Below are positions 1-64,000 of a stretch of DNA of 64,000 nt, piece by piece. A program made the translations under genes and the position numbers. The notes under the pieces were generated by a model. It was given only the letters and a program-made list of their open reading frames with translations. It had not been told where the DNA came from and searched no databases. Positions within the stretch are counted from its first letter, which is position 1. Each line of letters opens with the position of its first letter. Origin of the DNA: Phytohabitans houttuyneae (lineage in GTDB: Bacteria > Actinomycetota > Actinomycetes > Mycobacteriales > Micromonosporaceae); NCBI RefSeq assembly GCF_011764425.1, contig NZ_BLPF01000001.1, positions 124,001 to 188,000 of the forward strand, given 5' to 3'.

Positions 1-582
1 GGCGAGGCGGGCGGCGAGGCGGCCCTGGGTGCGCTGGTACGCGGAGACGACCGCCGCCGTCTGCCGCGTGAACGCCCGCAGCACGAGCCCGACCAGCGCG
101 AGCCCGGCCAGGAACACGAGGGCCAGCCAGGGGTCGATGAGGGTCAGCAGCACCAGCGCGCCGGCCGGCGGCAGCAGCGCGGTCGCGACGGAGATCGTTA
201 CAAGGCCGGCCTGTGCGGCGTCCGTGGCGTTGCTGGAGACGCGGCTGACGAGGTCGCCGGCGTCGAACGCCCGTCCGGCCCTCGGCCCGACCGCGAGCGT
301 GTGCCGGACCAGGCGGTCGCGCAGCCACGCGGTGACGCCGGCGCTGTTGGCCGCGCCCGCGAACGCTCCGCCGACGTCGGCGAGCATGCTGAGCAGGATG
401 AGTCCGCATGCGACAACGACCCAGCGTGCGGTGGACCCGTCACCGGCCACGACCGCGTCGATCGCCCGGCCCAGCACGACCGGCAGGGCGAGCGTGACGC
501 CGGAGCCGACGACAGCGCAAAAGGCGATGACCGGCAGCCAGGCACCACCCTTTCGGACCAGCACGGCGAAGGTCGCCGACAC
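1..582 (-). CDS. ABC exporter permease/ATPase of lanthipeptide cluster (3' end missing)
   Basis: First 194 residues of a type I ABC exporter, running off the window edge before the ATPase domain. After a short cytoplasmic lead come hydrophobic segments (LPVIAFCAVVGSGVTLALPV; WVVVACGLILLSMLADVG), the dispersed pattern of an exporter transmembrane domain. It lies 80 bp behind the lanthipeptide precursor in the same direction, which suggests the RamA/RamB or AmfA/AmfB-type exporter of the peptide. I place the start at the GTG at 582 because AAGGGAG lies 5 nt upstream; an in-frame ATG at 597 lies before this ribosome site. The substrate is inferred from context. Confidence 0.8.
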   Translation of the reverse strand, partial: MSATFAVLVRKGGAWLPVIAFCAVVGSGVTLALPVVLGRAIDAVVAGDGSTARWVVVACGLILLSMLADVGGAFAGAANSAGVTAWLRDRLVRHTLAVGPRAGRAFDAGDLVSRVSSNATDAAQAGLVTISVATALLPPAGALVLLTLIDPWLALVFLAGLALVGLVLRAFTRQTAAVVSAYQRTQGRLAARLA

Positions 583-587
583 ATAGA

Positions 588-594
588 CTCCCTT
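588..594 (-). promoter_or_regulatory. Ribosome binding site deciding the exporter start
   Basis: AAGGGAG on the minus strand, five bases before GTG 582. It lies inside the coding frame if translation began at ATG 597, so it favours the GTG start. Confidence 0.5.
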
Positions 595-604
595 CATAGA
601 AAGC

Positions 605-642
605 CCGCGGCCCGGGCGACCGACATTCGTCCGGGACCGCGG
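605..642 (-). terminator. Stem-loop between precursor and exporter genes (attenuator-like)
   Basis: Imperfect inverted repeat: arms 605-619 and 627-642 pair over about 15 bp with one bulge (CCGCGG...CGA against its complement) around a 7-nt loop. It starts 20 nt after the precursor stop codon, in the 80-bp gap before the exporter. No T-run follows. A stem-loop here could lower read-through so that precursor transcript exceeds exporter transcript, an arrangement known from other lanthipeptide operons; for this site it is inference. Confidence 0.5.
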
Positions 643-662
643 TTCTCACTGGTGCCGCTGGA

Positions 663-815
663 TCAGTTCTGGCAGAGCAGGACGCTCAGGTCGCTCTCGT
701 GGCACAGCGTGACGCTGAGGTCACTTTCGGCGCAGCTCTTGCTGGTGCCGCTGTGGCCGCCGCCGCCGTCGGTCTCGAGTACCTGGGTCATCGCCTGCAG
801 GTCGAGCAGAGCCAT
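663..815 (-). CDS. Class III lanthipeptide precursor (SapB/AmfS-like), 50 aa
   Basis: A 50-residue peptide starting MALLDLQAM. LLDLQ at residues 3-7 matches the leader motif bound by class III LanKC enzymes. A Gly stretch (17-20) precedes the Ser/Cys-rich core. Two near-identical units, SDLSVTLC (31-38) and SDLSVLLC (41-48), each fit Ser-x2-Ser-x3-Cys, the pattern that becomes labionin or lanthionine in SapB and AmfS. A possible third unit, S22-x2-S25-x2-C28, precedes them. GGGAGG lies 7 nt before the ATG. The gene follows lanKC by 17 nt and precedes the exporter, so it should be the substrate of both. The product is probably a surface-active morphogen, by analogy with SapB. Confidence 0.92.
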   Translation of the reverse strand: MALLDLQAMTQVLETDGGGGHSGTSKSCAESDLSVTLCHESDLSVLLCQN

Positions 816-832
816 GGTGATTCCTCCCATTA

Positions 833-3562
833 CTACGGTGTTACCTGACCCGCACCGGTCGGCGCGGGAGACTGTGGGGCCGAGCCGCCTTGCGCTCGCT
901 CCGCTCGCTGAACGTCCAGGGCGCCAGCGCGATCCGGACTCGTCGCTTCGCTCCTCGGACCGGATCTTGCCGGCCCCTGGACGAAGCGCCGCGCGCCCGG
1001 GTGGAGCAGTGGTGCGTGCACCGGCTCGCCGTGCAGCGCGGCGCCGAGCGCCAGCAGCACGCCGGCGGTGCCGGTGGCGAGATCCATCGACAGGCGCATG
1101 AGCGACGTGCCGGGGAAGGCGAACCCGTCGCCGTAGGGCACGGCGTGCCAGCCCAGGTTGCGGACCTGCTTGGCCACTCGCGGGTCGGTGGCCGGGTCGG
1201 CGCTGCGGGCGGCCAGGTAGAGCAGGATCCCGGCGCGGCCCGAGAACAGGCCCGGGAAGACGTACATCGTGGACTGCGCGGCGAGCTCCGCACCCCGTGC
1301 CGCCTCGGCGAACTCGTCGTCGTGGCGCCGCGCGAGGTACTCGTCCAGCGCCAGCCCGACGCCCACGCTGCCCGAGTCGAGGTACGGCATCGTGCGCCAC
1401 CCCTCGTTGACGTGCAGCTCGCCGGTCTCCCGGGTGACGCAGCGGCGCAGGTCCTGCCGCAGGGCCACGGCGGCGTGGTCGAGGTACGCCGGGTCGCCGG
1501 TGTCGTCGAACGCGCGGATCAGCAGCAGCGCCGGACCCGACGAACCCCGCATCAGCCCGGCCAGCGGGTTTTCCCGGCCGCTCGTCTCCGGTACGGAATC
1601 GACGGTGCCGAGGCGCTCGGCGACGAGCTCGGCGGCCCGATGCGCGGCGAGGCGCAGCGCCGGCTCGCCGGTGTGATCGGCGAAGTGCAGCAGGTTGAGC
1701 CCGATTCCCGCGAGGCCGCCCTGCAGGTCCAGGCCGAGCGACTGCCACTCCTCCCGCAGGCACAGGTCGACCGCGTCGAGCGCCGCCTGCCGGTGGCCGA
1801 GGTGGTCGAGGACGAACGCGGCGCCGTGCAGCCCGTCGAAGAGGCCGGGACTCGTCCCGCTCTCCGGCCGGCGCACCTTGGCGAGGAACCACTGCTCAAG
1901 CCGCTCGTCGCGGCCGGCGCCGGTGACCGAGAGCGCGTACAGCACGCCGGCGGCGCCGTGCGACAGGTTGATCCGGCCGCCTTCGGAGAACTGCTGGACG
2001 TCGCCGGGGAAGAGGCGGTCGTCGCGCTCGGGCGTGGCGCTGGCGAGGATCGCGCGGCTGAGGCTGTCGCGCAGGCTCGGCCACGTCGCGGCGAGGTCCT
2101 CCGCGCCGGCCCGCGCGGCCGGCCACGGCGCTGGTGCCGCCGTGCCGGGCGCGATCACCTCGACGCCCTCCGCCAGAAACTCCGGGGGCACAGGGTAGTG
2201 CTCGGCGATGACCTCGGCGTGGTGGTGCACCTTCGGCCGGTGCAGCCACACCATGTTGCTGAGCGGGAGGAACAGCGCGAAGCGCAGGCAGGCCAGGCCG
2301 TACCGGTCGACGTCGACGCCCTTGGTGCCGCGCGGCGGGCTGAAGCCCTGGTTGCCCAGTGCCGGCCGGGTCGCCTCCTCGATCGACGAGGCCACCTCGA
2401 AGTCGAGCAGGAAGGTGCGGTCGTCCTCGGTCACCAGCACGTTGAACATGTGCATGTCGCCGTAGACGAGGCCCCGCTCGTGGATGCCCCGGATCGTCTC
2501 GCTCACCTGCGCGTGGATGCCCAGCGCCCACTCGGTGTAGGCCGCCGCCTCCTCCGGACCGGCGTTGAGGTCGGTCAGCGGGAACCGCCGCACCACGGCC
2601 CGGCTCAGCGGCGTGCCGTCGATGTGCTCCATCGCCAGGAACCGGTGCTCGCCGACCCAGAACAGGTCGTACACCTCGGGGACGCCGGGGACGCCGGCGA
2701 GCCGCCGCAGCACCTCGTACTCCCACTCGACCCGGTCGGCCGCGTCCTTGCCACGGCCGTCGAGCCCGGCGTGCGGGCGGCCCTCCTTCAGCACCACCGA
2801 GCGGCCGGTCGCCTTTTCCGTGCCGACGTAGATGCCGCCGCCGTTGGAGAAGTGCAGCACCCGCTCGATCTCGTACGGCAGGTCGGCGATACTCACCGCG
2901 TTGCGGGCGGCGAGGTGCGGGGCGAGGAAGTCCGGCAGGGTCACCCACTCCGGCACGTGGAACACCGGGTCGCGCCGGTCCGGCACGAGGGTGCCGCTGG
3001 CGTCGGCGATGGCCGGCACGACGGTGCCCCTCGGCCCGACGCAGTAGCGGGCGGCGAAAGCGCCGTACCGCACGAAGAGGGGGCCGGCACCCCAGCGCAG
3101 GTCGCTCAGGATGTAGGGGTTGGGCTCGCCGTCGAGCTGCTCGCCAAGCTCGCGCAGGATCGTGTGGCAGGCGTCGTCGTCGACCGGGTAGATGGTGACG
3201 AGCTTGCCGCTGTAGCCGCGCGGCGCGTACTTGGAGACGCGGCCGAGCAGCGCGCCGGGCGAGCGGAGGAACTTGAAGTCGATGCCGCGGGGAACGCAGT
3301 AGTCCCAGACGGTGTCGAGGACGCGGTCCGCGTTGTCGAGGGTGGCGGAAACGTGGATCTTCCATCCCTGCGGCGGGAGGTCGGTCCGGCCGGAACCGCT
3401 ACGACCCGGGGGTCGGAAGACCCACCAGTCGTCCTGCTCCTTGCGGATCCAGCCATCGGCGAGGGGGCGGTCGGCGGTACGAAACGATGCCTTCGTCGTG
3501 GAGTGGAGAACGTCGTAGAACAACGGACTCGCCATGCAGAACGCTTCGTATCGATCGTCCAT
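833..3562 (-). CDS. lanKC: Class III lanthionine synthetase LanKC (RamC/AmfT-like)
   Basis: 909 residues with the three-part class III layout: N-terminal lyase-like region (about 1-215), kinase region (about 230-480) and a LanC-like cyclase (about 520-870). Kinase marks are the lysine in VVLKEG (K259), the catalytic loop YGDMHMFN (D369) and a metal-binding LLDFE (D387). The cyclase keeps Gly-rich helices (GLFDGLHGAA, GGLAGIGLNLL), but the Cys-Cys-His zinc ligands of LanC are not evident, as in RamC. It would phosphorylate and eliminate precursor Ser residues, then cyclise them with Cys. The last 45 or so residues are low-complexity and encoded by a palindromic element at 913-983, so they are probably not part of the enzyme fold. 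Confidence 0.93.
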   Translation of the reverse strand: MDDRYEAFCMASPLFYDVLHSTTKASFRTADRPLADGWIRKEQDDWWVFRPPGRSGSGRTDLPPQGWKIHVSATLDNADRVLDTVWDYCVPRGIDFKFLRSPGALLGRVSKYAPRGYSGKLVTIYPVDDDACHTILRELGEQLDGEPNPYILSDLRWGAGPLFVRYGAFAARYCVGPRGTVVPAIADASGTLVPDRRDPVFHVPEWVTLPDFLAPHLAARNAVSIADLPYEIERVLHFSNGGGIYVGTEKATGRSVVLKEGRPHAGLDGRGKDAADRVEWEYEVLRRLAGVPGVPEVYDLFWVGEHRFLAMEHIDGTPLSRAVVRRFPLTDLNAGPEEAAAYTEWALGIHAQVSETIRGIHERGLVYGDMHMFNVLVTEDDRTFLLDFEVASSIEEATRPALGNQGFSPPRGTKGVDVDRYGLACLRFALFLPLSNMVWLHRPKVHHHAEVIAEHYPVPPEFLAEGVEVIAPGTAAPAPWPAARAGAEDLAATWPSLRDSLSRAILASATPERDDRLFPGDVQQFSEGGRINLSHGAAGVLYALSVTGAGRDERLEQWFLAKVRRPESGTSPGLFDGLHGAAFVLDHLGHRQAALDAVDLCLREEWQSLGLDLQGGLAGIGLNLLHFADHTGEPALRLAAHRAAELVAERLGTVDSVPETSGRENPLAGLMRGSSGPALLLIRAFDDTGDPAYLDHAAVALRQDLRRCVTRETGELHVNEGWRTMPYLDSGSVGVGLALDEYLARRHDDEFAEAARGAELAAQSTMYVFPGLFSGRAGILLYLAARSADPATDPRVAKQVRNLGWHAVPYGDGFAFPGTSLMRLSMDLATGTAGVLLALGAALHGEPVHAPLLHPGARRFVQGPARSGPRSEATSPDRAGALDVQRAERAQGGSAPQSPAPTGAGQVTP
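913..983. repeat. Nested palindrome in the 3' end of lanKC
   Basis: Outer arms 913-921 (CGTCCAGGG) and 975-983 are exact complements. Inner arms 931-939 (GATCCGGAC) and 958-966 match at 8 of 9 positions. It lies inside the lanKC frame and encodes the odd Ser/Arg/Ala-rich tail of the protein. It looks like a small mobile or REP-type element that inserted near the stop and was read through. No second copy was seen in this window. Confidence 0.5.
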
Positions 3563-3687
3563 CCGGCCACTCGCCTTCGTTCTTTCGTATTGGTGATGCT
3601 CATCCTGACGACTGAGCCGGGCCGCCTCTAGTGCAGACCGTCACCTCTGAACGATGAGGAAGGCGTTTGCTACTCGTGGGTTTTTCA

Positions 3688-3722
3688 CACGCCGATAGTG
3701 GCATTCCCTATCACGCCAATAG
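3688..3722. promoter_or_regulatory. Direct repeats upstream of lanKC, candidate response-regulator site
   Basis: CACGCCGATAG (3688-3698) and CACGCCAATAG (3712-3722) differ at one base and start 24 bp apart, so they face nearly the same side of the helix. They lie 126-160 bp before the lanKC start, in the 171-bp gap after the regulator gene. Tandem sites of this kind suit a dimeric LuxR/NarL regulator such as the neighbouring AmfR/RamR-like protein. Binding is inferred. Confidence 0.45.
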
Positions 3723-3733
3723 GCGTTAGTCGA

Positions 3734-4315
3734 TCAGATCCAGCCTGATTCCTGGGCGATTCGCACGGCTTCGATGCGCGTGCGCGCGCCGACCTTCGCC
3801 ACTACGCGGGACAGGTAGTTGCGGACGGTGCCGGGCGAGAGGTGCAGCCGCGCGGCGATGTCCTTGGCCGGCGACCCGGTGGCCGCGATCTCCAGGATCT
3901 CGGTCTCCCGCTCGGTCAGCGGGTTGCTCCGGTTGAGCGCCGCGACGGCGAGGCGCGCGTCGGCGACCGGCTCACCCCTGGCCAGGCGACGCACACCGTC
4001 CACCACGCGCTGCGGCGCGACGTGGTCGCCGAGGAAACCGCACGGCTGCGCCTGCTGGCGTACCGCGGCCACGAGCCGCCGCGCCTGCTGCTGCGAGGCG
4101 AGGACGAGTGCCGGACAGGCGAAGCGGCGGTGCGGTCCCGCCATCACGCCGAGATCGGTGACGACCACATCGGGCCGGAGGGAGCGGATCAGGGCCGTGG
4201 CGTCGTCGCCGGTGTCACCCTCACCCACCACGTCGATATCGTCCTGCGCGGACAGGACGAACGCGAGCGCACCACGGACGAGCGCCCCATCGAGGATCAG
4301 CAATGTCCGAATCAC
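3734..4315 (-). CDS. LuxR/NarL response regulator of the lanthipeptide cluster (AmfR/RamR-like)
   Basis: 193 residues. The receiver domain (about 1-125) keeps the likely phospho-acceptor Asp in DVVVTDLGV, but is Ala/Gln-rich afterwards. A C-terminal LuxR helix-turn-helix follows (LTERETEILEIAATGSPAKD, then the recognition helix in LSPGTVRNYLSRVVAK). Only one acidic residue is seen near the N-terminus (LILDGA), so the acidic pocket looks reduced, as in atypical regulators that may work without a partner kinase; no kinase is nearby. GTG start. It reads in the same direction as lanKC and is most simply its activator. Confidence 0.87.
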   Translation of the reverse strand: MIRTLLILDGALVRGALAFVLSAQDDIDVVGEGDTGDDATALIRSLRPDVVVTDLGVMAGPHRRFACPALVLASQQQARRLVAAVRQQAQPCGFLGDHVAPQRVVDGVRRLARGEPVADARLAVAALNRSNPLTERETEILEIAATGSPAKDIAARLHLSPGTVRNYLSRVVAKVGARTRIEAVRIAQESGWI

Positions 4316-4429
4316 GCATACCTATCTAGCACACGCACTTGACGACCGCTTGACAAGCGCACCACGCGTGCCTTTTCTCCCCGTTATCCCGCAGTTCGAC
4401 CGCTACCGGGTTTCACGCTGAATGAAAGA

Positions 4430-4458
4430 GGCCCCGGGGTCTAAATACCCCCGGGGCC
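4430..4458 (-). terminator. Rho-independent terminator of the FtsX exporter operon
   Basis: Perfect 10-bp stem (GGCCCCGGGG, 4430-4439, with 4449-4458) and a 9-nt AT-rich loop. On the minus strand it follows the permease stop by about 15 nt and is followed by CTCTTTCATT. It also separates this operon from the lanthipeptide regulator downstream. Confidence 0.8.
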
Positions 4459-4473
4459 CCTTAAACAGGACGG

Positions 4474-7040
4474 TTACTCGTAGGCGATCGCCTGCAGCAC
4501 GTTCAGCCGCGCGGCGCGCCAGGCCGGCCACAGCGCGGCCAGGACACCGGCGATCATCGCGACCACCACGAACACGATCAGGCTGACCCACGGGATAGCG
4601 ACGACGGTGAGGAAGTCGCGGTCGATCAGCGCCGACGACAGCGCCGCGCCCAGCCCGACGCCGACGATGATGCCGAGCAGGCAGCCGAAGACGGCCATCA
4701 CCACGGACTCGGTACCCACCATCCGCATCACGCCGCGGCGGTTGAGGCCGACCGCGCGCAGCAGGCCCAGCTCGCGGGTCCGCTCGAAGATGCTCAGCAG
4801 CAACGTGTTGAGGATGCCGAGCAGCGCGATGAGGATGGCGACGCCCAGCAGCACGTAGATGATGCCGAGCGCGATGTCGATGAAGCTGTTGAACTGGTCC
4901 AGCAACGCCGACCGGTCCCCCACCGTGACCAGCGGGTAGTCCGCCATGACCCGCTCGATGTCGCCGACCACCGTGTCCGGGTTCGCGCCGTCGCGCAGGC
5001 TGACGTAGCCCTGCAGCGCGAGCGGACCGGCGAAGCTGGCCACGGCGTCCTTCGGCAGGATCAGCGTGTCGGTCCAGATCGGCGTCGACTCGTAGACGCC
5101 GACCAGCCGGTACTGCTGCTCGCCGCCCTTGTCCAGCTTGATCGGGACGCTCTGCCCGACCTCCCAGCCGCGCGACTTGAACGTGTTCTCGTCGGTGACG
5201 AACTCGCCCGGCCCCAGCGTGCGCAGATCACCCTCGATCGTCTTCATCGAGAACATGTCGCGCGTCACGGCCATGTCGTCGGTCGAGAACGTGCCGCCGA
5301 ACGGCGGCGCGCCGCCGTCGACCCGCGCTTCGAGGGAGATGTAGAGCGGCACGACCTCGGCCACGCCGGGCACCTGCCGCATCTGCTCCGTGGCGCGGTC
5401 GGGGAAACCGACCTCGCCGGGCGGGCCGGCGGTGGTGTTGGTCTGGACGATGACCTCGGCGCCGACCGAGGCGTTGATGGTCTGGTCGATCGTGCGGGTG
5501 AACGACTCGCCCAGCACGCTCGCCGCGCTCACCAGCGTCACGCCGATCATCAGCGCGGCGGCGGTGACCGCGGTGCGGCGGGGGTTGCGCAGCGCGTTGC
5601 GTACGCCGAGGCGTCCGCTCATGCCCCACCCGACCGCCTTGCCGATCAGGCCGGCGAGCGGCTTGGTCAGCAGCGGCGAGAGGATCACCACGCCGAGGAA
5701 CGCCAGCACCGCGCCGAACAGCAGCGGGGTGAACGACGAGCCGATCAGGCCGAGCAGCAGCAGCGCGAGCCCCGGCACCGCGAACACGAGGCCGACGATC
5801 GTCAGTACCCGCAGCGGCTTGTCCGGGCGGTTGACCTCGCGCATCGCCGCGAGCGGCGGCACCGCGGAGGCCCGGATGGCCGGTACGAACGCGGAGACGA
5901 CCGTGACCAGGATGCCCACCACGTACGCCAGGATCACCGGTGTGGCGCTCACCGTGATGCCCGCGCCCGGCAGCTGCGCGCCGATGAGCGCGGTCAGCGC
6001 GGCGCTGCCGGCGAGCCCGAGACCGATGCCGGCGAGCAGGCCGAGCGTGGAGCCGACCACGCCGACGAGCACCGCCTCGATCAGCACCGAGCCGGTCACC
6101 TGCCCCAGCTCGCGCCCATCGCACGGAAGAGGGCGAGCTCCGAGGCGCGCTGAGCGACCAGGATGTTGAACGTGTTGAAGATCAGGAAGACGCCGACCAG
6201 CAGCGCCACGATCGCGAACGGGCCGAAGAAGTACGTGGTGAGGGCCGAGAGCCCTTCCTGCACGTCGTTGGCCGCGTCCTCGTTCGCCTGGTCACCGGTC
6301 TTGGCCTCGAACCCGCCCGGCACCAGCGGCGCGACCTGCTCGCGCAACTGCTCCTGGGTGACGCCGTCGCGCGCGGCCAGGTACGCGCCGGAGAACAGCC
6401 CCTCCTGCCCGTAGAACGTGCGCTGCGCGAAGCCCTCCTCGAAGAGGATCAGCGTCTCGCCGGCGAGCGAGTCCCGGTCACCGTCGTAGACCACGGTGCC
6501 GGTGATGGTGAACTCGTGCGCCTCGTTCACCTCCGGCAGGAAGATCTTGAGGCGGTCGCCGGTGGCGGAGTGGGTCTGGTCCGCGGTGTACCGGGAGATC
6601 ACGACCTCGTCGTCCGCGGACGGCCACCGGCCGTCCGCGAGCTGGACCAGCGCGAACGGGTCGTCGCCCTTGACCCCGCCGCCGATCTGCGGCGCGCCGG
6701 ACGTGGTCGCCGGCTTGCCGTCCTCGCGGTCGAACGGGATGACACCCATCGCGCTCACGTCGCCGGAGACCGACTGGGCGCCGGGCAGCGCGCCGAGCGC
6801 GTCGATCTGCGCCTGGGTGAGCTTGGGCTGCGGGTCCTCGTCCTGGCCCTCGTCGTTGAGCGCCACCTGGACGTCGACGTTCTGGTTGATGCTCGTGAAC
6901 AGGCGCTCGAAGCGCGCGCCGAGCGAGTCGGTCAGCACGAACGCGCCGGACAGGAACGACACGCCCAGCACGATCGCCACGATCGCGAGCGTGAGGCGCA
7001 GCTTGCGGGAGAAGAGGCTCTTCAGGCTGGCCCGCAGCAT
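4474..7040 (-). CDS. FtsX/MacB-type ABC transporter permease, frameshifted
   Basis: Two reading frames together encode one permease of about 855 aa. 7040-6096 gives the N-terminal membrane anchor (KLRLTLAIVAIVLGVSFLSG), a large extracytoplasmic domain and the start of the first FtsX bundle, ending at ...LFRAMGAS. 6099-4474 resumes with VTGSVLIEAVLVGVVGS and carries the rest of bundle one, a second extracytoplasmic domain and a second FtsX bundle (LGLLRAVGLNRRGVMRM). Bundles are normally continuous here, so one base appears missing around 6099-6112, next to a GGGG run. Split genes overlapping by GTGA are the alternative. It is coupled to the ATPase by TGATG and probably exports a lipid, peptide or drug. 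Confidence 0.85.
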
Positions 7041-7795
7041 CAGACGCCGCCCGCCGTGACGTCGAGGTTCTTCAGCTTGTCGAGCACGCCCTCGGCGGTC
7101 GGCTCGACCATCTCGTCGACGACCGCGCCGTCGGCGAGGAAGACGACCCGGTCCGCGTACGACGCGGCGTTCGGGTCGTGCGTGACCATCACGATGGTCT
7201 GTCCGAAGTCGCGCACCGAGTTGCGCAGGAAGCCGAGCACCTCGGCACCGGAGCGGGAGTCGAGGTTGCCGGTCGGCTCGTCCGCGAAGATGACCTCCGG
7301 CTTGGCGACCAGCGCCCGCGCGCACGCCACCCGCTGCTGCTGGCCGCCGGAGAGCTGGCTCGGCCGGTGACCGAGGCGGTCGCCGAGGCCCACGGTCTCG
7401 ATGACCGTCTTGTACCAGTCGGGGTCCGGCTTGCGGCCGGCGATGGAGAGCGGCAGCAGGATGTTTTCCTCGGCGGTCAGCGTCGGCAGCAGGTTGAACT
7501 GCTGGAAGATGAAGCCCACCCGGTCCCGCCGCAGCCTCGTCAGGCCGCTGTCGCTGAGCCCGGTGATCTGCGTGTCACCGATGAAGGCCTGTCCCCGGGT
7601 GAGCGCGTCGAGCCCGGCGAGGCAGTGCATGAGCGTCGACTTGCCCGACCCGGAGGGGCCCATGATCGCAGTGAAGCGCCCTTTCTCGAGCTCGACGTTC
7701 ACCCCGCGAAGCGCGATGACCTGCGCCTCGCCGCTGCCGTATACCTTCCACGCGTCGACCGCCCGAGCGGCGATGTCCGTGGTCGTTGTCGTCAT
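7040..7795 (-). CDS. ABC transporter ATP-binding protein (LolD/MacB-like)
   Basis: 251 residues with Walker A GPSGSGKST, Q-loop region FIFQQFNLLPTLTAEEN, signature LSGGQQQR, Walker B VIFADEPTGNLDS and the switch His in MVTHD. This motif set is typical of the LolD/MacB/FtsE class that pairs with FtsX-like permeases. The stop overlaps the permease ATG by one base (TGATG), so the two are made together. I use ATG 7795; a GTG two codons upstream is possible. No good ribosome site precedes it, so the message may have a very short leader. Confidence 0.92.
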   Translation of the reverse strand: MTTTTTDIAARAVDAWKVYGSGEAQVIALRGVNVELEKGRFTAIMGPSGSGKSTLMHCLAGLDALTRGQAFIGDTQITGLSDSGLTRLRRDRVGFIFQQFNLLPTLTAEENILLPLSIAGRKPDPDWYKTVIETVGLGDRLGHRPSQLSGGQQQRVACARALVAKPEVIFADEPTGNLDSRSGAEVLGFLRNSVRDFGQTIVMVTHDPNAASYADRVVFLADGAVVDEMVEPTAEGVLDKLKNLDVTAGGV

Positions 7796-7905
7796 GCACA
7801 CACGGTAAGGGCTGCTACGGTCCGATCCGTCCTACCTGAGGAGGGTGGTGCCCTCGGTCTGAGGAAGGTGGGCGACCCCCTCCTCGTGCGAACCCGGCCC
7901 TGTCT

Positions 7906-8760
7906 TTAGGCGAACGTGGCGGCCACGCCGGCCAGCAGCGCCACCGCGTTCGGCAGGTGCGGCTGGCGCGCCGAGAAGATGACCTGGTCGACGCCCTGCT
8001 CACCGAGCCGCCCCACGATCTCCTGGAGCTGGTCGGGCGTGGAGTCGGCGGTCAGCACCGAGAGGGCGGTCTTCTCGATGTCGCCGTACGGCCGGCCCTC
8101 CCGCGCGCAGTGCTCCCGCAGCACGTCCAGCTTGTGCGGCAGCTCCGGCGTGTCGAAGAGGTTGGTGGCGTCCGCGTACCGCGCGACGAGGCGCAGCGTC
8201 TTCTTCTCCCCGCCGCCACCGACCAGGATGCGCGGGTGCGGCCGGCTCACCGGCGGCGGCGAGTTGAGCGGCCGCTCCAGCTTGTAGTGCTTGCCGTCGA
8301 ACGCGCTCTCGTCGCCGGCCCACATCTGCTTGGCCAGCCGCAGCGTCTCCTCCAACTGCTCGAACCGCCGCGCCACCGGCGGGAACGGCACGCCGAGGCC
8401 GGCCGACTCCTCCGCGTTCCACGCGGCGCCGACGCCAAACCAGGCCCGCCCGCCGGAAAGGACGTCGAGGGTGGTCACCGTCTTGATGAGGATCCCGGGG
8501 TACCGGTACACGACGCCGGTGACCATCGTGCCGAGCGTGATCCGCTCGGTGATCGCCGCCGCGTACGCCAGCGCCGAGTAGCCCTCCAGCATCGGCTCCT
8601 CGGCCGCGCCCACACCGCGGATCTGGAAGAAGTGGTCCATCACCCACAGGCTGGCCAGACCCGCCTGGTCGGCCTCGCGCACGACGCGCGCGAACGTCGG
8701 GGCGATCTGCTCCTGACCGCCGGGGTACGTGAAGCTGGGAATCTGAATGCCGATACGCAC
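7906..8760 (-). CDS. LLM-class flavin/F420-dependent oxidoreductase
   Basis: 284 residues starting MRIGIQIPSFTYPGG, with the luciferase-like TIM-barrel landmarks LWVMDHFFQ, AAAITERITLGTMVTGVVYRYP, a GGRAWFGVGAAWN cofactor-loop segment and PRILVGGGGEKKTLRLVARYAD. These spacings match the F420-dependent group (TIGR03560-like) common in actinomycetes. The substrate is unknown. It stands alone, 110 bp upstream of the ABC operon start and with its own gap to the next gene, so no pathway can be inferred. Confidence 0.87.
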   Translation of the reverse strand: MRIGIQIPSFTYPGGQEQIAPTFARVVREADQAGLASLWVMDHFFQIRGVGAAEEPMLEGYSALAYAAAITERITLGTMVTGVVYRYPGILIKTVTTLDVLSGGRAWFGVGAAWNAEESAGLGVPFPPVARRFEQLEETLRLAKQMWAGDESAFDGKHYKLERPLNSPPPVSRPHPRILVGGGGEKKTLRLVARYADATNLFDTPELPHKLDVLREHCAREGRPYGDIEKTALSVLTADSTPDQLQEIVGRLGEQGVDQVIFSARQPHLPNAVALLAGVAATFA

Positions 8761-8903
8761 CCCGCCAACCTACTCGCGTCCGCGACCGCGTCCACGCCGT
8801 CGTCCTCGCCCACGAAACCGGCCTGGTCCGTCCGCACCCGTTCTTACCCACGCTTTGGCCGCATCCCCTTGCCGCCGGCCGGGGACGCTCACACACTTCC
8901 CGG

Positions 8904-9833
8904 ATGCCGGTACCCGGACGCGCGGCGACCGCGCTGGAGTGGTTGCTCTTCGAGCAGGACGGCGTCCTCACCACCGCACAGGCCGCGGCCGTCGTCGGCA
9001 CCGGCCGGGTCCGCACTCTGACCGCGTCCGGGCGGTGGCGCAGAGCCTGTCGAGGCGTGCTGATCGCTCACAACGGTCCGCTCACCGCTGGCCAGGCGTT
9101 GTGGGTCGCGGTGCTGGCCGCGGGCAAGGGCGCGCTGCTCGGTGGACTCACCGCCGCCCGCGAGGGTGGCCTGCGCTGGCCCCGCCCGGGCCCGATCCAT
9201 CTCCTCGTCCGTGACCCCGGCCGGGCCGCGAGCCTGCGTGGCCGGATGCCGCTCGACATGCCCGCGGTGATCGTGCACCGGACCACGGTCCTGCCCGACC
9301 ACCACGTACAGGTCGGGCGCCCGATGCGGACGACGATGGCACGTGCCGTGGCGGACGCGGCGCAGTGGGCACGCGGCGACGACGAGGCCCGGACCGTGGT
9401 CGCCGCCACCTGCCAACAGCGGCTCGTCACGCCCGCCGAGGTCCGCGCGGTGCTGTCCGACCTGCCCCGCGCCAGCCGCCGCCGGCTGGTGCTGGAGACG
9501 TTGACGCTGGCCGAAGGCGGGGCCACCGCACTATCGGAGATCGACTTTGTCAATCTGTGCCGCCGGCACGGGTTGCCCGTACCCGACCTGCAGGAGCGGC
9601 GGCGCGACCGGGCCGGGCGCATCCGCTACCTGGACGCCTACTGGCGGGAGCAGCGCGTGCACGTCGAGGTGGACGGCGCCCACCACATGGAGGCGGGCCA
9701 GTGGGAGGCGGACATGCGCCGCCAGAACGAGATCTGGATCCGCGGTGACCGCGTCCTACGCTTCTCCGCCTGGCAGGTCCGTCACCGTCCCGCCGACGTC
9801 GCGCAACAGCTGAGCGCAGCACTCGCCACGTGA
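8904..9833 (+). CDS. DUF559/Vsr-like endonuclease-fold protein with AbiEi-type N-terminus
   Basis: 309 residues. Residues 1-90 resemble the winged-helix start of AbiEi-like antitoxins (FEQDGVLTTAQAAAVVG, ...GRWRRACRGVLI). The C-terminal 100 residues carry the DUF559 nuclease-fold pattern: Glu in LSEIDF, Asp in RIRYLDAYW, then HVEVDGAHHM with the paired acidic residues, and RVLRFSAWQV. Such proteins are abundant, often in several copies, in actinomycetes; whether they cut DNA or act as regulators is not established. No partner toxin gene is adjacent. Confidence 0.8.
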   Translation: MPVPGRAATALEWLLFEQDGVLTTAQAAAVVGTGRVRTLTASGRWRRACRGVLIAHNGPLTAGQALWVAVLAAGKGALLGGLTAAREGGLRWPRPGPIHLLVRDPGRAASLRGRMPLDMPAVIVHRTTVLPDHHVQVGRPMRTTMARAVADAAQWARGDDEARTVVAATCQQRLVTPAEVRAVLSDLPRASRRRLVLETLTLAEGGATALSEIDFVNLCRRHGLPVPDLQERRRDRAGRIRYLDAYWREQRVHVEVDGAHHMEAGQWEADMRRQNEIWIRGDRVLRFSAWQVRHRPADVAQQLSAALAT

Positions 9834-9893
9834 GATCTCCCCCTCGTCGCGGTCCGCGACTGCCGATCAGCTGCAGACGGTGTGAGCTTCGAA

Positions 9894-9938
9894 ATCTTGG
9901 CGAGTTAGCGCGTTATATCGACGCTAACCTGCCAAGAT
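9894..9938. repeat. 17-bp-arm palindrome between converging genes
   Basis: Arms 9894-9910 (ATCTTGGCGAGTTAGCG) and 9922-9938 pair at 15 of 17 positions around an 11-nt AT-rich loop. It sits between the ends of two converging genes (stops at 9833 and 10040). It may act as a bidirectional terminator or be a REP-type element; its sequence differs from the 62-bp family found elsewhere in the window. Confidence 0.75.
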
Positions 9939-10039
9939 CTGCCGGGGCGGCTCCTGGGTTAAGCTGGGCGACCGCGGAGGGTGAGGCGGCAACCCGCATG
10001 GGTCTCCACTGTGGAGTGCTGCGCGGAGGTTGATGTGCG

Positions 10040-10390
10040 TCAGCCGGCGTGGACGGCGGACTCCATCAGTGCGCGCAGCTCGGGGCGTTCCAGGTCGGTG
10101 ACGGCGCGGAGCTTGACGTGGCGATGGACCTTGCCCTTGCCCTCCATCAGGCCGGCCGGGTCGGGCAGCGCGGCGCCCCGGGCGATGCCGAGCGTCACGT
10201 GCGCGCGGTACGCGGCGACGGTGAAGTGCAGCCCTTTGTAGCCGGGCGCGGTACCAAAACCGACAAGGTCGTCGTCGACGGTCACGACCGGGTCGGGCAG
10301 CACGTCGGTGACCAGCGCGCACGCCCGCCGGGCCAGGTCGGCGGTCGCCGGCTCGGCGGCGGCCAGCCACCGCTCCAACTCATCGTCCAT
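10040..10390 (-). CDS. DUF1801 (YdhG-like) protein
   Basis: 116 residues of the small alpha/beta family DUF1801: LARRACALVTDVLPDPVVTVDDDLVGFGTAPGYKG, then FTVAAYRAHVTLGIARGAALPDPAGLMEGKGK and VHRHVKLRAVTDLERPELRALM. The conserved pattern of a phenolic/aromatic pocket followed by GKGKxxRHVKL is plain. Function of the family is not settled. The ATG at 10390 is followed directly by the acidic start MDDELERWL. Confidence 0.75.
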   Translation of the reverse strand: MDDELERWLAAAEPATADLARRACALVTDVLPDPVVTVDDDLVGFGTAPGYKGLHFTVAAYRAHVTLGIARGAALPDPAGLMEGKGKVHRHVKLRAVTDLERPELRALMESAVHAG

Positions 10391-10472
10391 GTGCGCACTA
10401 TGCCAGCGCGGCCCCCAACCCGACGTCCGAAACCCGCCAGCCAGGGGCGCGCTCGTCGGCCACCGTTGAGGC

Positions 10473-10932
10473 ATGACGTACGAAATCCACGCGCTGCCGG
10501 CCGCCCTCCTCGACACCGTCCGCGCGAGCGGGCTGGACGCCTCCGGCAACCCCGTCGAGCGGGTGACCGCGACCGGCGGCGAGCCGGTGCGCTGCTGCCT
10601 GCGCGACGCCGCGGCGGGCGAGGAGCTGATGCTGTTCGGGTACGAGCCGCCGCTGCCGCCGAGCCCGTACCGCGAGGTCGGCGCCGTCTTCGCGCACGCC
10701 GAGCGCTGCGCGGGCCCGGACGCCGGTGGGTACCCGGAGGGCTGGCGGGGGCGGTCGCAGGTGCTCCGGGCGTACGACGCGCGGGCTGGATCCACCCGGC
10801 CACGCGCGTGCACGACGGCAGCGACCCGAGGCCGCGATCGCGAAGGTGCTCGCCGCGCCGGGCGTCGTGCGGGTGCACAGCCGCAACGTCGCGTACGGCT
10901 GCTACATGTTCACGGTCGTACCAGCGGTATAG
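10473..10932 (+). pseudogene. DUF1203 family protein with two frameshifts
   Basis: Reading starts MTYEIHALPAALLDTVRASG and follows the DUF1203 pattern (VRCCLRDAAAGEELMLFGYEP, FAHAERCAGP) to RAYDAR. It then continues in a second frame with GWIHPATRVHDGSDP, and in a third with EAAIAKVLAAPGVVRVHSRN to the stop at 10932. Adding one base near 10781-10785 and one near 10826-10829 restores a 153-aa protein. Two losses within 45 bp suggest sequence errors or recent decay; there is no internal stop in the corrected frame. The family is cysteine-containing and uncharacterised. Confidence 0.72.
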
Positions 10933-11011
10933 GCCGCCTTCGACCTAAGTCGGCGCGCGGCCGACCGACGGCCCATGCGCGGCGGCGTGGGCGGCACCGA
11001 CCATCGTGGAC

Positions 11012-12133
11012 ATGATGAGTCGAGCGGAGTTCCTGCGCGGCGCCGCGGCGGCCGGGCTGCTGGCGTCCACGGCCGCGCTGGTGGGCGGGCCGGCCGAGGC
11101 GGGGCCGCGAAAGCGCGGTCTCACGTACCGCGGCGTCACGTACGACACCGGCACCGCGTTCCTCGGCGCGCTGACCCGCCCGTGGTGGAGCGGGTCGATG
11201 CTCGCCCACGACCTGCGCGCCATCGACGAGCGGCTGCACTGCAACGCGGTCACGGTCTTCGGCACGCACGTGGGGCGCCTCGTGCAGGCCGCGACCGGCG
11301 CGCTGCGGCGCGGGCTGCAGGTGACGATCCAGCCGCGCCTGTTCGACCGGCCGCAGGAGGAGATCCTCGCGCACCTGGCCCGCACCGCGCGCGAGGCCGA
11401 GCGGCTGCGGCGGCGGTACGAGCCGGAGGTGATCCTCGCCGTCGGCTGCGAGTACCTGCTCTTCGCGCCCGGCATCGTGCCCGGGGACACGTTCCTGGAC
11501 CGCATCCGGTACCTGCACGAGGAGGAGTACGACTTCGCCGTGTTCCTCCAGCGCCTCGACGCGCTGCTGGAGAGCGCGGCGGCGGTGGCGCGGCGGCACT
11601 TCGGCGGGCGGATCACGTACGGCGCGATCGCCGGCGTCGAGACGATCGACTGGACCCGCTTCGACATCGTGGGGCTCGACTACTACGACTACCACGAGGA
11701 CGCGGCCGACCACGCCGCCGCGCTCGCGCCGGCCCGCCGGTGGGGCAAGCCGATCATGATTCTCGAGTTCGGCTGCTGCACGTACGAGGGTGCTCCCGAG
11801 CGCGGCGGCGAAGGGTGGGACATCGTCGACTGGGAGTCGCCGGTGCCGACGATCCCCGAGGGGTACGTGCGCAGCGAGCGGGTACAGGCCGACCACCTCG
11901 CCCGGATGCTGGACGTGTTCGAGGCGGAGGGCTTCCTCGGCGCCTCGCCGTACACGTTCGTCATGGCCGACTCACCGCACTCCCCCGATCCCCGGTACGA
12001 CCTCGACATGGCCGGCTTCGGCCTGGTCAAGGTGATCCGCCGCGACCACCTCGACCCGGCCTCGCCGTACCGCTGGGAGCCCAAGCTCTCCTTCCACGCG
12101 GTCGCCCGGCACAACCTCACTCGGCGCCGGTAG
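11012..12133 (+). CDS. Secreted TIM-barrel glycosidase-like protein
   Basis: 373 residues. The N-terminus (MMSRAEFLRGAAAAGLLAS...AEA) is a signal peptide resembling a Tat signal but with Arg-Ala where the second Arg is expected. The mature part has the repeated strand endings of a TIM barrel: AVTVFGTHV, VTIQPRLF, VILAVGCEYLLF, IVGLDYYDYHE and MILEFGCCTYEGA, where the last Glu sits where a glycosidase nucleophile would be. Related actinomycete proteins are sometimes labelled abortive infection protein without clear basis. An ATG at 11012 or 11015 is chosen over GTG 11006. The 3' end overlaps the convergent next gene by 17 nt. Confidence 0.65.
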   Translation: MMSRAEFLRGAAAAGLLASTAALVGGPAEAGPRKRGLTYRGVTYDTGTAFLGALTRPWWSGSMLAHDLRAIDERLHCNAVTVFGTHVGRLVQAATGALRRGLQVTIQPRLFDRPQEEILAHLARTAREAERLRRRYEPEVILAVGCEYLLFAPGIVPGDTFLDRIRYLHEEEYDFAVFLQRLDALLESAAAVARRHFGGRITYGAIAGVETIDWTRFDIVGLDYYDYHEDAADHAAALAPARRWGKPIMILEFGCCTYEGAPERGGEGWDIVDWESPVPTIPEGYVRSERVQADHLARMLDVFEAEGFLGASPYTFVMADSPHSPDPRYDLDMAGFGLVKVIRRDHLDPASPYRWEPKLSFHAVARHNLTRRR

Positions 12134-12908
12134 CCGGCACGAGTTCGAAGTGGACGGTGCGACCGGTCCTGGAGCGGGCGAGCCGGTGCGTCAGCGGCAC
12201 GAAGAACCCGTGCAGGAACGGGTGCTTGGCGCGCAGCATCCGCGCCGCGTGCCGCTCCTCCTCGCCGTGCAGCAGGCGCATGCGTGCCGGTACCCCGTCG
12301 CCGGTCACCCGGCCGCGGCCGGTGGACGGCGCGATCACCGCGCGCGGGTCGCGGCGCAGCCGCCGGGTCTTGAGCGACTTCTCGAAGCTCCGCACGAACG
12401 CGCGCTCGCCGTCGACCGCGATGCTCACCGGGCTGGCGCCGGGGCGGCCGTCGCGCCGGTACGTGGTGAGCCGCACCGTCTTCTGCCGCACGAACGGGGT
12501 GAGGGCGGGGCTTGCCGCCACCGACACCTCGCCGACCACCCATCCCAGCTGTCGCAGGCGTACCACCAGCGCGGCGCCGACCAGCACCGCCATCGCGCCG
12601 ATCAGCCACGGGTCGGAGTCGCGGCCGCCGAGGTCGAGGTCGCCGGCGTGGTTGACGGCGTGTACCGCGTTCGCGACGAAGAAGCCGCCCAGCGCGGTGG
12701 CGAGCCCGTCCGCCCAGGTCAGGGCGAGCAGCAGCGACACCGCGAGGCCGAGCTGGAAGGCGCCCAGGTCGTGGACGAAGTGCGCGTGCCGCGGAAACTC
12801 CACGAAGTCGGCGAACGAGCCCGGCGCGACGAGGCACCACACGGCGGCCACGCCGGTGAGCACGGCGCCGAGGAGTGTGACGAGCGTGACGTACAGGCTT
12901 CTGGTCAT
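12117..12908 (-). CDS. Membrane domain fused to a PPOX-class F420/FMN-binding domain
   Basis: 263 residues. About 1-140 holds four hydrophobic segments (YVTLVTLLGAVLTGVAAVWCLV; FQLGLAVSLLLALTWADGLATALGGFFVANAVHAVNHA; PWLIGAMAVLVGAALVV). From about 150 a split-barrel domain follows: FVRQKTVRLTTYRRDGRPG, PVSIAVDGERAFVRSF, KTRRLRRDPRAVIAPSTGRGRVTG. This matches the small PPOX-class F420-dependent reductases. The fusion would tether a flavin/F420 reductase at the membrane. Each half is a known family; the joint role is unknown. Confidence 0.78.
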   Translation of the reverse strand: MTRSLYVTLVTLLGAVLTGVAAVWCLVAPGSFADFVEFPRHAHFVHDLGAFQLGLAVSLLLALTWADGLATALGGFFVANAVHAVNHAGDLDLGGRDSDPWLIGAMAVLVGAALVVRLRQLGWVVGEVSVAASPALTPFVRQKTVRLTTYRRDGRPGASPVSIAVDGERAFVRSFEKSLKTRRLRRDPRAVIAPSTGRGRVTGDGVPARMRLLHGEEERHAARMLRAKHPFLHGFFVPLTHRLARSRTGRTVHFELVPATGAE

Positions 12909-12975
12909 GCGGGGTGGACGTACCGCGGCGGCGGATCGTGACAGTGCGCGTCCGGCCGGCGGCTAGGGTGGTCCG

Positions 12976-13779
12976 GTGACTAGGCCGGACTGGGCTCCGT
13001 ACGGCGTTGATCTCGACCGGCCGAACGCGGCGCGGGTCTACGACTACTACCTCGGCGGCGCCCACAACTTCGCCATCGACCGCCAGATGGCCGCGCAGGC
13101 GCTCGCGGGGTGGCCCGAGCTGCCGCTGATCATGCGGGCCAACCGGTCGTTCCTTCGGCGGGCGGTGCGCTTCCTGGTGAGCTCGGGTGTGCGGCAGTTC
13201 CTCGACCTGGGCTCCGGCATCCCGACGGTGGGCAACGTGCACGAGGTGGCGCGGGCGGAGGACCCGGCGTGCCGTGTGGTGTACGTCGACATCGACCCGG
13301 TCGCCGTCGCGCACAGCCGGGCGATCCTCGACGGTGACCCGCAGGTCACGGCCGTGCAGGCCGACCTGCGCTCGCCGGCGAACGTGCTCGATCTCGCCGA
13401 GAAGGAGGGCGCGCTCGACCTCGACAAGCCGGTCGCCGTCCTGATGGTGGCGGTGCTGCACTTCGTGCCGGACGCCGACGACCCGGCCGGCGTGATCGCG
13501 CGCTACCGGCAGGCCACCGCCCCGGGCAGCGCGATCGCGGTGTGCCACGCCACCGCCGACGGGCAGGGCGGCAGGGCCGACGAGCACCGCGCGCTCTACG
13601 CGCGCACGCCCACCCCCATGACCATGCGCTCGCGTGCCGAGGTGGACCGGCTGCTCACGGGGTACGACCTGGTCGAGCCGGGCCTGGTGTACATGGCGCA
13701 GTGGCGGCCGGACGAGGACGAGCTGCCCGAGCGGCCGGAGGACTACCCGGGGTACGCGGCGGTCGGGTTCCGCCGGTAA
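12976..13779 (+). CDS. SAM-dependent methyltransferase, DUF574 family
   Basis: 267 residues with the hallmarks of the actinomycete DUF574 methyltransferases: N-terminal RPNAARVYDYYLGGAHNFA, the SAM motif FLDLGSGIPTVGN, VVYVDIDPVAVAHSRAIL, and a late VAVLMVAVLHFVPD. GTG start. These enzymes occur in many copies in Streptomyces and relatives; their substrates are mostly unknown. The downstream membrane gene follows after 24 nt in the same direction and may be co-transcribed. Confidence 0.88.
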   Translation: MTRPDWAPYGVDLDRPNAARVYDYYLGGAHNFAIDRQMAAQALAGWPELPLIMRANRSFLRRAVRFLVSSGVRQFLDLGSGIPTVGNVHEVARAEDPACRVVYVDIDPVAVAHSRAILDGDPQVTAVQADLRSPANVLDLAEKEGALDLDKPVAVLMVAVLHFVPDADDPAGVIARYRQATAPGSAIAVCHATADGQGGRADEHRALYARTPTPMTMRSRAEVDRLLTGYDLVEPGLVYMAQWRPDEDELPERPEDYPGYAAVGFRR

Positions 13780-13803
13780 CCCCGATGGAACTCGCCAGGC
13801 CTC

Positions 13804-14553
13804 GTGACCGACTATCCCTATGTGGGGTGCGATGAGTTTCGCGAGGCGCTGTCGGCGCGCCTCGACGGGGAGGACGATCCGGCCGAGCGCGCGGTGACCG
13901 ACGCGCACCTGGCCGGCTGCGCTGCGTGCCGGCAGTGGTGGGACGCCGCGGCGCGGGTGACCCGCGTGGTCCGCACCAGCGTGGTCACACACGAGGTCAC
14001 GGTGAGTGACGAGGTGCTCGCTGCCGCGCCCGGTCCGGCCCGCGGCCGCCTGGTCCGCGCGGTGCGGGTGGCGCTGGGCGCGCTGGGCGTGGTCCAGTTC
14101 CTGCTCGGCGCGGCCCAGATCGGAGGCTTCGCGGCCGGGCGGCACCTGCACACGTTCGGCGTGGGTCCGGACCACCTGTGGCACGAGTCCGCCGCCTGGA
14201 ACGTGGCCATCGGCGCCGGCTTCGCCTGGATCGCGTTCAGCCGCGGGCCGGGCTCGGGGCTGATCCCGACGCTGACGGCGTTCGTGGCCGCGCTCAGCCT
14301 GCTCACCGCGAGTGACGTGATCGCCGGCCGGGTCGACCTCGACCGGGTGCTCAGCCACGCGTTCATCCTGGTCGGGTACCTGCTGGTGCTCGTGCTCTCC
14401 CGCCTCCAACCGGCCCGCGGCGGCCCGGCCGGCGGCCAGCGCCCGCCCCGCCCGGCGTGGCGGGCCCGCTTCGACGAGCTCGACCAGCCGGCGAGCCGCC
14501 CGGCGCTGCGCCTGGTCCGTGACCGCCCGGCTCAGGCCCGCCGCGCCGCCTGA
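13804..14553 (+). CDS. Membrane protein with N-terminal zinc-finger (anti-sigma-like) domain
   Basis: 249 residues. The first 45 residues carry the zinc-binding HxxxCxxC pattern of ZAS/zf-HC2 domains (DAHLAGCAACRQWW). About residues 78-200 hold four to five hydrophobic helices (VRVALGALGVVQFLLGAAQIGGF; VAIGAGFAWIAFS; LIPTLTAFVAALSLLTASDVIAG; AFILVGYLLVLVLS). No sigma gene is adjacent, so it is an orphan member. The group is usually annotated as a zinc-finger membrane protein; a role in sigma-factor control or copper sensing is only suggested by the domain. Confidence 0.75.
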   Translation: MTDYPYVGCDEFREALSARLDGEDDPAERAVTDAHLAGCAACRQWWDAAARVTRVVRTSVVTHEVTVSDEVLAAAPGPARGRLVRAVRVALGALGVVQFLLGAAQIGGFAAGRHLHTFGVGPDHLWHESAAWNVAIGAGFAWIAFSRGPGSGLIPTLTAFVAALSLLTASDVIAGRVDLDRVLSHAFILVGYLLVLVLSRLQPARGGPAGGQRPPRPAWRARFDELDQPASRPALRLVRDRPAQARRAA

Positions 14554-14593
14554 CCCGGCCCGGCGGTCCCTGCTCGGAGCGGGGAAACCGGAA

Positions 14594-14617
14594 CCCCCCG
14601 GCCGAAAGGCCGGGGGG
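14594..14617. terminator. GAAA-tetraloop terminator between converging genes
   Basis: Perfect 10-bp stem CCCCCCGGCC (14594-14603) / GGCCGGGGGG (14608-14617) closed by GAAA. It lies 40 bp after the zinc-finger gene and before the end of the convergent chitinase gene, so it can serve both directions. Confidence 0.8.
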
Positions 14618-14719
14618 CGGCTCGCCCGACGCGGACGGTGAGGCCGCGGGAGCGACGGTCCGGACCACGACGGGCGTCGCGGTAGCTCACCTCTCTGTCT
14701 TGAATGGACGGTACGCGCG

Positions 14720-16039
14720 CTAGCGCAGTCCGAAGTGGATGGTGCGGGTGAGGGTGGCGCTGTCGTCGTCGCCATCCAGTGACCACATCATGGCGCCGCC
14801 CAGCCCGCGGGTGCGGATGTAGAGGACCTTCTGCAGCACCAGCGCGGGGTCGTCGTACGTCCAGAACGTCGTGCCGTCCCACAGCCACGCGTGCCCCGCC
14901 CGCAGGTCGCGGTGGACCGTGAAGCCGGCCGACGGCAGCGTCTTCAGCTTCTTGTAGTCCTCGCTGCCCGCCTCGAACGTGGCCGGCGCCGGGCCGGTCG
15001 CGGTGCCGAAGAGGCCGTTCTGCCCGCCGGTGACGCCGGTCCAGCCGCGGCCGAAGTAGGGCACGCCGAGCACGAGCTCCCTGCGCGGCGCGCCGCGGTC
15101 GACCCACGCCTGGATGGTGGAGTCCACGGAGAAGTCCGGGTTGTCGGGCGCGCCGGCCGGCACCCGCAGCGCGGACTGCTGGTTGGCGCGCTGCTCCCAG
15201 GTGCCGTGGAAGTCGTAGCCCTGCACGGTCGCGAAGTCCAGGTACTTGAAGATCTTCTTGACCTCGAAGCCGGCGTCGATGGTGGCCGGGTTGGCGGGTA
15301 CGAACGCGGTCAGCTCGTAGTGCTTGCGGCTGGTCCGGCCCAGCGCGTCGAGCTGCGTGCGGAACTCGGCGAGCAGCTTGGTGAAGTTCTGCTTGTCCTC
15401 GGGGCGCACCACGTTGCCCGGCTCACCGTTGGAGCCCGGCCACTCCCAGTCGAGGTCGACGCCGTCGAAGACGCCGGCGAGCGAGCCGGGTCCGCCGGCG
15501 CTGCCGTCCGGGTTGGGCAGGTTGCCCTTGAGATAGAGGTCGATGCAGGATGCGACGAACTTCTTGCGCGAGGCGTCGGTGAGCGCCGCGTTCGAGAAGT
15601 ACGTGGACCAGCTCCACCCGCCAAGCGAGATGAGCACCTTCAGGTTCTTGTGCTTGGCCTTGAGCTTCTGCAGCTGCCCGAAGTTGCCGTTGAGCGGCTC
15701 GCCCCAGGTGTCCGCGACGCCGTCGACGCTCTCCTCGGCCGGCACCGGCCGCTGGTAGTCCGCCCACGCGTCGCCCTCGCCGGGTCCGCCGTCCACATAG
15801 CAGCGACCGTCCTCGGACACGTTGCCGAACGCGTAGTTGATGTGGGTGAGGCGGCTCGCCGCCCCGGAGGTGTCGAGCTTCTTGACCGGGAACGCCCGGC
15901 CGTAGATACCCCATTGGGTGAAATAGCCGACCCGGACGAAGCCGTCCCGGTGGGAGCCGGCGCTGGCGGCGGCCGGAGCGGCGGCCGCGCCGGCGAGAAC
16001 GGTGGTTATGGCTATGGCGATGCCGAGCAGTCTCCGCAT
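14720..16039 (-). CDS. Secreted GH18 chitinase
   Basis: 439 residues. A signal peptide (MRRLLGIAIAITTVLAGAAAAPAAASA) is followed by a single glycoside hydrolase 18 barrel: VGYFTQWGIYGR, LTHINYAFGNV, KVLISLGGWSWS, and the catalytic DGVDLDWEW with D192, D195, D197 and the acid E199. GVPYFGRGWTG and GAMMWSLDGDD end the barrel. It hydrolyses chitin or chito-oligomers outside the cell. No carbohydrate-binding module is present. Start at 16039 by the signal peptide. Divergent from the sugar importer genes, which could take up its products; the shared 126-bp gap would hold both promoters. Confidence 0.94.
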   Translation of the reverse strand: MRRLLGIAIAITTVLAGAAAAPAAASAGSHRDGFVRVGYFTQWGIYGRAFPVKKLDTSGAASRLTHINYAFGNVSEDGRCYVDGGPGEGDAWADYQRPVPAEESVDGVADTWGEPLNGNFGQLQKLKAKHKNLKVLISLGGWSWSTYFSNAALTDASRKKFVASCIDLYLKGNLPNPDGSAGGPGSLAGVFDGVDLDWEWPGSNGEPGNVVRPEDKQNFTKLLAEFRTQLDALGRTSRKHYELTAFVPANPATIDAGFEVKKIFKYLDFATVQGYDFHGTWEQRANQQSALRVPAGAPDNPDFSVDSTIQAWVDRGAPRRELVLGVPYFGRGWTGVTGGQNGLFGTATGPAPATFEAGSEDYKKLKTLPSAGFTVHRDLRAGHAWLWDGTTFWTYDDPALVLQKVLYIRTRGLGGAMMWSLDGDDDSATLTRTIHFGLR

Positions 16040-16165
16040 GGGGGAACAGTAAAGAGTCCTTCCTGTTCTGGCAAGAGTGATGGATTTGAGTCCGGCGAGA
16101 TCCACGCGGATCAAATACATTAACTCTCACGTATCGGTGCCGACATCAGTACCTGGGGAGTAACG

Positions 16166-17506
16166 ATGACGAACCGCATAAAGCTCCACTCCGGAATCTC
16201 CCGCCGCGGCCTGCTCGGACTCGGCCTCGGTGTCGCCGCGGCGCCCGCGCTGACCGCCTGCGGCGGCGTCTCGACCAGTGGCGCCGACGGTGGCGAGGGC
16301 GCGGTCAACTTCCTGTCCACGCAGTTCACGCAGGTCGAGGAGAGACAGCGCTTCGAAAAGATCCTCGGCGCCCGGGTGAGCAGTCCGAAGGTGGCGTTCA
16401 ACCCGGTCGACGCGCCGACGTTCGCGACCACCGTGAAGTCCCAGTTGGACGCCGGAAAGGTGCAGCTCAGCCTGCTCGGCGGCCTGCACGGCGACCTCGC
16501 CCCGCACGCCGAGCGCCTCACCGACCTCGGCGACGTCCTCGGCTCGCTCGGCGACCGCGGCTTCTCCTCCGACCTCACCGACCTGGCAAAGCTCTCCGGC
16601 GACACGACGAGGTACGTGCCGTGGATGCAGGCCACCTACGTCCTCGCCGTCAACAAGAAGGCGCTCGAGTGGCTGCCCAGCGGCGCCGACGTGCAGAAGC
16701 TGACGTACGACCAGCTGCTGTCCTGGATGACCTCGGCCCGCCAGGCCAACGGCAACAAGCCCGTCTTCGGCTTCCCGGCCGGCCCGAAAGGCCTCTACCA
16801 CCGCTTCTTCCAGGGCTTCCTGCTGCCGAGCTTCACCGGCGGGCAGATCACCACGTTCCGCGGCCGGGACGCGGCGGTCGCGTGGGACTACATGAAGCAG
16901 CTGTGGGCGCAGACCGTGCCCGCCTCGACCAACTACGACAGCATGCAGGAGCCGCTGCAGCGCGGTGAGGTGCTTGTCGCGTGGGACCACGTCGCCCGGC
17001 TGCGCGACGCGCCCGGCGACAAGCCCGACGACTGGCTGATGGTGCCGGCGCCGAGAGGCCCTCGCGGCCTGGGCTACATGCTCGTCGTGGCCGGCCTCGC
17101 GATCCCGGAGGGCGCGCCCGAGGCCGACAAGGCCAAGGAGGTCATCAAGGCGCTCACCACCGGCGAGGTGCAGGCCGACGTGCTGCGGGAGAACGCGTTC
17201 TTCCCGGTCACCGGCGCCGAGATCCCCGCCGACCTCCCCGGCGCGGTCAAGCTCGAGGCGGGCGCGGTGAAGGCGCAGCAGGAGGCGGACGGCGCGATCG
17301 TGTCGCTGCCGCCGGTCGGCGTCGGCGCCCGCGACGGCGAGGTGGGGCAGATCTTCAAGAACGTGTTCAAGGAGGTGTGCCTCGACGGCAAGCCGGTGCA
17401 GGGCGTACTGGACGCGCAGGCCACGCAGCTCAACGCGATCCTCGACGAGCTCAAGGTGCCGTGCTGGCGCCCCGACCCCGGCGACAACCCCTGCCGGGTC
17501 GTCTGA
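16166..17506 (+). CDS. Sugar ABC transporter substrate-binding lipoprotein
   Basis: 446 residues. Twin-arginine-like signal (ISRRGLLGLGLG) and lipobox LTAC with C32 as the lipidated residue. The mature protein has family 1 solute-binding features: an ARQANGNKPVFGFPAGPKG hinge region and VLVAWDHVARL with a late helical lobe. First gene of a four-gene importer (SBP-permease-permease-ATPase). GGGGAG lies 6 nt before the ATG. Substrate unknown; neighbouring chitinase makes chito-oligosaccharides one possibility, but the SBP is not close to DasA by eye. Confidence 0.9.
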   Translation: MTNRIKLHSGISRRGLLGLGLGVAAAPALTACGGVSTSGADGGEGAVNFLSTQFTQVEERQRFEKILGARVSSPKVAFNPVDAPTFATTVKSQLDAGKVQLSLLGGLHGDLAPHAERLTDLGDVLGSLGDRGFSSDLTDLAKLSGDTTRYVPWMQATYVLAVNKKALEWLPSGADVQKLTYDQLLSWMTSARQANGNKPVFGFPAGPKGLYHRFFQGFLLPSFTGGQITTFRGRDAAVAWDYMKQLWAQTVPASTNYDSMQEPLQRGEVLVAWDHVARLRDAPGDKPDDWLMVPAPRGPRGLGYMLVVAGLAIPEGAPEADKAKEVIKALTTGEVQADVLRENAFFPVTGAEIPADLPGAVKLEAGAVKAQQEADGAIVSLPPVGVGARDGEVGQIFKNVFKEVCLDGKPVQGVLDAQATQLNAILDELKVPCWRPDPGDNPCRVV

Positions 17507-18354
17507 TGCCGCGTAGGAGAGCCCGCGTACCGGCGGCGGTGCTGCTCATCGCGCCGTCGCTGGTCGTGATGACCGCGCTGTTCGCCTGGCCGCTGCTCGT
17601 CGGCGTCAGCCAGGCGTTCAGCGGGCCGGACGGGCCGACGACGTCCTATGTGGAGCGGATGCTCGACGACCCGTACTTCTGGCCAGCCGTGCGCAACACC
17701 GCCCTGCTCGTCGTGGTGCTGGTGCCGCTGCAGTTCGCGTTCGCGCTCACGATGGCGCTGCTGCTGCGCGAGCGGCCGCGCTTCGCCGGCGTCCACTTCT
17801 TCATCTGGGTGATCCCCCTGGCCATCAGCGACCTCGCCGCCGGCCTCGTGTGGCTGTCGGTCTTCGCCGACCGCGGCTACCTCAACTCCACATTGGACCG
17901 GCTGGGGCTCGACGGGTACGCGTGGCTGTCGTACGAGAACACGACCTCGATGTTCCTCACCGTGGTTGTCGCCGAGCTGTGGCGCTCCACCTCGCTCGTG
18001 CTGGTCATCGTCGTCGCCGGCCTCCAGGGCATCCCGAAGGACTACGACGAGGCGGCCGAGGTCTTCGGCGCCTCGTACTGGCAGCGGCTGCGCCACGTCG
18101 TCCTCCCCCAGCTGCGGCCCAGCCTGCAGGTCGCGCTGATCCTGCGCACGATCCTGGCGCTGGAGACGTTCGCGGTGGCGCAGGCGCTGACCGGGCGCAA
18201 CCTGCCGCTGCTCGTGGGCGAGACCTACGAGTGGTACAACGTGCTGCAGAACCCCAACGTCGCCAGCGCCATCGCGCTCGTCGTGCTGGCCGTGTCGATG
18301 CTCGCCGCGATCGGCTACCTGCGGCTGCTGCGCGACCGGACGGTGGCCCGATGA
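17506..18354 (+). CDS. Sugar ABC transporter permease (MalF-type)
   Basis: 282 residues, six predicted transmembrane helices (first: VPAAVLLIAPSLVVMTALF). The cytoplasmic EAA loop, YDEAAEVFGASYWQRLRHVVLP, docks with the ATPase. The ATG overlaps the SBP stop by one base (TGATG), and the stop overlaps the next permease by four (ATGA), so the operon is translationally coupled. Confidence 0.92.
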   Translation: MPRRRARVPAAVLLIAPSLVVMTALFAWPLLVGVSQAFSGPDGPTTSYVERMLDDPYFWPAVRNTALLVVVLVPLQFAFALTMALLLRERPRFAGVHFFIWVIPLAISDLAAGLVWLSVFADRGYLNSTLDRLGLDGYAWLSYENTTSMFLTVVVAELWRSTSLVLVIVVAGLQGIPKDYDEAAEVFGASYWQRLRHVVLPQLRPSLQVALILRTILALETFAVAQALTGRNLPLLVGETYEWYNVLQNPNVASAIALVVLAVSMLAAIGYLRLLRDRTVAR

Positions 18355-19166
18355 ACGCCCGCCGTCGTGGCAACCGCGCCGCGGTCCAGGCGGCCTGCGT
18401 GGCGATCACCCTCTTCATGGGGGTACCGCTCTACCTGATCACACTCGCCGCACTGTCCAGCCGCGACTCGCTCAACCGCTTCCCGCTCCCGCTGCTGCCG
18501 ACCGACCCGTCGACCGAGACGATGTCGACGTTCCTGCGCTCCACGGGCGTGACCGGCGGCTTCATCAACTCGGTGACCGTGGGGCTGGGGACCGTCGTGC
18601 TGGCGCTGCTCGTGGGCGTGCCGGCCGGGTACGCGGTGGCCCGGTACGCCTTCCGCGGCCGGGACACGTACCAGCTGTTCCTGCTGCTCATCCGCGCGCT
18701 GCCGATCGTCGTGCTGTCGGTGCCGCTGGCCCGGATCTTCCTGGACGTGGGCATGTACGACACGACATACGCCGTGATGCTCATCCACACCGCGCTGGCC
18801 CTGCCGACCACCGTGCTGATCACCGCGGCGATCTTCGTGGGCGTCTCCCGCGAGCAGGAGGAGGCCGCGATGATCTTCGGTGCCTCGGCCCCGCAGGCGT
18901 TCCTGCGCGTGGTGGCGCCGCAGGCGCTGCCGGGCATCGCGGCGGCGGCGATGTTCGCGTTCATGCTGTCGTGGAACGAGGTGCTCGGCGCCACCGTGCT
19001 GACCCTCAACCAGCGCACGCTGCCCGCGCAGGTGCTCACGACGCTGTCCGACTCGCCGCTGGCGTACCGCTTCGCCGGCGGCCTCGCCCTTGTCCTGCCG
19101 GCCGTGGTCTTCATCGCCGTGATGCGGCGCTATCTGCTGAACATGTGGGGGACGACACTGCGATGA
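18351..19166 (+). CDS. Sugar ABC transporter permease (MalG-type)
   Basis: 271 residues, six predicted helices, with EAA loop EEAAMIFGASAPQAFLRVVAP. The N-terminus (AVQAACVAITLFMGVPLYLI) and the extracytoplasmic loop containing LPLLPTDPSTETMSTFL are typical of MalG-type partners. It overlaps both neighbours by four bases. It completes the membrane channel with the upstream permease. Confidence 0.92.
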   Translation: MNARRRGNRAAVQAACVAITLFMGVPLYLITLAALSSRDSLNRFPLPLLPTDPSTETMSTFLRSTGVTGGFINSVTVGLGTVVLALLVGVPAGYAVARYAFRGRDTYQLFLLLIRALPIVVLSVPLARIFLDVGMYDTTYAVMLIHTALALPTTVLITAAIFVGVSREQEEAAMIFGASAPQAFLRVVAPQALPGIAAAAMFAFMLSWNEVLGATVLTLNQRTLPAQVLTTLSDSPLAYRFAGGLALVLPAVVFIAVMRRYLLNMWGTTLR

Positions 19167-20236
19167 GTGCTGTGGTGATGGAAAGCCTCGTGAAGACGTA
19201 CGCGTCGGGCGGCAAGCGCGCCACCGACGAGGTGTCGCTGGAGGTGGCCGACGGCGAGTTCCTCGTGCTCGTCGGGCCGAGCGGCTGCGGCAAGACCACG
19301 CTGCTGCGCATGGTGGCCGGGCTGGAGACGCCGGACAGCGGTCGGGTCAGCATCGGCGGGCGGGACGTCACCGACCTGCCGGCCCGCCAGCGCGGCCTGT
19401 CGATGGTCTTCCAGTCCTACGCGATCTTCCCGCACATGAAGGTGCGGCAGAACATCGGCTTCGGCCTCACGATGCGCAAGGTGCCCAGGGACGAGGTCGA
19501 GCGGCGGGTCAAGCACGCCGCGGAGCTGCTGCACCTGGAGGAGTACCTGGACCGCTACCCGGCCCAGCTCTCCGGCGGCCAGCGGCAGCGGGTCGCGGTG
19601 GCCCGCGCGATCGTGGTGGACGCGGACGTGCTGCTGATGGACGAGCCGCTGTCCAACCTGGACGCCCTGCTGCGGCTGCAGTTCCGCGCCGAGCTGAAGC
19701 GCATCGTCGGGCAGCTCGGCACCACCACGCTCTACGTGACGCACGACCAGGCCGAGGCCATGTCCCTCGGCGACCGGGTGGCGGTGATGCGCGAGGGCAA
19801 GGTGGCACAGCTGGGCACGCCGCTCGCGGTGTACGACCGTCCGGCCGACCGCTTCGTCGGCGGTTTCCTCGGCTCGCCCCCGATGAACTTCCTGACCGCC
19901 CATGTCCGCGACGGCGCCCTGGCGGTCGGCGACGCCACGCTGCCCGCCCCCGACGAGCTGTCCACGTGGGAGGGTCGCGACGTGCTGGTCGGCGTCCGCG
20001 CGGAAAACATCCAGGTCGACGCGTCCGCCCAGCCCGGCTGGGTGCCCGCGCAGATCGAGGTCGTCGAGCCCACCGGCGCGGCGCTGCTGCTGACCGCGAG
20101 GCTCGGCGACGAGCAGGTCAAGGTCCAGGCTCCCACCACGTTCCCGGCCGAGCCCGACCAGCACGTCTACCTGCGCGCCGCACCCGAGTCCCTGCGCCTG
20201 TACGACCCCGCGACCGGCCTCGCCCTCGCGACCTGA
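19163..20236 (+). CDS. Sugar ABC transporter ATPase (MsmK/UgpC-like)
   Basis: 357 residues. Walker A GPSGCGKTT, signature LSGGQRQR, Walker B VLLMDEPLSNLDA, switch VTHDQAEA. A C-terminal OB-fold regulatory (TOBE) region from about residue 235 marks the MalK/UgpC family. The dedicated ATPase shows the operon does not rely on a shared energiser. The gene ends 9 bp before a 62-bp palindromic repeat. Confidence 0.94.
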   Translation: MSAVVMESLVKTYASGGKRATDEVSLEVADGEFLVLVGPSGCGKTTLLRMVAGLETPDSGRVSIGGRDVTDLPARQRGLSMVFQSYAIFPHMKVRQNIGFGLTMRKVPRDEVERRVKHAAELLHLEEYLDRYPAQLSGGQRQRVAVARAIVVDADVLLMDEPLSNLDALLRLQFRAELKRIVGQLGTTTLYVTHDQAEAMSLGDRVAVMREGKVAQLGTPLAVYDRPADRFVGGFLGSPPMNFLTAHVRDGALAVGDATLPAPDELSTWEGRDVLVGVRAENIQVDASAQPGWVPAQIEVVEPTGAALLLTARLGDEQVKVQAPTTFPAEPDQHVYLRAAPESLRLYDPATGLALAT

Positions 20237-20244
20237 CCTCGCCG

Positions 20245-20306
20245 GTTGATCAGGGACTTCGTGGCGCGGCGCGCCGCCCGACACGCCCACCAGGTCCCTG
20301 ATCGAC
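20245..20306. repeat. 62-bp palindromic repeat, copy 1
   Basis: Arms GTTGATCAGGGACTTCGTGG and its near-complement at the other end (CCACCAGGTCCCTGATCGAC) flank a GC-rich 22-nt core. Same length and arm sequence as copies at 23280-23341 and 57761-57822. It lies between converging genes and supplies the last codons and the TGA stop of the TetR gene. Confidence 0.9.
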
Positions 20307-20894
20307 AGGCGGGAGGAGCGCGCGAAGGCCGGCCACCACGGTGCGGCGCTCGGGCTCGCCGGTCAGCAGCCGCTGCACCGCCCACCCGGGCACCAGTGCG
20401 AACAGCGCCGCCCCCACGGCCGCCACGTCCGCGTCGGGTCGCAGCTCGCCGCGGTCGCGGGCACGGCGGGCGAGCGTGACGAAGCTGTCCCGCATCGGCG
20501 CGTACCGCGCGGCCATCAGCGTGTGCAGCGCCGGGTCGCGGGCGGCGCCGGCCCACACCTCGACCGCCAGCGGGAACGCGCCGCCCGGCCTGGTCTCCAT
20601 CTCGGCGCTGGCCAGCGCGCGGTCCATCGCCTCCAGCAGCGGCACCGGCGCCGGGTCCGCCGCGACCCGGGCGAACGCGCCGATCACCCGGTCGGTGGCG
20701 TCCTCCGCAATCGCCGCGATGATCTCGTCCTTGCCGCGGAAGTAGCGGTACACAGCGCCGACAGACAGCCCCGCCTCCTCGATCACCTCCTGCATGGACG
20801 TGGCGTGGAACCCCTTGCGCAGGAAGCACGTCCGGGCGGCGTCGAGGATCTGGCGCCGGCGGGCGGCGAGGTGGGCTTCGGTGCGGCGTGGCAT
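20250..20894 (-). CDS. TetR-family regulator
   Basis: 214 residues. DNA-binding domain at 1-60: RRRQILDAARTCFLRKGFHATSMQEVIEEAGLSVGAVYRYFRGKDEI, the standard TetR helix-turn-helix. The C-terminal ligand domain ends normally near ALLPP, then VDQGPGGRVGRRAAPRSP is encoded by the 62-bp repeat. Divergent from a membrane protein gene, with two operator-like palindromes in the 97-bp gap. It probably represses both genes and is released by a small ligand. Start at 20894 (MPRRTEAH); MCAMPRR at 20903 is possible. Confidence 0.9.
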   Translation of the reverse strand: MPRRTEAHLAARRRQILDAARTCFLRKGFHATSMQEVIEEAGLSVGAVYRYFRGKDEIIAAIAEDATDRVIGAFARVAADPAPVPLLEAMDRALASAEMETRPGGAFPLAVEVWAGAARDPALHTLMAARYAPMRDSFVTLARRARDRGELRPDADVAAVGAALFALVPGWAVQRLLTGEPERRTVVAGLRALLPPVDQGPGGRVGRRAAPRSP

Positions 20895-20908
20895 GGCACA
20901 CATCGTAA

Positions 20909-20978
20909 AACGAATGCTCGTTCTTGACACCGGACGGCGGTCGATGGCAGCCTGATTGCAAGAGAACGAGTGTTCGTT
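20909..20978. promoter_or_regulatory. Two TetR operators in a divergent promoter
   Basis: Palindromes AACGAATGCTCGTT (20909-20922) and AACGAGTGTTCGTT (20965-20978) share AACGA-N4-TCGTT. The first abuts a TTGACA -35-like element (20924-20929) reading toward the membrane protein gene, the second lies just before its ribosome site GAGGAG. The placement fits repression of both divergent genes. Confidence 0.75.
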
Positions 20979-20991
20979 TTGAGGAGTTGTC

Positions 20992-22013
20992 ATGGCACAG
21001 CCGGGAGTTGGCACCACCCGCCGCCGCCCCTCGCCCGCCGCCCTCGCCCTGGTGATCGCGGTCGGCGTGGTCGCGCTGCAGGCCCTGCTCGTACCGCTTT
21101 TCAGCGCCCCCGCGGCCCACCTCGAGCCGCGCGACCTGCCAGTGGTCGTCGCCGGCCCCGCGCCCGCCGCGCAGGGCTTCGCCGGCCAGTTGGAGGCCGC
21201 CCGGCCGGGCGCGTTCGAGGTCACCACGCTCGCGGACGCCGCCGCGGCGGACGAGGCGCTGCGCGACCGCGACGCCTACGCCGCGTTCGTGGTCGGACCC
21301 GACGGGCTCACGCTGCACACCGCGCCGGCCGCCAGCCCGACCGTCGCGACGCTGCTCACCCAGGCATCCGCCCAGCTCAACGGCGGCCAGCCCGTGCGCA
21401 CGGTCGAGGTCGTGCCGCTGGACCCGGACGACGCGCGGGGCACCGGCTTCGCCAGCGGGTTCCTGCCGCTCGCGATCACGTCGCTGCTCGCCGGCGCCGC
21501 GATCTACCTCACCGCCCGGGGTCGCCGCCCGCGCCTGGCCGGCCTGCTGGGGTTCGCGGCCCTCGCCGGCCTCACCGCGGCCGCGGTGCTGCAGTTCTGG
21601 CTCGGCGTGATCCCCGGCACCTACCTGCTGAACGCGGCCGCCATCGGCCTGTTCACCCTCGCCGTCGCCTCCTCGGTCGCCGGGCTGGGCGCCGTGCTCG
21701 GCGAGCGCGGCCTGGCGCTGGGCGTGCTGGTGGTCTTCCTGGTCGGCAACGCGCTCTCCGGCATCGCGGCCGCCCCGGAGCTGCTCCCCAGCCGTGGGGC
21801 GAGGTGGGCCAGTGGCTGCCGGTCGGCGCGGGTGGGACACTGCTCCGCTCGACCGCCTACTTCGACGGGGCGGGCGGCTGGCAGGCCGCTTGGATCCTGG
21901 CCGGGTACGGCATCGTCGGCCTCGTCCTCGTGGCACTCGGCCGCTCCCGGGTGAGCCCGGCGGCGACCGGGACGCCGGCCGGGACCGCGGAGCCGATCCC
22001 GAGCACTGTCTAA
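20992..22013 (+). CDS. TetR-controlled membrane protein (YhgE/DUF3533-like), frameshifted
   Basis: About 340 residues after correction. One N-terminal helix (LALVIAVGVVALQALLVPLF), an extracytoplasmic domain (LPVVVAGPAPAAQGFAGQLE...), then about five helices (PLAITSLLAGAAIYL, AALAGLTAAAVLQFWLGVI, AAIGLFTLAVASSVAGLGAVLG, LALGVLVVFLVGNALSG). The frame is lost near 21797: PELLPS should continue PWGEVGQWLPVGAGGTLLRS, which is found one frame over and runs to the stop at 22013. One base is missing beside a GGGG run. The layout resembles YhgE/Pip and DUF3533 membrane proteins. Its TetR regulator suggests an efflux or stress role. Confidence 0.72.
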
Positions 22014-22191
22014 ACGGGAATGTCACCAGTGGATCCCGCCCCGGCCCGCGCCGGGGCGGGATCTTGGCTGCTCATGGTCAGGATCCGTCCAGGCTGCGCC
22101 GGTCGCCGTCCGGGACCGGCGCGGCCCGGCAAGATTTTTCGAAACGGTGCCCAGCGCGACATGATGTAGCATCGGGCCGCTTGGGCAGTGC

Positions 22192-22917
22192 GTGACAACT
22201 CCCCTTCTGATAGTTGCTGTTTCGAGGAGGCTCGATGCCGACGGGCCGGCCGGCACCCCCACCCACCGGACGCTCGCCGACGCCGCCACCGCGCAGCTGC
22301 ACGAGGCGATCCTGGCCGGCGATCTCGCCGCCGGGTCTGCGTTGCGCCTCACGGATCTCGCTGAGAGCCTCGGCATGAGCATGATGCCGGTCCGCGAGGC
22401 GATCCGGCGGCTGGAGTCGCTCGGCCTCGTCGAGGTCGTGCCGCACAAGGGCGCGTGGGTGCGCGAGCTCACCCTCGACGACGCGCACGACACCCACGAG
22501 ATGCGGCTGCTGCTGGAGATCACCGCGATCGAGCGGGCGGCGCCGCGGTTTACCGACCGCGACACCGAAAAGGCGCGCGCCGCGCTCGACCGCCACGTCA
22601 GCGCCAGCCAGCTCGGCGACCAGGCCGCGGCCCGGCAGGCGCACACCGACTACCACTTCGCGATCTACGCCGCGGCCGGCTCGCGCTGGCTGCTGCGGGC
22701 GCTGGAGCCGGTGTGGCAAAACAGCGAGCGGTACCGGTTCGCCGGCACCCGCAGCCCCGAGGCGGCCGCCGAGCGCCACCGCGAGCACCAGGCGATCCTC
22801 GCGGCGTGCATGGCCCGCGACGCGGTGGCCGCGGCCGACGCGCTGCGCGTGCACATCCACAACTCCCGCTCCCGCGTCATCCAGAAGATGACCCGGCTGG
22901 ACGACAAGGACGCGTAG
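22192..22917 (+). CDS. GntR-family (FCD) regulator; start uncertain
   Basis: About 227-241 residues. Winged-helix at the N-terminus (LHEAILAGDLAAGSALRLTD, MMPVREAIRRLESLGLVEVVPHKGAWV) and an all-helical FCD ligand domain with metal-site His residues (HTDYHFAIYAAAG, REHQAILAA). GTG 22192 is the first in-frame start but has no ribosome site. ATG 22235 has a perfect GAGGAGG before it yet is in another frame; one lost base near 22240-22250 would join it to the protein. Next gene follows with no gap, so this probably controls the cupin. Confidence 0.85.
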   Translation: MTTPLLIVAVSRRLDADGPAGTPTHRTLADAATAQLHEAILAGDLAAGSALRLTDLAESLGMSMMPVREAIRRLESLGLVEVVPHKGAWVRELTLDDAHDTHEMRLLLEITAIERAAPRFTDRDTEKARAALDRHVSASQLGDQAAARQAHTDYHFAIYAAAGSRWLLRALEPVWQNSERYRFAGTRSPEAAAERHREHQAILAACMARDAVAAADALRVHIHNSRSRVIQKMTRLDDKDA

Positions 22918-23226
22918 GTGACGGAGCAGCAGCCCGAGCTCGGACCGGTCGGATACCGCATCATCCTGGAAAACGACCTGGTGCGGGTGTGGCAGGTCAT
23001 GCTGGGCCCGGGCGAGACGCAGGCGCTGCACCACCACGAGCACCCGTACCTGGTGATCGCCGTCGAGGGCGCCATCAACCTCGTCGAGACCGTCGACGGC
23101 CAGCTGCGCGACGCCCCCGAGCCGACCGGCAGCGTCGTCTTCCGCCCCGCCGGCGACACCCACACCCTGACCAACGTCGGCGAAACCCGCTACGTGGCCC
23201 GCATAGTCGAGCTCAAGACCGCTTAG
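22918..23226 (+). CDS. Single-domain cupin
   Basis: 102 residues. The cupin metal motif is clear: TQALHHHEHPYLVIAVEGAINLVE (three His and a Glu), then GSVVFRPAGDTHTLTNVGETRYVARIVEL with the late His. The GTG start directly follows the GntR stop. Small cupins beside FCD regulators often act on or sense small carboxylates; the substrate is unknown here. Confidence 0.85.
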   Translation: MTEQQPELGPVGYRIILENDLVRVWQVMLGPGETQALHHHEHPYLVIAVEGAINLVETVDGQLRDAPEPTGSVVFRPAGDTHTLTNVGETRYVARIVELKTA

Positions 23227-23231
23227 AGCCG

Positions 23232-23274
23232 CGCGCGGGCCCGCGCGGTCGGCGCCCGCCCGGGGGCGGGCGCC
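23232..23274. terminator. Double GC hairpin after the cupin gene
   Basis: A 16-bp palindrome centred on GGGCCC (23232-23247) is followed by an 11-bp stem GGCGCCCGCCC (23251-23261) / 23264-23274. No T-run. It starts 6 bp after the cupin stop and abuts the 62-bp repeat copy 2. Confidence 0.55.
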
Positions 23275-23279
23275 GCGCG

Positions 23280-23341
23280 GTTGATCAGGGAGTTGGCGGG
23301 CGTGCCGCCCGGCGTGTCCACCCACGAGGTCCCTGATCAAC
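23280..23341. repeat. 62-bp palindromic repeat, copy 2
   Basis: Arms GTTGATCAGGGAGTTGG and ACCTCGTGGG-type complement, ending CCCTGATCAAC. Reversed, it matches copy 3 (57761-57822) over nearly the full 62 bp, including the GGACACGCC core. It sits between the cupin operon and the convergent 39-aa gene. Confidence 0.9.
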
Positions 23342-23365
23342 GGGGCGAGGCGGCCCCGATAGCGC

Positions 23366-23485
23366 TCAGGCCAGCGCGAAGTAGAGGAACGCGCCCACCA
23401 GAGCCGCGAAGGCTAGCAGCAAGCCGCCCACCAGCAGGGTTTCGCCCGCGCCGCTGCCTTCTCCGCTGGACTTCCGGTCGCTCAC
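23366..23485 (-). CDS. 39-aa single-helix membrane peptide
   Basis: A small gene: GTG start, then SDRKSSGEGSGAGE and one hydrophobic helix LLVGGLLLAFAALVGAFLYF ending ALA. GGAG lies 7 nt before the GTG. A positive/polar N-terminus with one C-terminal membrane segment suggests a small membrane or regulatory peptide. A 17-bp palindrome lies about 16 bp upstream, which supports an independently regulated gene. I do not recognise a family. Confidence 0.55.
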   Translation of the reverse strand: MSDRKSSGEGSGAGETLLVGGLLLAFAALVGAFLYFALA

Positions 23486-23500
23486 GATTCCACTCCAAGG

Positions 23501-23517
23501 TTTGATATCTGATCAAA
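23501..23517. promoter_or_regulatory. Palindrome TTTGAT-N5-ATCAAA upstream of the small peptide gene
   Basis: Perfect 6-bp arms around 5 nt, in an AT-rich patch just before the 39-aa gene. It may be an operator or overlap the promoter. Confidence 0.4.
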
Positions 23518-23611
23518 TCTCGGTTTCGGAGCATAGCGGGCTGTTGCGATCTTGGGAAGGCCGGCACCGGGCGGGTCGTGTGCGGGCGGAACTGTCGAAT
23601 TTCGGCCGTAC

Positions 23612-23643
23612 TTGACGGCGTGTTGGAGCCTCTTGTGTATAGA
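23612..23643 (+). promoter_or_regulatory. Possible sigma-70 type promoter for the 93-aa gene
   Basis: TTGACG at 23612-23617 and TGTATA at 23636-23641, 18 bp apart, in an AT-rich stretch unusual for this window. It lies 79 bp before the ATG of the downstream small protein gene. Confidence 0.35.
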
Positions 23644-23719
23644 AAAAGTGTCATACCTGAAGGCGACACTCTGGTTGACGGAAGGGTCATGACGGAAGGC
23701 GCATTGGTGGGAAGTAGCC

Positions 23720-24001
23720 ATGTATCAGGTGGATCTGGCATGCAGGTGCGAGGCGCTCTTCGCATCTGACCTCCAACACTCACAGCACCCCAATCCGATC
23801 GACGTGCGCGCGGCCGTGGCGCGCACCATCTCCCGGCTCGGCGAGACGGCATGCCTGGCCCGGATGGCGCAGGAGTTCGGCGACCACCCGGAGGCGGCCG
23901 CGGCGCGCATGCGCTGGGCCCGCGAGGCGGTGGAGTCCGCCTTCGCCGAGTCACGCGGCATCCCCACTCCGCGCGGCCCGCTGACGGCGGCCACACCCTA
24001 G
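23720..24001 (+). CDS. Small conserved protein with GDHPE-RMRWAR motif (paralog 1)
   Basis: 93 residues, no signal peptide or membrane segment. It aligns nearly gap-free with the protein at 26226-26501: EALFxSxL, PxxxDVxAA, then FGDHPEAAAARMRWAREAV. The Trp-Ala-Arg end and the acidic GDHPE turn are the conserved core. A short Cys-containing start (LACRCEALF) is unique to this copy. I do not know a function. Two divergent paralogs 2.5 kb apart suggest an old duplication. Confidence 0.7.
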   Translation: MYQVDLACRCEALFASDLQHSQHPNPIDVRAAVARTISRLGETACLARMAQEFGDHPEAAAARMRWAREAVESAFAESRGIPTPRGPLTAATP

Positions 24002-24040
24002 CGGCGCAGGAGCACGGCCGCTAGCGGTGGCGGAGGATCG

Positions 24041-24619
24041 CTAGCGGTCGACCTGCGACGGGGCTGCGACGTCCTCGAAGCGAGTCAGCCCGGGCTCGGG
24101 CTCCACGCGGGCGGCGCGCACGATGAAGCTGACCGCGTGATACCAGCCGCAGAGGGCCAGCAGGTCCAGCAGCTGCCCCTCGTCGAAGTACACGAGCAGG
24201 TCGGCCCAGAGCCGGTCGTCCACATCGGAGTCGTGGTGGAGCTGCTCGGCGAGCTCCATCAGCAGGCGGTCGCGGGGCTCGTCCCAGCAGGCGTCCGCGC
24301 TGGAGCCGTGCGCGATCGAGCCCATCTGCGCCTCGGTGAAGCGGGCCCGCTCCGACCAGACGGCCATGTGCAGGCCCCACTGGTACTCGCATCCGCACAG
24401 CGCGCAGGTCCGCCCGATGATGATCTCGCGAGCCCGCAGGTCGACGCTGAGGGCGGTGCTCAGCTCGTACCCCATCCACTCGGTCATGGCATGCGCCATC
24501 TGGCGGTTGCGGGCCATGGTGCGCAGCACCCGCAAAGGCGGCAGCCCTGGCGGGATCATGCGCGCGAACAGGGCCTCGATCTTCGGTGGATACGGCTCCT
24601 CCACCGGCGCGATCCTCAC
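24041..24619 (-). CDS. Carboxymuconolactone decarboxylase/AhpD-like protein
   Basis: About 192 residues. CALCGCEYQWGLHMAVW holds the CxxC and the CEYxWxxH pattern of the AhpD/CMD superfamily, preceded by the helix of AREIIIGRT. N-terminal APVEEPYPPKIEALFARMIPPGLPPLRVLRTMARN matches the lead helix of these proteins. It may act as an alkylhydroperoxidase-type thiol enzyme. GTG 24619 is chosen as the start; a GGGAGG lies 12 nt upstream. Confidence 0.82.
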   Translation of the reverse strand: MRIAPVEEPYPPKIEALFARMIPPGLPPLRVLRTMARNRQMAHAMTEWMGYELSTALSVDLRAREIIIGRTCALCGCEYQWGLHMAVWSERARFTEAQMGSIAHGSSADACWDEPRDRLLMELAEQLHHDSDVDDRLWADLLVYFDEGQLLDLLALCGWYHAVSFIVRAARVEPEPGLTRFEDVAAPSQVDR

Positions 24620-24781
24620 CAAACCGCCATCGCCTCCCAAGGACCGCCCGGCATCAGCGGAAACATCCAGCTATGACGATATACCCCTAGGACCCCCAAG
24701 AGCCCTAACGTTCACCCCCATAACCACCCTCGGCCGCCAGACCACGCACAACCGCCGAAAAGATCCTCTAGGGTTTGCGCC

Positions 24782-25177
24782 ATGGCGAGCTGGGAGGACG
24801 TGCGGCGGCTGGCGCTGGAGCTGCCGGAGACCGACGAGCACGAGTCCGGCGAAGGGCACCTGACCTGGCGGGTGAAGGAGAAGGGCTTCGTCTGGGAGCG
24901 GCCGCTGCGCAAGAGCGACCTGGCCGCGCTCGGCGACGCCGCCCCGGACGGTCCGGTCCTCTGTGCACGCGTGCCCGACGAGGGCGCCAAGCACGCGCTG
25001 ATCGCGGACGACCCGGCGGTGTACTTCACGACGCCGCACTTCAACGGCTACCCGGCCGTGCTCGTCCGGCTCGACCACATCGAGGTGGCCGAGCTGGAGG
25101 AGCTGGTGGTGGAGGCGTGGCTGACCCGGGCGCCAAAGCGCCTGGCCAAGGAGTATCAGGCGGGTTCCGGAACGTAG
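24782..25177 (+). CDS. MmcQ/YjbR-family protein
   Basis: 131 residues of the small DNA-binding-fold family: WEDVRRLALELPETDEHE, GHLTWRVKEKGFVWERPL, YFTTPHFNGYPAVLVRLDHI, VVEAWLTRAPKRLAKEY. The pattern LPxxxE...F...K.F...PHFxGYPxVLVRL is typical. Its 3' end overlaps the convergent SRPBCC gene by 22 nt. Confidence 0.83.
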   Translation: MASWEDVRRLALELPETDEHESGEGHLTWRVKEKGFVWERPLRKSDLAALGDAAPDGPVLCARVPDEGAKHALIADDPAVYFTTPHFNGYPAVLVRLDHIEVAELEELVVEAWLTRAPKRLAKEYQAGSGT

Positions 25178-25794
25178 AACTTGGTCGTGGCCTCCACGGC
25201 CGCCGCCACCCGCTCCGGCTCGGCGCCCGAGGCCAGGTGGGCCTCACCCCACGCCGCGGCGCTGCGCCGGCTGAACTCGCGGGCCTCCGGCGACGCCTCG
25301 AACTCGCTCGCGTCCTTGATCTCGGCGCCGACCAGGTGCTGCGCGAGGCCCATGAGGGCGAGGTCCCAGCCCACGCCGGTGGCGCCCGGCCCGTACGTCG
25401 CCATGAACTCCTCGTCGACGATCGCCGTGTGCGTCAGCGCGAAGTCGGTGCCGCCGCCGGCGCCGGGCGAGAGCCGCACCTCGACCTCGCTGGTACCCCG
25501 CTGGGCGTCCTCGCCGTAGAGCCACGAGACCCGCAGCAGGCGCGGCGGCTGGCACTGGAGGATCTCGCCGGCGGCGTTGCCCTCCAGTTGGTACGTGCCG
25601 CCCAGCCGCAGGTCACCACTCACCGGCAGGAACCACCGGCCCACCCGCTCCGGGGTGGTGATGGCGTCCCAGACGTCCTCGACGTCCGCGTCGTAGTGGC
25701 GTCGCAGCACGATGGCGTCGCCCTCGCCGGCCGGGAGCGGCCCCTTCCCCACTTCGCGGTGCGTGGCGGCGAGCTCGTCGAGTACGTCCGTCAT
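25156..25794 (-). CDS. SRPBCC (AHSA1-type) protein
   Basis: 212 residues. Start-domain pattern: YDADVEDVWDAITTPERVGRWFLPVSGDLRLGGTYQLEGNAAGEILQ, then FALTHTAIVDEEF and GWDLALMGLAQHLVG. Extended C-terminal helix (ASPEAREFSRRSAAAWGEAHLASG) is common in actinomycete members. GGAAGG lies 6 nt before the ATG. Likely binds a small hydrophobic ligand. Next gene downstream in the same direction is at 24619, too far for an operon. Confidence 0.85.
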   Translation of the reverse strand: MTDVLDELAATHREVGKGPLPAGEGDAIVLRRHYDADVEDVWDAITTPERVGRWFLPVSGDLRLGGTYQLEGNAAGEILQCQPPRLLRVSWLYGEDAQRGTSEVEVRLSPGAGGGTDFALTHTAIVDEEFMATYGPGATGVGWDLALMGLAQHLVGAEIKDASEFEASPEAREFSRRSAAAWGEAHLASGAEPERVAAAVEATTKFYVPEPA

Positions 25795-25828
25795 GTCTCA
25801 TCCTTCCGGAGGCGCCGGCCCGGCTGCC

Positions 25829-26200
25829 TCAAGACCCTTGCAACACCGAGAGGACATTGCCAGCCGGGTCGGTGAACCACGCGATCAGCGGGCCTTCGCC
25901 CCGACTGATGCCCTTCTCGTCCTGCGGGAAACCGTCGTAGCGCGTCATGGACACGCCGCGGGCGGCCAGCCCGTCCACGGCCTTGTCGATGTCGTCGACC
26001 GGGAAGTTCAGGATTGTGAACGTCGCCGGGGTGTGGTTCTCCTTCGGGTACACGAGGATGTCACCGCCGCCGTCGATGTGCAGCGTGAGCATGCCGTGTT
26101 CCTCCGTGACCCGCAGGCCGAGCGTGTCGGCGTAGAACGCCTTCGCGGCCGGGATGTCGTCGACCGAGAAGCCGCTGAACGCCGTCGTGCTCCCGAACAT
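25829..26200 (-). CDS. VOC (glyoxalase/bleomycin resistance) protein
   Basis: 123 residues. Two beta-alpha-beta-beta-beta units: [35 protein letters not shown] and [24 protein letters not shown]...[21 protein letters not shown] lies before the ATG. Located directly behind the SRPBCC gene in the same direction; the pair is a frequent combination in actinomycetes and may be co-transcribed from this upstream promoter. Confidence 0.87.
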
Positions 26201-26225
26201 GGTGAGTCCCTCCTGCCAATGTGAC

Positions 26226-26501
26226 CTATCTTGCCCCGGATGGGGCACATGTGCTCCGGGATCCGTACAGCTGGTCCACGACGCACCTCGCCCACCGCAT
26301 GCGCGGGGCGGCGGTCTCGGGGTGGTCGCCGTACGCCTCGGCCACGTCCGCGGCCACTCCACGTGTGCCCCCGCGTGCACGAATCGCGGTACGGATGGCC
26401 GCGTCGACGTCCGCGTAGGACGGGTTTCCGGCGGCGGACAGGTGGCTGGTGAAAAGGGCCTCGGCGCGGGCGGCGGTCAGCAGGTCGGCGGTGCTTTTCA
26501 T
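26226..26501 (-). CDS. Small conserved protein with GDHPE-RMRWAR motif (paralog 2)
   Basis: 91 residues. Shares [14 protein letters not shown] and [22 protein letters not shown] with the protein at 23720-24001, needing a single one-residue gap. AGGAGGAG lies 7 nt before the ATG, a strong ribosome site. The N-terminus [12 protein letters not shown] is acidic/polar and the protein looks soluble. It lies 25 bp upstream of the VOC gene, so it may be first gene of a VOC-SRPBCC transcript. Function unknown. Confidence 0.72.
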
Positions 26502-26753
26502 CGGTCTCTCCTCCTCGCGAACGTGCCTTTGAGGAGTAGGACCGCCCGGCCGCCGAGAACTCATCGGACCGCGCGATAAAAAGTCGACGGAAATCCGACG
26601 GTCATTCATGGATCTATCTATTCGCCTCCGTTGTAGGTAGGGTCGCCGGTGCCGGCGGGGCGGGGGCCACGCCGGTCCGATTTTCGGGCGCTGCTCACGC
26701 GTCGCGCACACGCGAGGCCGCGTGCGGCGCCGGAAGACCTCAGAGGGGGAACC

Positions 26754-28691
26754 ATGCGTCGAACCATCGCGATGGTTGCTGCCTGCTTACTGGCGGCGGT
26801 CACGATCGCACCGGGCGGTGCGTCCGCGCGGGCGAAACCGGACGTGGACACCAAGAAAGCACTCTCGAACGGGCTCCAGGTCGCCCCCAAGGCGACCGCG
26901 AAGAGCAAGACGGCGAACGCCAAACCGGCGGGCGCCAACCCTTACCTTTCGCTGCTGCCAGACCCCGCCGCGGCGGACCTGTCCGGCTGGGACCGTTACC
27001 TGGCAGCGAAGGGCAAGGAGCGGGCCAAGGCGCGCACCACCCAGCAGAAGGCCCTGGCCGTCCAGCCGCTCCTCGTCGACGAGGACGAGCCGGTCGGCGT
27101 GCGCGGCTCCAACGACACCGCCGCCACCGCGCAGCGCGTGCCGGGCTTCGGGACGAACACCGGCCAGAACCCCAAGGCCCGCGTGCTCGGCACCCTCTCG
27201 CCCGAGCGTGTGACCGCCGTCGACACCGAGCCGAACGCGGAGGACGACGGCTCGATCCCCCTCGCCGGCGAGACCGGCATCGGCGAGACCGTCGACGGCA
27301 TCACGACGACCGGCGTCGTGGGTGACGGTCCGCACGGCAGCGCGGGCTCGGGCTCGGGCGACTTCGACGTGTACAAGCTGACCGCGCAGGCCAACGAGAG
27401 CCTCACGGTCGACATCGACACCCCCACCGGCAGCGAGCTCGACTCGATCCTGCTGCTGTTCGACGCCGAGGGCGAGCTGATCGCCACCGCGGACGACGAC
27501 GGCGACAGCCTCGACAGCCTGCTGACGTTCCAGTTCAGCGAGGCGGGCGACTACTACCTGTTCGTCACCGGCTTCCTGACCCTGCCGAACGACCCGTTCG
27601 ACTCCGCCAGCGGCACCGGCGCCGAGACCGAGGGCCCGTACGGCGTCACGATCACCGTCGGCGCGGCGGACGTCGACTTCTTCGCGGTGCGCCTGCGCAA
27701 GGGTGACGTGCTCGGCGCGACCGTGACCGGCGCCGCGACGCTGCTGTCCGTGTGGGACACGGTGCCGCGCGAGGTGCAGGGCTCGGCGCAGGACGCCTCG
27801 TACCTCTTCCCCGCCACCACCCCGCTTCCCGGCGGCGGCAACGCGGTGGTCGACCACGTGGCCGAGAAGGCAGGCTGGCACTACGTCGCGGTCTCCTCCG
27901 GCGGCGGCTCGTACGACATCACCGTCGAGGCGTACCGGCCGGCGCTGGAGAGCGAGGCACCCCCGGTGCAGACGCTCTTCCTGGACTTCGACGGCGCGCG
28001 GCTCAACACCGCCATCTTCGGCGGTCCGGGCGTGCGGACGCTGAGCCCGTTCAGCGCGTTCCTCGGCCGGTGGGGCCTGACCCGCGCCGACGAGGACGCG
28101 GTGATCGACGCCGTGCTCGCCACCGTCGAGGAGAACCTCAAGACGGACCTTGTGGCCAGCGGCCTCAACGGGCGCTTCCGGATCCAGATCAAGAACAGCC
28201 GCGACCACCGCGACACGTTCGGCCAGACGAACGTGAGCCGCATCGTCGTCGGCGGCACGATCGACGAGTCCGGCATCCCCACGATCGGCGTCGCGCAGAC
28301 CATCGACCCCGGCAACTTCGAGACCGAGGAGAGCGCGCTGGTCCTGCTCGACGTGCTGAGCGACCCGGCCGGCGACGACGCCTCGCTGAACACGTACATC
28401 ACGCCGGCCAGCGACAAGGTGGCCTTCGTCGGGCGCGCGCTCGGCAACGTGATCGCGCACGAGGCGGGGCACTTCTTCGGCGACTGGCACGTCGACCAGT
28501 TCAACGACGTCCCGAACCTCATGGACCAGGGCGGCAACTTCCCGGTCATGTTCGCGGTGGGTCCGGACAACATCGGCGGTACCGGTGACGACATCGACGT
28601 GGACTTCGGCGAGGACGAGTTCAACCCCGGTGAGGGCTTCACCGGCACGGAGGACACGCAGAGCCGCGTCGTGCTCGGCGTGACCAGCTAG
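26754..28691 (+). CDS. Secreted metzincin-type metalloprotease with pre-peptidase domain
   Basis: 645 residues. Signal peptide MRRTIAMVAACLLAAVTIAPGGASA. Residues about 200-300 form a PPC (pre-peptidase C-terminal) beta domain: DFDVYKLTAQANESLTVDID, LDSILLLFDAEGELIATADDDG, GDYYLFVTG. The protease region carries VIAHEAGHFFGDWH with zinc ligands H569, H573, H579 and E570 as base, then NLMDQGG as a Met-turn. HExxHxxGxxH plus a Met-turn defines metzincins. Probably an exported protease for growth on protein. GAGGGGG lies before the ATG. A strong terminator follows. Confidence 0.83.
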   Translation: MRRTIAMVAACLLAAVTIAPGGASARAKPDVDTKKALSNGLQVAPKATAKSKTANAKPAGANPYLSLLPDPAAADLSGWDRYLAAKGKERAKARTTQQKALAVQPLLVDEDEPVGVRGSNDTAATAQRVPGFGTNTGQNPKARVLGTLSPERVTAVDTEPNAEDDGSIPLAGETGIGETVDGITTTGVVGDGPHGSAGSGSGDFDVYKLTAQANESLTVDIDTPTGSELDSILLLFDAEGELIATADDDGDSLDSLLTFQFSEAGDYYLFVTGFLTLPNDPFDSASGTGAETEGPYGVTITVGAADVDFFAVRLRKGDVLGATVTGAATLLSVWDTVPREVQGSAQDASYLFPATTPLPGGGNAVVDHVAEKAGWHYVAVSSGGGSYDITVEAYRPALESEAPPVQTLFLDFDGARLNTAIFGGPGVRTLSPFSAFLGRWGLTRADEDAVIDAVLATVEENLKTDLVASGLNGRFRIQIKNSRDHRDTFGQTNVSRIVVGGTIDESGIPTIGVAQTIDPGNFETEESALVLLDVLSDPAGDDASLNTYITPASDKVAFVGRALGNVIAHEAGHFFGDWHVDQFNDVPNLMDQGGNFPVMFAVGPDNIGGTGDDIDVDFGEDEFNPGEGFTGTEDTQSRVVLGVTS

Positions 28692-28700
28692 CCCATCTGT

Positions 28701-28740
28701 CGGGCCCGGACGGCGTCGCGGTGGACGCCGTCCGGGCCCG
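28701..28740. terminator. 17-bp stem-loop terminator after the metzincin gene
   Basis: Perfect 17-bp stem, 28701-28717 with 28724-28740, beginning CGGGCCCGGACGGCG, and a 6-nt loop. It lies 9 bp after the stop codon. No T-run follows. The stretch from here to 29003 holds no gene that I can support. Confidence 0.85.
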
Positions 28741-29003
28741 CACCTTGTCCGCCCCCGGTCCGTTGCTCCCCGCGGCCGGCTGCATCGGGCCTGTTGTGTG
28801 ACCGCGCCCACGGCCCGGCAGGTGTGACCGACCGGTCCAGCCGCCCACATCGGTCACCGCGGCGCACACCGCGTCGTCCGCGATCACCAGCCGCGGCCCG
28901 GACCGGCAGCCCCGGCTCGGCGACAGCTACCCACACCGTATCGACGACCACAGCCACAGTGCCTACACCGACCCCCTGGCGGACCGCACCCAAGGGTCGC
29001 GAT

Positions 29004-29017
29004 CTAGGTATACCTAG
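29004..29017. promoter_or_regulatory. Perfect palindrome CTAGGTATACCTAG
   Basis: A 14-bp perfect palindrome 135 bp before the small gene of the LAL operon, in otherwise gene-free DNA. Its AT content stands out. It is a good candidate operator; the binding protein is unknown. Confidence 0.5.
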
Positions 29018-29152
29018 TGGCTCCTTACGCCCCTCACCGGCGCCGCCTAAGCCCCTCTGAGCGGCCAAGATACGAAAGCGCTCCCGATGTGGCGGACCCA
29101 CCTGCCGGCCGACGATGGACACATCGCAGGGGAAACCACAAGGGAGAGAACA

Positions 29153-29356
29153 ATGTTGATGCACCCGGATCTCGGTCTGGCCATGGCGAACGACCGCCAC
29201 CGCGAGCTCGTCGCCGAAGCTGACCGTGAGCGTCTGCTGGCCACCGCGCGGCGGTCGTGGCGTGCGCGACGCGGGCCGAAAGCGGCGCCCGTGCGCGGCC
29301 AACCCGCCGGTACGCTGGCCTCGTGCGAGCCGTCCGTGGCAGTGCCAGCCCGGTGA
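29153..29356 (+). CDS. Small basic protein coupled to the LAL regulator
   Basis: 67 residues. MLMHPDLGLAMANDRHRELVAEADRERLLATARR is a charged helical segment, followed by an Arg/Ala/Pro-rich tail. AGGGAGAG lies 5 nt before the ATG. The stop TGA overlaps the next gene's ATG by one base (TGATG). I recall similar HPDL-AMA-RHREL-AEADRERLL peptides in other actinomycetes, without known function. The coupling suggests it is made with the regulator and could modulate it. Confidence 0.6.
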   Translation: MLMHPDLGLAMANDRHRELVAEADRERLLATARRSWRARRGPKAAPVRGQPAGTLASCEPSVAVPAR

Positions 29357-32063
29357 TGATCGGGCGCGAACGCGAGCTGCGTCGACTGGCGCAGCTCGCG
29401 TCGGCGCGCGTGCCGGCGGTGGCTGTCGTCGCGGGCGAGCCCGGCATCGGCAAGACGCGGCTGGTGCAGGAGTTGCTCGACGCGTTGCCGCCCGAGACGG
29501 TGGTCCTGGTCGGGCAGGCGGAGCCCGGCTCGCTGTCGCGGCCTTACGAGGTGCTGCTGGACGCGATCGACGGGCGGGCCGAGGTCGACGATGAGCATCT
29601 CGCCGCGCTCGCCGACCCCAAGCGCAGCCCGGTCGAGCGGCTGCACACCGGCCTCGCGATCCTCGCCGACCTGGTCGGCGACGCGCCCGCCGTGATCGTG
29701 TTCGAGGATCTGCACTGGGCCGACTCGGAGAGCGCCGCCCTGTTCGAGCGGATCGCCGACCAGCGCGGGCCGCGCCTGCTCGTCGGCACGTACCGGCCGG
29801 ACGAAGTGACCCGCCGCCAGCCGGTGGCCGGCCTCCTCGCCCGCCTGGAGCGGCGGCACACGGTCACGCACGTGCGGCTCGACCGGCTCAGCACCTCGCA
29901 GACGGCGGCGATGCTGGCTGCCGCGACCGGCGGCCCCGTGCCCATGCGCGCGGCCACCGCGCTGCACCACCGCACCGGCGGCAACCCGTTCTTCCTGGAG
30001 GAGCTGCTGCGCAGCATGCCCGGCTGCCAGCTCGACGACCTCGTCGACCAGCCGCTGCCGTGGAGCCTCGCCGACCTGCTGCGCCGCCAGACCGACGACC
30101 TCGACCCGGTCAGCCACCGCGTGGTGGAGGCGGCCGCGGTGCTCGGCCACCGGATCCCGTTCGACCTGCTCGCCGGCGTCACCGGCGCCAGCGAGGACGA
30201 GCTGATCCGCGTGCTGCGCGACCTCGTCACGCGCGGTGTGCTCGTGGAGTCCGGCGAAGACGAGTTCGCGTTCCGGCACGCGCTGTTCCGCGAGGCGATC
30301 GCCGACCAGATGCTCGGCCGCCAGCGCCGCCGGCTGCACGAGGCCGCGCTCGACGTGCTCCTGCACGGCGGCTCGTCCGACCCGGCCATGGTGGCCCACC
30401 ACGCGCGCGGCGCCGGGCGGTACGACGACATGGTGGCCGCCACCCGCCGCGGCACCGCGCTGTACCTGTCGATCGGCTCCGCCTACCAGGCCCTCCAGCT
30501 CGCCGAGATGGGCCTGGAGGAGGTGCCGGACGACCCGGAGCTGCTGTCCGCCGCCGCCCGCGCGGCTTGGCTGGCCGGGCTGCTCGACGACGCCGTGCGG
30601 TACGGGCGGCGCTGGCGCGACGGCGCCCCCACCACCACCGACCGCGCCGAGTCGCACTACCTGCTGGTCCGCCTCGCGTGGGAGTCGCGCGAGTGGGACG
30701 AGATGGCCGACCTGACGCGCGGCATCGAGGCGCTGATCGAAGAGCTGCCGCCCGGCGCCGACCAGGCCCGCGCGATGACCGCGGTCGCGCAGTCCTCGAT
30801 GCTCCGCGACGACCTGCCGGCCACGCTGCGCTGGACCGAGCGGGCGATGGCGCTCGCCGACGAGTTCGACCTGCCGCAGGTGCGCCTCGCCGCGCTGGTG
30901 GAAAAGGGCTCGGCGCTCGTCGAGGTGCCGGCCCGCGCGGCCGAGGGCGGGCGATCCTCTCCGGCCTCGTCGACGAGGCGGAGAAGGCCGGCGAGTGGGT
31001 GCTTGCCGCCCGCGCGCTGAGCAACCTCGTGCAGGGCGAGCCGCCCGAGTCGCCGGCCGAGTTCGCCGAGGTGCTGGAGCGGATGCGCACCGACGCCGAG
31101 CGGGCCGGTTTCGAGTCGCTGGCCGTCGCCGGCTACTTCCAGGGGCGGGCCCGCCTCGCCATGCGCGCCGGCGACCTCAAGGCCGGCATCGAGGCGCTGG
31201 AGGAGGGGCGGGAGCAGGACCGAGGCTTCCTGCGGCGCGGCCGGTGGGCCGACTACCACGGCGTCTTCCTGGCCGGGCTGTACCTGGAGGCCGGCGAGCT
31301 GGACAACGTCGACCGGGTCGTCGCCGAGCTCGCCGCCGTGCCCGGCGTGCCGCGCACCTCGATGCTGGGCCTCAGGTTCCATCTGGCCTGCCGCCGCGGC
31401 GACCGCGCCACCGCCGAGTCCACTTTGGACCTGCTGCTGACCGAGACGGCCGAGCAGGGATGGCGCAGCGGCTCGATGGCGCACGACCTGATCTCCGCCG
31501 GGCTGGAGCTGGGCCTCCCGCTCGAACGGCTCGACCAGATGGCCGCCGGCCTGATCGACGACAGCAGCTGGGACGCCTACCGCACGCTCGTCGACGCGCA
31601 GCTCGCCGAGGCGCGGGGGCGGCACGCCGAGGCCCTCCCCGCGTACCTGTCCATCGTGGACGCCGACATCCTCCCGCCGCCGACCCGCGGCACGGTGCGG
31701 CTCGGCGCCGCCCGCTGCCTGCTCGCCGCCGACCGCCGCGACGAGGCCACCGCACAGGTCGACGCGGCCGCGGGGGTGCTCGCCGGGTGGGGCGGGTGGC
31801 GGGTGGCCCAGCTGGAGCAGGCGCGGGCGATGCTCGGCCTGGCACCGGCCGACGCGCCCGCGGCGGTCACCGGGCCGGCGGCGCTGACCCCGCGCGAGCG
31901 CGAGGTGGCACTGCTGATCAGCGACGGGCTGACCAACAGCGAGCTGGCCCGCCGGCTGTACATCTCACCGAAGACCGCCGCCGTGCACGTCTCCAACATC
32001 CTCCGGAAACTGGGCGTGTCGTCCCGGACGGAGGTGGCCGACGTCGTCGGCCGCGCCGGGTAG
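29356..32063 (+). CDS. LAL-family LuxR regulator, frameshifted
   Basis: About 902 residues after correction. N-terminal ATPase: MIGRERELRRL, Walker A GEPGIGKT (27-34), Walker B VIVFEDLHWAD. A long helical TPR-like middle follows. C-terminal HTH: LTPREREVALLISDGLTNSE, then SPKTAAVHVSNILRKLGVSSRTEV. The frame breaks near 30945 (RAAEGG instead of EGRAILSGLVDEAEKAG); one base is missing beside a GGG run and the downstream frame reads cleanly to 32063. Large ATP-binding LuxR regulators control secondary metabolism or sugar use. Its end overlaps the convergent YibE/F gene by 99 bp. Confidence 0.85.
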
Positions 32064-33350
32064 CCAGTCGTCGCTGGTGACGTCGATGCCACGCCGCCGG
32101 CGCGGCGCGGGCGGCGTGGGTGCGGCGGCCGGCGCGGCCGGCTTGGACTTGGGCTTGCGGGTCGCGGCGAAGGCGGCGAGCGCTGTCGTGATCGGCACCG
32201 CCGCGATCAGGCCCATCGTGCCGACCACGCTGCGCACGATCTCCTGGGAGAGCATCTGCGACGTGAGCGACTCGCCGAGGCGCGCGTTGCCGGCGGCGAG
32301 CAGGATCAGCAGCGGCAGCGAGGCGCCCGCGTACGCCAGCACCAGCGTGTTGATGACCGACGTGATGTGCGCCCGCCCGACGCGGGCCGCCGCGCGGTAG
32401 AGGCGGGTCGCCGACAGCGCCGGGTTGGCGTGGGCCAGTTCGCTGACCGTGACCGCCTGGGTGACCGCCACGTCGTCGAGCACGCCCAGCGAACCGATCA
32501 GGATGCCGGCCAGCAGCAGCCCCTGCATGTTGACGTCGGAGTACGCGATCGTCAGGAAGTTCGTCTCCTCCGTGCCCACCCCGGTCAGGTGCAGCGCGGC
32601 GGTGGCGGCGGCCGCGAGCAGGCCGGTGAGCGTGAGGCTGGCGAGCGTGCCGAGCACCGCCACCGTCGTCGGCACCGTGAAACCGTGCGTCAGGTACAGC
32701 ACCGACAGCATGATCGCCGTCGAGCCGACGACGGCGACAAGCAGCGGCGAACGCCCGTCCAGGATCGCCGGCACGATAAAGAACAGCAGCACCCCGAACG
32801 TGATCGCCAACCCACCCAACGCCGCCAGCCCGCGCAGCCGCCCAAACGCGACGACCGCCAGCGCGAACGCCACCACCAGCACCCACAGCCCATTGCCGCG
32901 CTGGTGGTCAAGGATCTGGTAAGCCACGCCACTGGCCGTACCCTCGGTGTGGATCAGCGTGAGATGGTCACCCTCACCCACCTCCGGCGAGCCCGGGCCG
33001 CGCGGCTTGTCCGTCTCGATCTGCTGCCCCTTGTCGGGCCCGGACGTGAGCTTGATCGTGACGGTGCCACACTCCTGCGGCCCTCCGCGCGGCACGACCT
33101 GCGGGCTGTCGGGCAGCTCCGGGCAGGGCGTGATGGCGACCGCGACCACGTCGCCCGTGACCTGCGCCTCCCCCGCCGCCTGGTCGCCGCCCACGTCACC
33201 ACGCGGCCACAGCAACGCCATCGCCGCGACAGTCGCCGCCGCCGCGACGGCGAGCACGATCAGCGCCGTCCGCCCCGCCCGCTGGTGGTGCGGCCGGTCG
33301 CCGCCGTGCGTGTGCGAGTGGGCGTGGCCGCCGGGTCCGAGATCAGCCAT
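31965..33350 (-). CDS. YibE/F-like multi-spanning membrane protein
   Basis: 461 residues. His-rich cytoplasmic start (GHAHSHTHGGDRPHH), one anchor (ALIVLAVAAAATVAAMALL), an extracytoplasmic domain to about residue 150, then about seven helices with the conserved SDVNMQGLLLAGILIGSLGVLDDVAVTQ core of YibE/F. The last roughly 30 residues (after TSDDWLP) are encoded antisense to the LAL regulator end and are not typical of the family, so the native stop may be lost. The His-rich lead suggests metal binding. Function of YibE/F is not established. Confidence 0.85.
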   Translation of the reverse strand: MADLGPGGHAHSHTHGGDRPHHQRAGRTALIVLAVAAAATVAAMALLWPRGDVGGDQAAGEAQVTGDVVAVAITPCPELPDSPQVVPRGGPQECGTVTIKLTSGPDKGQQIETDKPRGPGSPEVGEGDHLTLIHTEGTASGVAYQILDHQRGNGLWVLVVAFALAVVAFGRLRGLAALGGLAITFGVLLFFIVPAILDGRSPLLVAVVGSTAIMLSVLYLTHGFTVPTTVAVLGTLASLTLTGLLAAAATAALHLTGVGTEETNFLTIAYSDVNMQGLLLAGILIGSLGVLDDVAVTQAVTVSELAHANPALSATRLYRAAARVGRAHITSVINTLVLAYAGASLPLLILLAAGNARLGESLTSQMLSQEIVRSVVGTMGLIAAVPITTALAAFAATRKPKSKPAAPAAAPTPPAPRRRRGIDVTSDDWLPGAADDVGHLRPGRHAQFPEDVGDVHGGGLR

Positions 33351-33821
33351 CGCGCAAAACTATCGTCCCGCGCCGGGGTGAGGCCGCGGGGTCGGCGCCG
33401 GGCCGCGTTCCTTTGCGGGTATTTTGCCCCGGTCCGTGCCAGCTGCGGACCGTTCGCTCCCGCGGGCACCGCTCCGACCGGCGGCGAGCTTGGCGCTCGC
33501 CGAGACCCCCGGCCTCCACTGCCAGCCCCGCGCGACAAGACCCCACGCGTCGCCGGCCTTGCTCGCGCCACCGAGCGGCGGGGTGCCTGCTTTCGCGAGT
33601 GAGATACGGGGGTGCGCCCGGTCCGTGCGCGGGTGTAGGCGCCCGCGGAGCGAGGTGCGGTTGCCGGCTGCGGTAACCCCGATGCCGTCGGTGTCGAGGT
33701 CGGTGGGCCCGTTCACGGCGCGGCAGGTCGCACCCCGGGCTGGGCACGGCCAAGGCGCCGTCGAAGATCTCCCGAACGGTTACCGCCCCGGGGCCAGCAT
33801 GAACAAGATCTAGACCAGCAC

Positions 33822-34108
33822 CACGACTCGGTCTGTCCCCGCGAGCGCTGAGGAGTGATGCGCTCCGTTGCACGGTCTCGCCACTCGTCCTTCGCCGTCG
33901 CCCCTGGGGGCTTCGGCCTGGCTCAGCGCGGGACGCGGCGCGCGCAGCACCCCAGCAGATTCCTTGATCAGCGGCGGCGCAGGAGGGAATCGAAGAGATC
34001 GTGGACGGCCACTGCCCCTCCAGGGGCAGCTAACGACCACGATCTCGACGCAACGGCCTCGATCAAGGAAGTGGCACGCGGTCCACGGCTGGGTCTGTCC
34101 CCGCGAGC
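33822..34108. repeat. 25-bp direct repeats flanking a palindromic element
   Basis: CACGACTCGGTCTGTCCCCG at 33822 onward (to 33846) recurs at 34084-34108 with two mismatches; the last 16 bp are identical. The copies are 262 bp apart and enclose the nested palindrome at 33960-34070. Confidence 0.7.
33960..34070. repeat. Three-tier nested palindrome
   Basis: Outer arms TTCCTTGATC (33960-33969) / 34061-34070; middle arms GAGATCGTGG (33995-34004) / 34037-34046; inner arms CTGCCCCT (34012-34019) / 34022-34029. All are exact complements. A transcript could fold into one long broken stem. The outer TTGATC arms recall the GTTGATCAGGGA arms of the 62-bp family. Confidence 0.7.
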
Positions 34109-34181
34109 CCGGCAGCGCAGGTGGTCCGGTCCGGGCCGCCGGTAGGCCGACAAGCTCACCAGGCCGACCGAGTCCTCACAT

Positions 34182-34258
34182 GTGATCATGGTTAAGCAAG
34201 AACAAATCACCCAAACTGCCGCGCAGGCCATGGCCGACGCAGCTGAGGCCATGATCAC
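34182..34258. repeat. Inverted repeat with GTGATCATGG arms
   Basis: Exact 10-bp arms GTGATCATGG (34182-34191) and 34249-34258, 57 bp apart, enclosing an AT-rich segment and a GGCCATGGCC palindrome (34227-34236). The TGATCA core is shared with the 62-bp repeat arms. Confidence 0.65.
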
Positions 34259-34454
34259 GCCTGGGCGGCTCGCATCGAGAGGTGACGAGGTGTGCGAGGG
34301 CGGTCAGCGCAGCGAGGCCACGCAGGGGCAACGGTCTCGGTGCGGTGACCGGGGATGTGGACCGTGGTGGCCACCGCACCAGGCCCTTTCGAGAGTCCCG
34401 TGCCGGGTTGTGCCAGGCCCGGCAACGGCTGTGGCGCGCCCGTTGGAGCAGCGG

Positions 34455-34952
34455 CTAGTCGCGGTGGTCGCCGGTAGCGCCGTCCAGCAACTCGCGGACG
34501 ATGTCCATGTGGCCGGCGTGGCGGGCGGTCTCCTCGACCATGTGGAGCAAAGCCCACCGCATCGTTACCGCCTCGCCGAACCACGCCGTGCCGGTGTCCT
34601 CCAGCTCGACCTCGGCGATCACCTTGTCGGCCGCGGCCCGGGCGCGGGCGTAGAAGGCCAGCACGTCGGCGGTGGTCTCCCCCGGCTCGATCCGCAGGTC
34701 GGCCTCGGGGTCGGCGTCGTCGAACGGCAGCGGCTCGGTCTCGCGCCCGAAGGTCTCGCAGAACCACGCGTACTCGTTCGCCGCGAGGTGCTTGACGAGG
34801 CCGAGCAGGTTGGTGCCCGACGGTGTCAGCGGGCGCCGCAGCCGCTCGTCGTCGAGGCCCTCCAGCTTCCACAGCACGACCTCGCGGTGGCGGTCGAGGC
34901 TCGCCTGGAGGCTTTCCTTCTCACCGCCGGTGAACGGCACACGGATGACCAT
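34455..34952 (-). CDS. DinB-family (DUF664) protein
   Basis: 165 residues of the four-helix DinB/DUF664 type: SLQASLDRHREVVLWKLEGLDDERLRRPLTPSGTNLLGLVKHLAANEYAWFC, then ALLHMVEETARHAGHMDIVRELLDG. Three His (KHLA, HMVEETARHAGH) lie at the usual metal-site positions. Members include mycothiol-dependent S-transferases, common in actinomycetes. The ATG at 34952 begins MVIRVPFTGGEKE. Confidence 0.9.
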   Translation of the reverse strand: MVIRVPFTGGEKESLQASLDRHREVVLWKLEGLDDERLRRPLTPSGTNLLGLVKHLAANEYAWFCETFGRETEPLPFDDADPEADLRIEPGETTADVLAFYARARAAADKVIAEVELEDTGTAWFGEAVTMRWALLHMVEETARHAGHMDIVRELLDGATGDHRD

Positions 34953-35080
34953 GCCGCGGACCGTAACACCCCCGACGACACTCTCCCGCGGGTTTCGTGG
35001 TGTGACCCGCCGCTCACCGCCCGTACTCCATCGATGCACGTCGCCCCGTGCGGGGCGCGGGTCGCGTACCATCTGCCGGC

Positions 35081-36880
35081 GTGACCCAGCCACCGAGACA
35101 GTTCGCCGACGAGGCGCCGACCGTGCAGTTCGCCCGGTTCGGCGGTCCGGCCGCGCCGGGCGGGGCCGACCCGCTCGGCCCGCCGCAGGCACCGGCCCGG
35201 AGCCGGAAGCGGATCTTCCTCGCGGGCGGGATCACCGCCGCCGTCCTGGTCGCCGTCGGCGGTTCGGCCGCTTACGGGTACGCGGGCGAGGTGCCCCGCG
35301 GCACGACCGTGCTCGGCATCGAGCTGGGCGCGAAGAGCAAGGCCGACGCCGCCTCCGCCCTCCGCGCCGGCCTCGCCGGCAAGTCCGACCGCCTGGAGGC
35401 GCCGCTGCCGGTGCGCCTGGGCGAGCGGGTCGTGGAGGTCAAGCCGGCCGACGTGGGCCTCACGGTCGACGTCGACGCGACGGTTGCCGCGGCGGCGGAC
35501 AGCGGTGGCGGGCCGTTCAGCCGGCTCTTCGGCTCGCGCGAGGTGGCGCCGGTCGTCGCCGTCGACGCGGCCAAGGCCGACGAGGTGCTGCGCGGCGCGC
35601 TCGGCAAGGACGCGCAGGCGATGAAGATGCCGGCCGTCACGTTCTCCGGCACCACGCCGAAGGCGACCTACCCCAAGCCCGGCAAGGGCCTCGACGCGGA
35701 AAAGTCGGCGCAGGCGCTGCGCGAGGGCTGGTTCGGCATCCACCCGGTGGCGGTGCCGCTGGTCGAGGTGCACCCCGTGACCACGTCCGAAGAGGTCGAC
35801 AAGCTCGTCGCCGACCTGGCCCGGCCGGCGGTCGCGGGCCCGGTCACGGTGACGACCGAGCGCGGCGCGGTCACGATCCCGGCGAGCGCGATCGCGAAGA
35901 GCCTGGTGCTCACCGCCGACAAGAGCGGCAAGATCAACCCGAGGGTCGACGAGAAGAAGCTGCGCGCCGCGCTCGCCGGCCCGCTCGCCAAGGTCGAGGT
36001 CGCCGCCAAGGACGCGACCATCGCGCTCAAGGCGGGAAAGCCCGCGGTCGTGCCGGGCGTCGACGGCCACCGACTCGACACCGCCGCGCTGAGCAAGGAT
36101 CTGCTGTCCGTGCTGCCCAAGGCCGACGGCCGTACCGTCGCCGGCACGATGACCACCGCGAAGCCGAAGGTCACCGAGGAGGCCGTCGCCAAGCTCGGGG
36201 TCAAGGAGAAGGTCTCGACCTTCACCACGAAGTTTCCCGGCGGCCTCTCCTCGCCCCGCAGCCAAAACATCGTGCTGGTCTCCAAGGAGACCAAGGGCGC
36301 GTTCGTGATGCCGGGCGCCACGTTCTCGCTGAACACGCACACGGGCGAGCGCAGCTACCCGCAGGGGTACAAGGACGCGCCGACGATCGTGGGCGGCAAG
36401 CTCGTGCCGGGCGCGGGCGGCGGGGTGTCGCAGTTCGTGACCACGCTGTTCAACGCGACGTACTACGCGGGCCTCGAAGACGTGGAGCACAAGCCGCACT
36501 CGTACTACTTCAGCCGCTACCCCGCGGTCATCGAGTCGACGATCTACCCGCCGCACCTGGATTTCCGCTTCCGCAACAACACGCCGTACGGGGTGTTGAT
36601 CGACACGTCGTACACGTCGAGCACGATCACCGTGTCGATCTGGAGCACGAAGATCTACGAGAGCGTCAAGACCGAGTGGGGGCCGCGGCGCAACATCACC
36701 CAGCCGCAGACCAAGTACCTGGAGCCCGGCCCCGACTGCATCGAGACGAGCGGCCTGCCCGGCTTCAGCCAGGACGCGTGGCGGATCTTCCGCAAGGACG
36801 GCAAGGAGACGAAGCGGGAGAAGTTCAGCTGGACGTACCAGGCAGAACCACGCTTTATCTGCGCCAAACAACCCGGTTAG
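35081..36880 (+). CDS. VanW-family protein with peptidoglycan-binding-4-like repeats
   Basis: 599 residues. Pro/Ala-rich cytoplasmic lead, one anchor (RIFLAGGITAAVLVAVGGSAAYGY), then two repeats of the YoaR/PG_binding_4 type (LGAKSKADAASALRAGLAG..., VDEKKLRAALAGPLAKV). From about residue 390 the VanW domain: NIVLVSKETKGAFVMPGATFSLN, VPGAGGGVSQFVTTLFNATYYAGLEDVEHKPHSYYFSRYP, IYPPHLDFRFRNNTPYGVLI. Probably outer-face cell-wall associated. The biochemical role of VanW is unknown. GTG start at 35081. Confidence 0.92.
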   Translation: MTQPPRQFADEAPTVQFARFGGPAAPGGADPLGPPQAPARSRKRIFLAGGITAAVLVAVGGSAAYGYAGEVPRGTTVLGIELGAKSKADAASALRAGLAGKSDRLEAPLPVRLGERVVEVKPADVGLTVDVDATVAAAADSGGGPFSRLFGSREVAPVVAVDAAKADEVLRGALGKDAQAMKMPAVTFSGTTPKATYPKPGKGLDAEKSAQALREGWFGIHPVAVPLVEVHPVTTSEEVDKLVADLARPAVAGPVTVTTERGAVTIPASAIAKSLVLTADKSGKINPRVDEKKLRAALAGPLAKVEVAAKDATIALKAGKPAVVPGVDGHRLDTAALSKDLLSVLPKADGRTVAGTMTTAKPKVTEEAVAKLGVKEKVSTFTTKFPGGLSSPRSQNIVLVSKETKGAFVMPGATFSLNTHTGERSYPQGYKDAPTIVGGKLVPGAGGGVSQFVTTLFNATYYAGLEDVEHKPHSYYFSRYPAVIESTIYPPHLDFRFRNNTPYGVLIDTSYTSSTITVSIWSTKIYESVKTEWGPRRNITQPQTKYLEPGPDCIETSGLPGFSQDAWRIFRKDGKETKREKFSWTYQAEPRFICAKQPG

Positions 36881-36954
36881 ACCATATCGGACATACGCTG
36901 AAATAAGATCTCCCACCGTGACGATCCACTCGTCCGGTCTTCAAAGGGGGATCC

Positions 36955-39147
36955 ATGGCCCGCCGCCGCCTGGTCGCAGCCGCCGCCATCGCCGTGCTCG
37001 TACCGCTGTCGGTCCTTCCCGCGGCGGCCGGGCCGGCGCGTCCTGAGGCGAGCCCCGGGGTGCCGGCGGGCAGCGACGTCCGGGAGCTGACCCGCGAGGA
37101 CTTCACGCTCGACGGCCGGCCGGTGCGCACCCCCGGCCGCTACGACGCCAAGGCCCGGGCCCGCTCCGGCACGAGGCCCGCCGCGGACACGCCACCGGTC
37201 GGCACCCGGCGGCAGTGGCTGGGCATCGACGACGTCGAGGGCAAGATCTACCGCAAGGACTACACGCTGCGCGGCGTCGGCCGGCACATCGAGGTGTGGG
37301 TCGCCGACGACCTCGCCTTCCCGGACGGCGACTGCCGCGCCCGCGTGCCGGGCAGCACCGAGGTCACCGGCGCTCAGGTGGCCGACCTGGTCGCGCGGTT
37401 CGACACGAACATGTACCCGAAGGAGACCGCCGCCTTCAGCACGCCGCCGGACCGCGACGGCACCGCGCCCCGCCTCGGCCCCGACGCCAGCGGTGACGGC
37501 GGCGTCTACACCGGCGCCGGCGACCGCACCGTCACGCTCGTCGACAACGTGCGCGACGCCAACTTCTACGACTTCCCGGCCGCGCCCACATACGTCGCCG
37601 GCTTCTTCTCCGCGCAGCTCAACGACCTCTTCGACCGCAACGTGATGACGATCGACGCGTTCGACTGGGCACACCGCACCGGTGCCAACCCGCCGAGCGC
37701 GCCGACCGGCGACCTGTGCACCAGCCGGCCGGCCCGCCCCCACCTGTACGAGGGCACGTTCGCGCACGAGTGGCAGCACCTGCTGCAGCACTACACCGAC
37801 GCGGTCGAGAGCACGTGGGTCAACGAGGGCCTCTCCGACTTCGCGCAGACGCTCACCGGGTACGCGGACGCGCGCGCCACCGTCGCCCAGCGCGGCGCCG
37901 ACGGCCACATCTTCTGCTTCCAGGGCTTCGGCACGGTCCGCACCGACTTCAACACCAACCCCCGCGACTGCGGCGGCCCGGAGAACTCCCTCACCCTCTG
38001 GGACGAGAGCCCGAACCCGAACGCGACGCTCGCCGACTACGGCAACGCGTACTCCTTCATGCTCTTCCTCCACGACCGCTACGGCACCGGCTTCATCTCG
38101 CGGCTGCACCGCGACGGCGAGCGCCAGGGGCTGGCGAGCGTGGCGGCGGCGCTGAAGGCCGAGGGCGTACGCGACCTGTACGAGGTCGTGCACGATTACC
38201 AGTCGATGGTGCTGCTCGACCGGCTCGTGCCGCGGTGGCGGGTGCTCGGCGTCGCGAAGAGCCGCGTCACCACCCGCGGCCTCCGCTCGACCGTCAACAC
38301 CGCCAACCCGGCGATCAACGCCACGCCCGGCGCCGCGCCGAACGGCGCCGACTACGTGCCCCTCACCGTGCCCGGCCGCGACCTGCGCTCGGTGCGCTTC
38401 GAGGGCGCCCGCACGCTCCCGCCGCTCCCCCTCACCTGGAGCGTCGTCGGCGATGCCCCGGACCGGCCGGGCGACGCGGTGCTGTGGTCGGGCGACGGCG
38501 ACAGCCTCGACAGCGCCGCGGTCACCCGGGTGAAGGTGCCGGCCCCCGGGGCGACACTGCGGCTGCTGGCCAAGTACGGCGCCGAGAAGGGCTTCGACCA
38601 CGGGTACGTGACGGTCTCCACCGACGGCGGGAAGACGTACACGCCGGTGGCCGGGGACAAGACCGTCGAGGGTCCGCTGGGGCCGGCCTTGACCGGGACG
38701 ACCGGCGGCTTCGTGCCGCACACGTTCGACCTTTCCCGGTACGCCGGCCGCACGGTGCTGCTCGGCTTCCGCTACGTCAGCGACGGCGCCGTCGACGAGG
38801 GCGGCCTGCGCATCGACGACGTGCGGCTCGGCGGCGCGTTGGTCAGTGACGGCGCGAGCGTGGCCGGCTTCGACTCGCCGACCGAGGTGCGGGCGACCGC
38901 CGTGCACAACTGGAACCTGCGCCTGATCGGCCTCGACGGCGAGCGCGAGATGGCGGTGCAGCTGGAGATCGACGGCCGTCACTCGGTCGACCTGGACCCG
39001 GCGCGGCTCGCGGCGCTGCGGCCGTTTCCGCGGGTGGTCGCGGTCGTCGCGTACGACGAGCCGACGGAGCGGATCGGCCAGTACGCCCCGTACACGCTGA
39101 CGGTCAACGGCGAACGCCAGCCGGGCGGCCAGAGCGCGGCCGGCTAG
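36955..39147 (+). CDS. Secreted M6/immune inhibitor A-like metalloprotease
   Basis: 730 residues. Signal peptide MARRRLVAAAAIAVLVPLSVLPAAA. Zinc site FAHEWQHLLQHYTDAVESTWVNEGLSDF: H271, E272, H275 and the third ligand E291, the gluzincin spacing. After it, about 300 residues of beta-rich sandwich (SVRFEGARTLPPLPLTWSVV; KYGAEKGFDHGYVTVSTDGGKTYTP; VLLGFRYVSDGAVDEGGLRIDDVRL), matching the MAM-like region of InhA-type proteases. AAAGGGGG lies before the ATG. Ends back to back with the HxlR gene: stop codons touch. Confidence 0.87.
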   Translation: MARRRLVAAAAIAVLVPLSVLPAAAGPARPEASPGVPAGSDVRELTREDFTLDGRPVRTPGRYDAKARARSGTRPAADTPPVGTRRQWLGIDDVEGKIYRKDYTLRGVGRHIEVWVADDLAFPDGDCRARVPGSTEVTGAQVADLVARFDTNMYPKETAAFSTPPDRDGTAPRLGPDASGDGGVYTGAGDRTVTLVDNVRDANFYDFPAAPTYVAGFFSAQLNDLFDRNVMTIDAFDWAHRTGANPPSAPTGDLCTSRPARPHLYEGTFAHEWQHLLQHYTDAVESTWVNEGLSDFAQTLTGYADARATVAQRGADGHIFCFQGFGTVRTDFNTNPRDCGGPENSLTLWDESPNPNATLADYGNAYSFMLFLHDRYGTGFISRLHRDGERQGLASVAAALKAEGVRDLYEVVHDYQSMVLLDRLVPRWRVLGVAKSRVTTRGLRSTVNTANPAINATPGAAPNGADYVPLTVPGRDLRSVRFEGARTLPPLPLTWSVVGDAPDRPGDAVLWSGDGDSLDSAAVTRVKVPAPGATLRLLAKYGAEKGFDHGYVTVSTDGGKTYTPVAGDKTVEGPLGPALTGTTGGFVPHTFDLSRYAGRTVLLGFRYVSDGAVDEGGLRIDDVRLGGALVSDGASVAGFDSPTEVRATAVHNWNLRLIGLDGEREMAVQLEIDGRHSVDLDPARLAALRPFPRVVAVVAYDEPTERIGQYAPYTLTVNGERQPGGQSAAG

Positions 39148-39579
39148 CTACTGGTCGGCGGCGCGGCGGTCGTACGCAACGCGGGCCGCGGCGATCTCCT
39201 CCTGGTGCTCCTCGGTCCAGGTGACCAGCGACTTGATGGTCTCGTGCAGCGTGCAGCCGAGGTCGGTCAGCGCGTACTCCACCTTGGGGGGCACCACCGG
39301 GTAGACCGTGCGCTCGACGAGGCCGTCGCGCTCGAGCTGGCGCAGCGTGACGGTCAGCATGCGCTGGCTGATCCCGTCGATCTTGTGGCGCAGCTCCGTG
39401 AAGCGCAGCGTGCGCCGCTCCAGCAGCGCGATCACCAGCAGCGACCACTTGTCGGCCACCCGGTCGAGGATCTGGCGGACCTCGCAGTCCTCCCGGGTGT
39501 CCCACTGGAAGGGGTCGGAGTCGCCGGCGTCGTCGGTGACCTCGCAGCGACTGAGTGACTTCAAAGTGCCTTCTTCCAC
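39148..39579 (-). CDS. HxlR-family regulator
   Basis: About 143 residues. HxlR signature: CEVRQILDRVADKWSLLVIALLERRTLRFTELRHKIDGISQRMLTVTLRQLERDGLVERTVYPVVPPKVEYALTDLG. The Cys at the head of the helix may sense thiol or quinone stress. Start is GTG 39579, or TTG 39564, which has a better-spaced GAAGG. Divergent from an MFS exporter across about 80 bp; it most likely represses that gene. Confidence 0.88.
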   Translation of the reverse strand: MEEGTLKSLSRCEVTDDAGDSDPFQWDTREDCEVRQILDRVADKWSLLVIALLERRTLRFTELRHKIDGISQRMLTVTLRQLERDGLVERTVYPVVPPKVEYALTDLGCTLHETIKSLVTWTEEHQEEIAAARVAYDRRAADQ

Positions 39580-39657
39580 GACTCCTGATGTTGCCGCAGG
39601 ATTCTCATGGTTACAAGAGGGAACCGACAAGCATTCGAGTAACTGGGAGCGGGACAC

Positions 39658-41060
39658 GTGACGACACAACCGACAAGACGGGCCTGGGCGGTCCTCTTCG
39701 TCCTCTGCGGCGCCATCTTCCTGGAGGGCATCGACGTCTCGATGCTCGGCGTCGCCCTCCCGTCCATCCGCGCCGACCTGGGCATGTCCACCGGCGCGCT
39801 CTCCTGGGTGGTCAGCGCCTACGTCCTGGGGTACGGCGGCTTCATGCTCCTCGGCGGCCGCGCGGCGGACCTCTGGGGCGCCGGAGGGTCTTCCTCGTCT
39901 GCCTCGGCGTGTTCATCCTCTTCTCCGGCCTGGGCGGGCTGGCGCAGGAAGGGTGGGTGCTGATCACCGCCCGGTTCGTGACCGGGGTCGCGGCCGCGTT
40001 CATGACGCCGGCCGGCCTCTCGATCATCACGACGACATTCGCGGAGGGGCCCATGCGAAACAAGGCCCTCCTCGTGTACGCGGGCACCGCGGCCGGCGGC
40101 TTCTCGCTCGGCATGTTCGTCGGCGGGCTGCTGACGGCGGCGAGCTGGCGGTGGGTGTTCTTCGCGCCGGTGATCCTGGCCACCGCGATCCTCGTCGCCG
40201 GTGTGCGCCTCATCCCCCGCGTCGCCGCCACCCGCGGGGACCGGCGCGAGGGCTTCGACCTCGCCGGCGCCGTCACCATCACCGCCGCGATGCTGCTGGT
40301 GGTACTCACCGTCGTGCGCGCGCCGGACGTGCACCTCGGCTGGACGGCCACCACGCTGGGCGCGAGCGCGGCGCTGCTGCTCGCGTTCGTGGCGATCGAA
40401 CGGCGCTCCGCGGCGCCTCTGGTCCGCCTCGGCCTGCTGCGCTCCGCCCCGCTGGTGCGCGCCAACCTGGGTGCGATGGCGCTGACCGGATCGTTCTTCG
40501 GGTTCCAGTTCGTCACCGTGCTGTACCTGCAGGAGCTGCGCGAGTGGTCCACAGTGGAGACCGGCCTCGCGCTGATGCTCGTCGGCATCGACTCGGTGCT
40601 CGCACCCACGCTCACGCCGCGGCTGGTCGAGCGGTGGGGCAACGTGCGCGTGATCTTCGGAGGCTTCCTGCTGGCGGCCGTGGCGTACGCGCTCTTCCTG
40701 CCGCTGGGCACCGACTGGACGTACCCGATGATGCTCCCGACCCTGATCCTGACCGGCCTGGCGTTCGCGCTGGCCTACGGTCCGCTGACGATCGCCGCCA
40801 CCGACGGGGTCGCGGAGGCGGAGCAGGGCGTGGCCGGCGGGCTGCTGAACTCGTCCTTCCAGTTCGGCAGCGCGCTCGGCCTCGCCCTGGTCACGGCCGT
40901 CAACGTGGCGGTCACCGAGCCCGGCCGGGAGCTCGACGGGTACCGCGCGGCCCTGGTCGTGCCGGTCGTGGCCGCACTGGCCGGCGCGGCCGTCATGGCG
41001 GTCGGGCTGCGCCGCCGCGCTCCCCGCACGCAGGAGGAGCGGGAGGCGGTCATGGTATGA
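39658..41060 (+). CDS. MFS exporter (DHA2/EmrB-QacA type), frameshifted
   Basis: About 467 residues after correction, 14-helix drug:H+ antiporter layout. N-terminus AVLFVLCGAIFLEGIDVSMLGVALPSIRADLGMSTGALSWVVSAYVLGYGGFMLLGGRAADLWG carries helix 1 and the motif-A loop; the frame breaks at 39885 in GRRRVFLVCLG. The second frame runs to 41060 with IITTTFAEGPMRNKALLVYAGTAAGGFSLGMFVGGLL as the exporter motif C region. One base is missing (near GGCGCCGG). HxlR probably controls it. GTG start with GGGAG upstream. Confidence 0.85.
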
Positions 41061-42011
41061 GCAGCAGCTTTCCGGTGGTGCGCCGGGACTCGAGGTCGGC
41101 GTGGGCCCGCGCCGCCTCGGCGAGCGGGTAGCGTGCGCCGACGGTCACCTTCAGGGTGCCGTCGGCGACCCATCGCAGCACGTCGCCGGCGCGGCGGCGC
41201 AGCTCCTCCTCCGTGGCGACGAAGTGCATCAGCGACGGCCGGGTCAGCGACAGGGAGCCGCCGGCCTGCAGGCGGTTGACGTCGAAGGGTGCGGGCGGGC
41301 CGCTCGCGTACCCGAACAGGACCAGCGTCCCGCGCACCCGGAGGCTGGCCAGGCTGTCGTCGAAGGTGTCCCGCCCCACCCCGTCGTACACGGCGGCGAC
41401 GCCGGCGCCACCGGTCAGCTCGCGGACCCGCTCGGCCACACCCCGGTACCCGATGACCTCCGCGGCGCCGGCGGCGCGGGCGAGCTCCTCCTTCTCGGGC
41501 GTGGACACGGTGCCGATCACCCGCGCGCCGAGGCTGGTGGCGAGCTGGGTGAGCAGCAGACCCATGCCCCGGCGGCGGCGTGCACCAGCACCGTGTCGCC
41601 GGCCTTGACCGGGTAGCTGTCGTACAGCAGGTAGTGGGCGGTCATGCCCTGCAGCAGCACGGCCGCCGCCTGCTCGTCGGTCACGCCGTCCGGGACCCGC
41701 ACGGCGCGATGCGCGGGCGCGAGCGCGAACTGGGCGTAGGCGCCGGCGAGGTTGGTGGAGACCACCCGATCGCCGATCTTGGGCTCGGTGACGCCCGGCC
41801 CGACCGCCTCGACCACGCCGGCTCCCTCCGAGCCGGGCACGAGCGGCAGCTGCACCGGGTAGAGGCCGCTGCGCTGGTAGATCTCGACGAAGTTGACGCC
41901 GACCGCGCTGATGCGCACCAGGACCTGACCGTCGCCGGGCTCGGGCGTCGGCAGCTCAGTCGGTGTCAGCACCTCGGGCCCGCCCTGCGCGGCCAGCTGG
42001 ATGGTGTCCAT
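41050..42011 (-). CDS. NADPH:quinone reductase (QOR, MDR family), frameshifted
   Basis: About 320 residues after correction. First frame (42011 to about 41567): MDTIQLAAQGGPEVLTPTELPTPEPGDGQVLVRISAVGVNFVEIYQRSGLYP, PGSEGAGVVEAVG, KAGDTVLVHAAAG. Second frame (about 41566-41050): MGLLLTQLATSLGARVIGTVSTPEKEELARAAGA, the nucleotide-binding Rossmann region, to GKLLLIP. One base is missing in a GGGG run between AAAG and MGLLL. The gene has no zinc-ligand Cys cluster, so it is the zinc-independent QOR branch. Its end overlaps the MFS gene by 11 bp; it follows the FMN reductase gene by 5 bp. Confidence 0.87.
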
Positions 42012-42016
42012 AGTGG

Positions 42017-42562
42017 TCAGCCTAGTGACGCGGCGACGCCGAGAGCGCCCGCGACCGCGGCGGCGTGCTCCTGCGCCCAGGCATCCGCCAGGTCGCCCGC
42101 GCCACCGTTGGCCGCGAGCGCCGACTCCAGCACCGCGAACGGCGGCACCGGCAGCCGCGCACCGAGCTCGCCGAGCAGGTCGGCCAGGGCGGCGGAGACC
42201 GAGCCCAGGTGCGCCGGCGACGCGGCCACCGCGACCGGCACGGCCACGGCACCGGACAGCGCGCCCGCGGCGAACTGGTCGAGGAAGACCTTGAGCAGGC
42301 CGGTGTAGGTGCCCTTGTACGCGGGTGTGGCGACCACGAGCAGCCGCGCCTCCCGCACCACCGCGAACGGGTCCTCGACCGCCCCCGACCCCCGCGCCGG
42401 CTCCGCGGTGAACGTCACGCCGACCAGGTCGGCCAGCTCCAGGACGGCCCGCCCGGACAGCGGCGCGAGGCGGGCGGTGAGGGCGTCGGCGGCGGCCTCG
42501 GCCAGGGTGCGGGTCCGCGACGCGGGGCGCGGATTGCCGACGAGAACAACAAGCTCAGCCAT
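42017..42562 (-). CDS. NADPH-dependent FMN reductase
   Basis: 181 residues of the flavodoxin-like FMN reductase family: ELVVLVGNPRPASRTRTLAEAAA (phosphate-binding loop), LLVVATPAYKGTYTGLLKVFLDQF (FMN-binding segment), then PVAVAASPAHLGSVSAALADLLGEL. Just upstream of the quinone reductase with 5 bp between; the pair is an operon. A CTATC-GG-ATAG palindrome lies upstream of its start (about 42571-42581). Confidence 0.9.
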   Translation of the reverse strand: MAELVVLVGNPRPASRTRTLAEAAADALTARLAPLSGRAVLELADLVGVTFTAEPARGSGAVEDPFAVVREARLLVVATPAYKGTYTGLLKVFLDQFAAGALSGAVAVPVAVAASPAHLGSVSAALADLLGELGARLPVPPFAVLESALAANGGAGDLADAWAQEHAAAVAGALGVAASLG

Positions 42563-42652
42563 GCTACTTACTCTATCGGATAGATAGGAGATTCGAAGAG
42601 GCGCGCCACCGACCTCCAGCCTGGCCGGACCGCGGTCCTAGGCTGTACCGCG

Positions 42653-43230
42653 ATGCGCAAGCCCGACGTCGCCACCGAGGCGGTCCCGGCTGGCCGCTCA
42701 CCGGGCAGCACCCGGACCACGGCGCGTACCTCGTGGAGTTCCTGCCGCGACCGTGGCCCGGCCCGCTCGGCGCGCTTTTCAGTGACGGCACGCTGCGCGC
42801 GATCGAGGCCCTGATCGACGAGGAGCGGGGACAGCCCTTGCCACACGCCGTCCTCGCGCACGGCGACTTCGACCCGACCCACATCTTCTGCGCCGGCGGC
42901 GGCTACAGCGGCCTCATCGACTTCGGCGAGATCCGGGGCGCCGAGCCCGCGTTCGACCTGGGCCACTTCCTGCTGTACGACGAGGCGAGCCTGCTGCCCG
43001 CCCTGCTGCGCGGCTACGGCCGGGTAGAGCCGCTGCCCGACGGCCACGGGCGGTCCATCATCCGCAGCGCGGTGCTGCTCGGCCTGCGCCAGCTGTGCCG
43101 CTGTCTGGGCCCGCCCCGGCACCGGCCCCTCGACGCTCCCGGCGTGCTCGCGCGGGCCCGGCGCCTCACCGCGCTGGTCGGTCAGTCTTCGGCGGAGCCG
43201 GGCGGGCGCATGCCCTCCCACGGGTCGTAG
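42653..43230 (+). CDS. Aminoglycoside-phosphotransferase-like protein, truncated and frameshifted
   Basis: About 192 residues after correction. MRKPDVATEA starts in one frame; GWPLTGQHPDHGAYLVEFLPRPW continues in another, so one base near 42686 is missing. The C-lobe is intact: VLAHGDFDPTHIFCAGGGYSGLIDFGEIRGAEPAFDLGHFLLYD, with the HGDFDPTHIF catalytic loop and IDFGEI metal site. The usual N-lobe with Lys and Gly loop is absent, so the gene is either a remnant or a short variant. Its end overlaps the LigD polymerase gene by 49 bp. Confidence 0.65.
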
Positions 43231-44402
43231 TCGACCTCCAGCGGCTCCTGCTCCGGCCGCTCCCCCTCCGGCACGTGCTGGAGGTTGACCCGGATCCGGT
43301 ACCACAGCGAGCTGCGGCCCCGCATCCCGTCGACCAGCACGTCCGCCGGCTCCAGCTTGTCCACTGTGGACCGGTGGCGGGCCTTCCACCGCTCCAGGCC
43401 CGCCAGGGCCTCGTCCTTCGTCTTGGCGCGCGCGATCTCGATCAGCGGCATCGTGGACTGGCGGCGGCCGGTGCCCTTGGGCGGCTTTTCCGCCGGTCCC
43501 AGCCGCTTGGCGAGGTCGAGCAGGCCGTCGAGCCTGCCGTACGCCGTGTCCATGCCCTGCCACGGGTCGCCGCCCGCCGCGAACCGCTCGCGGACCACCG
43601 GCAGCGTAAACCGCTCCGGCCGGCAGTCCGGCACCTCCTCCCAGGCCAGCGGCGTGGAGACACGCGCGTCCGGCACGGGGCGCACCGAGTACGCCGAGGC
43701 GACCGTGCGGTCCTTCGCGTTCTGGTTGAAGTCGACGAAGACGCCCTGCCGCTCCTCCTTCCACCACTTGCTGGTGGCCAGGTCCGGCGCGCGGTTTTCC
43801 ACCTCGCGGGCCACGGTCTCGGCGGCGAGGCGGACATCCCGGTACAGCCAGCGCGGCTCGATGCGGGCGTTGATGTGGAAGCCGCGCGAACCCGACGTCT
43901 TGGGCCAGCCGGTCAGCCCGTGGTCGGACAGGACCTCCTTGACCACCATCGCCACGTCGACGATCTGCCGCCACTCCACGCCCGGCACCGGGTCGAGGTC
44001 GATGCGCAGCTCGTCGGGGCGGTCGAGGTCTTCGGCCAGCACGGGGTGGGGGTTGAGGTCGATGCACCCGAGGTTGATGACCCAGGCCAGGCCGGCGGCG
44101 TCCCGGACGACGACCTCCTCGGCGGAACGGCCCGAGGCGTACTTGAGCTCGGCCACCTCGATCCAGTCGGGCCGCTTGGTCGGCGCCCGCTTCTGGAAGA
44201 ACGCCTCCTCGTCGATGCCCTTGACGAACCGCTTGAGCACCATCGGCCGGCCGAGCACGCCGCGCAGCGCGCCGTCGGCCACGGCGAGGTAGTAGTGGAC
44301 CAGGTCGAGCTTGGTGTGGCCGCCGGCCGCGAACACCACCTTGTCGGGGTGGGTGATCGTCACCTCACGGCCGGCGACCTCGATGACCTCGGGCTTCGCC
44401 AT
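43182..44402 (-). CDS. LigD-type primase-polymerase (PolDom), stand-alone
   Basis: 406 residues. AEP primase-polymerase core: VINLGCIDLNPHPVLAEDLDRPDELRIDLDPVPG with the two catalytic Asp in DLD, then SGSRGFHINARIEP with the catalytic His, and VFVDFNQNAKDRTVASAYSVRPVPDARVSTPLAWEEV. The C-terminal extension (STVDKLEPADVLVDGMRGRSSLWYRIRVNLQHVPE) matches the stand-alone mycobacterial PolD1-type (Rv3730c-like) proteins. No ligase domain and no Ku gene nearby. Likely fills gaps in end-joining or base repair. ATG at 44402. Confidence 0.92.
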   Translation of the reverse strand: MAKPEVIEVAGREVTITHPDKVVFAAGGHTKLDLVHYYLAVADGALRGVLGRPMVLKRFVKGIDEEAFFQKRAPTKRPDWIEVAELKYASGRSAEEVVVRDAAGLAWVINLGCIDLNPHPVLAEDLDRPDELRIDLDPVPGVEWRQIVDVAMVVKEVLSDHGLTGWPKTSGSRGFHINARIEPRWLYRDVRLAAETVAREVENRAPDLATSKWWKEERQGVFVDFNQNAKDRTVASAYSVRPVPDARVSTPLAWEEVPDCRPERFTLPVVRERFAAGGDPWQGMDTAYGRLDGLLDLAKRLGPAEKPPKGTGRRQSTMPLIEIARAKTKDEALAGLERWKARHRSTVDKLEPADVLVDGMRGRSSLWYRIRVNLQHVPEGERPEQEPLEVDYDPWEGMRPPGSAED

Positions 44403-44414
44403 GTCACCACTCTC

Positions 44415-45155
44415 TCAGAGCGGGACGGAGGACTTCGCCAACTCCGCGGTCAGCGTCAGGCCCGAGATCGTGACCTCCTGCTTGACCAACCCGAAGCCGG
44501 GCTTGAGCCAGAACGTCCCGCTCGCCGTCGTCACGCCCGCGAATCCCTTGCCGAGGTCCAGGTCGAGCGTGATCGCGTACGCCTCGGTGGTGCCGGCCGG
44601 CACGGTGACCGACTCCGTGCCGGTGCCGGTCACCGTGTACGACACCTGGTGCTCGCCGGCAAGTCCCGGCCCGCTGACCTCCACCGAGGTGCGGCCGGTG
44701 CCCTTCTTGCCGGCGTCCAGGTCGGCGACCGGCGGCACCGCCACGTCTTCGCCGCTGCCCTTGACGGTGAGGCCGGCGGCCGACGCGCCGAACGCGCCGA
44801 CGTCGACGATCAACCCGCCGTCGCGCCGGGTCACGAACGTCCGCTCGGCGGCCGGCCCGCTCCCCTTTTCGGTCACGGTGACGGTGCGCCCGCCCTCGCC
44901 GTCGGTGACGCTGTCGACGGTCACCGAGTTCGTGCCGGTGACCAGGCCACCCAGCGTGTACTCCAACGTGGCCCCCTCCACCGGCGGGTAGAAGTAGAGG
45001 CCGGTGTCGGCGGGCGCGGCCGCGGACGGGGGTGCGGTGGTCGTGACCGGCTGGTTGCCCGCCGGGGCCTGCTCGGCCGAGTCACACGCGGTGACCGGCA
45101 GGGCCAGGACCAGCGCGGCCGGCAGGGCCAGCCAGCGCCGTGAGGGCTTGAACAC
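44415..45155 (-). CDS. Secreted lipoprotein of unknown function
   Basis: 246 residues. Signal with lipobox LALPVTAC (Cys24). A Ser/Thr/Pro-rich linker leads to a beta-rich domain: TLEYTLGGLVTGTNSVTVDSV, RTVTVTEKGSGPAAERTFVTRRDGG, GTFWLKPGFGLVKQEVTISG. The pattern resembles DUF3108/LolA-like folds by feel only. GTG start with GGAGGATG before it. Follows the LigD gene by 12 bp on the transcribed strand but is transcribed first; link to repair not evident. Confidence 0.75.
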   Translation of the reverse strand: MFKPSRRWLALPAALVLALPVTACDSAEQAPAGNQPVTTTAPPSAAAPADTGLYFYPPVEGATLEYTLGGLVTGTNSVTVDSVTDGEGGRTVTVTEKGSGPAAERTFVTRRDGGLIVDVGAFGASAAGLTVKGSGEDVAVPPVADLDAGKKGTGRTSVEVSGPGLAGEHQVSYTVTGTGTESVTVPAGTTEAYAITLDLDLGKGFAGVTTASGTFWLKPGFGLVKQEVTISGLTLTAELAKSSVPL

Positions 45156-45197
45156 GCCGCATCCTCCGTACGCGAGGGGCTCCGGACTCAGGCAAGG

Positions 45198-46460
45198 CTA
45201 CAGCTGGCGCAGGTCGACCGCCTCGGCCAGCGCGCGCATCCCCGCGTCGTTCGGGTGGAGGCCGTCGCCCGCGTCGAACTCCGCGCGCATCCGGTCCGGG
45301 TCGGCCGGGTCGGCGAGCGCCCGGTCGAAGTCGAACACCGCGTCGTACTCACCGCTGGTGCGGATCCAGTGGTTCAGCGTGTCCCGCACGCTCTCGCCGC
45401 GCGCCGTGTCGTACCCCGGGTAGGGGCAGCCCTTCGTCGGCGTGACCGTGGCCCCGATGATCCGCACCCCGCGCCAGCGTGCCGCCCGGATGAGCGCCTG
45501 GTGGCCGGCGATCAGCTGCGCGGCGGTGACCGGGGTACCGGCAGCCTCGCCGGCGCCGATGTCGTTGACGCCTTCGAGGACGATCACGGTGCGCACGCCG
45601 GGCTGGCCCAGCGCGTCCCGCCGGAACCGCTCCACCGCCGCCGCGCCGAAGCCCGGCATGCCGGTGAGCACCTTGTTGCCGCCGATGCCCGCGTTGACCA
45701 CGCCGGTCGGCCGCCCCGCCGCCACGAGCCGCTCGGCGAGCTCGTCCGGGTACCGGTTGTCGGCGTCAAGAGTGGTGATCGCACCGTCGGTGATGGAGTC
45801 GCCGAACGCGACCACCGTGCCCCCGCTCCCCTTCGTCGGCCCGCTGATGTCGAGGCCGGACAGGAAGTAGGAGGCGGTCGAGGTCTCGCCGTAGGCGGCG
45901 CCGTCGGTGTCGAAGCGGTGGTCGCCGCCGGCCCGGTACACCGTGGAGAGGGCGAGCGGGTGGAACGCGACCGGCCCGGTCGGCCCGTCGAAGTAGAGCG
46001 TCACCGTCAGCCGCTCCAGCGGCGAGACCCGCAGCCGCACCGCGTCCGACGCGGCCTCCCGCCCGGCCGGGATCACCGTGGAGCGGTGGCCGCGGAACGT
46101 CAGCGGCCGCACCGACCCGGCCCGCACCGCCGCGCCCTCCGCCGCGCGGCCGATGGTGGCACCGGTGAGCCGCAAGGGCCCATCACCATACACATTGGAC
46201 AGCCGGATGCGGACCGTCGAGCCGCCGCGGCTGACCCGCACGACCTGGCGCACCGAGTGGTTGTCGAAGCCGCCGGACCAGTTCGGCTCGCCGAAGAAGT
46301 CCGGGAACGGCGCGATGAGTGAGGTGCCCCACCCACCGGCCCACCGCACCGGATCGCGCTGCTGGTGTGCGGCGGTCGCGGGTGATGCGGCGGCGGTCGT
46401 CGCGAGCACTGTCGCGACCGCGGCCGCCGGCAGTGCCCGATAGATACCCCGAAACAACAT
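45198..46460 (-). CDS. Secreted SGNH/GDSL hydrolase
   Basis: 420 residues. Signal peptide, then an N-terminal carbohydrate-binding-like beta domain (WGTSLIAPFPDFFGEPNWSGGFDNHSVRQVV). SGNH catalytic blocks: VVAFGDSITDGA (Ser), VVNAGIGGNKVL (Gly), VLEGVNDIG (Asn), AGDGLHPNDAG (Asp/His). A typical actinomycete GDSL lipase/acylhydrolase. ATG 46460 is preferred to the upstream start. Confidence 0.9.
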   Translation of the reverse strand: MLFRGIYRALPAAAVATVLATTAAASPATAAHQQRDPVRWAGGWGTSLIAPFPDFFGEPNWSGGFDNHSVRQVVRVSRGGSTVRIRLSNVYGDGPLRLTGATIGRAAEGAAVRAGSVRPLTFRGHRSTVIPAGREAASDAVRLRVSPLERLTVTLYFDGPTGPVAFHPLALSTVYRAGGDHRFDTDGAAYGETSTASYFLSGLDISGPTKGSGGTVVAFGDSITDGAITTLDADNRYPDELAERLVAAGRPTGVVNAGIGGNKVLTGMPGFGAAAVERFRRDALGQPGVRTVIVLEGVNDIGAGEAAGTPVTAAQLIAGHQALIRAARWRGVRIIGATVTPTKGCPYPGYDTARGESVRDTLNHWIRTSGEYDAVFDFDRALADPADPDRMRAEFDAGDGLHPNDAGMRALAEAVDLRQL

Positions 46461-46513
46461 GCCGCCCAGATTAACGAGCACCACCGTCAATACGGCGTCC
46501 TAGGAGGCTAGGC

Positions 46514-49099
46514 CTAATGGCCGAGCAGGGCGCGCACCTCGGCGCGGCTGGAGATGCCCAGCTTGGCGTACGCCCTGGCCAGGTGGTTGTTCACGGTCTT
46601 GACCTCCAGCCCCAGGCGCTCGGCGATGTGCCGGCTGCTGTGGTGAGCGGCCATCAGCACCACCTCCCGCTCTCGGGCGGTCAGCAGCTCGGCCACCTCG
46701 TCGTTGACCAGCAGCGGCGTGCGGGCGGTCGCGCAGCGGGCGCGGGGTGCCGCCGAGCGGCCGCGTACCAGATGCGCCTGCCCCCGGCGTCCCGCGCGGC
46801 GGAACAGGCGGGCGGCGGCCGCGCCCGCCTCGGCGGCCAGCAGGTCCTGGCCGAGGCCCTCGAACAGGTCCGCCGCGCGGGCCAGCGGCGTGCCGTCGGC
46901 GCGGGCGAGCCCCTGCCCGGCCAGCGCCAGCGCCTCCGCGAACGGCGTGGACAGCCGCGCGGCGAGCGCGTCCAGGCGCTTGCGGTCCACCCGGCCGCCC
47001 AGCCGCGCGACGTCGTAGAGCGCGGCGGCCTCCACGGACGGCAGCCCAGCCTCGCCGGCCAGGTCGGCGGCGTGCCGCGCGGCTTCCACCGCGTCCGCCT
47101 GCGCGCCGCGGGACATGGCCACCCAGGCTCGCGAGAGCTCCAGCCACGGCCGGAAGACGCGGTTGGGTCCGGTGCCCGCACCGTCCACTTCGGACAGCCA
47201 GGTCGCGGCCTCGTCCGGTTCGCCGGCGAGCGCGCAGACGGCGGCGAGCGCGGCGGCGCAGTGGCGGCGGAAGCGGAACGTGTCGTTCTCCTCGAAGCCG
47301 GTGACCGCCTCGCGCAGCAGCGCGCCGGCCGCGTCGAGGTGCCCGCGCGCCGCGGCGACGAGGCCGCCGAACAGAGCCCAGCCGCTGACCATCATCGGCA
47401 CGCCCGCCTCGACCGCCTGCCGGTAGCCCCGGTCGGCGACCGCACCGGCGCGCAGCAGGTCACCGGCGGCGAGGTTGGCGAGGCAGTCGGCGATCTCGAT
47501 CTCGTAGACGCCCCACGGCATCGGCGCCTGGTGCGCGTACGCCACCGGCAGGCCGCGGTCGCGGATCGCGGCCGACTCCGCCAGCCGGCCGAGGAAGCCG
47601 GCCGCCGCGGTGCCGCCGGCCGCCGCCCAGATGACGCCCTGCGGGTGCGCCTCCCGCTGGGCGAGCACGCGGCCGGCGGCGTCCAGGGCCTCGACGCACC
47701 GCCCGTCGAACATGAGGATCCAGGAGAGCGTCCCGTCGGCCAGGTCTCCCCGCCCGGCCAGCACCCGCTCCGCGGCGGCCGCGCTGCCCAGTCCCCAGTA
47801 GAGGGTCTCGGCGCGGGTCACCGCCCACATCACCGGATCGGGGGTACCGGGCGGCGGCTCGTCGGCCAGCAGCGCGATCGCCTCGGCGCTCTTTCCGCGG
47901 TACTCCAGGATCTCGGCGAGCAGCACGTCCGCCTCGGTGCCCGGCTCGGCGTCGCGGGCGGCCCGGGCCAGCCGCTCGGCGAGCGCGAGGTCCGACCAGC
48001 CGATTGCCTGGCGGGCGCCCACCCGCACCACGTCGGGCCGCACCACCTCGCCGCCGTCGACCTGCCACTGCGCGGCGCGGAGCGCGTCGCCGCGGCGGCG
48101 CATGGGCGTGGCGAGCAGCGCGCCGGCGAGGCGGCGGCGGACCATGCGGGCCCGGGTCAGCGGGAGGCCGGCGCGGAGCACCTCGCCGTACAGCGGGTGG
48201 GCCAGCCGCGCCTCGACCCGCGCGCCCGAGCGGCACACGAAGACAAGGCCGCTGTCCTCGGCGGCGCGGACGGCGGCGGCGTCGGCGAGGCGTTCCAGCG
48301 CGGGCAGCGGCACCGGCTCGCCCTCGGCGACCAGCTCGACGACCAGCCGGGTCGCCGGGTCCAGGCCGACGAGGTGCTGCGCGACGAGCTCGGTGACCCG
48401 GGTGCGCGGCTGGAAGCCGGGGTCGAGGCGCCACACACCGTACCTGGTGCGCAGGGCACCGCCGGACAGTCCACCGTGGACGAGCTCGCGCAGCGCGAGC
48501 GGGTTGCCCGCGGCCGCCTCCGCCATGCGCCGGCGGGTGAGGCCGTCGACCCGGCCGGGCAGCGCGCGGTCGAGCAGCCGGTCGACGTCCTCGGCGGGCA
48601 GCCCGGCGAGGTCGAGCCGCTCGGCCCGCTCCTCCTTCCAGAGCGCGGTGACCGCGTCCGGCACCTGCTCGCCGGTCCGCAGCGTCAGCACCGCGAACGC
48701 CAGCCGCCCGGCCACCAGGTGCGCGACGAGAGCCGCCGAGGAGTCGTCGAGCAGGTGCGCGTCGTCGACGCCGAGCGCCACCCGGCGGCGGCCGCCCCAG
48801 CCGCCGACGTGGCCGGCCACCGCGCGCAGCACGCCGAGCGGCCCGCCGGCCGGGCGCCACTCCGGCGGTACGAGCTGCGCCACCGCGCCGAACGGGATGC
48901 TCGCCGCCGCGCGGGTGCCGGCGGCCCACTCCGCCCGGCACCCGGTGCCGCGCAGGCGTCGCAGCGCCTCGCGGGCCAGCGCGGTCTTGCCCACTCCGGC
49001 CGGCCCGGCGACCACCACGGCGTCCACATCGGACCCCGCGAACGCACCCTCGATCGCCGCCAGCTCCCCGTCCCGTCCCACAAACGGCCACGTGTCCAT
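46514..49099 (-). CDS. LAL-family LuxR regulator
   Basis: 861 residues, frame intact. Starts MDTWPFVGRDGELAAIEGAF; Walker A GPAGVGKT (32-39), Walker B VALGVDDAHLLD. Long helical middle; C-terminal HTH LTAREREVVLMAAHHSSRHI, then LEVKTVNNHLARAYAKLGISSRAEV. GGGAGG lies 8 nt before the ATG, which rejects the longer upstream start. It has no clear operon partner; the next upstream gene is the divergent PadR gene about 145 bp away. Confidence 0.92.
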   Translation of the reverse strand: MDTWPFVGRDGELAAIEGAFAGSDVDAVVVAGPAGVGKTALAREALRRLRGTGCRAEWAAGTRAAASIPFGAVAQLVPPEWRPAGGPLGVLRAVAGHVGGWGGRRRVALGVDDAHLLDDSSAALVAHLVAGRLAFAVLTLRTGEQVPDAVTALWKEERAERLDLAGLPAEDVDRLLDRALPGRVDGLTRRRMAEAAAGNPLALRELVHGGLSGGALRTRYGVWRLDPGFQPRTRVTELVAQHLVGLDPATRLVVELVAEGEPVPLPALERLADAAAVRAAEDSGLVFVCRSGARVEARLAHPLYGEVLRAGLPLTRARMVRRRLAGALLATPMRRRGDALRAAQWQVDGGEVVRPDVVRVGARQAIGWSDLALAERLARAARDAEPGTEADVLLAEILEYRGKSAEAIALLADEPPPGTPDPVMWAVTRAETLYWGLGSAAAAERVLAGRGDLADGTLSWILMFDGRCVEALDAAGRVLAQREAHPQGVIWAAAGGTAAAGFLGRLAESAAIRDRGLPVAYAHQAPMPWGVYEIEIADCLANLAAGDLLRAGAVADRGYRQAVEAGVPMMVSGWALFGGLVAAARGHLDAAGALLREAVTGFEENDTFRFRRHCAAALAAVCALAGEPDEAATWLSEVDGAGTGPNRVFRPWLELSRAWVAMSRGAQADAVEAARHAADLAGEAGLPSVEAAALYDVARLGGRVDRKRLDALAARLSTPFAEALALAGQGLARADGTPLARAADLFEGLGQDLLAAEAGAAAARLFRRAGRRGQAHLVRGRSAAPRARCATARTPLLVNDEVAELLTAREREVVLMAAHHSSRHIAERLGLEVKTVNNHLARAYAKLGISSRAEVRALLGH

Positions 49100-49204
49100 C
49101 CCCGTCACCCTCCCAGTCAAGGCACCCATAGTTCGCCGCCGCTCCCGGACGGATTGGTGCCCGTGAGCGTCAGGAACCGGACTTCACCCTGACTACACCC
49201 CGTC

Positions 49205-49235
49205 TATACATGGTGCGTATACACGATGGTGTACA
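49205..49235. promoter_or_regulatory. PadR-type operator upstream of the exporter operon
   Basis: TATAC-N7-GTATA (49205-49221) overlaps TATACAC-GAT-GGTGTACA (49218-49235), giving a repeated TATAC/GTGTA pattern 10 bp before the PadR ATG. Its position over the promoter suggests autoregulation of the PadR-ABC operon. Confidence 0.6.
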
Positions 49236-49244
49236 GTCCTCGGC

Positions 49245-49769
49245 ATGTCGATCGGCCAGACCTTCCTGGGGTTGCTGGAGTCCAGCCCCCGCCACGGTTA
49301 TGACCTGAAGCGGGAGTACGACGAGCGGTTCGGGCGCAGCCGCCCGCTGCACTTCGGGCAGGTGTATGCCACGCTGTCCCGCCTCCTGAAAAACGGCCTC
49401 GTCGAGGTCGACGGCGTGGAGCCGGGCGGCGGCCCGGACCGCAAGCGGTACGCGATCACCCACGCCGGCGTGACCGACGTGTCGCGCTGGCTGTCCGAGC
49501 CGGAAAAGCCCGAGCCGTACCTGCAGAGCACCCTGTACGCCAAGGTCGTGCTCTCGCTGATGACCGGCCGCAAGGCGGCGGACCTGCTCGACAGCCAGCG
49601 CTCGGCGCACCTGCGGCTGATGCGCGAGCTGACCCGGCGCAAGGCCGGCGGCGACCTCTCCGAGCAGCTGATCTGCGACCACGCACTCTTCCACCTCGAG
49701 GCCGACCTGCGCTGGCTGGAGCTCACCGCCGCGCGCCTCGACGACCTGGCCCGGGAGGTGTCGGCATGA
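49245..49769 (+). CDS. PadR-family regulator
   Basis: 174 residues. Winged-helix: FLGLLESSPRHGYDLKREYDERFGRSRPLHFGQVYATLSRLLKNGLVEVDGVEPGGGPDRKRYAITHAG, followed by the C-terminal dimer helices (LICDHALFHLEADLRWLELTAARL). First gene of an operon; its stop overlaps the ATPase ATG (ATGA). Likely represses its own operon from the palindromes just upstream. Confidence 0.92.
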   Translation: MSIGQTFLGLLESSPRHGYDLKREYDERFGRSRPLHFGQVYATLSRLLKNGLVEVDGVEPGGGPDRKRYAITHAGVTDVSRWLSEPEKPEPYLQSTLYAKVVLSLMTGRKAADLLDSQRSAHLRLMRELTRRKAGGDLSEQLICDHALFHLEADLRWLELTAARLDDLAREVSA

Positions 49770-50482
49770 CCGGGAGTGAGGCCGCGGACCTCGGCGGCGG
49801 ACGCGCGCCGCTGCTTGTCGCGGAGGACCTGCGCAAGTCGTTCGGCGCGACGTCCGCCCTCGACGGCGCCTGGCTGGAGGTCGACGCGGGCGAGGTGGTC
49901 GCCGTGATGGGCCCCAGCGGCTCGGGCAAGTCGACGCTGCTGCACTGCATCGCCGGCATCGTGCGCCCCGACTCCGGCCGGGTCTTCTTCGACGGGCGCG
50001 AGGTTTCGCTGATGGGCGACGCCGAGCGCAGCGCGCTGCGGCGGGCGCAGTTCGGGTTCGTCTTCCAGTTCGGGCAGCTCGTGCCGGAGCTGACCTGCCT
50101 GGAAAACGTGGCGCTGCCGCTGCGGCTGGAGCGCACGCGCCGGCGCGAGGCGGAGCGGCGGGCCGGCGAGTGGCTGGAGCGCCTCGAGGTCGGCGACGTG
50201 GCGGGCAAGCGGCCGGGCGAGGTTTCCGGCGGGCAGGGGCAGCGGGTCGCGGTGGCTCGCGCGCTGGTCACCTCGCCCAAGGTGATCTTCGCGGACGAGC
50301 CGACGGGGGCGCTCGACTCGTTCAACGGCGAGCGGGTCATGCGCCTGCTCACCACGGCCGCACGCGAGTCGCACGCCGCGGTGGTGTTGGTGACGCACGA
50401 GGCGCGGGTCGCGGCGTACTCCGATCGCGAGGTCGTGGTCCGCGACGGCCGCACCCGCGACATGGCCCGGACGGCGTCATGA
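49766..50482 (+). CDS. ABC transporter ATP-binding protein
   Basis: 238 residues. Walker A GPSGSGKST, VFQFGQLVPELTCLEN, signature VSGGQGQRVAVARAL, Walker B VIFADEPTGALDS, VTHEARVAA. The signature begins with Val instead of Leu and has Gly-Gln-Gly, a small deviation. MacB/BceA-like. Overlaps both neighbours by ATGA. Confidence 0.93.
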   Translation: MTGSEAADLGGGRAPLLVAEDLRKSFGATSALDGAWLEVDAGEVVAVMGPSGSGKSTLLHCIAGIVRPDSGRVFFDGREVSLMGDAERSALRRAQFGFVFQFGQLVPELTCLENVALPLRLERTRRREAERRAGEWLERLEVGDVAGKRPGEVSGGQGQRVAVARALVTSPKVIFADEPTGALDSFNGERVMRLLTTAARESHAAVVLVTHEARVAAYSDREVVVRDGRTRDMARTAS

Positions 50483-52722
50483 TCAGCGACCTCCTGATGG
50501 GGGCGCGGCTGGCGTTCGCCGGCGGCCGCGACGGGTGGACCCGGGCCGTGCTCACCGCGCTCGGCGTCGGGATCGGGGTGGCCATGCTGCTGCTCGCCGC
50601 ATCGGTGCCGGGCGCGCTGGACGCGCGGCAGGCGCGCGGTGACGCCCGGGATGCCGCCAGCGGGCCGCCGCGGCCGGCGGGCCCGGACACGCTGCTGATC
50701 ACCGCGGCGGAGACCGAGTTCCGCGGGGTGCCGGTGCACGGGCGGATCGTGCGGGCGGAGGGCCCGCGAGCGCCGGCGCCGCCCGGCCTCGCCGCGCTCC
50801 CCCGCGCCGGCGAGGTGGTGGTCTCCCCCGCGCTGCGCGACATCCTCGACTCCGGGGACGGGCCGCTGTTCGCGCCCCGGCTGGGCGGCGCCCGCGTGAC
50901 CGGCACGATCGGCGACGACGGGCTGGCCGGCCCCCGCGAGCTCGCCTTCTACCTGGGCAGCGACACGCTCGACGAGGAGCGCGCGAGCCGCGTGGCGGGG
51001 TTCGGCTCCCACGTGCCGGGCGAGCCCTTCGGTCCCCTGCTCATGCTGCTCGTCGTGATCATCTTTGTGGTGCTGCTGCTGCCCATCGCGGTCTTCCTCG
51101 GCGCGGCCGTGCGCTTCGGCGGCGAGCGCCGCGACCGCCGGATGGCCGCGTTCCGGCTGGTCGGCGCCGACCGGCGGATGACCCGGCGGATCGCGGCCGG
51201 CGAGGCGGCCGCCGCCGCGCTGCTCGGCGTGGCGGTCGGCGGGCTGCTCTTCGCGCTCGGCCGCCAGCTCGTCCCGCTGGTCACCCTCTGGGACCTCAGC
51301 GTGTTCGCCGCTGACGTCCGGCCCGGCCTCACCGCCGCGCTCGTCATCACGCTCGCCGTGCCCACCCTCGCGGTCGTGGTCAGCATGATCGCGCTGCGCC
51401 GCGTGGCGATCGAGCCGCTCGGCGTGGCCCGCCGCGCCACCGGTGCCCGCCGCCGGCTGTGGTGGCGGCTGATCCTGCCGCTGCTCGGCCTCGCCCTGCT
51501 GTACCCGCTGCTCGGCAACGTCCGCGACTCCGGCAGCGACCACCAGTACCAGGTGGCGGCCGGCGCCACGCTGCTGCTGATCGGCGCGGTCACCCTCCTG
51601 CCGTGGCTGATCGACCTGGTGGTACGCGGGATGCGCGGCGGCGCCGTCCCGTGGCAGCTCGCCGTCCGCCGGCTGCAGGTCGACAGCGCGACCTCCGCCC
51701 GCCTTGTCAACGGCATCGCGGTCGCGGTCGCCGGCACGATCGGCCTGCAGATGCTGTTCGCCGGCGTGCAGCACGAGTACCGGCAGGACACCGGCGCGGA
51801 CACCAGCCGCGCGCAGGCGTTCGTGCAGGTGATGACCGGCGACGGCGCCGGCACGATCGCGCGCCTGGCCGCCTCACCCGGCATCGAGGCGGCGAGCGGC
51901 ACCCTCCAGGCCGTCGCCACCCCGGCCGGCGCGGCCGACCGCATCGTCGAAGTCCACATCGGAGACTGCGCCGACCTCGCGGAGCTGGCCTATGTGGACG
52001 GTTGCCGGGACGGCGACGCCTTCGTGAGCGACGCCGACGTGGCACCGGGTGACCGGCTGTCGTTCGGTTCGGACGATCGCGAGTGGACGGTCCCGGCCGG
52101 CGCGCGCCGCGTCGAGGTGCGCGAGGACCCGGCCGGCTGGGTCCGCGGCGGCGTGCTCGCCACCCCCTCGGCGCTCGACACCGGCCGGCTCGGCACGCTG
52201 ACGGCGAACGTGTACGTGCGGCTCGACCGCGACGACCCCGACGCGATCGAGCACGTCCGCAACGCGGCCGCGACCGCCAGCCCGTTCGCGTACGTCGGCA
52301 CGCTGTCCGAGACCCAGGAGGCGCGCCGCTTCACGAACATCCGGCGCGGCCTCTACATCGGCGCGGTGGTCACTCTCCTGCTCGTCGGCGCGAGCCTGCT
52401 CGTCGGCGTGCTGGAGCACCTGCGCGAGCGCCGCCGCCTGCTGGCGATGCTTGTCGCGGTCGGCACCCGCCGCGGCACGCTCGCCTGGTCGGTGGTCTGG
52501 CAGACGGTCGTGCCGGTGGTGCTCGGCCTGGCCCTGGCCGTCGTGTTCGGGCTGGCGCTCGGCGCGGTGCTGCTTCGCATGGTGAGCGTGACGATCTCGG
52601 TCAGCTGGTCGGTGGTGGGCCTGTCGGTCGCGCTCGCCGTGGCCGTGATGGCCGCGGTGACGCTGCTCAGCCTGCCCCCGCTGTGGCGCCTCATGCGCCC
52701 GGACGGCCTGCGCACCGAGTAG
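50479..52722 (+). CDS. FtsX-like ABC permease (BceB/MacB type)
   Basis: 747 residues, intact. Starts ISDLLMGARLAFAGGRDGWTRAVLTALGVGIGVAMLLLAASVPGAL. Two FtsX domains: LLMLLVVIIFVVLLLPIAVFLGAAVRFGGERRDRRMAAFRLVGADRRMTRRIAAGEAAAAALLG and, at the C-terminus, VVTLLLVGASLLVGVLEHLRERRRLLAMLVAVGTRRGTLAWSVVWQT. A soluble domain separates them. With the ATPase it would export or detoxify a PadR-responsive compound, perhaps an antimicrobial peptide. Confidence 0.92.
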   Translation: MISDLLMGARLAFAGGRDGWTRAVLTALGVGIGVAMLLLAASVPGALDARQARGDARDAASGPPRPAGPDTLLITAAETEFRGVPVHGRIVRAEGPRAPAPPGLAALPRAGEVVVSPALRDILDSGDGPLFAPRLGGARVTGTIGDDGLAGPRELAFYLGSDTLDEERASRVAGFGSHVPGEPFGPLLMLLVVIIFVVLLLPIAVFLGAAVRFGGERRDRRMAAFRLVGADRRMTRRIAAGEAAAAALLGVAVGGLLFALGRQLVPLVTLWDLSVFAADVRPGLTAALVITLAVPTLAVVVSMIALRRVAIEPLGVARRATGARRRLWWRLILPLLGLALLYPLLGNVRDSGSDHQYQVAAGATLLLIGAVTLLPWLIDLVVRGMRGGAVPWQLAVRRLQVDSATSARLVNGIAVAVAGTIGLQMLFAGVQHEYRQDTGADTSRAQAFVQVMTGDGAGTIARLAASPGIEAASGTLQAVATPAGAADRIVEVHIGDCADLAELAYVDGCRDGDAFVSDADVAPGDRLSFGSDDREWTVPAGARRVEVREDPAGWVRGGVLATPSALDTGRLGTLTANVYVRLDRDDPDAIEHVRNAAATASPFAYVGTLSETQEARRFTNIRRGLYIGAVVTLLLVGASLLVGVLEHLRERRRLLAMLVAVGTRRGTLAWSVVWQTVVPVVLGLALAVVFGLALGAVLLRMVSVTISVSWSVVGLSVALAVAVMAAVTLLSLPPLWRLMRPDGLRTE

Positions 52723-52818
52723 CCGCCGGAAAGTCGTCCGCCGCGGACGCAACCGCGCGTACCGGCCCGTGCATCTGTGACGGGTGTAGGGCATCGCGGG
52801 GCAGACGGAGGAGGCGCG

Positions 52819-53347
52819 GTGGCGGTCGACGAGGCCAATGCGGCGGTGGCCGAGGCGTACCGGGCGCACTACCGGCGCCTGGTCGCCGTGGTGTACGCCG
52901 CGACCGGCGACTTCGCCGAGGCGCAGGAAGCCGTGCAGGAGGCGTACGCGAGCGCGCTGGACCGGCCGGCGCGGTTTCTCGGGCTGACCGATCCGCAGGC
53001 GTGGCTGCGCACGGTCGCGCTGAACGTGGCCCGGCAGCGGTGGCGCCGGCGGCAGATCTTCGACCGGCTGGTCCGGCTCGGCAAGGTCCCCCCGCACCGC
53101 CGAGACCGTGCCGGAGCTGAGCGGCGAGCGGGTCGACCTGGCCCGGGCGCTGCAGCGCCTGCCCCGCCCGATGCGCGAGGCGATCGTGCTGTACCACCTG
53201 CTCGACCTGCCGGTGGCCGCCGTCGCCGAGGAGCTCGGCGTCCCCGAGGGGACCGTGAAGGCCCGCCTCTCGCGCGGCCGTGCCCTGCTGGGCAGCCACC
53301 TGGACGCCGACGCGCAGCGCGCGGTCACCGGCGCCGTCGAACGGTAG
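52819..53347 (+). CDS. ECF sigma factor, frameshifted
   Basis: About 175 residues after correction. Region 2: EAYRAHYRRLVAVVYAATGDFAEAQEAVQEAYASALDRPARF; PQAWLRTVALNVARQRWRRR follows. Region 4 is one frame over: LARALQRLPRPMREAIVLYHLLDLPVAAVAEELGVPEGTVKARLSRGRALL. The break is at a run of six Cs near 53088-53093; removing one C restores KVPRTAETVPELSGERV. GTG 52819 has GGAGGAG upstream. Paired with the membrane protein just downstream. Confidence 0.87.
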
Positions 53348-53358
53348 AGGAGACCGTC

Positions 53359-54540
53359 ATGCCTTCCGTACAGCTGGAGCAGTTCACCAGCGAGGTCATG
53401 GAGCTGGTACCCCAGCCGGAGCTGGACGTCATCGAACGGCGCACCGCCCGGCGGCGGGTGCGGCGCAGGGCGGCCGCGGCCGCGTTGAGCGTGGTCGTGG
53501 CGTCGTCGGCGGCCGCGGTGTCACTGTCCACATACGACAAGGGCGGGCCGGAGCTGTCCGCGTCGGCGGTCCCGGCCGCCTGCCGCGTGACCGGCCAGCT
53601 GGCCCTTCCGGCCGGGTACGAACAGGTCGGCGTCGCCGCCGCGGACCGCACCGGCCGCTACATGGTCGGTACCGGCTTCTTCCCGAAGGACCGGACCGTC
53701 CACCTCGTGTGGTGGCACGACGGCGTGCCCCGGACGGCCGGCGTCGCCGCCTCCTTCCTGATGCCGATCGGCGTGAACACGGAGGGCACCATCGCCGGCC
53801 ACACCCGCTCGATCGGGTCGACCGACGAGGGCGCCGCCTGGGTGTACCGCGACGGGCGGCTGCGCAACCTGCCGACGCCGGCCGGCCTCCACTCGGCCTC
53901 CGCGGCGGGGATCAACGAGCGGGGCGACGTGGCCGGCGTCGCGCGCGACGCCTCCGGCGCCGGCGTCGCGGTCGTGTGGCCGGCGGCGACCCCCGACCGG
54001 CCGCGGGTCCTTGCCGCACCGGGGCCGGTGCACGTCGACGGGATCGGTGACGACGGCACGGTCATCGGCCGGCTCACCGACGGGCGGCTGCTGTTGGCGG
54101 ACGCCGGTCGCGGCTACGTGTGGAGCCCGGACGGGCGCGGCCGCGAGCTGGCCGTGCCGGACGGCTGGACCCGCGCGCAGGCCGTGAGCATCGAAGCCGG
54201 CTGGATCCTGGGGTACGTCGACCGCGAGGGCGCGGTGGCGCTGGCCCGCTGGCGCCTCGACGGCGGCACGGTACGGGTGCTGTCCCGCGTGCGGGGCGAC
54301 TTTGTGGGTACGACCGCGAACGGCTGGAGCGTCGTGTGGGGACGGACGCCACTACTGGCCGATGTGGACGGTCGGGTGAAGCAGGTCACCGGCCACGACA
54401 AGGCGACGGGCGACCGGATGATCCTCGGCGGCGGCGCGGTGTGGGTCGTCGGCGGCGACGGCGGCGGCCTGGCGGTGGTCGGCAACGCGCTGTCCGCCGC
54501 GGGCGCGATCCGGCCGGTGCGGTGGCGGTGCGGGGCGTGA
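53359..54540 (+). CDS. Single-helix membrane protein with HAF-like beta repeats, sigma-factor partner
   Basis: 393 residues. The N-terminal 35 residues are charged (QPELDVIERRTARRRVRRR), then one helix (AAAAALSVVVASSAAAVSL). The outer part has repeated units (VWWHDGVPRTAGVAASFLMPIGVNTEGTIAGHT; AAWVYRDGRLRNLPTPAGLHSASAAGINERGDVAGVA; VVWP...DGIGDDGTVIGRL), matching HAF/probable extracellular repeats. AGAGGAG before the ATG, 11 bp after the sigma gene. It is probably the signal-sensing partner of the sigma factor; no ZAS zinc motif is present. Confidence 0.75.
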   Translation: MPSVQLEQFTSEVMELVPQPELDVIERRTARRRVRRRAAAAALSVVVASSAAAVSLSTYDKGGPELSASAVPAACRVTGQLALPAGYEQVGVAAADRTGRYMVGTGFFPKDRTVHLVWWHDGVPRTAGVAASFLMPIGVNTEGTIAGHTRSIGSTDEGAAWVYRDGRLRNLPTPAGLHSASAAGINERGDVAGVARDASGAGVAVVWPAATPDRPRVLAAPGPVHVDGIGDDGTVIGRLTDGRLLLADAGRGYVWSPDGRGRELAVPDGWTRAQAVSIEAGWILGYVDREGAVALARWRLDGGTVRVLSRVRGDFVGTTANGWSVVWGRTPLLADVDGRVKQVTGHDKATGDRMILGGGAVWVVGGDGGGLAVVGNALSAAGAIRPVRWRCGA

Positions 54541-54559
54541 GCGGGACCGCGCCCGGGGA

Positions 54560-54994
54560 CTACAGGGCGTGGGTCCAGACCGGCAGTGGCGGGTCGTCAA
54601 GCGGTGCGGGGTCGTCGACGGTGAGGTCCAGCTCCGCCGGTACGGCCGCCTTGGGGTCGCCGAGCAGGTAGCCGGCCACGATCGAGGCGAGGTCGCCGGT
54701 CAGCCGGTACTCGCCGCCGAACGGGAGGTCCGCCGGCCGGCGCGACGTGATGCCGCAGCGGAGCTGGCCGGCACGGTCGTCGTGCCACACGTAGAAGATC
54801 GCGGGGCGGTCCACCCGCTCGCGGAGCGCGGCCACCGTGGCGTGGAAGGCGCGCACCACCTCGGAAACCGTCAGGATCGCGCGCTCGACCGAGGGTGCGT
54901 CGAGCCAGTGGGTGTTGCGGGCCTCGGCGTGCGGGTCACCGGGCGCCAGCGTCACGTCGCGGCGGGCGATCTCCGCGATGGCCTCCAGCAGCAC
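54560..54994 (-). CDS. Hypothetical protein after the OsmC gene
   Basis: 144 residues, soluble. VSEVVRAFHATVAALRERVDRPAIFYVWHDDRAGQLRCGITSRRPADLPFGGEYRLTGDLASIVAGYLLGDPKAAVP shows a beta-rich middle and a proline-rich acidic end. I do not recognise the family. GTG start 6 nt after the OsmC stop; the two genes are an operon. No ribosome site is evident, so it may depend on coupling. Confidence 0.6.
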   Translation of the reverse strand: MLLEAIAEIARRDVTLAPGDPHAEARNTHWLDAPSVERAILTVSEVVRAFHATVAALRERVDRPAIFYVWHDDRAGQLRCGITSRRPADLPFGGEYRLTGDLASIVAGYLLGDPKAAVPAELDLTVDDPAPLDDPPLPVWTHAL

Positions 54995-55000
54995 GGGCGG

Positions 55001-55483
55001 CTACGTTACCGCCTCCGCCTGTACGTCGGGCTCGTGCCGCACCGGGAAGTTGACGGAGCTCGCTATGAAGCAGTCGCGGTGGGCGTCCTCGTGCAGCCGT
55101 ACCGCGGCCTCGACCATGTCCGGCGACGCGACCGTGATCCGGGGCCGGAGGACGACCTCGGTGAAGCGCCCGCCGTTGCCCTCCTGCTCCATCGTGCCGA
55201 GCGCGGCGTCCGTGTACCCGGTGACGACGACGCCGCTGACCGCGCAGTGGTGCAGGTAGGACAGCAGGTGGCACTCGGAGAGGGCGGCGACCAGGAGCAG
55301 CTCCGGGTTCCACCGGGACTTGTCCCCGCGGAACGCCGGGTCGGAACTGCCCTCGATCCCCGGCCGGCCGTCGGTCTCCACGTCGTGGTCGCGCCCGTAG
55401 TCGCGGTATCCGCTGGTGCCCGTGCCGCGGTTGCCGGTCCAGCGGACCGCCACCTCGTACGTGTGCGTGCGTCCCAAGGCCAT
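55001..55483 (-). CDS. OsmC-family peroxidase
   Basis: 160 residues. The fold marks are present: RGDKSRWNPELLLVAALSECHLLSYLHHCAVSGVVVTGYTDAALGTMEQEGNGGRFTEVVLRPRITVAS, then HEDAHRDCFIASSVNFPVRHEPDV. Cys in LSECH and Cys in HRDCFIA are the paired peroxidatic/resolving residues of OsmC/Ohr proteins. Likely detoxifies organic hydroperoxides. Confidence 0.9.
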   Translation of the reverse strand: MALGRTHTYEVAVRWTGNRGTGTSGYRDYGRDHDVETDGRPGIEGSSDPAFRGDKSRWNPELLLVAALSECHLLSYLHHCAVSGVVVTGYTDAALGTMEQEGNGGRFTEVVLRPRITVASPDMVEAAVRLHEDAHRDCFIASSVNFPVRHEPDVQAEAVT

Positions 55484-55505
55484 GCGCAGATCCTAGGCAC
55501 GCGCC

Positions 55506-56015
55506 TCAGCAGGTCGGCGGCGCGCAGCTCTCGTCGTCCTGGTTGCCGGGGCGGCCGGCGGCGCGCAGGTTTCCCAGCACCGCCTCAGCGATGTCGGCGA
55601 GCGCGTCCTGCTGCTCCTTGGTGAGCTGCTCCAGCAGCCAGCGGCGCACGTGCTCGGCCCGCTGCGGCCCCGCGCCGTCGATCGCGTCCCGGCCGGCCGG
55701 GGTGAGCACGATCTCGGCGCCGCGCGGGGCGTCGAGGCAGGGCTGCCGGGTCACGAGGCCGCGCTCGACCATGCGGGTCAGGTGGTGGTGCAGGCGGCTC
55801 TTTTCGAAGTCGGTGACCACGCTCAGCTCGAACGGCCGCATCCGCCCACCCGGCGCGGCGGCCAGCGCGGTCAGCACCGCGAAGTCGGGCTCGGACAGGC
55901 CGGTCTCCCGCGCGAGGTGGTGGCTGAGCCGACGCCAGAGCAGCACCTGCATGTCGTAGAACGCCTGCCAGGTGCGCTGCTCTCCCTCGTCGAGCCACTC
56001 GGCGGTGCCGGTCAC
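55506..56015 (-). CDS. MarR-family regulator
   Basis: 169 residues. Winged-helix core: GLSEPDFAVLTALAAAPGGRMRPFELSVVTDFEKSRLHHHLTRMVERGLVTRQPCLDAPRGAEIVLTPAGRDAI. Cys in PCLD could sense oxidation. GTG 56015 is chosen. Divergent from an FMN reductase gene with a palindrome over the shared promoter, so it most likely represses that gene. OsmC lies downstream on the same strand, 22 bp away. Confidence 0.9.
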   Translation of the reverse strand: MTGTAEWLDEGEQRTWQAFYDMQVLLWRRLSHHLARETGLSEPDFAVLTALAAAPGGRMRPFELSVVTDFEKSRLHHHLTRMVERGLVTRQPCLDAPRGAEIVLTPAGRDAIDGAGPQRAEHVRRWLLEQLTKEQQDALADIAEAVLGNLRAAGRPGNQDDESCAPPTC

Positions 56016-56034
56016 GTGACCAATCCTACGGGCT

Positions 56035-56096
56035 GGTTGATACATCAACCGAGGTGTGCGTAGAGTGCCGGGTGACACGTCAACCCGACGCCACCG
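56035..56096. promoter_or_regulatory. MarR operators in the MarR/FMN-reductase gap
   Basis: Palindrome GGTTGATACATCAACC (56035-56050, perfect 7-bp arms) and a near-palindrome GGGTGACACGTCAACCC (56080-56096). Both fit TTGA-N2-TCAA-like MarR sites in the divergent promoter region. Confidence 0.7.
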
Positions 56097-56110
56097 AGGG
56101 GCGGACCCAC

Positions 56111-56683
56111 ATGACCAAGATCGGCATCATCATCGGCAGCACCCGACCCGGCCGTAAGGCGGAGACCGTCGCCCGCTGGGTGCACGGCATCGCCAGCCAG
56201 CGCACCGACGCCGAGTTCGAGCTGGTCGACCTCAAGGACTTCAACCTCCCCCACCTGGACGAGGAGATCCCCGCCTCGCGCGGCGTGTACGCCAACGCGC
56301 ACACCCGCGAGTGGGCGCGCGCGGTCGACTCCTACGACGGGTACGTCTTCATCACGCCGGAGTACAACCACTCGACCTCCGGCGCCCTCAAGAACGCGAT
56401 CGACTTCGTGTACCAGGAGTGGACGAACAAGGCCGCCGGCTTCGTGTCGTACGGCGCGGTCGGCGGCGCCCGGGCCGTCGAGCACCTCCGCCTCGTGGTC
56501 GGCGAGCTGCAGATCGCCGACGTGCGGGCGCAGGTGGCGCTGAGCCTCTTCACCGACTTCGAAAACTTCACGGTGCTCACCCCCTCGCCCTTCCAGGAGC
56601 AGCAGCTCGACGCCATGCTCGACCAGGTCGTGGCGTGGAGCACCGCCCTGAAGGCGGTCCGCCAGCCCGCCGTCGCGGCCTGA
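56111..56683 (+). CDS. NADPH-dependent FMN reductase/quinone reductase
   Basis: 190 residues. Flavodoxin-like: KIGIIIGSTRPGRKAETVARWVHGIAS (FMN phosphate loop), DGYVFITPEYNHSTSGALKNAIDFVYQEWTNKAAGFVSYGAVGGARAVEHLRLVVGEL. The TPEYNHSxxGALKNAIDF block is the family signature. Likely reduces FMN or quinones; divergent MarR regulator suggests induction by quinone or oxidative stress. Confidence 0.92.
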   Translation: MTKIGIIIGSTRPGRKAETVARWVHGIASQRTDAEFELVDLKDFNLPHLDEEIPASRGVYANAHTREWARAVDSYDGYVFITPEYNHSTSGALKNAIDFVYQEWTNKAAGFVSYGAVGGARAVEHLRLVVGELQIADVRAQVALSLFTDFENFTVLTPSPFQEQQLDAMLDQVVAWSTALKAVRQPAVAA

Positions 56684-56725
56684 ACGCACGCCGAGGCAAC
56701 GGCCCCACCGGTACGGTGGGCGGCG

Positions 56726-57817
56726 ATGGACGCTGCCCTGGAGCTCGTCCGCCGGTGGGGTGCCGCCGCCCAGCTGTGCGTCATCCAGGACGGGCGGGTC
56801 GTCATCGACGAGGCGGTCGGCTGCACATCGGACTCGCTCTTCTGGATCTTCTCCACCAGCAAGCCGTACGTGGCGCTGCTCGTGCACCGGCTCGCCGAGC
56901 GGGGCGCGCTGTCGCCGGACGAGCCGGTGGCCGCGTACTGGCCGGAGTTCGCCGAGCGGGGCAAGGGCGGCATCACCGTGCGGCAGGTGCTCCAGCACCG
57001 CGCGGGGCTGCCCGTCGCCCGGAGTGTCGCCCGCGACGCGCTCGCGATGACCGACTGGCGGCACTCGGTCCGCGCGCTGGAGCGCGCCCGCCCCCGGTAC
57101 GCGCCCGGCGAGGTGCCCGCGTACCACCTGCTCAGCTACGGCTTCCTGCTCGGCGAGGTGGCTAGCCGGGTGGGCGGCGCGCCGGTGGAGGTGCTGCTGC
57201 GGCGGGAGCTGCTCGACCCGCTCCGGCTCACCGACACCCACCTCGGGCTCCCCGACCGGCTGTGGCCACGTCGGGTACCGGTCCGCGGGATGGGTGCCGC
57301 CCGGGTCAGCGCCGCGTACGTCAACCGCCGCGCCACCCGCCGGGCCGTCGTCCCCGCGGCCGGTGTCTCGGCCACCGCCCGCGACGTGGCGCGCTTCTAC
57401 CGCATGCTGCTCGACGGCGGCACCCTCGACGGGGTGCGGGTGCTCGCGCCGGAGACCATCCAGACCGCCCGCCGCCCATCCAGCGAGGGTGAGGTCGACC
57501 GCTTCCTGCGGCTGGCGATGCGCTGGTCGGAGGGCTTCCAGCTGGGCGGCCCCGCGGACGACCCGGCGTCGAGCCGCCCGATGGGCCGGCTGAGCAGCCC
57601 GCTGACGTTCGGCCACAACGGCAGCAACTGCTGCCTGGCCTGGGCCGACCCGACCCGGCGCCTCGTGCTCGTCTACCTGACCAACCTGCTCCTGCCCGGC
57701 CACGACGGCGCCCGCCACCAGGCCGCGGTGAGCGACGCCGTCCTCAGCGCCGCCCCACCCGTTGATCAGGGACCTCGTGGGTGGACACGCCCGCCGACAC
57801 GCCCACCAACTCCCTGA
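56726..57817 (+). CDS. Serine hydrolase of the beta-lactamase family
   Basis: 363 residues. Active-site SxxK in FSTSKPYVALLVHRLAERGALSPDEPVAAYWPEF; Tyr in PAYHLLSYGFLLGEVASRVGG; HNGS as the third box (GHNGSNCCLAW). This matches class C/esterase EstB-like serine hydrolases. No signal peptide. The last roughly 18 residues after SAAPP (VDQGPRGWTRPPTRPPTP) are encoded by the 62-bp repeat, which also gives its TGA stop. Confidence 0.88.
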   Translation: MDAALELVRRWGAAAQLCVIQDGRVVIDEAVGCTSDSLFWIFSTSKPYVALLVHRLAERGALSPDEPVAAYWPEFAERGKGGITVRQVLQHRAGLPVARSVARDALAMTDWRHSVRALERARPRYAPGEVPAYHLLSYGFLLGEVASRVGGAPVEVLLRRELLDPLRLTDTHLGLPDRLWPRRVPVRGMGAARVSAAYVNRRATRRAVVPAAGVSATARDVARFYRMLLDGGTLDGVRVLAPETIQTARRPSSEGEVDRFLRLAMRWSEGFQLGGPADDPASSRPMGRLSSPLTFGHNGSNCCLAWADPTRRLVLVYLTNLLLPGHDGARHQAAVSDAVLSAAPPVDQGPRGWTRPPTRPPTP

Positions 57818-57822
57818 TCAAC
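57761..57822. repeat. 62-bp palindromic repeat, copy 3
   Basis: Arms GTTGATCAGGGACCTCGTGG and CCAACTCCCTGATCAAC; the core matches copy 2 reversed. It lies across the convergent ends of the serine hydrolase and LysR genes, and both stop codons (57815-57817 plus; 57766-57768 minus) fall inside its TGATCA arms. Confidence 0.92.
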
Positions 57823-58734
57823 CGCGAGGGCGGCGGCGGTGGCGGTGGCGGCGGTGTGGAGGGCGTCGGACACCAGGCGGGCGGCGGGGCTTGGCTCGTA
57901 GCGGCCGCGGCGGTGTACCAGTTCCAGGCGGCGGACTCCGGCGCCGGGAGCGGGGAGCACGCTCACCGCGGCCTGGTCGGCGGGGAGGGCCAGGGCCGGT
58001 ACGACGCCCGCGGCGAGGCCGGCCGCCACGATCGCGAGCACCGCCGGGAACTCCAGGCACTCGTGCGGGCGGTCGAGCACCGCGTCGTGGCGGGTGGCGA
58101 GCCGGTCCAGCGCGCGCCGCATCGCGGAACCGGGCGGGCCGTCCACCCACGGCCGGGACAGCAGCGCCTCGATGCCGGCGACCGGGCCCCAGGCGGCGGG
58201 CACGACCACGCGGTACGGCTCGTCGAGCAGCCGGACCGCCCGCAGCCCCGCCGGGTCGCGGTGGGTGTCGGCCGGGTCGCCCTCGCCGACGAACAGGTCG
58301 AGCTCGCCGGCCCGCAGCGCCTCGCGCCCGGGCTCGAGCTGGCGCACGCGGACCCGTACCCCCGGAGCGGTCGTGGCCACCGCGGCGGCCGCCGGCGCGA
58401 CGAGGTGCCGGACCGCCGTGGGGATCGCGCCGACCGTGACCGGGCCGCTCACCTGGCCGGTCAGGGCCGCGAGGTCGCGCTCCGCGGCCGCCAGCACCTC
58501 GGCGAGGCGGCCGGCGTGCCCGGCCAGCAGCCGCCCGGCGGCGGTGAGCCCGGCGGAGCGGCGGCCGCCCAGCCGCGAACGGTCGAGCAGCGTCACGCCG
58601 GTCTCCGCCTCCAGGCGGGCGATGTGCTGCGAGACGGCCGAGGGCGTGAGGTGCAGCGCGGCCGCGGCGGCGAGGACACCGCCGGCGTCCGCCACCGCGC
58701 GGAGGACGGCCAGCCGCCGCGGGTCGATCGGCAT
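57766..58734 (-). CDS. LysR-family regulator
   Basis: 322 residues. N-terminal winged-helix: RRLAVLRAVADAGGVLAAAAALHLTPSAVSQHIARLEAETGVTLLDRSRLGGRRSAGLTAAGRLL. Effector domain continues with VSGPVTVGAIPTAVRHLVAPAAAAV and LDLFVGEGDPADTH. Its tail VDQGVGGRVGGRVHPRGP is encoded by the 62-bp repeat. Divergent from the small membrane protein gene at 58806. Confidence 0.9.
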   Translation of the reverse strand: MPIDPRRLAVLRAVADAGGVLAAAAALHLTPSAVSQHIARLEAETGVTLLDRSRLGGRRSAGLTAAGRLLAGHAGRLAEVLAAAERDLAALTGQVSGPVTVGAIPTAVRHLVAPAAAAVATTAPGVRVRVRQLEPGREALRAGELDLFVGEGDPADTHRDPAGLRAVRLLDEPYRVVVPAAWGPVAGIEALLSRPWVDGPPGSAMRRALDRLATRHDAVLDRPHECLEFPAVLAIVAAGLAAGVVPALALPADQAAVSVLPAPGAGVRRLELVHRRGRYEPSPAARLVSDALHTAATATAAALAVDQGVGGRVGGRVHPRGP

Positions 58735-58805
58735 TCGGCCACGCTACATGCCGCATCCAGAAACCTTCGATACCACTGAACGCCGCCGCGGGCCACGATG
58801 CGGTC

Positions 58806-59087
58806 ATGGGCTTGGTCACCGAGGTCGTGGGGTGGGGCGGCGCCGGCTGCCTGCTGCTGGCGTACGCGCTGCTGTCCGCCGGCCGCATCGCCGCGGGCGC
58901 GCCGTTTCAGCTGCTCAACCTCGCCGGCTCGGCCGGGCTGCTGGTCAACGGCGCGGTGCACGGCGCGTGGCCCTCTGCCGCGCTCAACCTCGTGTGGCTC
59001 GCGGTCGGCGCGCTCGCGCTGGAGCGGGCACGGCGCGAGCCTGCCGGGCTGGAGCGGGCGCGGCGGGAGCCTCCCACGCCGGGCTGA
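58806..59087 (+). CDS. CBU_0592-like two-to-three-helix membrane protein
   Basis: 93 residues. LVTEVVGWGGAGCLLLAYALLSAGRIAAGAPFQLLNLAGSAGLLVNGAVHGAWPSAALNLVWLAVGALAL: three hydrophobic helices in the order of CBU_0592-type proteins. The C-terminus duplicates LERARREP (LERARREPAGLERARREPP), produced by a tandem 27-bp duplication. Function unknown; LysR may control it. Confidence 0.75.
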   Translation: MGLVTEVVGWGGAGCLLLAYALLSAGRIAAGAPFQLLNLAGSAGLLVNGAVHGAWPSAALNLVWLAVGALALERARREPAGLERARREPPTPG

Positions 59088-59132
59088 GCCGCGACGGGCC
59101 CCGGGCGCGACGCGCGCGCCCGGGGAGAGCCG

Positions 59133-60890
59133 TCAGCTGCCGGTCGGGCGGAGCGAGATGCCCTTGAGGAACGCCTCGCCGATCTGCGCCGGGTCGGCCG
59201 CGATCAGCACGCCGCCACCGGTGGTCTTGGTGATCTGGTCGAGCGCGCCCCGGTTCACCTTGTCGCCGAGGCCCAGGATGATCACCTGGATCGGGCGCTT
59301 CGGGTCCTTGAGCTCCTCCAGCCGGTTGAGCAGCGCAGGCAGCGAGAGGCCGCCCTCGGGGTCGTCGTTGCCGATGCCGTCGGTGAGGATCAGCACCGAG
59401 TTGACCCGGCCCGCCTGCCAGCCGTCCTGCACCGTCTCGTACGCCGCGGCCAGCGTGTCGTAAAGCCCGGTGTCGCCGTTCTGCTTCGGCTGTATCGTCC
59501 CGATCGCCTGGACCAGCTGGCTGCGGGTGCTGGCGAGCGGCCCGATCGGCGCGATCTCCCGCCAGTCCCGGCCGCCGCCGAGGTTGGTGGAGAAGACCCA
59601 GACGCCGACCGCCCAGTCGTCGCCGAAGAGGCCCAGGCCCCGGCGGGCCGCTTCCTTGGTGACCTCCATACGGCTGGCACCGCCGGCGGTCGGTACCGGG
59701 CCGCGCATGGTGCCGGAGATGTCGAAGACGGCGAGCATCCGGGCCGGCGCGGTCACTGTCGTCCAGGTGGCCAGCGCGCGGTCGACGACCGCGGTGTCGG
59801 GCGCGCCACCCTTGCCCGCCGCGGCGGGTGAGCCGGCCTTCGCCGGACCGCCCGCGGGCACGGTGAAGCCGCTGCCGCCGGCGCCGTCCGGGCCGCGCAG
59901 GCCCAGCGCGCCGAGCCGGTCGCGGAAGCCGGACCCGTTGAGCGCCTCGTGCAGTGACGCGGCCGCGGCGGTCTTGTCCGGGTCGGTGCCCGGCATCACC
60001 GCGAACGGGTAGTCGAGCGGGATCGGCGCCGGGTCGAGGTAGACCGCGGCCAGCGGTACCGGCGGCTTCTTCGCGTTGTACCGGATCACGCCCTCTTCGG
60101 ACAGCGCGGCGACGCTGAGGCCGGAGGTGAGGGAGGCCTGGTCGGCTGCCTGCGGAAACTTCGCCGTCAGGTCTTCGCGCACCGCCGACTTGCCGGAGGC
60201 GAGCGCGCGCAGCGCCGCGGTCTGCGCCTGCTGGGCGTTGCCACCGGTCTGTCCCGCGGCCGCGGCGAGCGAGAGCAGGCCGGACATCCCGGCCGCGTCG
60301 CGGGTCGGCTCGACGATGCCGGCGCGCAGGCCCTGGCTGCCGGTGAGGATCTCCTTGAGCAGCCCGGGCAGGTCGGGCTTCTTGTCGGGGTACCCGAGGC
60401 TCTTCGCGATCGGCTCGGGCATGGCGAGCACCACCGGGCTGAGCGCCACGGACGCGCCGTCGGTGGGCGTGAAGCCGGGCGCGGCCGCGCGGAGGCGGTG
60501 CAGCCAGAGCGAGGAGTCGGCGATCCACACGTCGGGGATCGTGGTGCTGCCGCTGGCGCCGCCGACGCCGGTCAGCGCCACGCCGTGCTTGGCGGCGAGC
60601 GCGGCCGCGAGGTCGACCGGGTTGGTCTCCTCCACCTCGACGCCGACGCACACCCCGTTGGCCGAGGCGCCGTCGGCCACCCAGGCGTCGGCCGTGTCGC
60701 GCACGTCATCCGCTATCTCGGGTGGCGCGGCGACGGCGAGCTTCACCTGCCCGCTGCACTTGTCGCCGGAAAGCTCCCGGTATCCGAAGTAGGACCCACC
60801 CACGACAACTATGAGCGCCACCGCCGCCGCGATGGCGCCCGCCGCGGGAAAACGTTCTCGCATGCGATGACGGCCAGGCACGCGCTCCAT
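59133..60890 (-). CDS. Membrane-anchored solute-binding protein fused to a VWA domain
   Basis: 585 residues. An N-terminal helix (AIAAAVALIVVVGGSYFGYRELSG) is followed by a substrate-binding-like part (CSGQVKLAVAAPPEIADDVRDTADAWV; AALAAKHGVALTGVGGASGSTTIPDVWIADSSLWLHRL; VMPGTDPDKTAAAASLHEALNGSGFRDRLGALGLRG). From about residue 380 a VWA domain: LAVFDISGTMRG has D390 of the metal site, but DxSGT where DxSxS is usual; VNSVLILTDGIGND is the later metal motif. A known actinomycete combination; ligand unknown. Confidence 0.82.
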   Translation of the reverse strand: MERVPGRHRMRERFPAAGAIAAAVALIVVVGGSYFGYRELSGDKCSGQVKLAVAAPPEIADDVRDTADAWVADGASANGVCVGVEVEETNPVDLAAALAAKHGVALTGVGGASGSTTIPDVWIADSSLWLHRLRAAAPGFTPTDGASVALSPVVLAMPEPIAKSLGYPDKKPDLPGLLKEILTGSQGLRAGIVEPTRDAAGMSGLLSLAAAAGQTGGNAQQAQTAALRALASGKSAVREDLTAKFPQAADQASLTSGLSVAALSEEGVIRYNAKKPPVPLAAVYLDPAPIPLDYPFAVMPGTDPDKTAAAASLHEALNGSGFRDRLGALGLRGPDGAGGSGFTVPAGGPAKAGSPAAAGKGGAPDTAVVDRALATWTTVTAPARMLAVFDISGTMRGPVPTAGGASRMEVTKEAARRGLGLFGDDWAVGVWVFSTNLGGGRDWREIAPIGPLASTRSQLVQAIGTIQPKQNGDTGLYDTLAAAYETVQDGWQAGRVNSVLILTDGIGNDDPEGGLSLPALLNRLEELKDPKRPIQVIILGLGDKVNRGALDQITKTTGGGVLIAADPAQIGEAFLKGISLRPTGS

Positions 60891-61042
60891 CCTGCTGAGC
60901 TGAACGGTCTGTTGCCACGTCCATTCGGTGGAACGTTACCGAGAGGAAAGTTTTCACTAAGCTTCGGTGACTGGCGGTAGTCGCCGCACTCCACGGTGTA
61001 CGTGAAGGTTTGGAAAAGTGGCGGGACGGTCAATGTCTGGCC

Positions 61043-61867
61043 ATGTCCCGCTCCCCCCTTACGGTCCTTACCCGGGCCGGCTTCATCGGGTACGGCCTCG
61101 TACACCTCCTGTTCGCCTGGCTGATCCTCCAAGTCGCCTTCGGCAAGCCGACCGAGGAGGGCGACCAGTCCGGCGCACTTCGTACTCTGGCCGAACAACC
61201 ACTGGGTAAATTCCTCGTCATCGCGGTGGGCGTCGGCCTGGCCGCGATGGCTCTCTGGCAGGCATACGAGGCGGCCGTCGGGCACCGCGCCGACCGCGGC
61301 AACGAACGCACGCTCGAACGGGTCGCCTCCGTTGGCCGGGCCGCCGTCTACCTGTACTTCGCCTGGACGGCGCTCAAGGTATACAAATCGGCCAACTCGT
61401 CCAGCGCCGACAAGCAGCAGCAGCTGACGACCGACCTCATGAACTCCTCCGGCGGCCGCTGGCTCGTGGCGCTCGCCGGCATCGCACTCGCCGCGCTGGG
61501 CGTGGGCCTGATCTGGTACGGCGTGGTCAAGCGCTTCGAGAAGCACCTGCTCATCGGCCAGATGAGCCCGACGGCACGCAAGGCCTCCCGGCGGCTGGGC
61601 GTCGTGGGCTACATCGCGAAGGGCGCCGCGTACGGCATCGCCGGCATCCTCTTCACGGTGGCCGCGATCACGTACGACCCGGAGAAGGCCCGCGGCCTCG
61701 ACTCCACGCTGCATACGCTGCGCGAGCAGGCGTACGGCACGGCGCTGCTGGTCCTGATGGCGCTGGGCGTGGCCGCGTACGCCGCGTTCTGCCTGATCCA
61801 GGCGAAGTACCGCAAGGTGGACGCGCCGGACGTCACGTCGGCCGTCCGCTCTAAGGTCTCCGCGTGA
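61043..61867 (+). CDS. DUF1206 membrane protein
   Basis: 274 residues. Six hydrophobic helices in three repeated pairs, each with the DUF1206 pattern (ARAGFIGYGLVHLLFAWLIL; RVASVGRAAVYLYFAWTALKVY; LGVVGYIAKGAAYGIAGILFTVAAI). ATG 61043 is used. Overlaps the VOC gene by four bases (GTGA). Confidence 0.87.
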   Translation: MSRSPLTVLTRAGFIGYGLVHLLFAWLILQVAFGKPTEEGDQSGALRTLAEQPLGKFLVIAVGVGLAAMALWQAYEAAVGHRADRGNERTLERVASVGRAAVYLYFAWTALKVYKSANSSSADKQQQLTTDLMNSSGGRWLVALAGIALAALGVGLIWYGVVKRFEKHLLIGQMSPTARKASRRLGVVGYIAKGAAYGIAGILFTVAAITYDPEKARGLDSTLHTLREQAYGTALLVLMALGVAAYAAFCLIQAKYRKVDAPDVTSAVRSKVSA

Positions 61868-62238
61868 CCCCACGCATGACGATCACGGGCGTCGTACTCG
61901 GTGCCCCGGACGCCCGCGAGCTGGCCGCCTTCTACGAGCGGCTGCTCGGCTGGCCGCGGAAGGCCGACGAGCCCGACTGGGTGCAGCTGGCCAACCCGGA
62001 CGGCGGCACGGGCCTGTCGTTCCAGACGGAAGAGGGCTACGTGCGGCCGGTGTGGCCGCACGGGCCCGGCGACCAGCAGATGATGGTCCACCTGGACATC
62101 CGGGTCGACGACCTGGCCGAGGCCAGCGCGCACGCCACGGCCTGCGGCGCCGAGCCGGCCGCCTTCCAACCCCAGGCCGACGTGCGCGTACACCTCGACC
62201 CCGCCGGCCACCCCTTCTGCCTCTGGGTCGAGCCCTAG
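61864..62238 (+). CDS. VOC-family protein
   Basis: 124 residues. TGVVLGAPDARELAAFYERLLGWPRKADEPDWVQLANPDGGTGLSFQTEE, then MMVHLDIRVDDLAEASAHATACGAEPAAFQPQADVRVHLDPAGHPFCLWV. Two VOC repeats with the late HPFCLW end seen in the glyoxalase-like group. GTG start overlaps the DUF1206 stop, so they form an operon. Confidence 0.88.
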   Translation: MTPRMTITGVVLGAPDARELAAFYERLLGWPRKADEPDWVQLANPDGGTGLSFQTEEGYVRPVWPHGPGDQQMMVHLDIRVDDLAEASAHATACGAEPAAFQPQADVRVHLDPAGHPFCLWVEP

Positions 62239-62240
62239 GC

Positions 62241-62960
62241 CTAGAGCGGGAGCGTCACGAAGGTCTTGCCGGCGGTGTTCCGCACCTCGATGGCGACCAC
62301 GTCGTCCATCGCGACCGCGGCGCTGCCGTCGAGGTTCGTGCCGTTCTGCTCGCCCTGCTCGGAGACGATCCAGCCGCCGGCGATCTCCCGCTCGCCGCCG
62401 CTGCCGACCACGATCAGGCGGCAGTCCTCGCCGGCGGGGATGCCGGCCACCGTCGCGTTCACCCGGACCCAGCCGGCCGCGGGCACCACGCGGGTGGTCA
62501 TGCGGACGCCGGTGGACGCCTCGACCTTGCTGCCGACGAAGGTGTTCGGCGGAAGGGGCGAGGCCGTCGGCGCCACCGAGGCGGGCGGCACCTGGGCCAC
62601 CTGGTCGGGCGCGGTGCCCCGGCCGAGCGCCACGCCCGCGCCGAGCACGCCGGCCACCAGCACCGCGGCGGCGGCCACGGCCGGCACCCAGCGGCGGCGG
62701 GTGGCGCCGGCCACCTCCTGGCGGACCTGGCGCAGCGTGCGCTGCAGCACAAGGTCGGCGTCGGGTGGGCCGTGCTGCAGCAGGGCCTCCGGCGGAATGT
62801 CCTCGAGCAGGTCCTTCATCGCCTCAAGCTCCACCAGCTCAGCCCGGCAGATCTCGCACTCGGCAAGGTGGGCATCCACATCCCGCCGCTCGTCGGGGTC
62901 GAGCGTCTCCAGGACGTACGCGCCGAGCAACTGCGCGTCATGCGCCTCGGCACTCATCAT
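62241..62960 (-). CDS. Zinc-binding anti-sigma factor
   Basis: 239 residues. ZAS motif DAHLAECEICRAELVELEAMKDLLEDIPPEAL with HxxxCxxC, one membrane helix (WVPAVAAAAVLVAGVLGAGVALG), and an extracytoplasmic domain (KVEASTGVRMTTRVVPAAGWVRVNATVAGIPAGEDCRLIVVGSGG, RskA-like). Start overlaps the sigma gene stop by four bases. It should hold the sigma factor at the membrane until an external signal arrives. Confidence 0.9.
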   Translation of the reverse strand: MMSAEAHDAQLLGAYVLETLDPDERRDVDAHLAECEICRAELVELEAMKDLLEDIPPEALLQHGPPDADLVLQRTLRQVRQEVAGATRRRWVPAVAAAAVLVAGVLGAGVALGRGTAPDQVAQVPPASVAPTASPLPPNTFVGSKVEASTGVRMTTRVVPAAGWVRVNATVAGIPAGEDCRLIVVGSGGEREIAGGWIVSEQGEQNGTNLDGSAAVAMDDVVAIEVRNTAGKTFVTLPL

Positions 62961-63496
62961 GCCGCCCCTTTCAGGGCGGCCGACCGCCCGACAAGCAGCT
63001 CTCGAAGGTTTTTCAACGCGTTGTGGGAACGGGACTTCACCGTCCCGGCCGGGATGCCGAGCTGCTCGGCCGTCTCGGCCACGCTGCGCCCCTGGAAGTA
63101 GATCTCCACGAGGACGCGGCGGTGGTCTTCGGACAGGTGCTCCAGCGCTTCCAGAGCCACCATGGAGTCGACCACCCGGTCCGCGTGGTCCCGCTCCACC
63201 GGCCCGGTCGAGGCGCTCTCCGCGACCTCGATGGGACGGATGGCCCGGGCGCGGGCCTTGTCGGTCATGACGTTGCGGGCGACGGTGAACATCCAGCCCC
63301 GGATCGAGCCGGTCTGCTCGGACAGGGTTTCGGCGTGCCGCCAGGCACGGATGAGGGTCTCCTGCAGCACGTCCTCGGCCAGCGCGCGGTCACCGGTGAT
63401 GCGGCTGACGTACGCGAGGATCGCCGCACCGTGCTGCTCGTAGAGCGACCGGACCAGCGCCTCGTCGCTGGAGGTCGGTGGCCGTCGCCTTGCCAT
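62957..63496 (-). CDS. ECF sigma factor
   Basis: 179 residues. Region 2 GAAILAYVSRITGDRALAEDVLQETLIRAWRHAETL, then RGWMFTVARNVMTDKARARA; region 4 VVDSMVALEALEHLSEDHRRVLVEIYFQGRSVAETAEQLGIPAGTVKSRSHNALKNLREL. With the anti-sigma gene overlapping by ATGA this is a full sigma/anti-sigma unit of the SigL/SigK-like type. Confidence 0.93.
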   Translation of the reverse strand: MARRRPPTSSDEALVRSLYEQHGAAILAYVSRITGDRALAEDVLQETLIRAWRHAETLSEQTGSIRGWMFTVARNVMTDKARARAIRPIEVAESASTGPVERDHADRVVDSMVALEALEHLSEDHRRVLVEIYFQGRSVAETAEQLGIPAGTVKSRSHNALKNLRELLVGRSAALKGAA

Positions 63497-63556
63497 CCGC
63501 CGTCCCGCCCTTCACTTGGAGAGTCACCAGCACTACGGACACCGGGCCGCAAAGGT

Positions 63557-64000
63557 TCACGCGCACTCCGCGCCGGTGTTGAGGCAGCGCACCACGCGGG
63601 ACATGAGCCGCTCCGGCATGAGGTTGACGAAGAACGCGTGGTCGGTCTGCGGCGCGTTGCGCTGCGGCGGGAAGGAGTCGATCGCGAACCGGTCGCCGTC
63701 CGGCCGCGGGTACTCCACCGCGAGCCGCAGCCGGGGCACCGCGAACGTGGCCGCCGGGCAGACCCCGCTCGCCGCCGGAAAGACCAGGTGGGCGCGGTGG
63801 TTGGGGCTGTCGACGCGGCGACCGTCCCAGCAGCTCGGAAAGTCGAAGACCCGCATGAGCCGGTCGCCCCGGCGGCAGAGCGGGTACCTGTCGGTGCGCC
63901 GCTCGGGCGCCCCGGAGCAGGTCCAGGCGCGGGTCGCCTGCCCCTGCGGCATGGTGGCCGTGTTGGCGTCGCCGACCGTGCCGCGCAGCAGCGGCGGCAT
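63557..64000 (-). CDS. DUF1996 domain protein (5' end outside the window)
   Basis: The last 147 residues; the start lies beyond 64000. FDFPSCWDGRRVDSPNHRAHLVFPAASGVCPAATFAVPRLRLAVEYPRPDGDRFAIDSFPPQRNAPQTDHAFFVNLMPERLMSRVVRCLNTGAEC matches the C-terminal half of DUF1996, a secreted domain with conserved Cys and CWDG. Function unknown. Confidence 0.82.
   Translation of the reverse strand: MPPLLRGTVGDANTATMPQGQATRAWTCSGAPERRTDRYPLCRRGDRLMRVFDFPSCWDGRRVDSPNHRAHLVFPAASGVCPAATFAVPRLRLAVEYPRPDGDRFAIDSFPPQRNAPQTDHAFFVNLMPERLMSRVVRCLNTGAECA

What the first reader, a model, noticed from the sequence alone, without database searches (positions are those of the whole stretch)
663..815. Lanthipeptide precursor with two tandem labionin motifs and a possible third
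The 50-aa precursor has SDLSVTLC and SDLSVLLC, each Ser-x2-Ser-x3-Cys, like SapB/AmfS. In addition S22-x2-S25-x2-C28 lies just ahead. SapB-type peptides have two such units, so if the third is modified this would be a three-ring-system class III peptide. The near-identity of the two clear units also suggests internal duplication. The chemistry is inferred from motifs.
Basis: partly seen in the sequence, partly recalled or inferred. Interest (0 to 1): 0.72.

Follow-up and report, generated by a model that had tools for sequence, protein, structure and literature searches.

The report
Three-unit stackepeptin-type lanthipeptide precursor
A soil actinomycete carries a gene for a small ring-bearing peptide of the SapB family with three ring-forming units instead of two; a relative of that kind (stackepeptin) is already described, so this is a new member of a known kind with one slightly odd unit.

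Summary
The minus-strand gene at 663-815 encodes a 50-residue RamS/SapB-family precursor, with a Shine-Dalgarno sequence, directly behind a class III synthetase gene (833-3562) and ahead of two ABC transporter genes. It has two Ser-x2-Ser-x3-Cys units (S31/S34/C38, S41/S44/C48) and a third ahead of them with x2 spacing (S22/S25/C28). The 'possible third' is not an accident: 30 of 31 distinct related precursors that I read keep it, and the synthetases of 26 of these loci form one clade (SH-aLRT 100). [quoted passage not shown] Three-unit peptides are thus a known kind. Here the third unit is shifted by one residue against the congeners, giving x2 spacing, as in 5 other members. A recent internal duplication is not supported. 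Whether unit 1 becomes labionin, plain (methyl)lanthionine or nothing cannot be told from sequence. By analogy with SapB, the likely role is a secreted amphiphile for aerial growth, with a polar N-terminal ring and a hydrophobic C-terminal part.

The parts
663..815 (-). lanA: class III lanthipeptide precursor, 50 aa; leader with LLDLQ, core with three Ser/Ser/Cys units
   Evidence: Shine-Dalgarno GGGAGG
732..752 (-). unit 1, S22-G-T-S25-K-S-C28 (Ser-x2-Ser-x2-Cys), polar; homologous to SSxSGHSC of relatives but shifted by one residue
702..725 (-). unit 2, S31-DLS-VTL-C38 (Ser-x2-Ser-x3-Cys)
672..695 (-). unit 3, S41-DLS-VLL-C48 (Ser-x2-Ser-x3-Cys)
833..3562 (-). lanKC: class III lanthionine synthetase (lyase, kinase, cyclase), 909 aa
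   Evidence: NF038151 1078.7 bits, cut-off 575; PF25816, PF00069, PF05147; ThurKC 8sao E 3e-85; the only match over the cut-off in the genome
1..597 (-). lanT1: ABC transporter with fused membrane and ATPase parts, 557 aa, runs off the left end of the window; a second one (lanT2) follows outside
   Evidence: PF00664; full genes in L002 4924-6597 and 3201-5072
3734..4315 (-). LuxR-type response regulator upstream of lanKC, likely cluster regulator; a paralogue (47.5% identical) lies behind lanT2 outside the window
   Evidence: PF00196

Best explanation
An operon lanKC-lanA-lanT1-lanT2 makes a stackepeptin-type, three-unit class III lanthipeptide. LanKC binds the LLDLQ leader helix, phosphorylates and eliminates Ser residues of the core and closes thioether (and probably labionin) rings in three units; proteases encoded elsewhere remove the leader and the ABC transporters export the peptide (these steps are inferred from the family). 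The product would be an amphiphile: a small polar ring at the N-terminus (residues 22-28) followed by two hydrophobic ring units (31-38, 41-48), acting like SapB at the surface of the mycelium. In this species unit 1 has moved by one residue, so that Ser22/Ser25/Cys28 with x2 spacing, or Thr24/Cys28, replaces the Ser-x2-Ser-x3-Cys of its congeners.
For: Precursor family and synthetase family far over the curated cut-offs. Unit 1 in 30 of 31 distinct related precursors read, 24 with x3 and 6 with x2 spacing; at both unit-1 Ser positions the 27 precursors use both codon families (AGY 20 / TCN 7 and AGY 21 / TCN 6), so the Ser is held although TCN and AGY are two base changes apart. Synthetases of three-unit loci form one clade, SH-aLRT 100, with 22 of 42 rows and 26 of 48 rows. 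Lyase residues known from ThurKC and the kinase catalytic Asp and DFE motif are kept in the window and in 26 of 26 clade rows. The clade includes G348, whose contig length 6841557 equals the published size of S. nassauensis and which has one RamS-family match. Unit 1 is polar and units 2 and 3 hydrophobic in the window (Kyte-Doolittle means -0.70, 1.06, 1.62) and as medians of 20 peptides (-0.64, 1.06, 2.01).
Against: No product was seen. One clade member (L152, genome G136) has lost unit 1, so it can be done without; losses may be undercounted because relatives were found with profiles built from the RamS family or from three-unit peptides and listings were capped. Five of the 31 precursors have no synthetase on the tree. 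The Asp771 that was proposed as cyclase base in ThurKC is Ser774 here and Asp in only 1 of 26 clade rows. In this window the canonical Ser pair of unit 1 is replaced by His21 and Thr24. No protease gene was found in the operon stretch that I read; six M1-family matches lie elsewhere. The morphogen role is by analogy only.
Confidence: 0.7

Rival explanations
1. Unit 1 is cross-linked, but only as a single (methyl)lanthionine (Thr24-Cys28, the ring size of the congeners, or Ser25-Cys28), with Ser22 left as Ser or dehydroalanine; there is no labionin in unit 1.
For: In the ungapped register Thr24 takes the place of the second conserved Ser and His21 that of the first. The Ser-x2-Ser-x3-Cys motif gives lanthionine in some class III peptides and labionin in others (PMC7268733, passage).
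Against: Ser22/Ser25/Cys28 keep the Ser-x2-Ser spacing, and x2 to the Cys is the only spacing in a five-genome subclade (SH-aLRT 98).
Confidence: 0.4
2. Unit 1 is a decayed remnant: not cross-linked, or trimmed off by aminopeptidase, so that the product is a two-ring SapB-like peptide.
For: The canonical pair is broken in this species alone within its genus sample of four distinct precursors; a related genome (L152) lost the unit entirely; AplP-like proteases trim leaders stepwise (PMC10885120, passages).
Against: The substitutions keep Ser22, Ser27, Cys28 and create a new Ser-x2-Ser pair; a free Cys in an exported peptide would be unusual (inference).
Confidence: 0.22
3. Units 2 and 3 arose by a recent duplication inside this gene.
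For: SDLSVTLC and SDLSVLLC agree at 7 of 8 residues, the highest value of the 20 peptides compared.
Against: Both units exist as separate columns in all 27 precursors; 3 of the 7 shared residues use different codons; unit 2 of the window is closer on average to other unit 2s (6.05 of 8) than to other unit 3s (5.42); for unit 3 the difference is small (5.89 against 5.74).
Confidence: 0.03

Closest known systems
Stackepeptin (Stackebrandtia nassauensis; Jungmann et al. 2016, title seen in reference lists, paper not held)
   Same: That this precursor is the stackepeptin precursor is my inference.
   Different: Unit 1 there is SSGSGHSC (x3); here HSGTSKSC (x2). Units 2 and 3 SNLSATLC/SGLSVLIC there, SDLSVTLC/SDLSVLLC here.
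SapB/RamS and AmfS (Streptomyces morphogens)
   Same: Precursor profile, LLDLQ leader, LanKC, two ABC transporters, LuxR-type regulators.
   Different: Two units in SapB/AmfS-type precursors, three here; synthetases of two-unit loci fall outside the clade.
Two-unit precursors with a polar first unit (Actinomadura alba L054; L156 of genome G339)
   Same: First unit S-S-H-S-K/H-S-C has the same x2 spacing and polar make-up as unit 1 here.
   Different: Only one hydrophobic unit follows, after a Gly-rich spacer; synthetases lie outside the three-unit clade.

Membership tests
Class III lanthipeptides, RamS/SapB/AmfS family | Precursor matches the family profile over its cut-off | tested here: met
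   PF19402 44.2 of 24.3 bits; NF033212 37.4 of 25 bits
Class III lanthipeptides, RamS/SapB/AmfS family | LanKC gene adjacent | tested here: met
   833-3562, NF038151 1078.7 of 575 bits
Class III lanthipeptides, RamS/SapB/AmfS family | LLDLQ-type leader and Ser-x2-Ser-x(2-5)-Cys units | tested here: met
   motif definition from passages of PMC11251773
Class III lanthipeptides, RamS/SapB/AmfS family | Lanthionine or labionin in the product | not testable with these tools
   needs mass spectrometry
Stackepeptin-type (three-unit) class III peptides | Three Ser-x2-Ser-x2/3-Cys units in the core | tested here: met
   Spacings 2, 3, 3 in the window; 24 of 30 relatives and self with three units have 3, 3, 3 and 6 of 30 have x2 in unit 1
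Stackepeptin-type (three-unit) class III peptides | Synthetase in one clade with that of S. nassauensis | tested here: met
   SH-aLRT 100 for the clade; quick search, LG+G4, no bootstrap
Stackepeptin-type (three-unit) class III peptides | Three cross-linked ring systems in the product | not testable with these tools
   no product data
SapB morphogens in the narrow sense | Two-unit core | tested here: not met
   three units
SapB morphogens in the narrow sense | Restores or drives aerial growth | not testable with these tools
   no bench data

The most novel reading that the evidence does not exclude
In three-unit class III lanthipeptides the N-terminal polar unit is a separate, evolvable head group on a conserved hydrophobic two-unit tail: it was gained once, lost once (L152), changed its ring register at the base of one subclade and again in this species, and the same kind of polar unit heads unrelated two-unit peptides (L054, L156). 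In this species it would give a third ring system of different size from that of stackepeptin.
Probability: 0.3. Interest if true: 0.45.

Novelty: new member of a known kind. Interest (0 to 1): 0.27.

Why it matters
It settles that the third unit is real and old, gives a family-wide map of three-unit class III peptides in several actinobacterial families, and points to one natural variant (x2 spacing in unit 1) that would test how strictly LanKC enzymes read the distance between Ser and Cys when they choose between labionin and lanthionine.

Tried and rejected
Recent internal duplication was tested and rejected. The idea that three units are new was dropped once the clade with the genome that matches S. 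nassauensis was found. The stackepeptin paper and a class III/IV review were asked for by DOI and are not held. A search of the held papers for core strings of this family (among them SDLSVTLC) and for 'three labionin' and 'Phytohabitans lanthipeptide' found 0 papers; this covers only the held library. No sigma-70-type promoter match was found in 500-4500 and one terminator-like site at 603-617 against 1.0 expected by shuffling, so neither is used. No structure was predicted: the synthetase has solved relatives and the peptide is short. The first tree (42 rows) showed the label as one clean clade; after I added six more loci one member with two units (L152) fell inside it and is reported as a loss.

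Full report
What is there. The minus-strand reading frame 663-815 gives MALLDLQAMTQVLETDGGGGHSGTSKSCAESDLSVTLCHESDLSVLLCQN, preceded by GGGAGG seven bases ahead of the ATG. It matches Pfam RamS with 44.2 bits (cut-off 24.3) and NCBIfam SapB/AmfS with 37.4 bits (cut-off 25). Upstream on the same strand is a class III synthetase, 833-3562, 1078.7 bits to NF038151 (cut-off 575), the only match over that cut-off in the genome (1 of 33 matches). Downstream are two ABC transporter genes, the first of which begins in the window at 597. LuxR-type regulators lie at 3734-4315 and, outside the window, behind the second transporter; they are 47.5% identical to each other.

The three units. Unit 2 (S31/S34/C38) and unit 3 (S41/S44/C48) have the spacing Ser-x2-Ser-x3-Cys; unit 1 (S22/S25/C28) has x2 before the Cys. 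By shuffling, a unit in residues 9-30 appears in 4171 of 200000 trials and three units in 1 of 200000.

Relatives. Within the genus set (6 genomes with the window's own), 4 of 6 have a RamS-family match, and the three others' precursors have SSNSKHSC, SSNSKHSC and SSHSNHSC in the place of unit 1. In the family set 151 of 354 genomes match RamS and 147 of 354 match a profile of the four genus precursors. Listings are capped, and I read precursors only from fetched loci. Of the 52 named loci found in genome contigs, 10 carry three units: Micromonospora sp. CPCC 205371, Actinophytocola xanthii and A. oryzae, Catelliglobosispora koreensis, Actinopolymorpha rutila, Rhizocola hellebori, Phytohabitans maris, two Glycomyces and Amycolatopsis deserti. 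From all loci I picked 27 distinct precursors with three Cys; unit 1 is Ser-x2-Ser-x3-Cys in 24 of 27 and x2 in 3 of 27. Three more three-unit precursors (x2) and one two-unit precursor of the same clade came. In sum 30 of 31 keep unit 1. The 24 with x3 spacing all read SSxSx(H/K)SC.

Selection on unit 1. At its two Ser positions the 27 precursors use AGY 20 and TCN 7, and AGY 21 and TCN 6; units 2 and 3 show the same mixture. Codon families that are two changes apart with an unchanged amino acid speak for selection on Ser.

Synthetase tree. With 42 synthetases (22 from three-unit, 20 from two-unit loci) the three-unit rows are one side of a branch with SH-aLRT 100. With 48 rows the branch holds 26 rows: 25 three-unit and one, L152, whose precursor has two units and lies next to the Glycomyces rows, so it is read as a loss. 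Trees are quick searches under LG+G4 with Streptomyces rows as root. Five of the 31 precursors have no synthetase on the tree. Best-segment identity to the window's synthetase is 58.7-75.1% in three-unit loci and 43.0-57.3% in two-unit loci.

Link to stackepeptin. Genome G348 is one contig of 6841557 bases, the published size of the S. nassauensis chromosome (PMC3035245, passages). It has one RamS-family match, the three-unit precursor of L105. Stackepeptin comes from this species (PMC6429369, passage); [quoted passage not shown] PMC11251773 groups stackepeptin with SapB in a subfamily with 2-3 Cys (Table 2, passage). That the L105 precursor is that of stackepeptin is inference; I recall, but did not check, that stackepeptin has three such motifs.

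What is odd here. Aligned to relatives, the first and second conserved Ser of unit 1 are His21 and Thr24 in the window, while Ser22, Ser27 and Cys28 are kept and Ser25 is new. The peptide thus keeps a Ser-x2-Ser-Cys unit in another register. The same x2 spacing is found in the five-genome subclade at the base of the clade (SH-aLRT 98) and, outside it, in the first unit of L054 and L156.

Enzyme. Eight lyase residues that PMC10604976 (passages) found important in ThurKC, the kinase catalytic Asp and the DFE motif align with identical residues in the window and in 26 of 26 clade rows. The cyclase residue Phe770 is Phe773 here (Phe in 21 of 26), but Asp771 is Ser774 (Asp in 1 of 26 clade rows and in 0 of 22 two-unit rows), so the ThurKC proposal for the cyclase base does not carry over by sequence.

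Make-up. Over 20 peptides the mean hydropathy of unit 1 is -0.64 (median), of unit 2 1.06 and of unit 3 2.01; the window has -0.70, 1.06 and 1.62. This suggests a polar head and a hydrophobic tail; it is inference from composition.

Duplication. Units 2 and 3 of the window agree at 7 of 8 residues, those of 19 relatives at 4-6 of 8; 3 of the 7 shared residues have different codons. Shared descent of old units and local convergence explain this better than a recent duplication.

Verdict. Confirmed observation, partly supported interpretation: a new member of the stackepeptin-type class III lanthipeptides with a shifted first unit.

Noticed in passing
window 876-980: A repeat of about 90 bases with at least 39 matches in the genome, itself included (40 of 130 candidates scored), is inserted in frame in the 3' end of lanKC and adds about 34 residues; Phytohabitans maris (L048 5595-5666) has a copy of the same family, in opposite orientation and 78% identical, in frame at another place of lanKC. 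It folds as a long hairpin (-50.1 kcal/mol for 105 bases). From recall this resembles the palindromic elements in Rickettsia protein genes.
   Followed up: partly
G000:C1:1208850-1209436 (outside the window): Six copies of that repeat in a row with a period of 101 bases.
   Followed up: no
window 3734-4315 and L002 2469-3083: Two paralogous LuxR-type regulators (47.5% identical) lie at the two ends of the operon; of 25 three-unit loci examined, a regulator closest to the first lies upstream of lanKC in L037, L048 and L130 only.
   Followed up: partly
L156 3 kb around 4021-4400, L054 6001-6117: Two-unit precursors with a polar first unit (HSSHSxSC) and a Gly-rich spacer before a single hydrophobic unit; L156 has a second, different precursor just upstream.
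   Followed up: no
L152 around 3726 (minus strand numbering of the script): A Glycomyces-clade locus whose precursor has lost unit 1 (MALLDLQGMESKDELSNDKGKDSNLSVTLCDGTSRLSVLLCE).
   Followed up: partly
L022, L023, L028, L060 and others: Micromonospora loci carry two or three near-identical two-unit SapB-like precursors in tandem.
   Followed up: no
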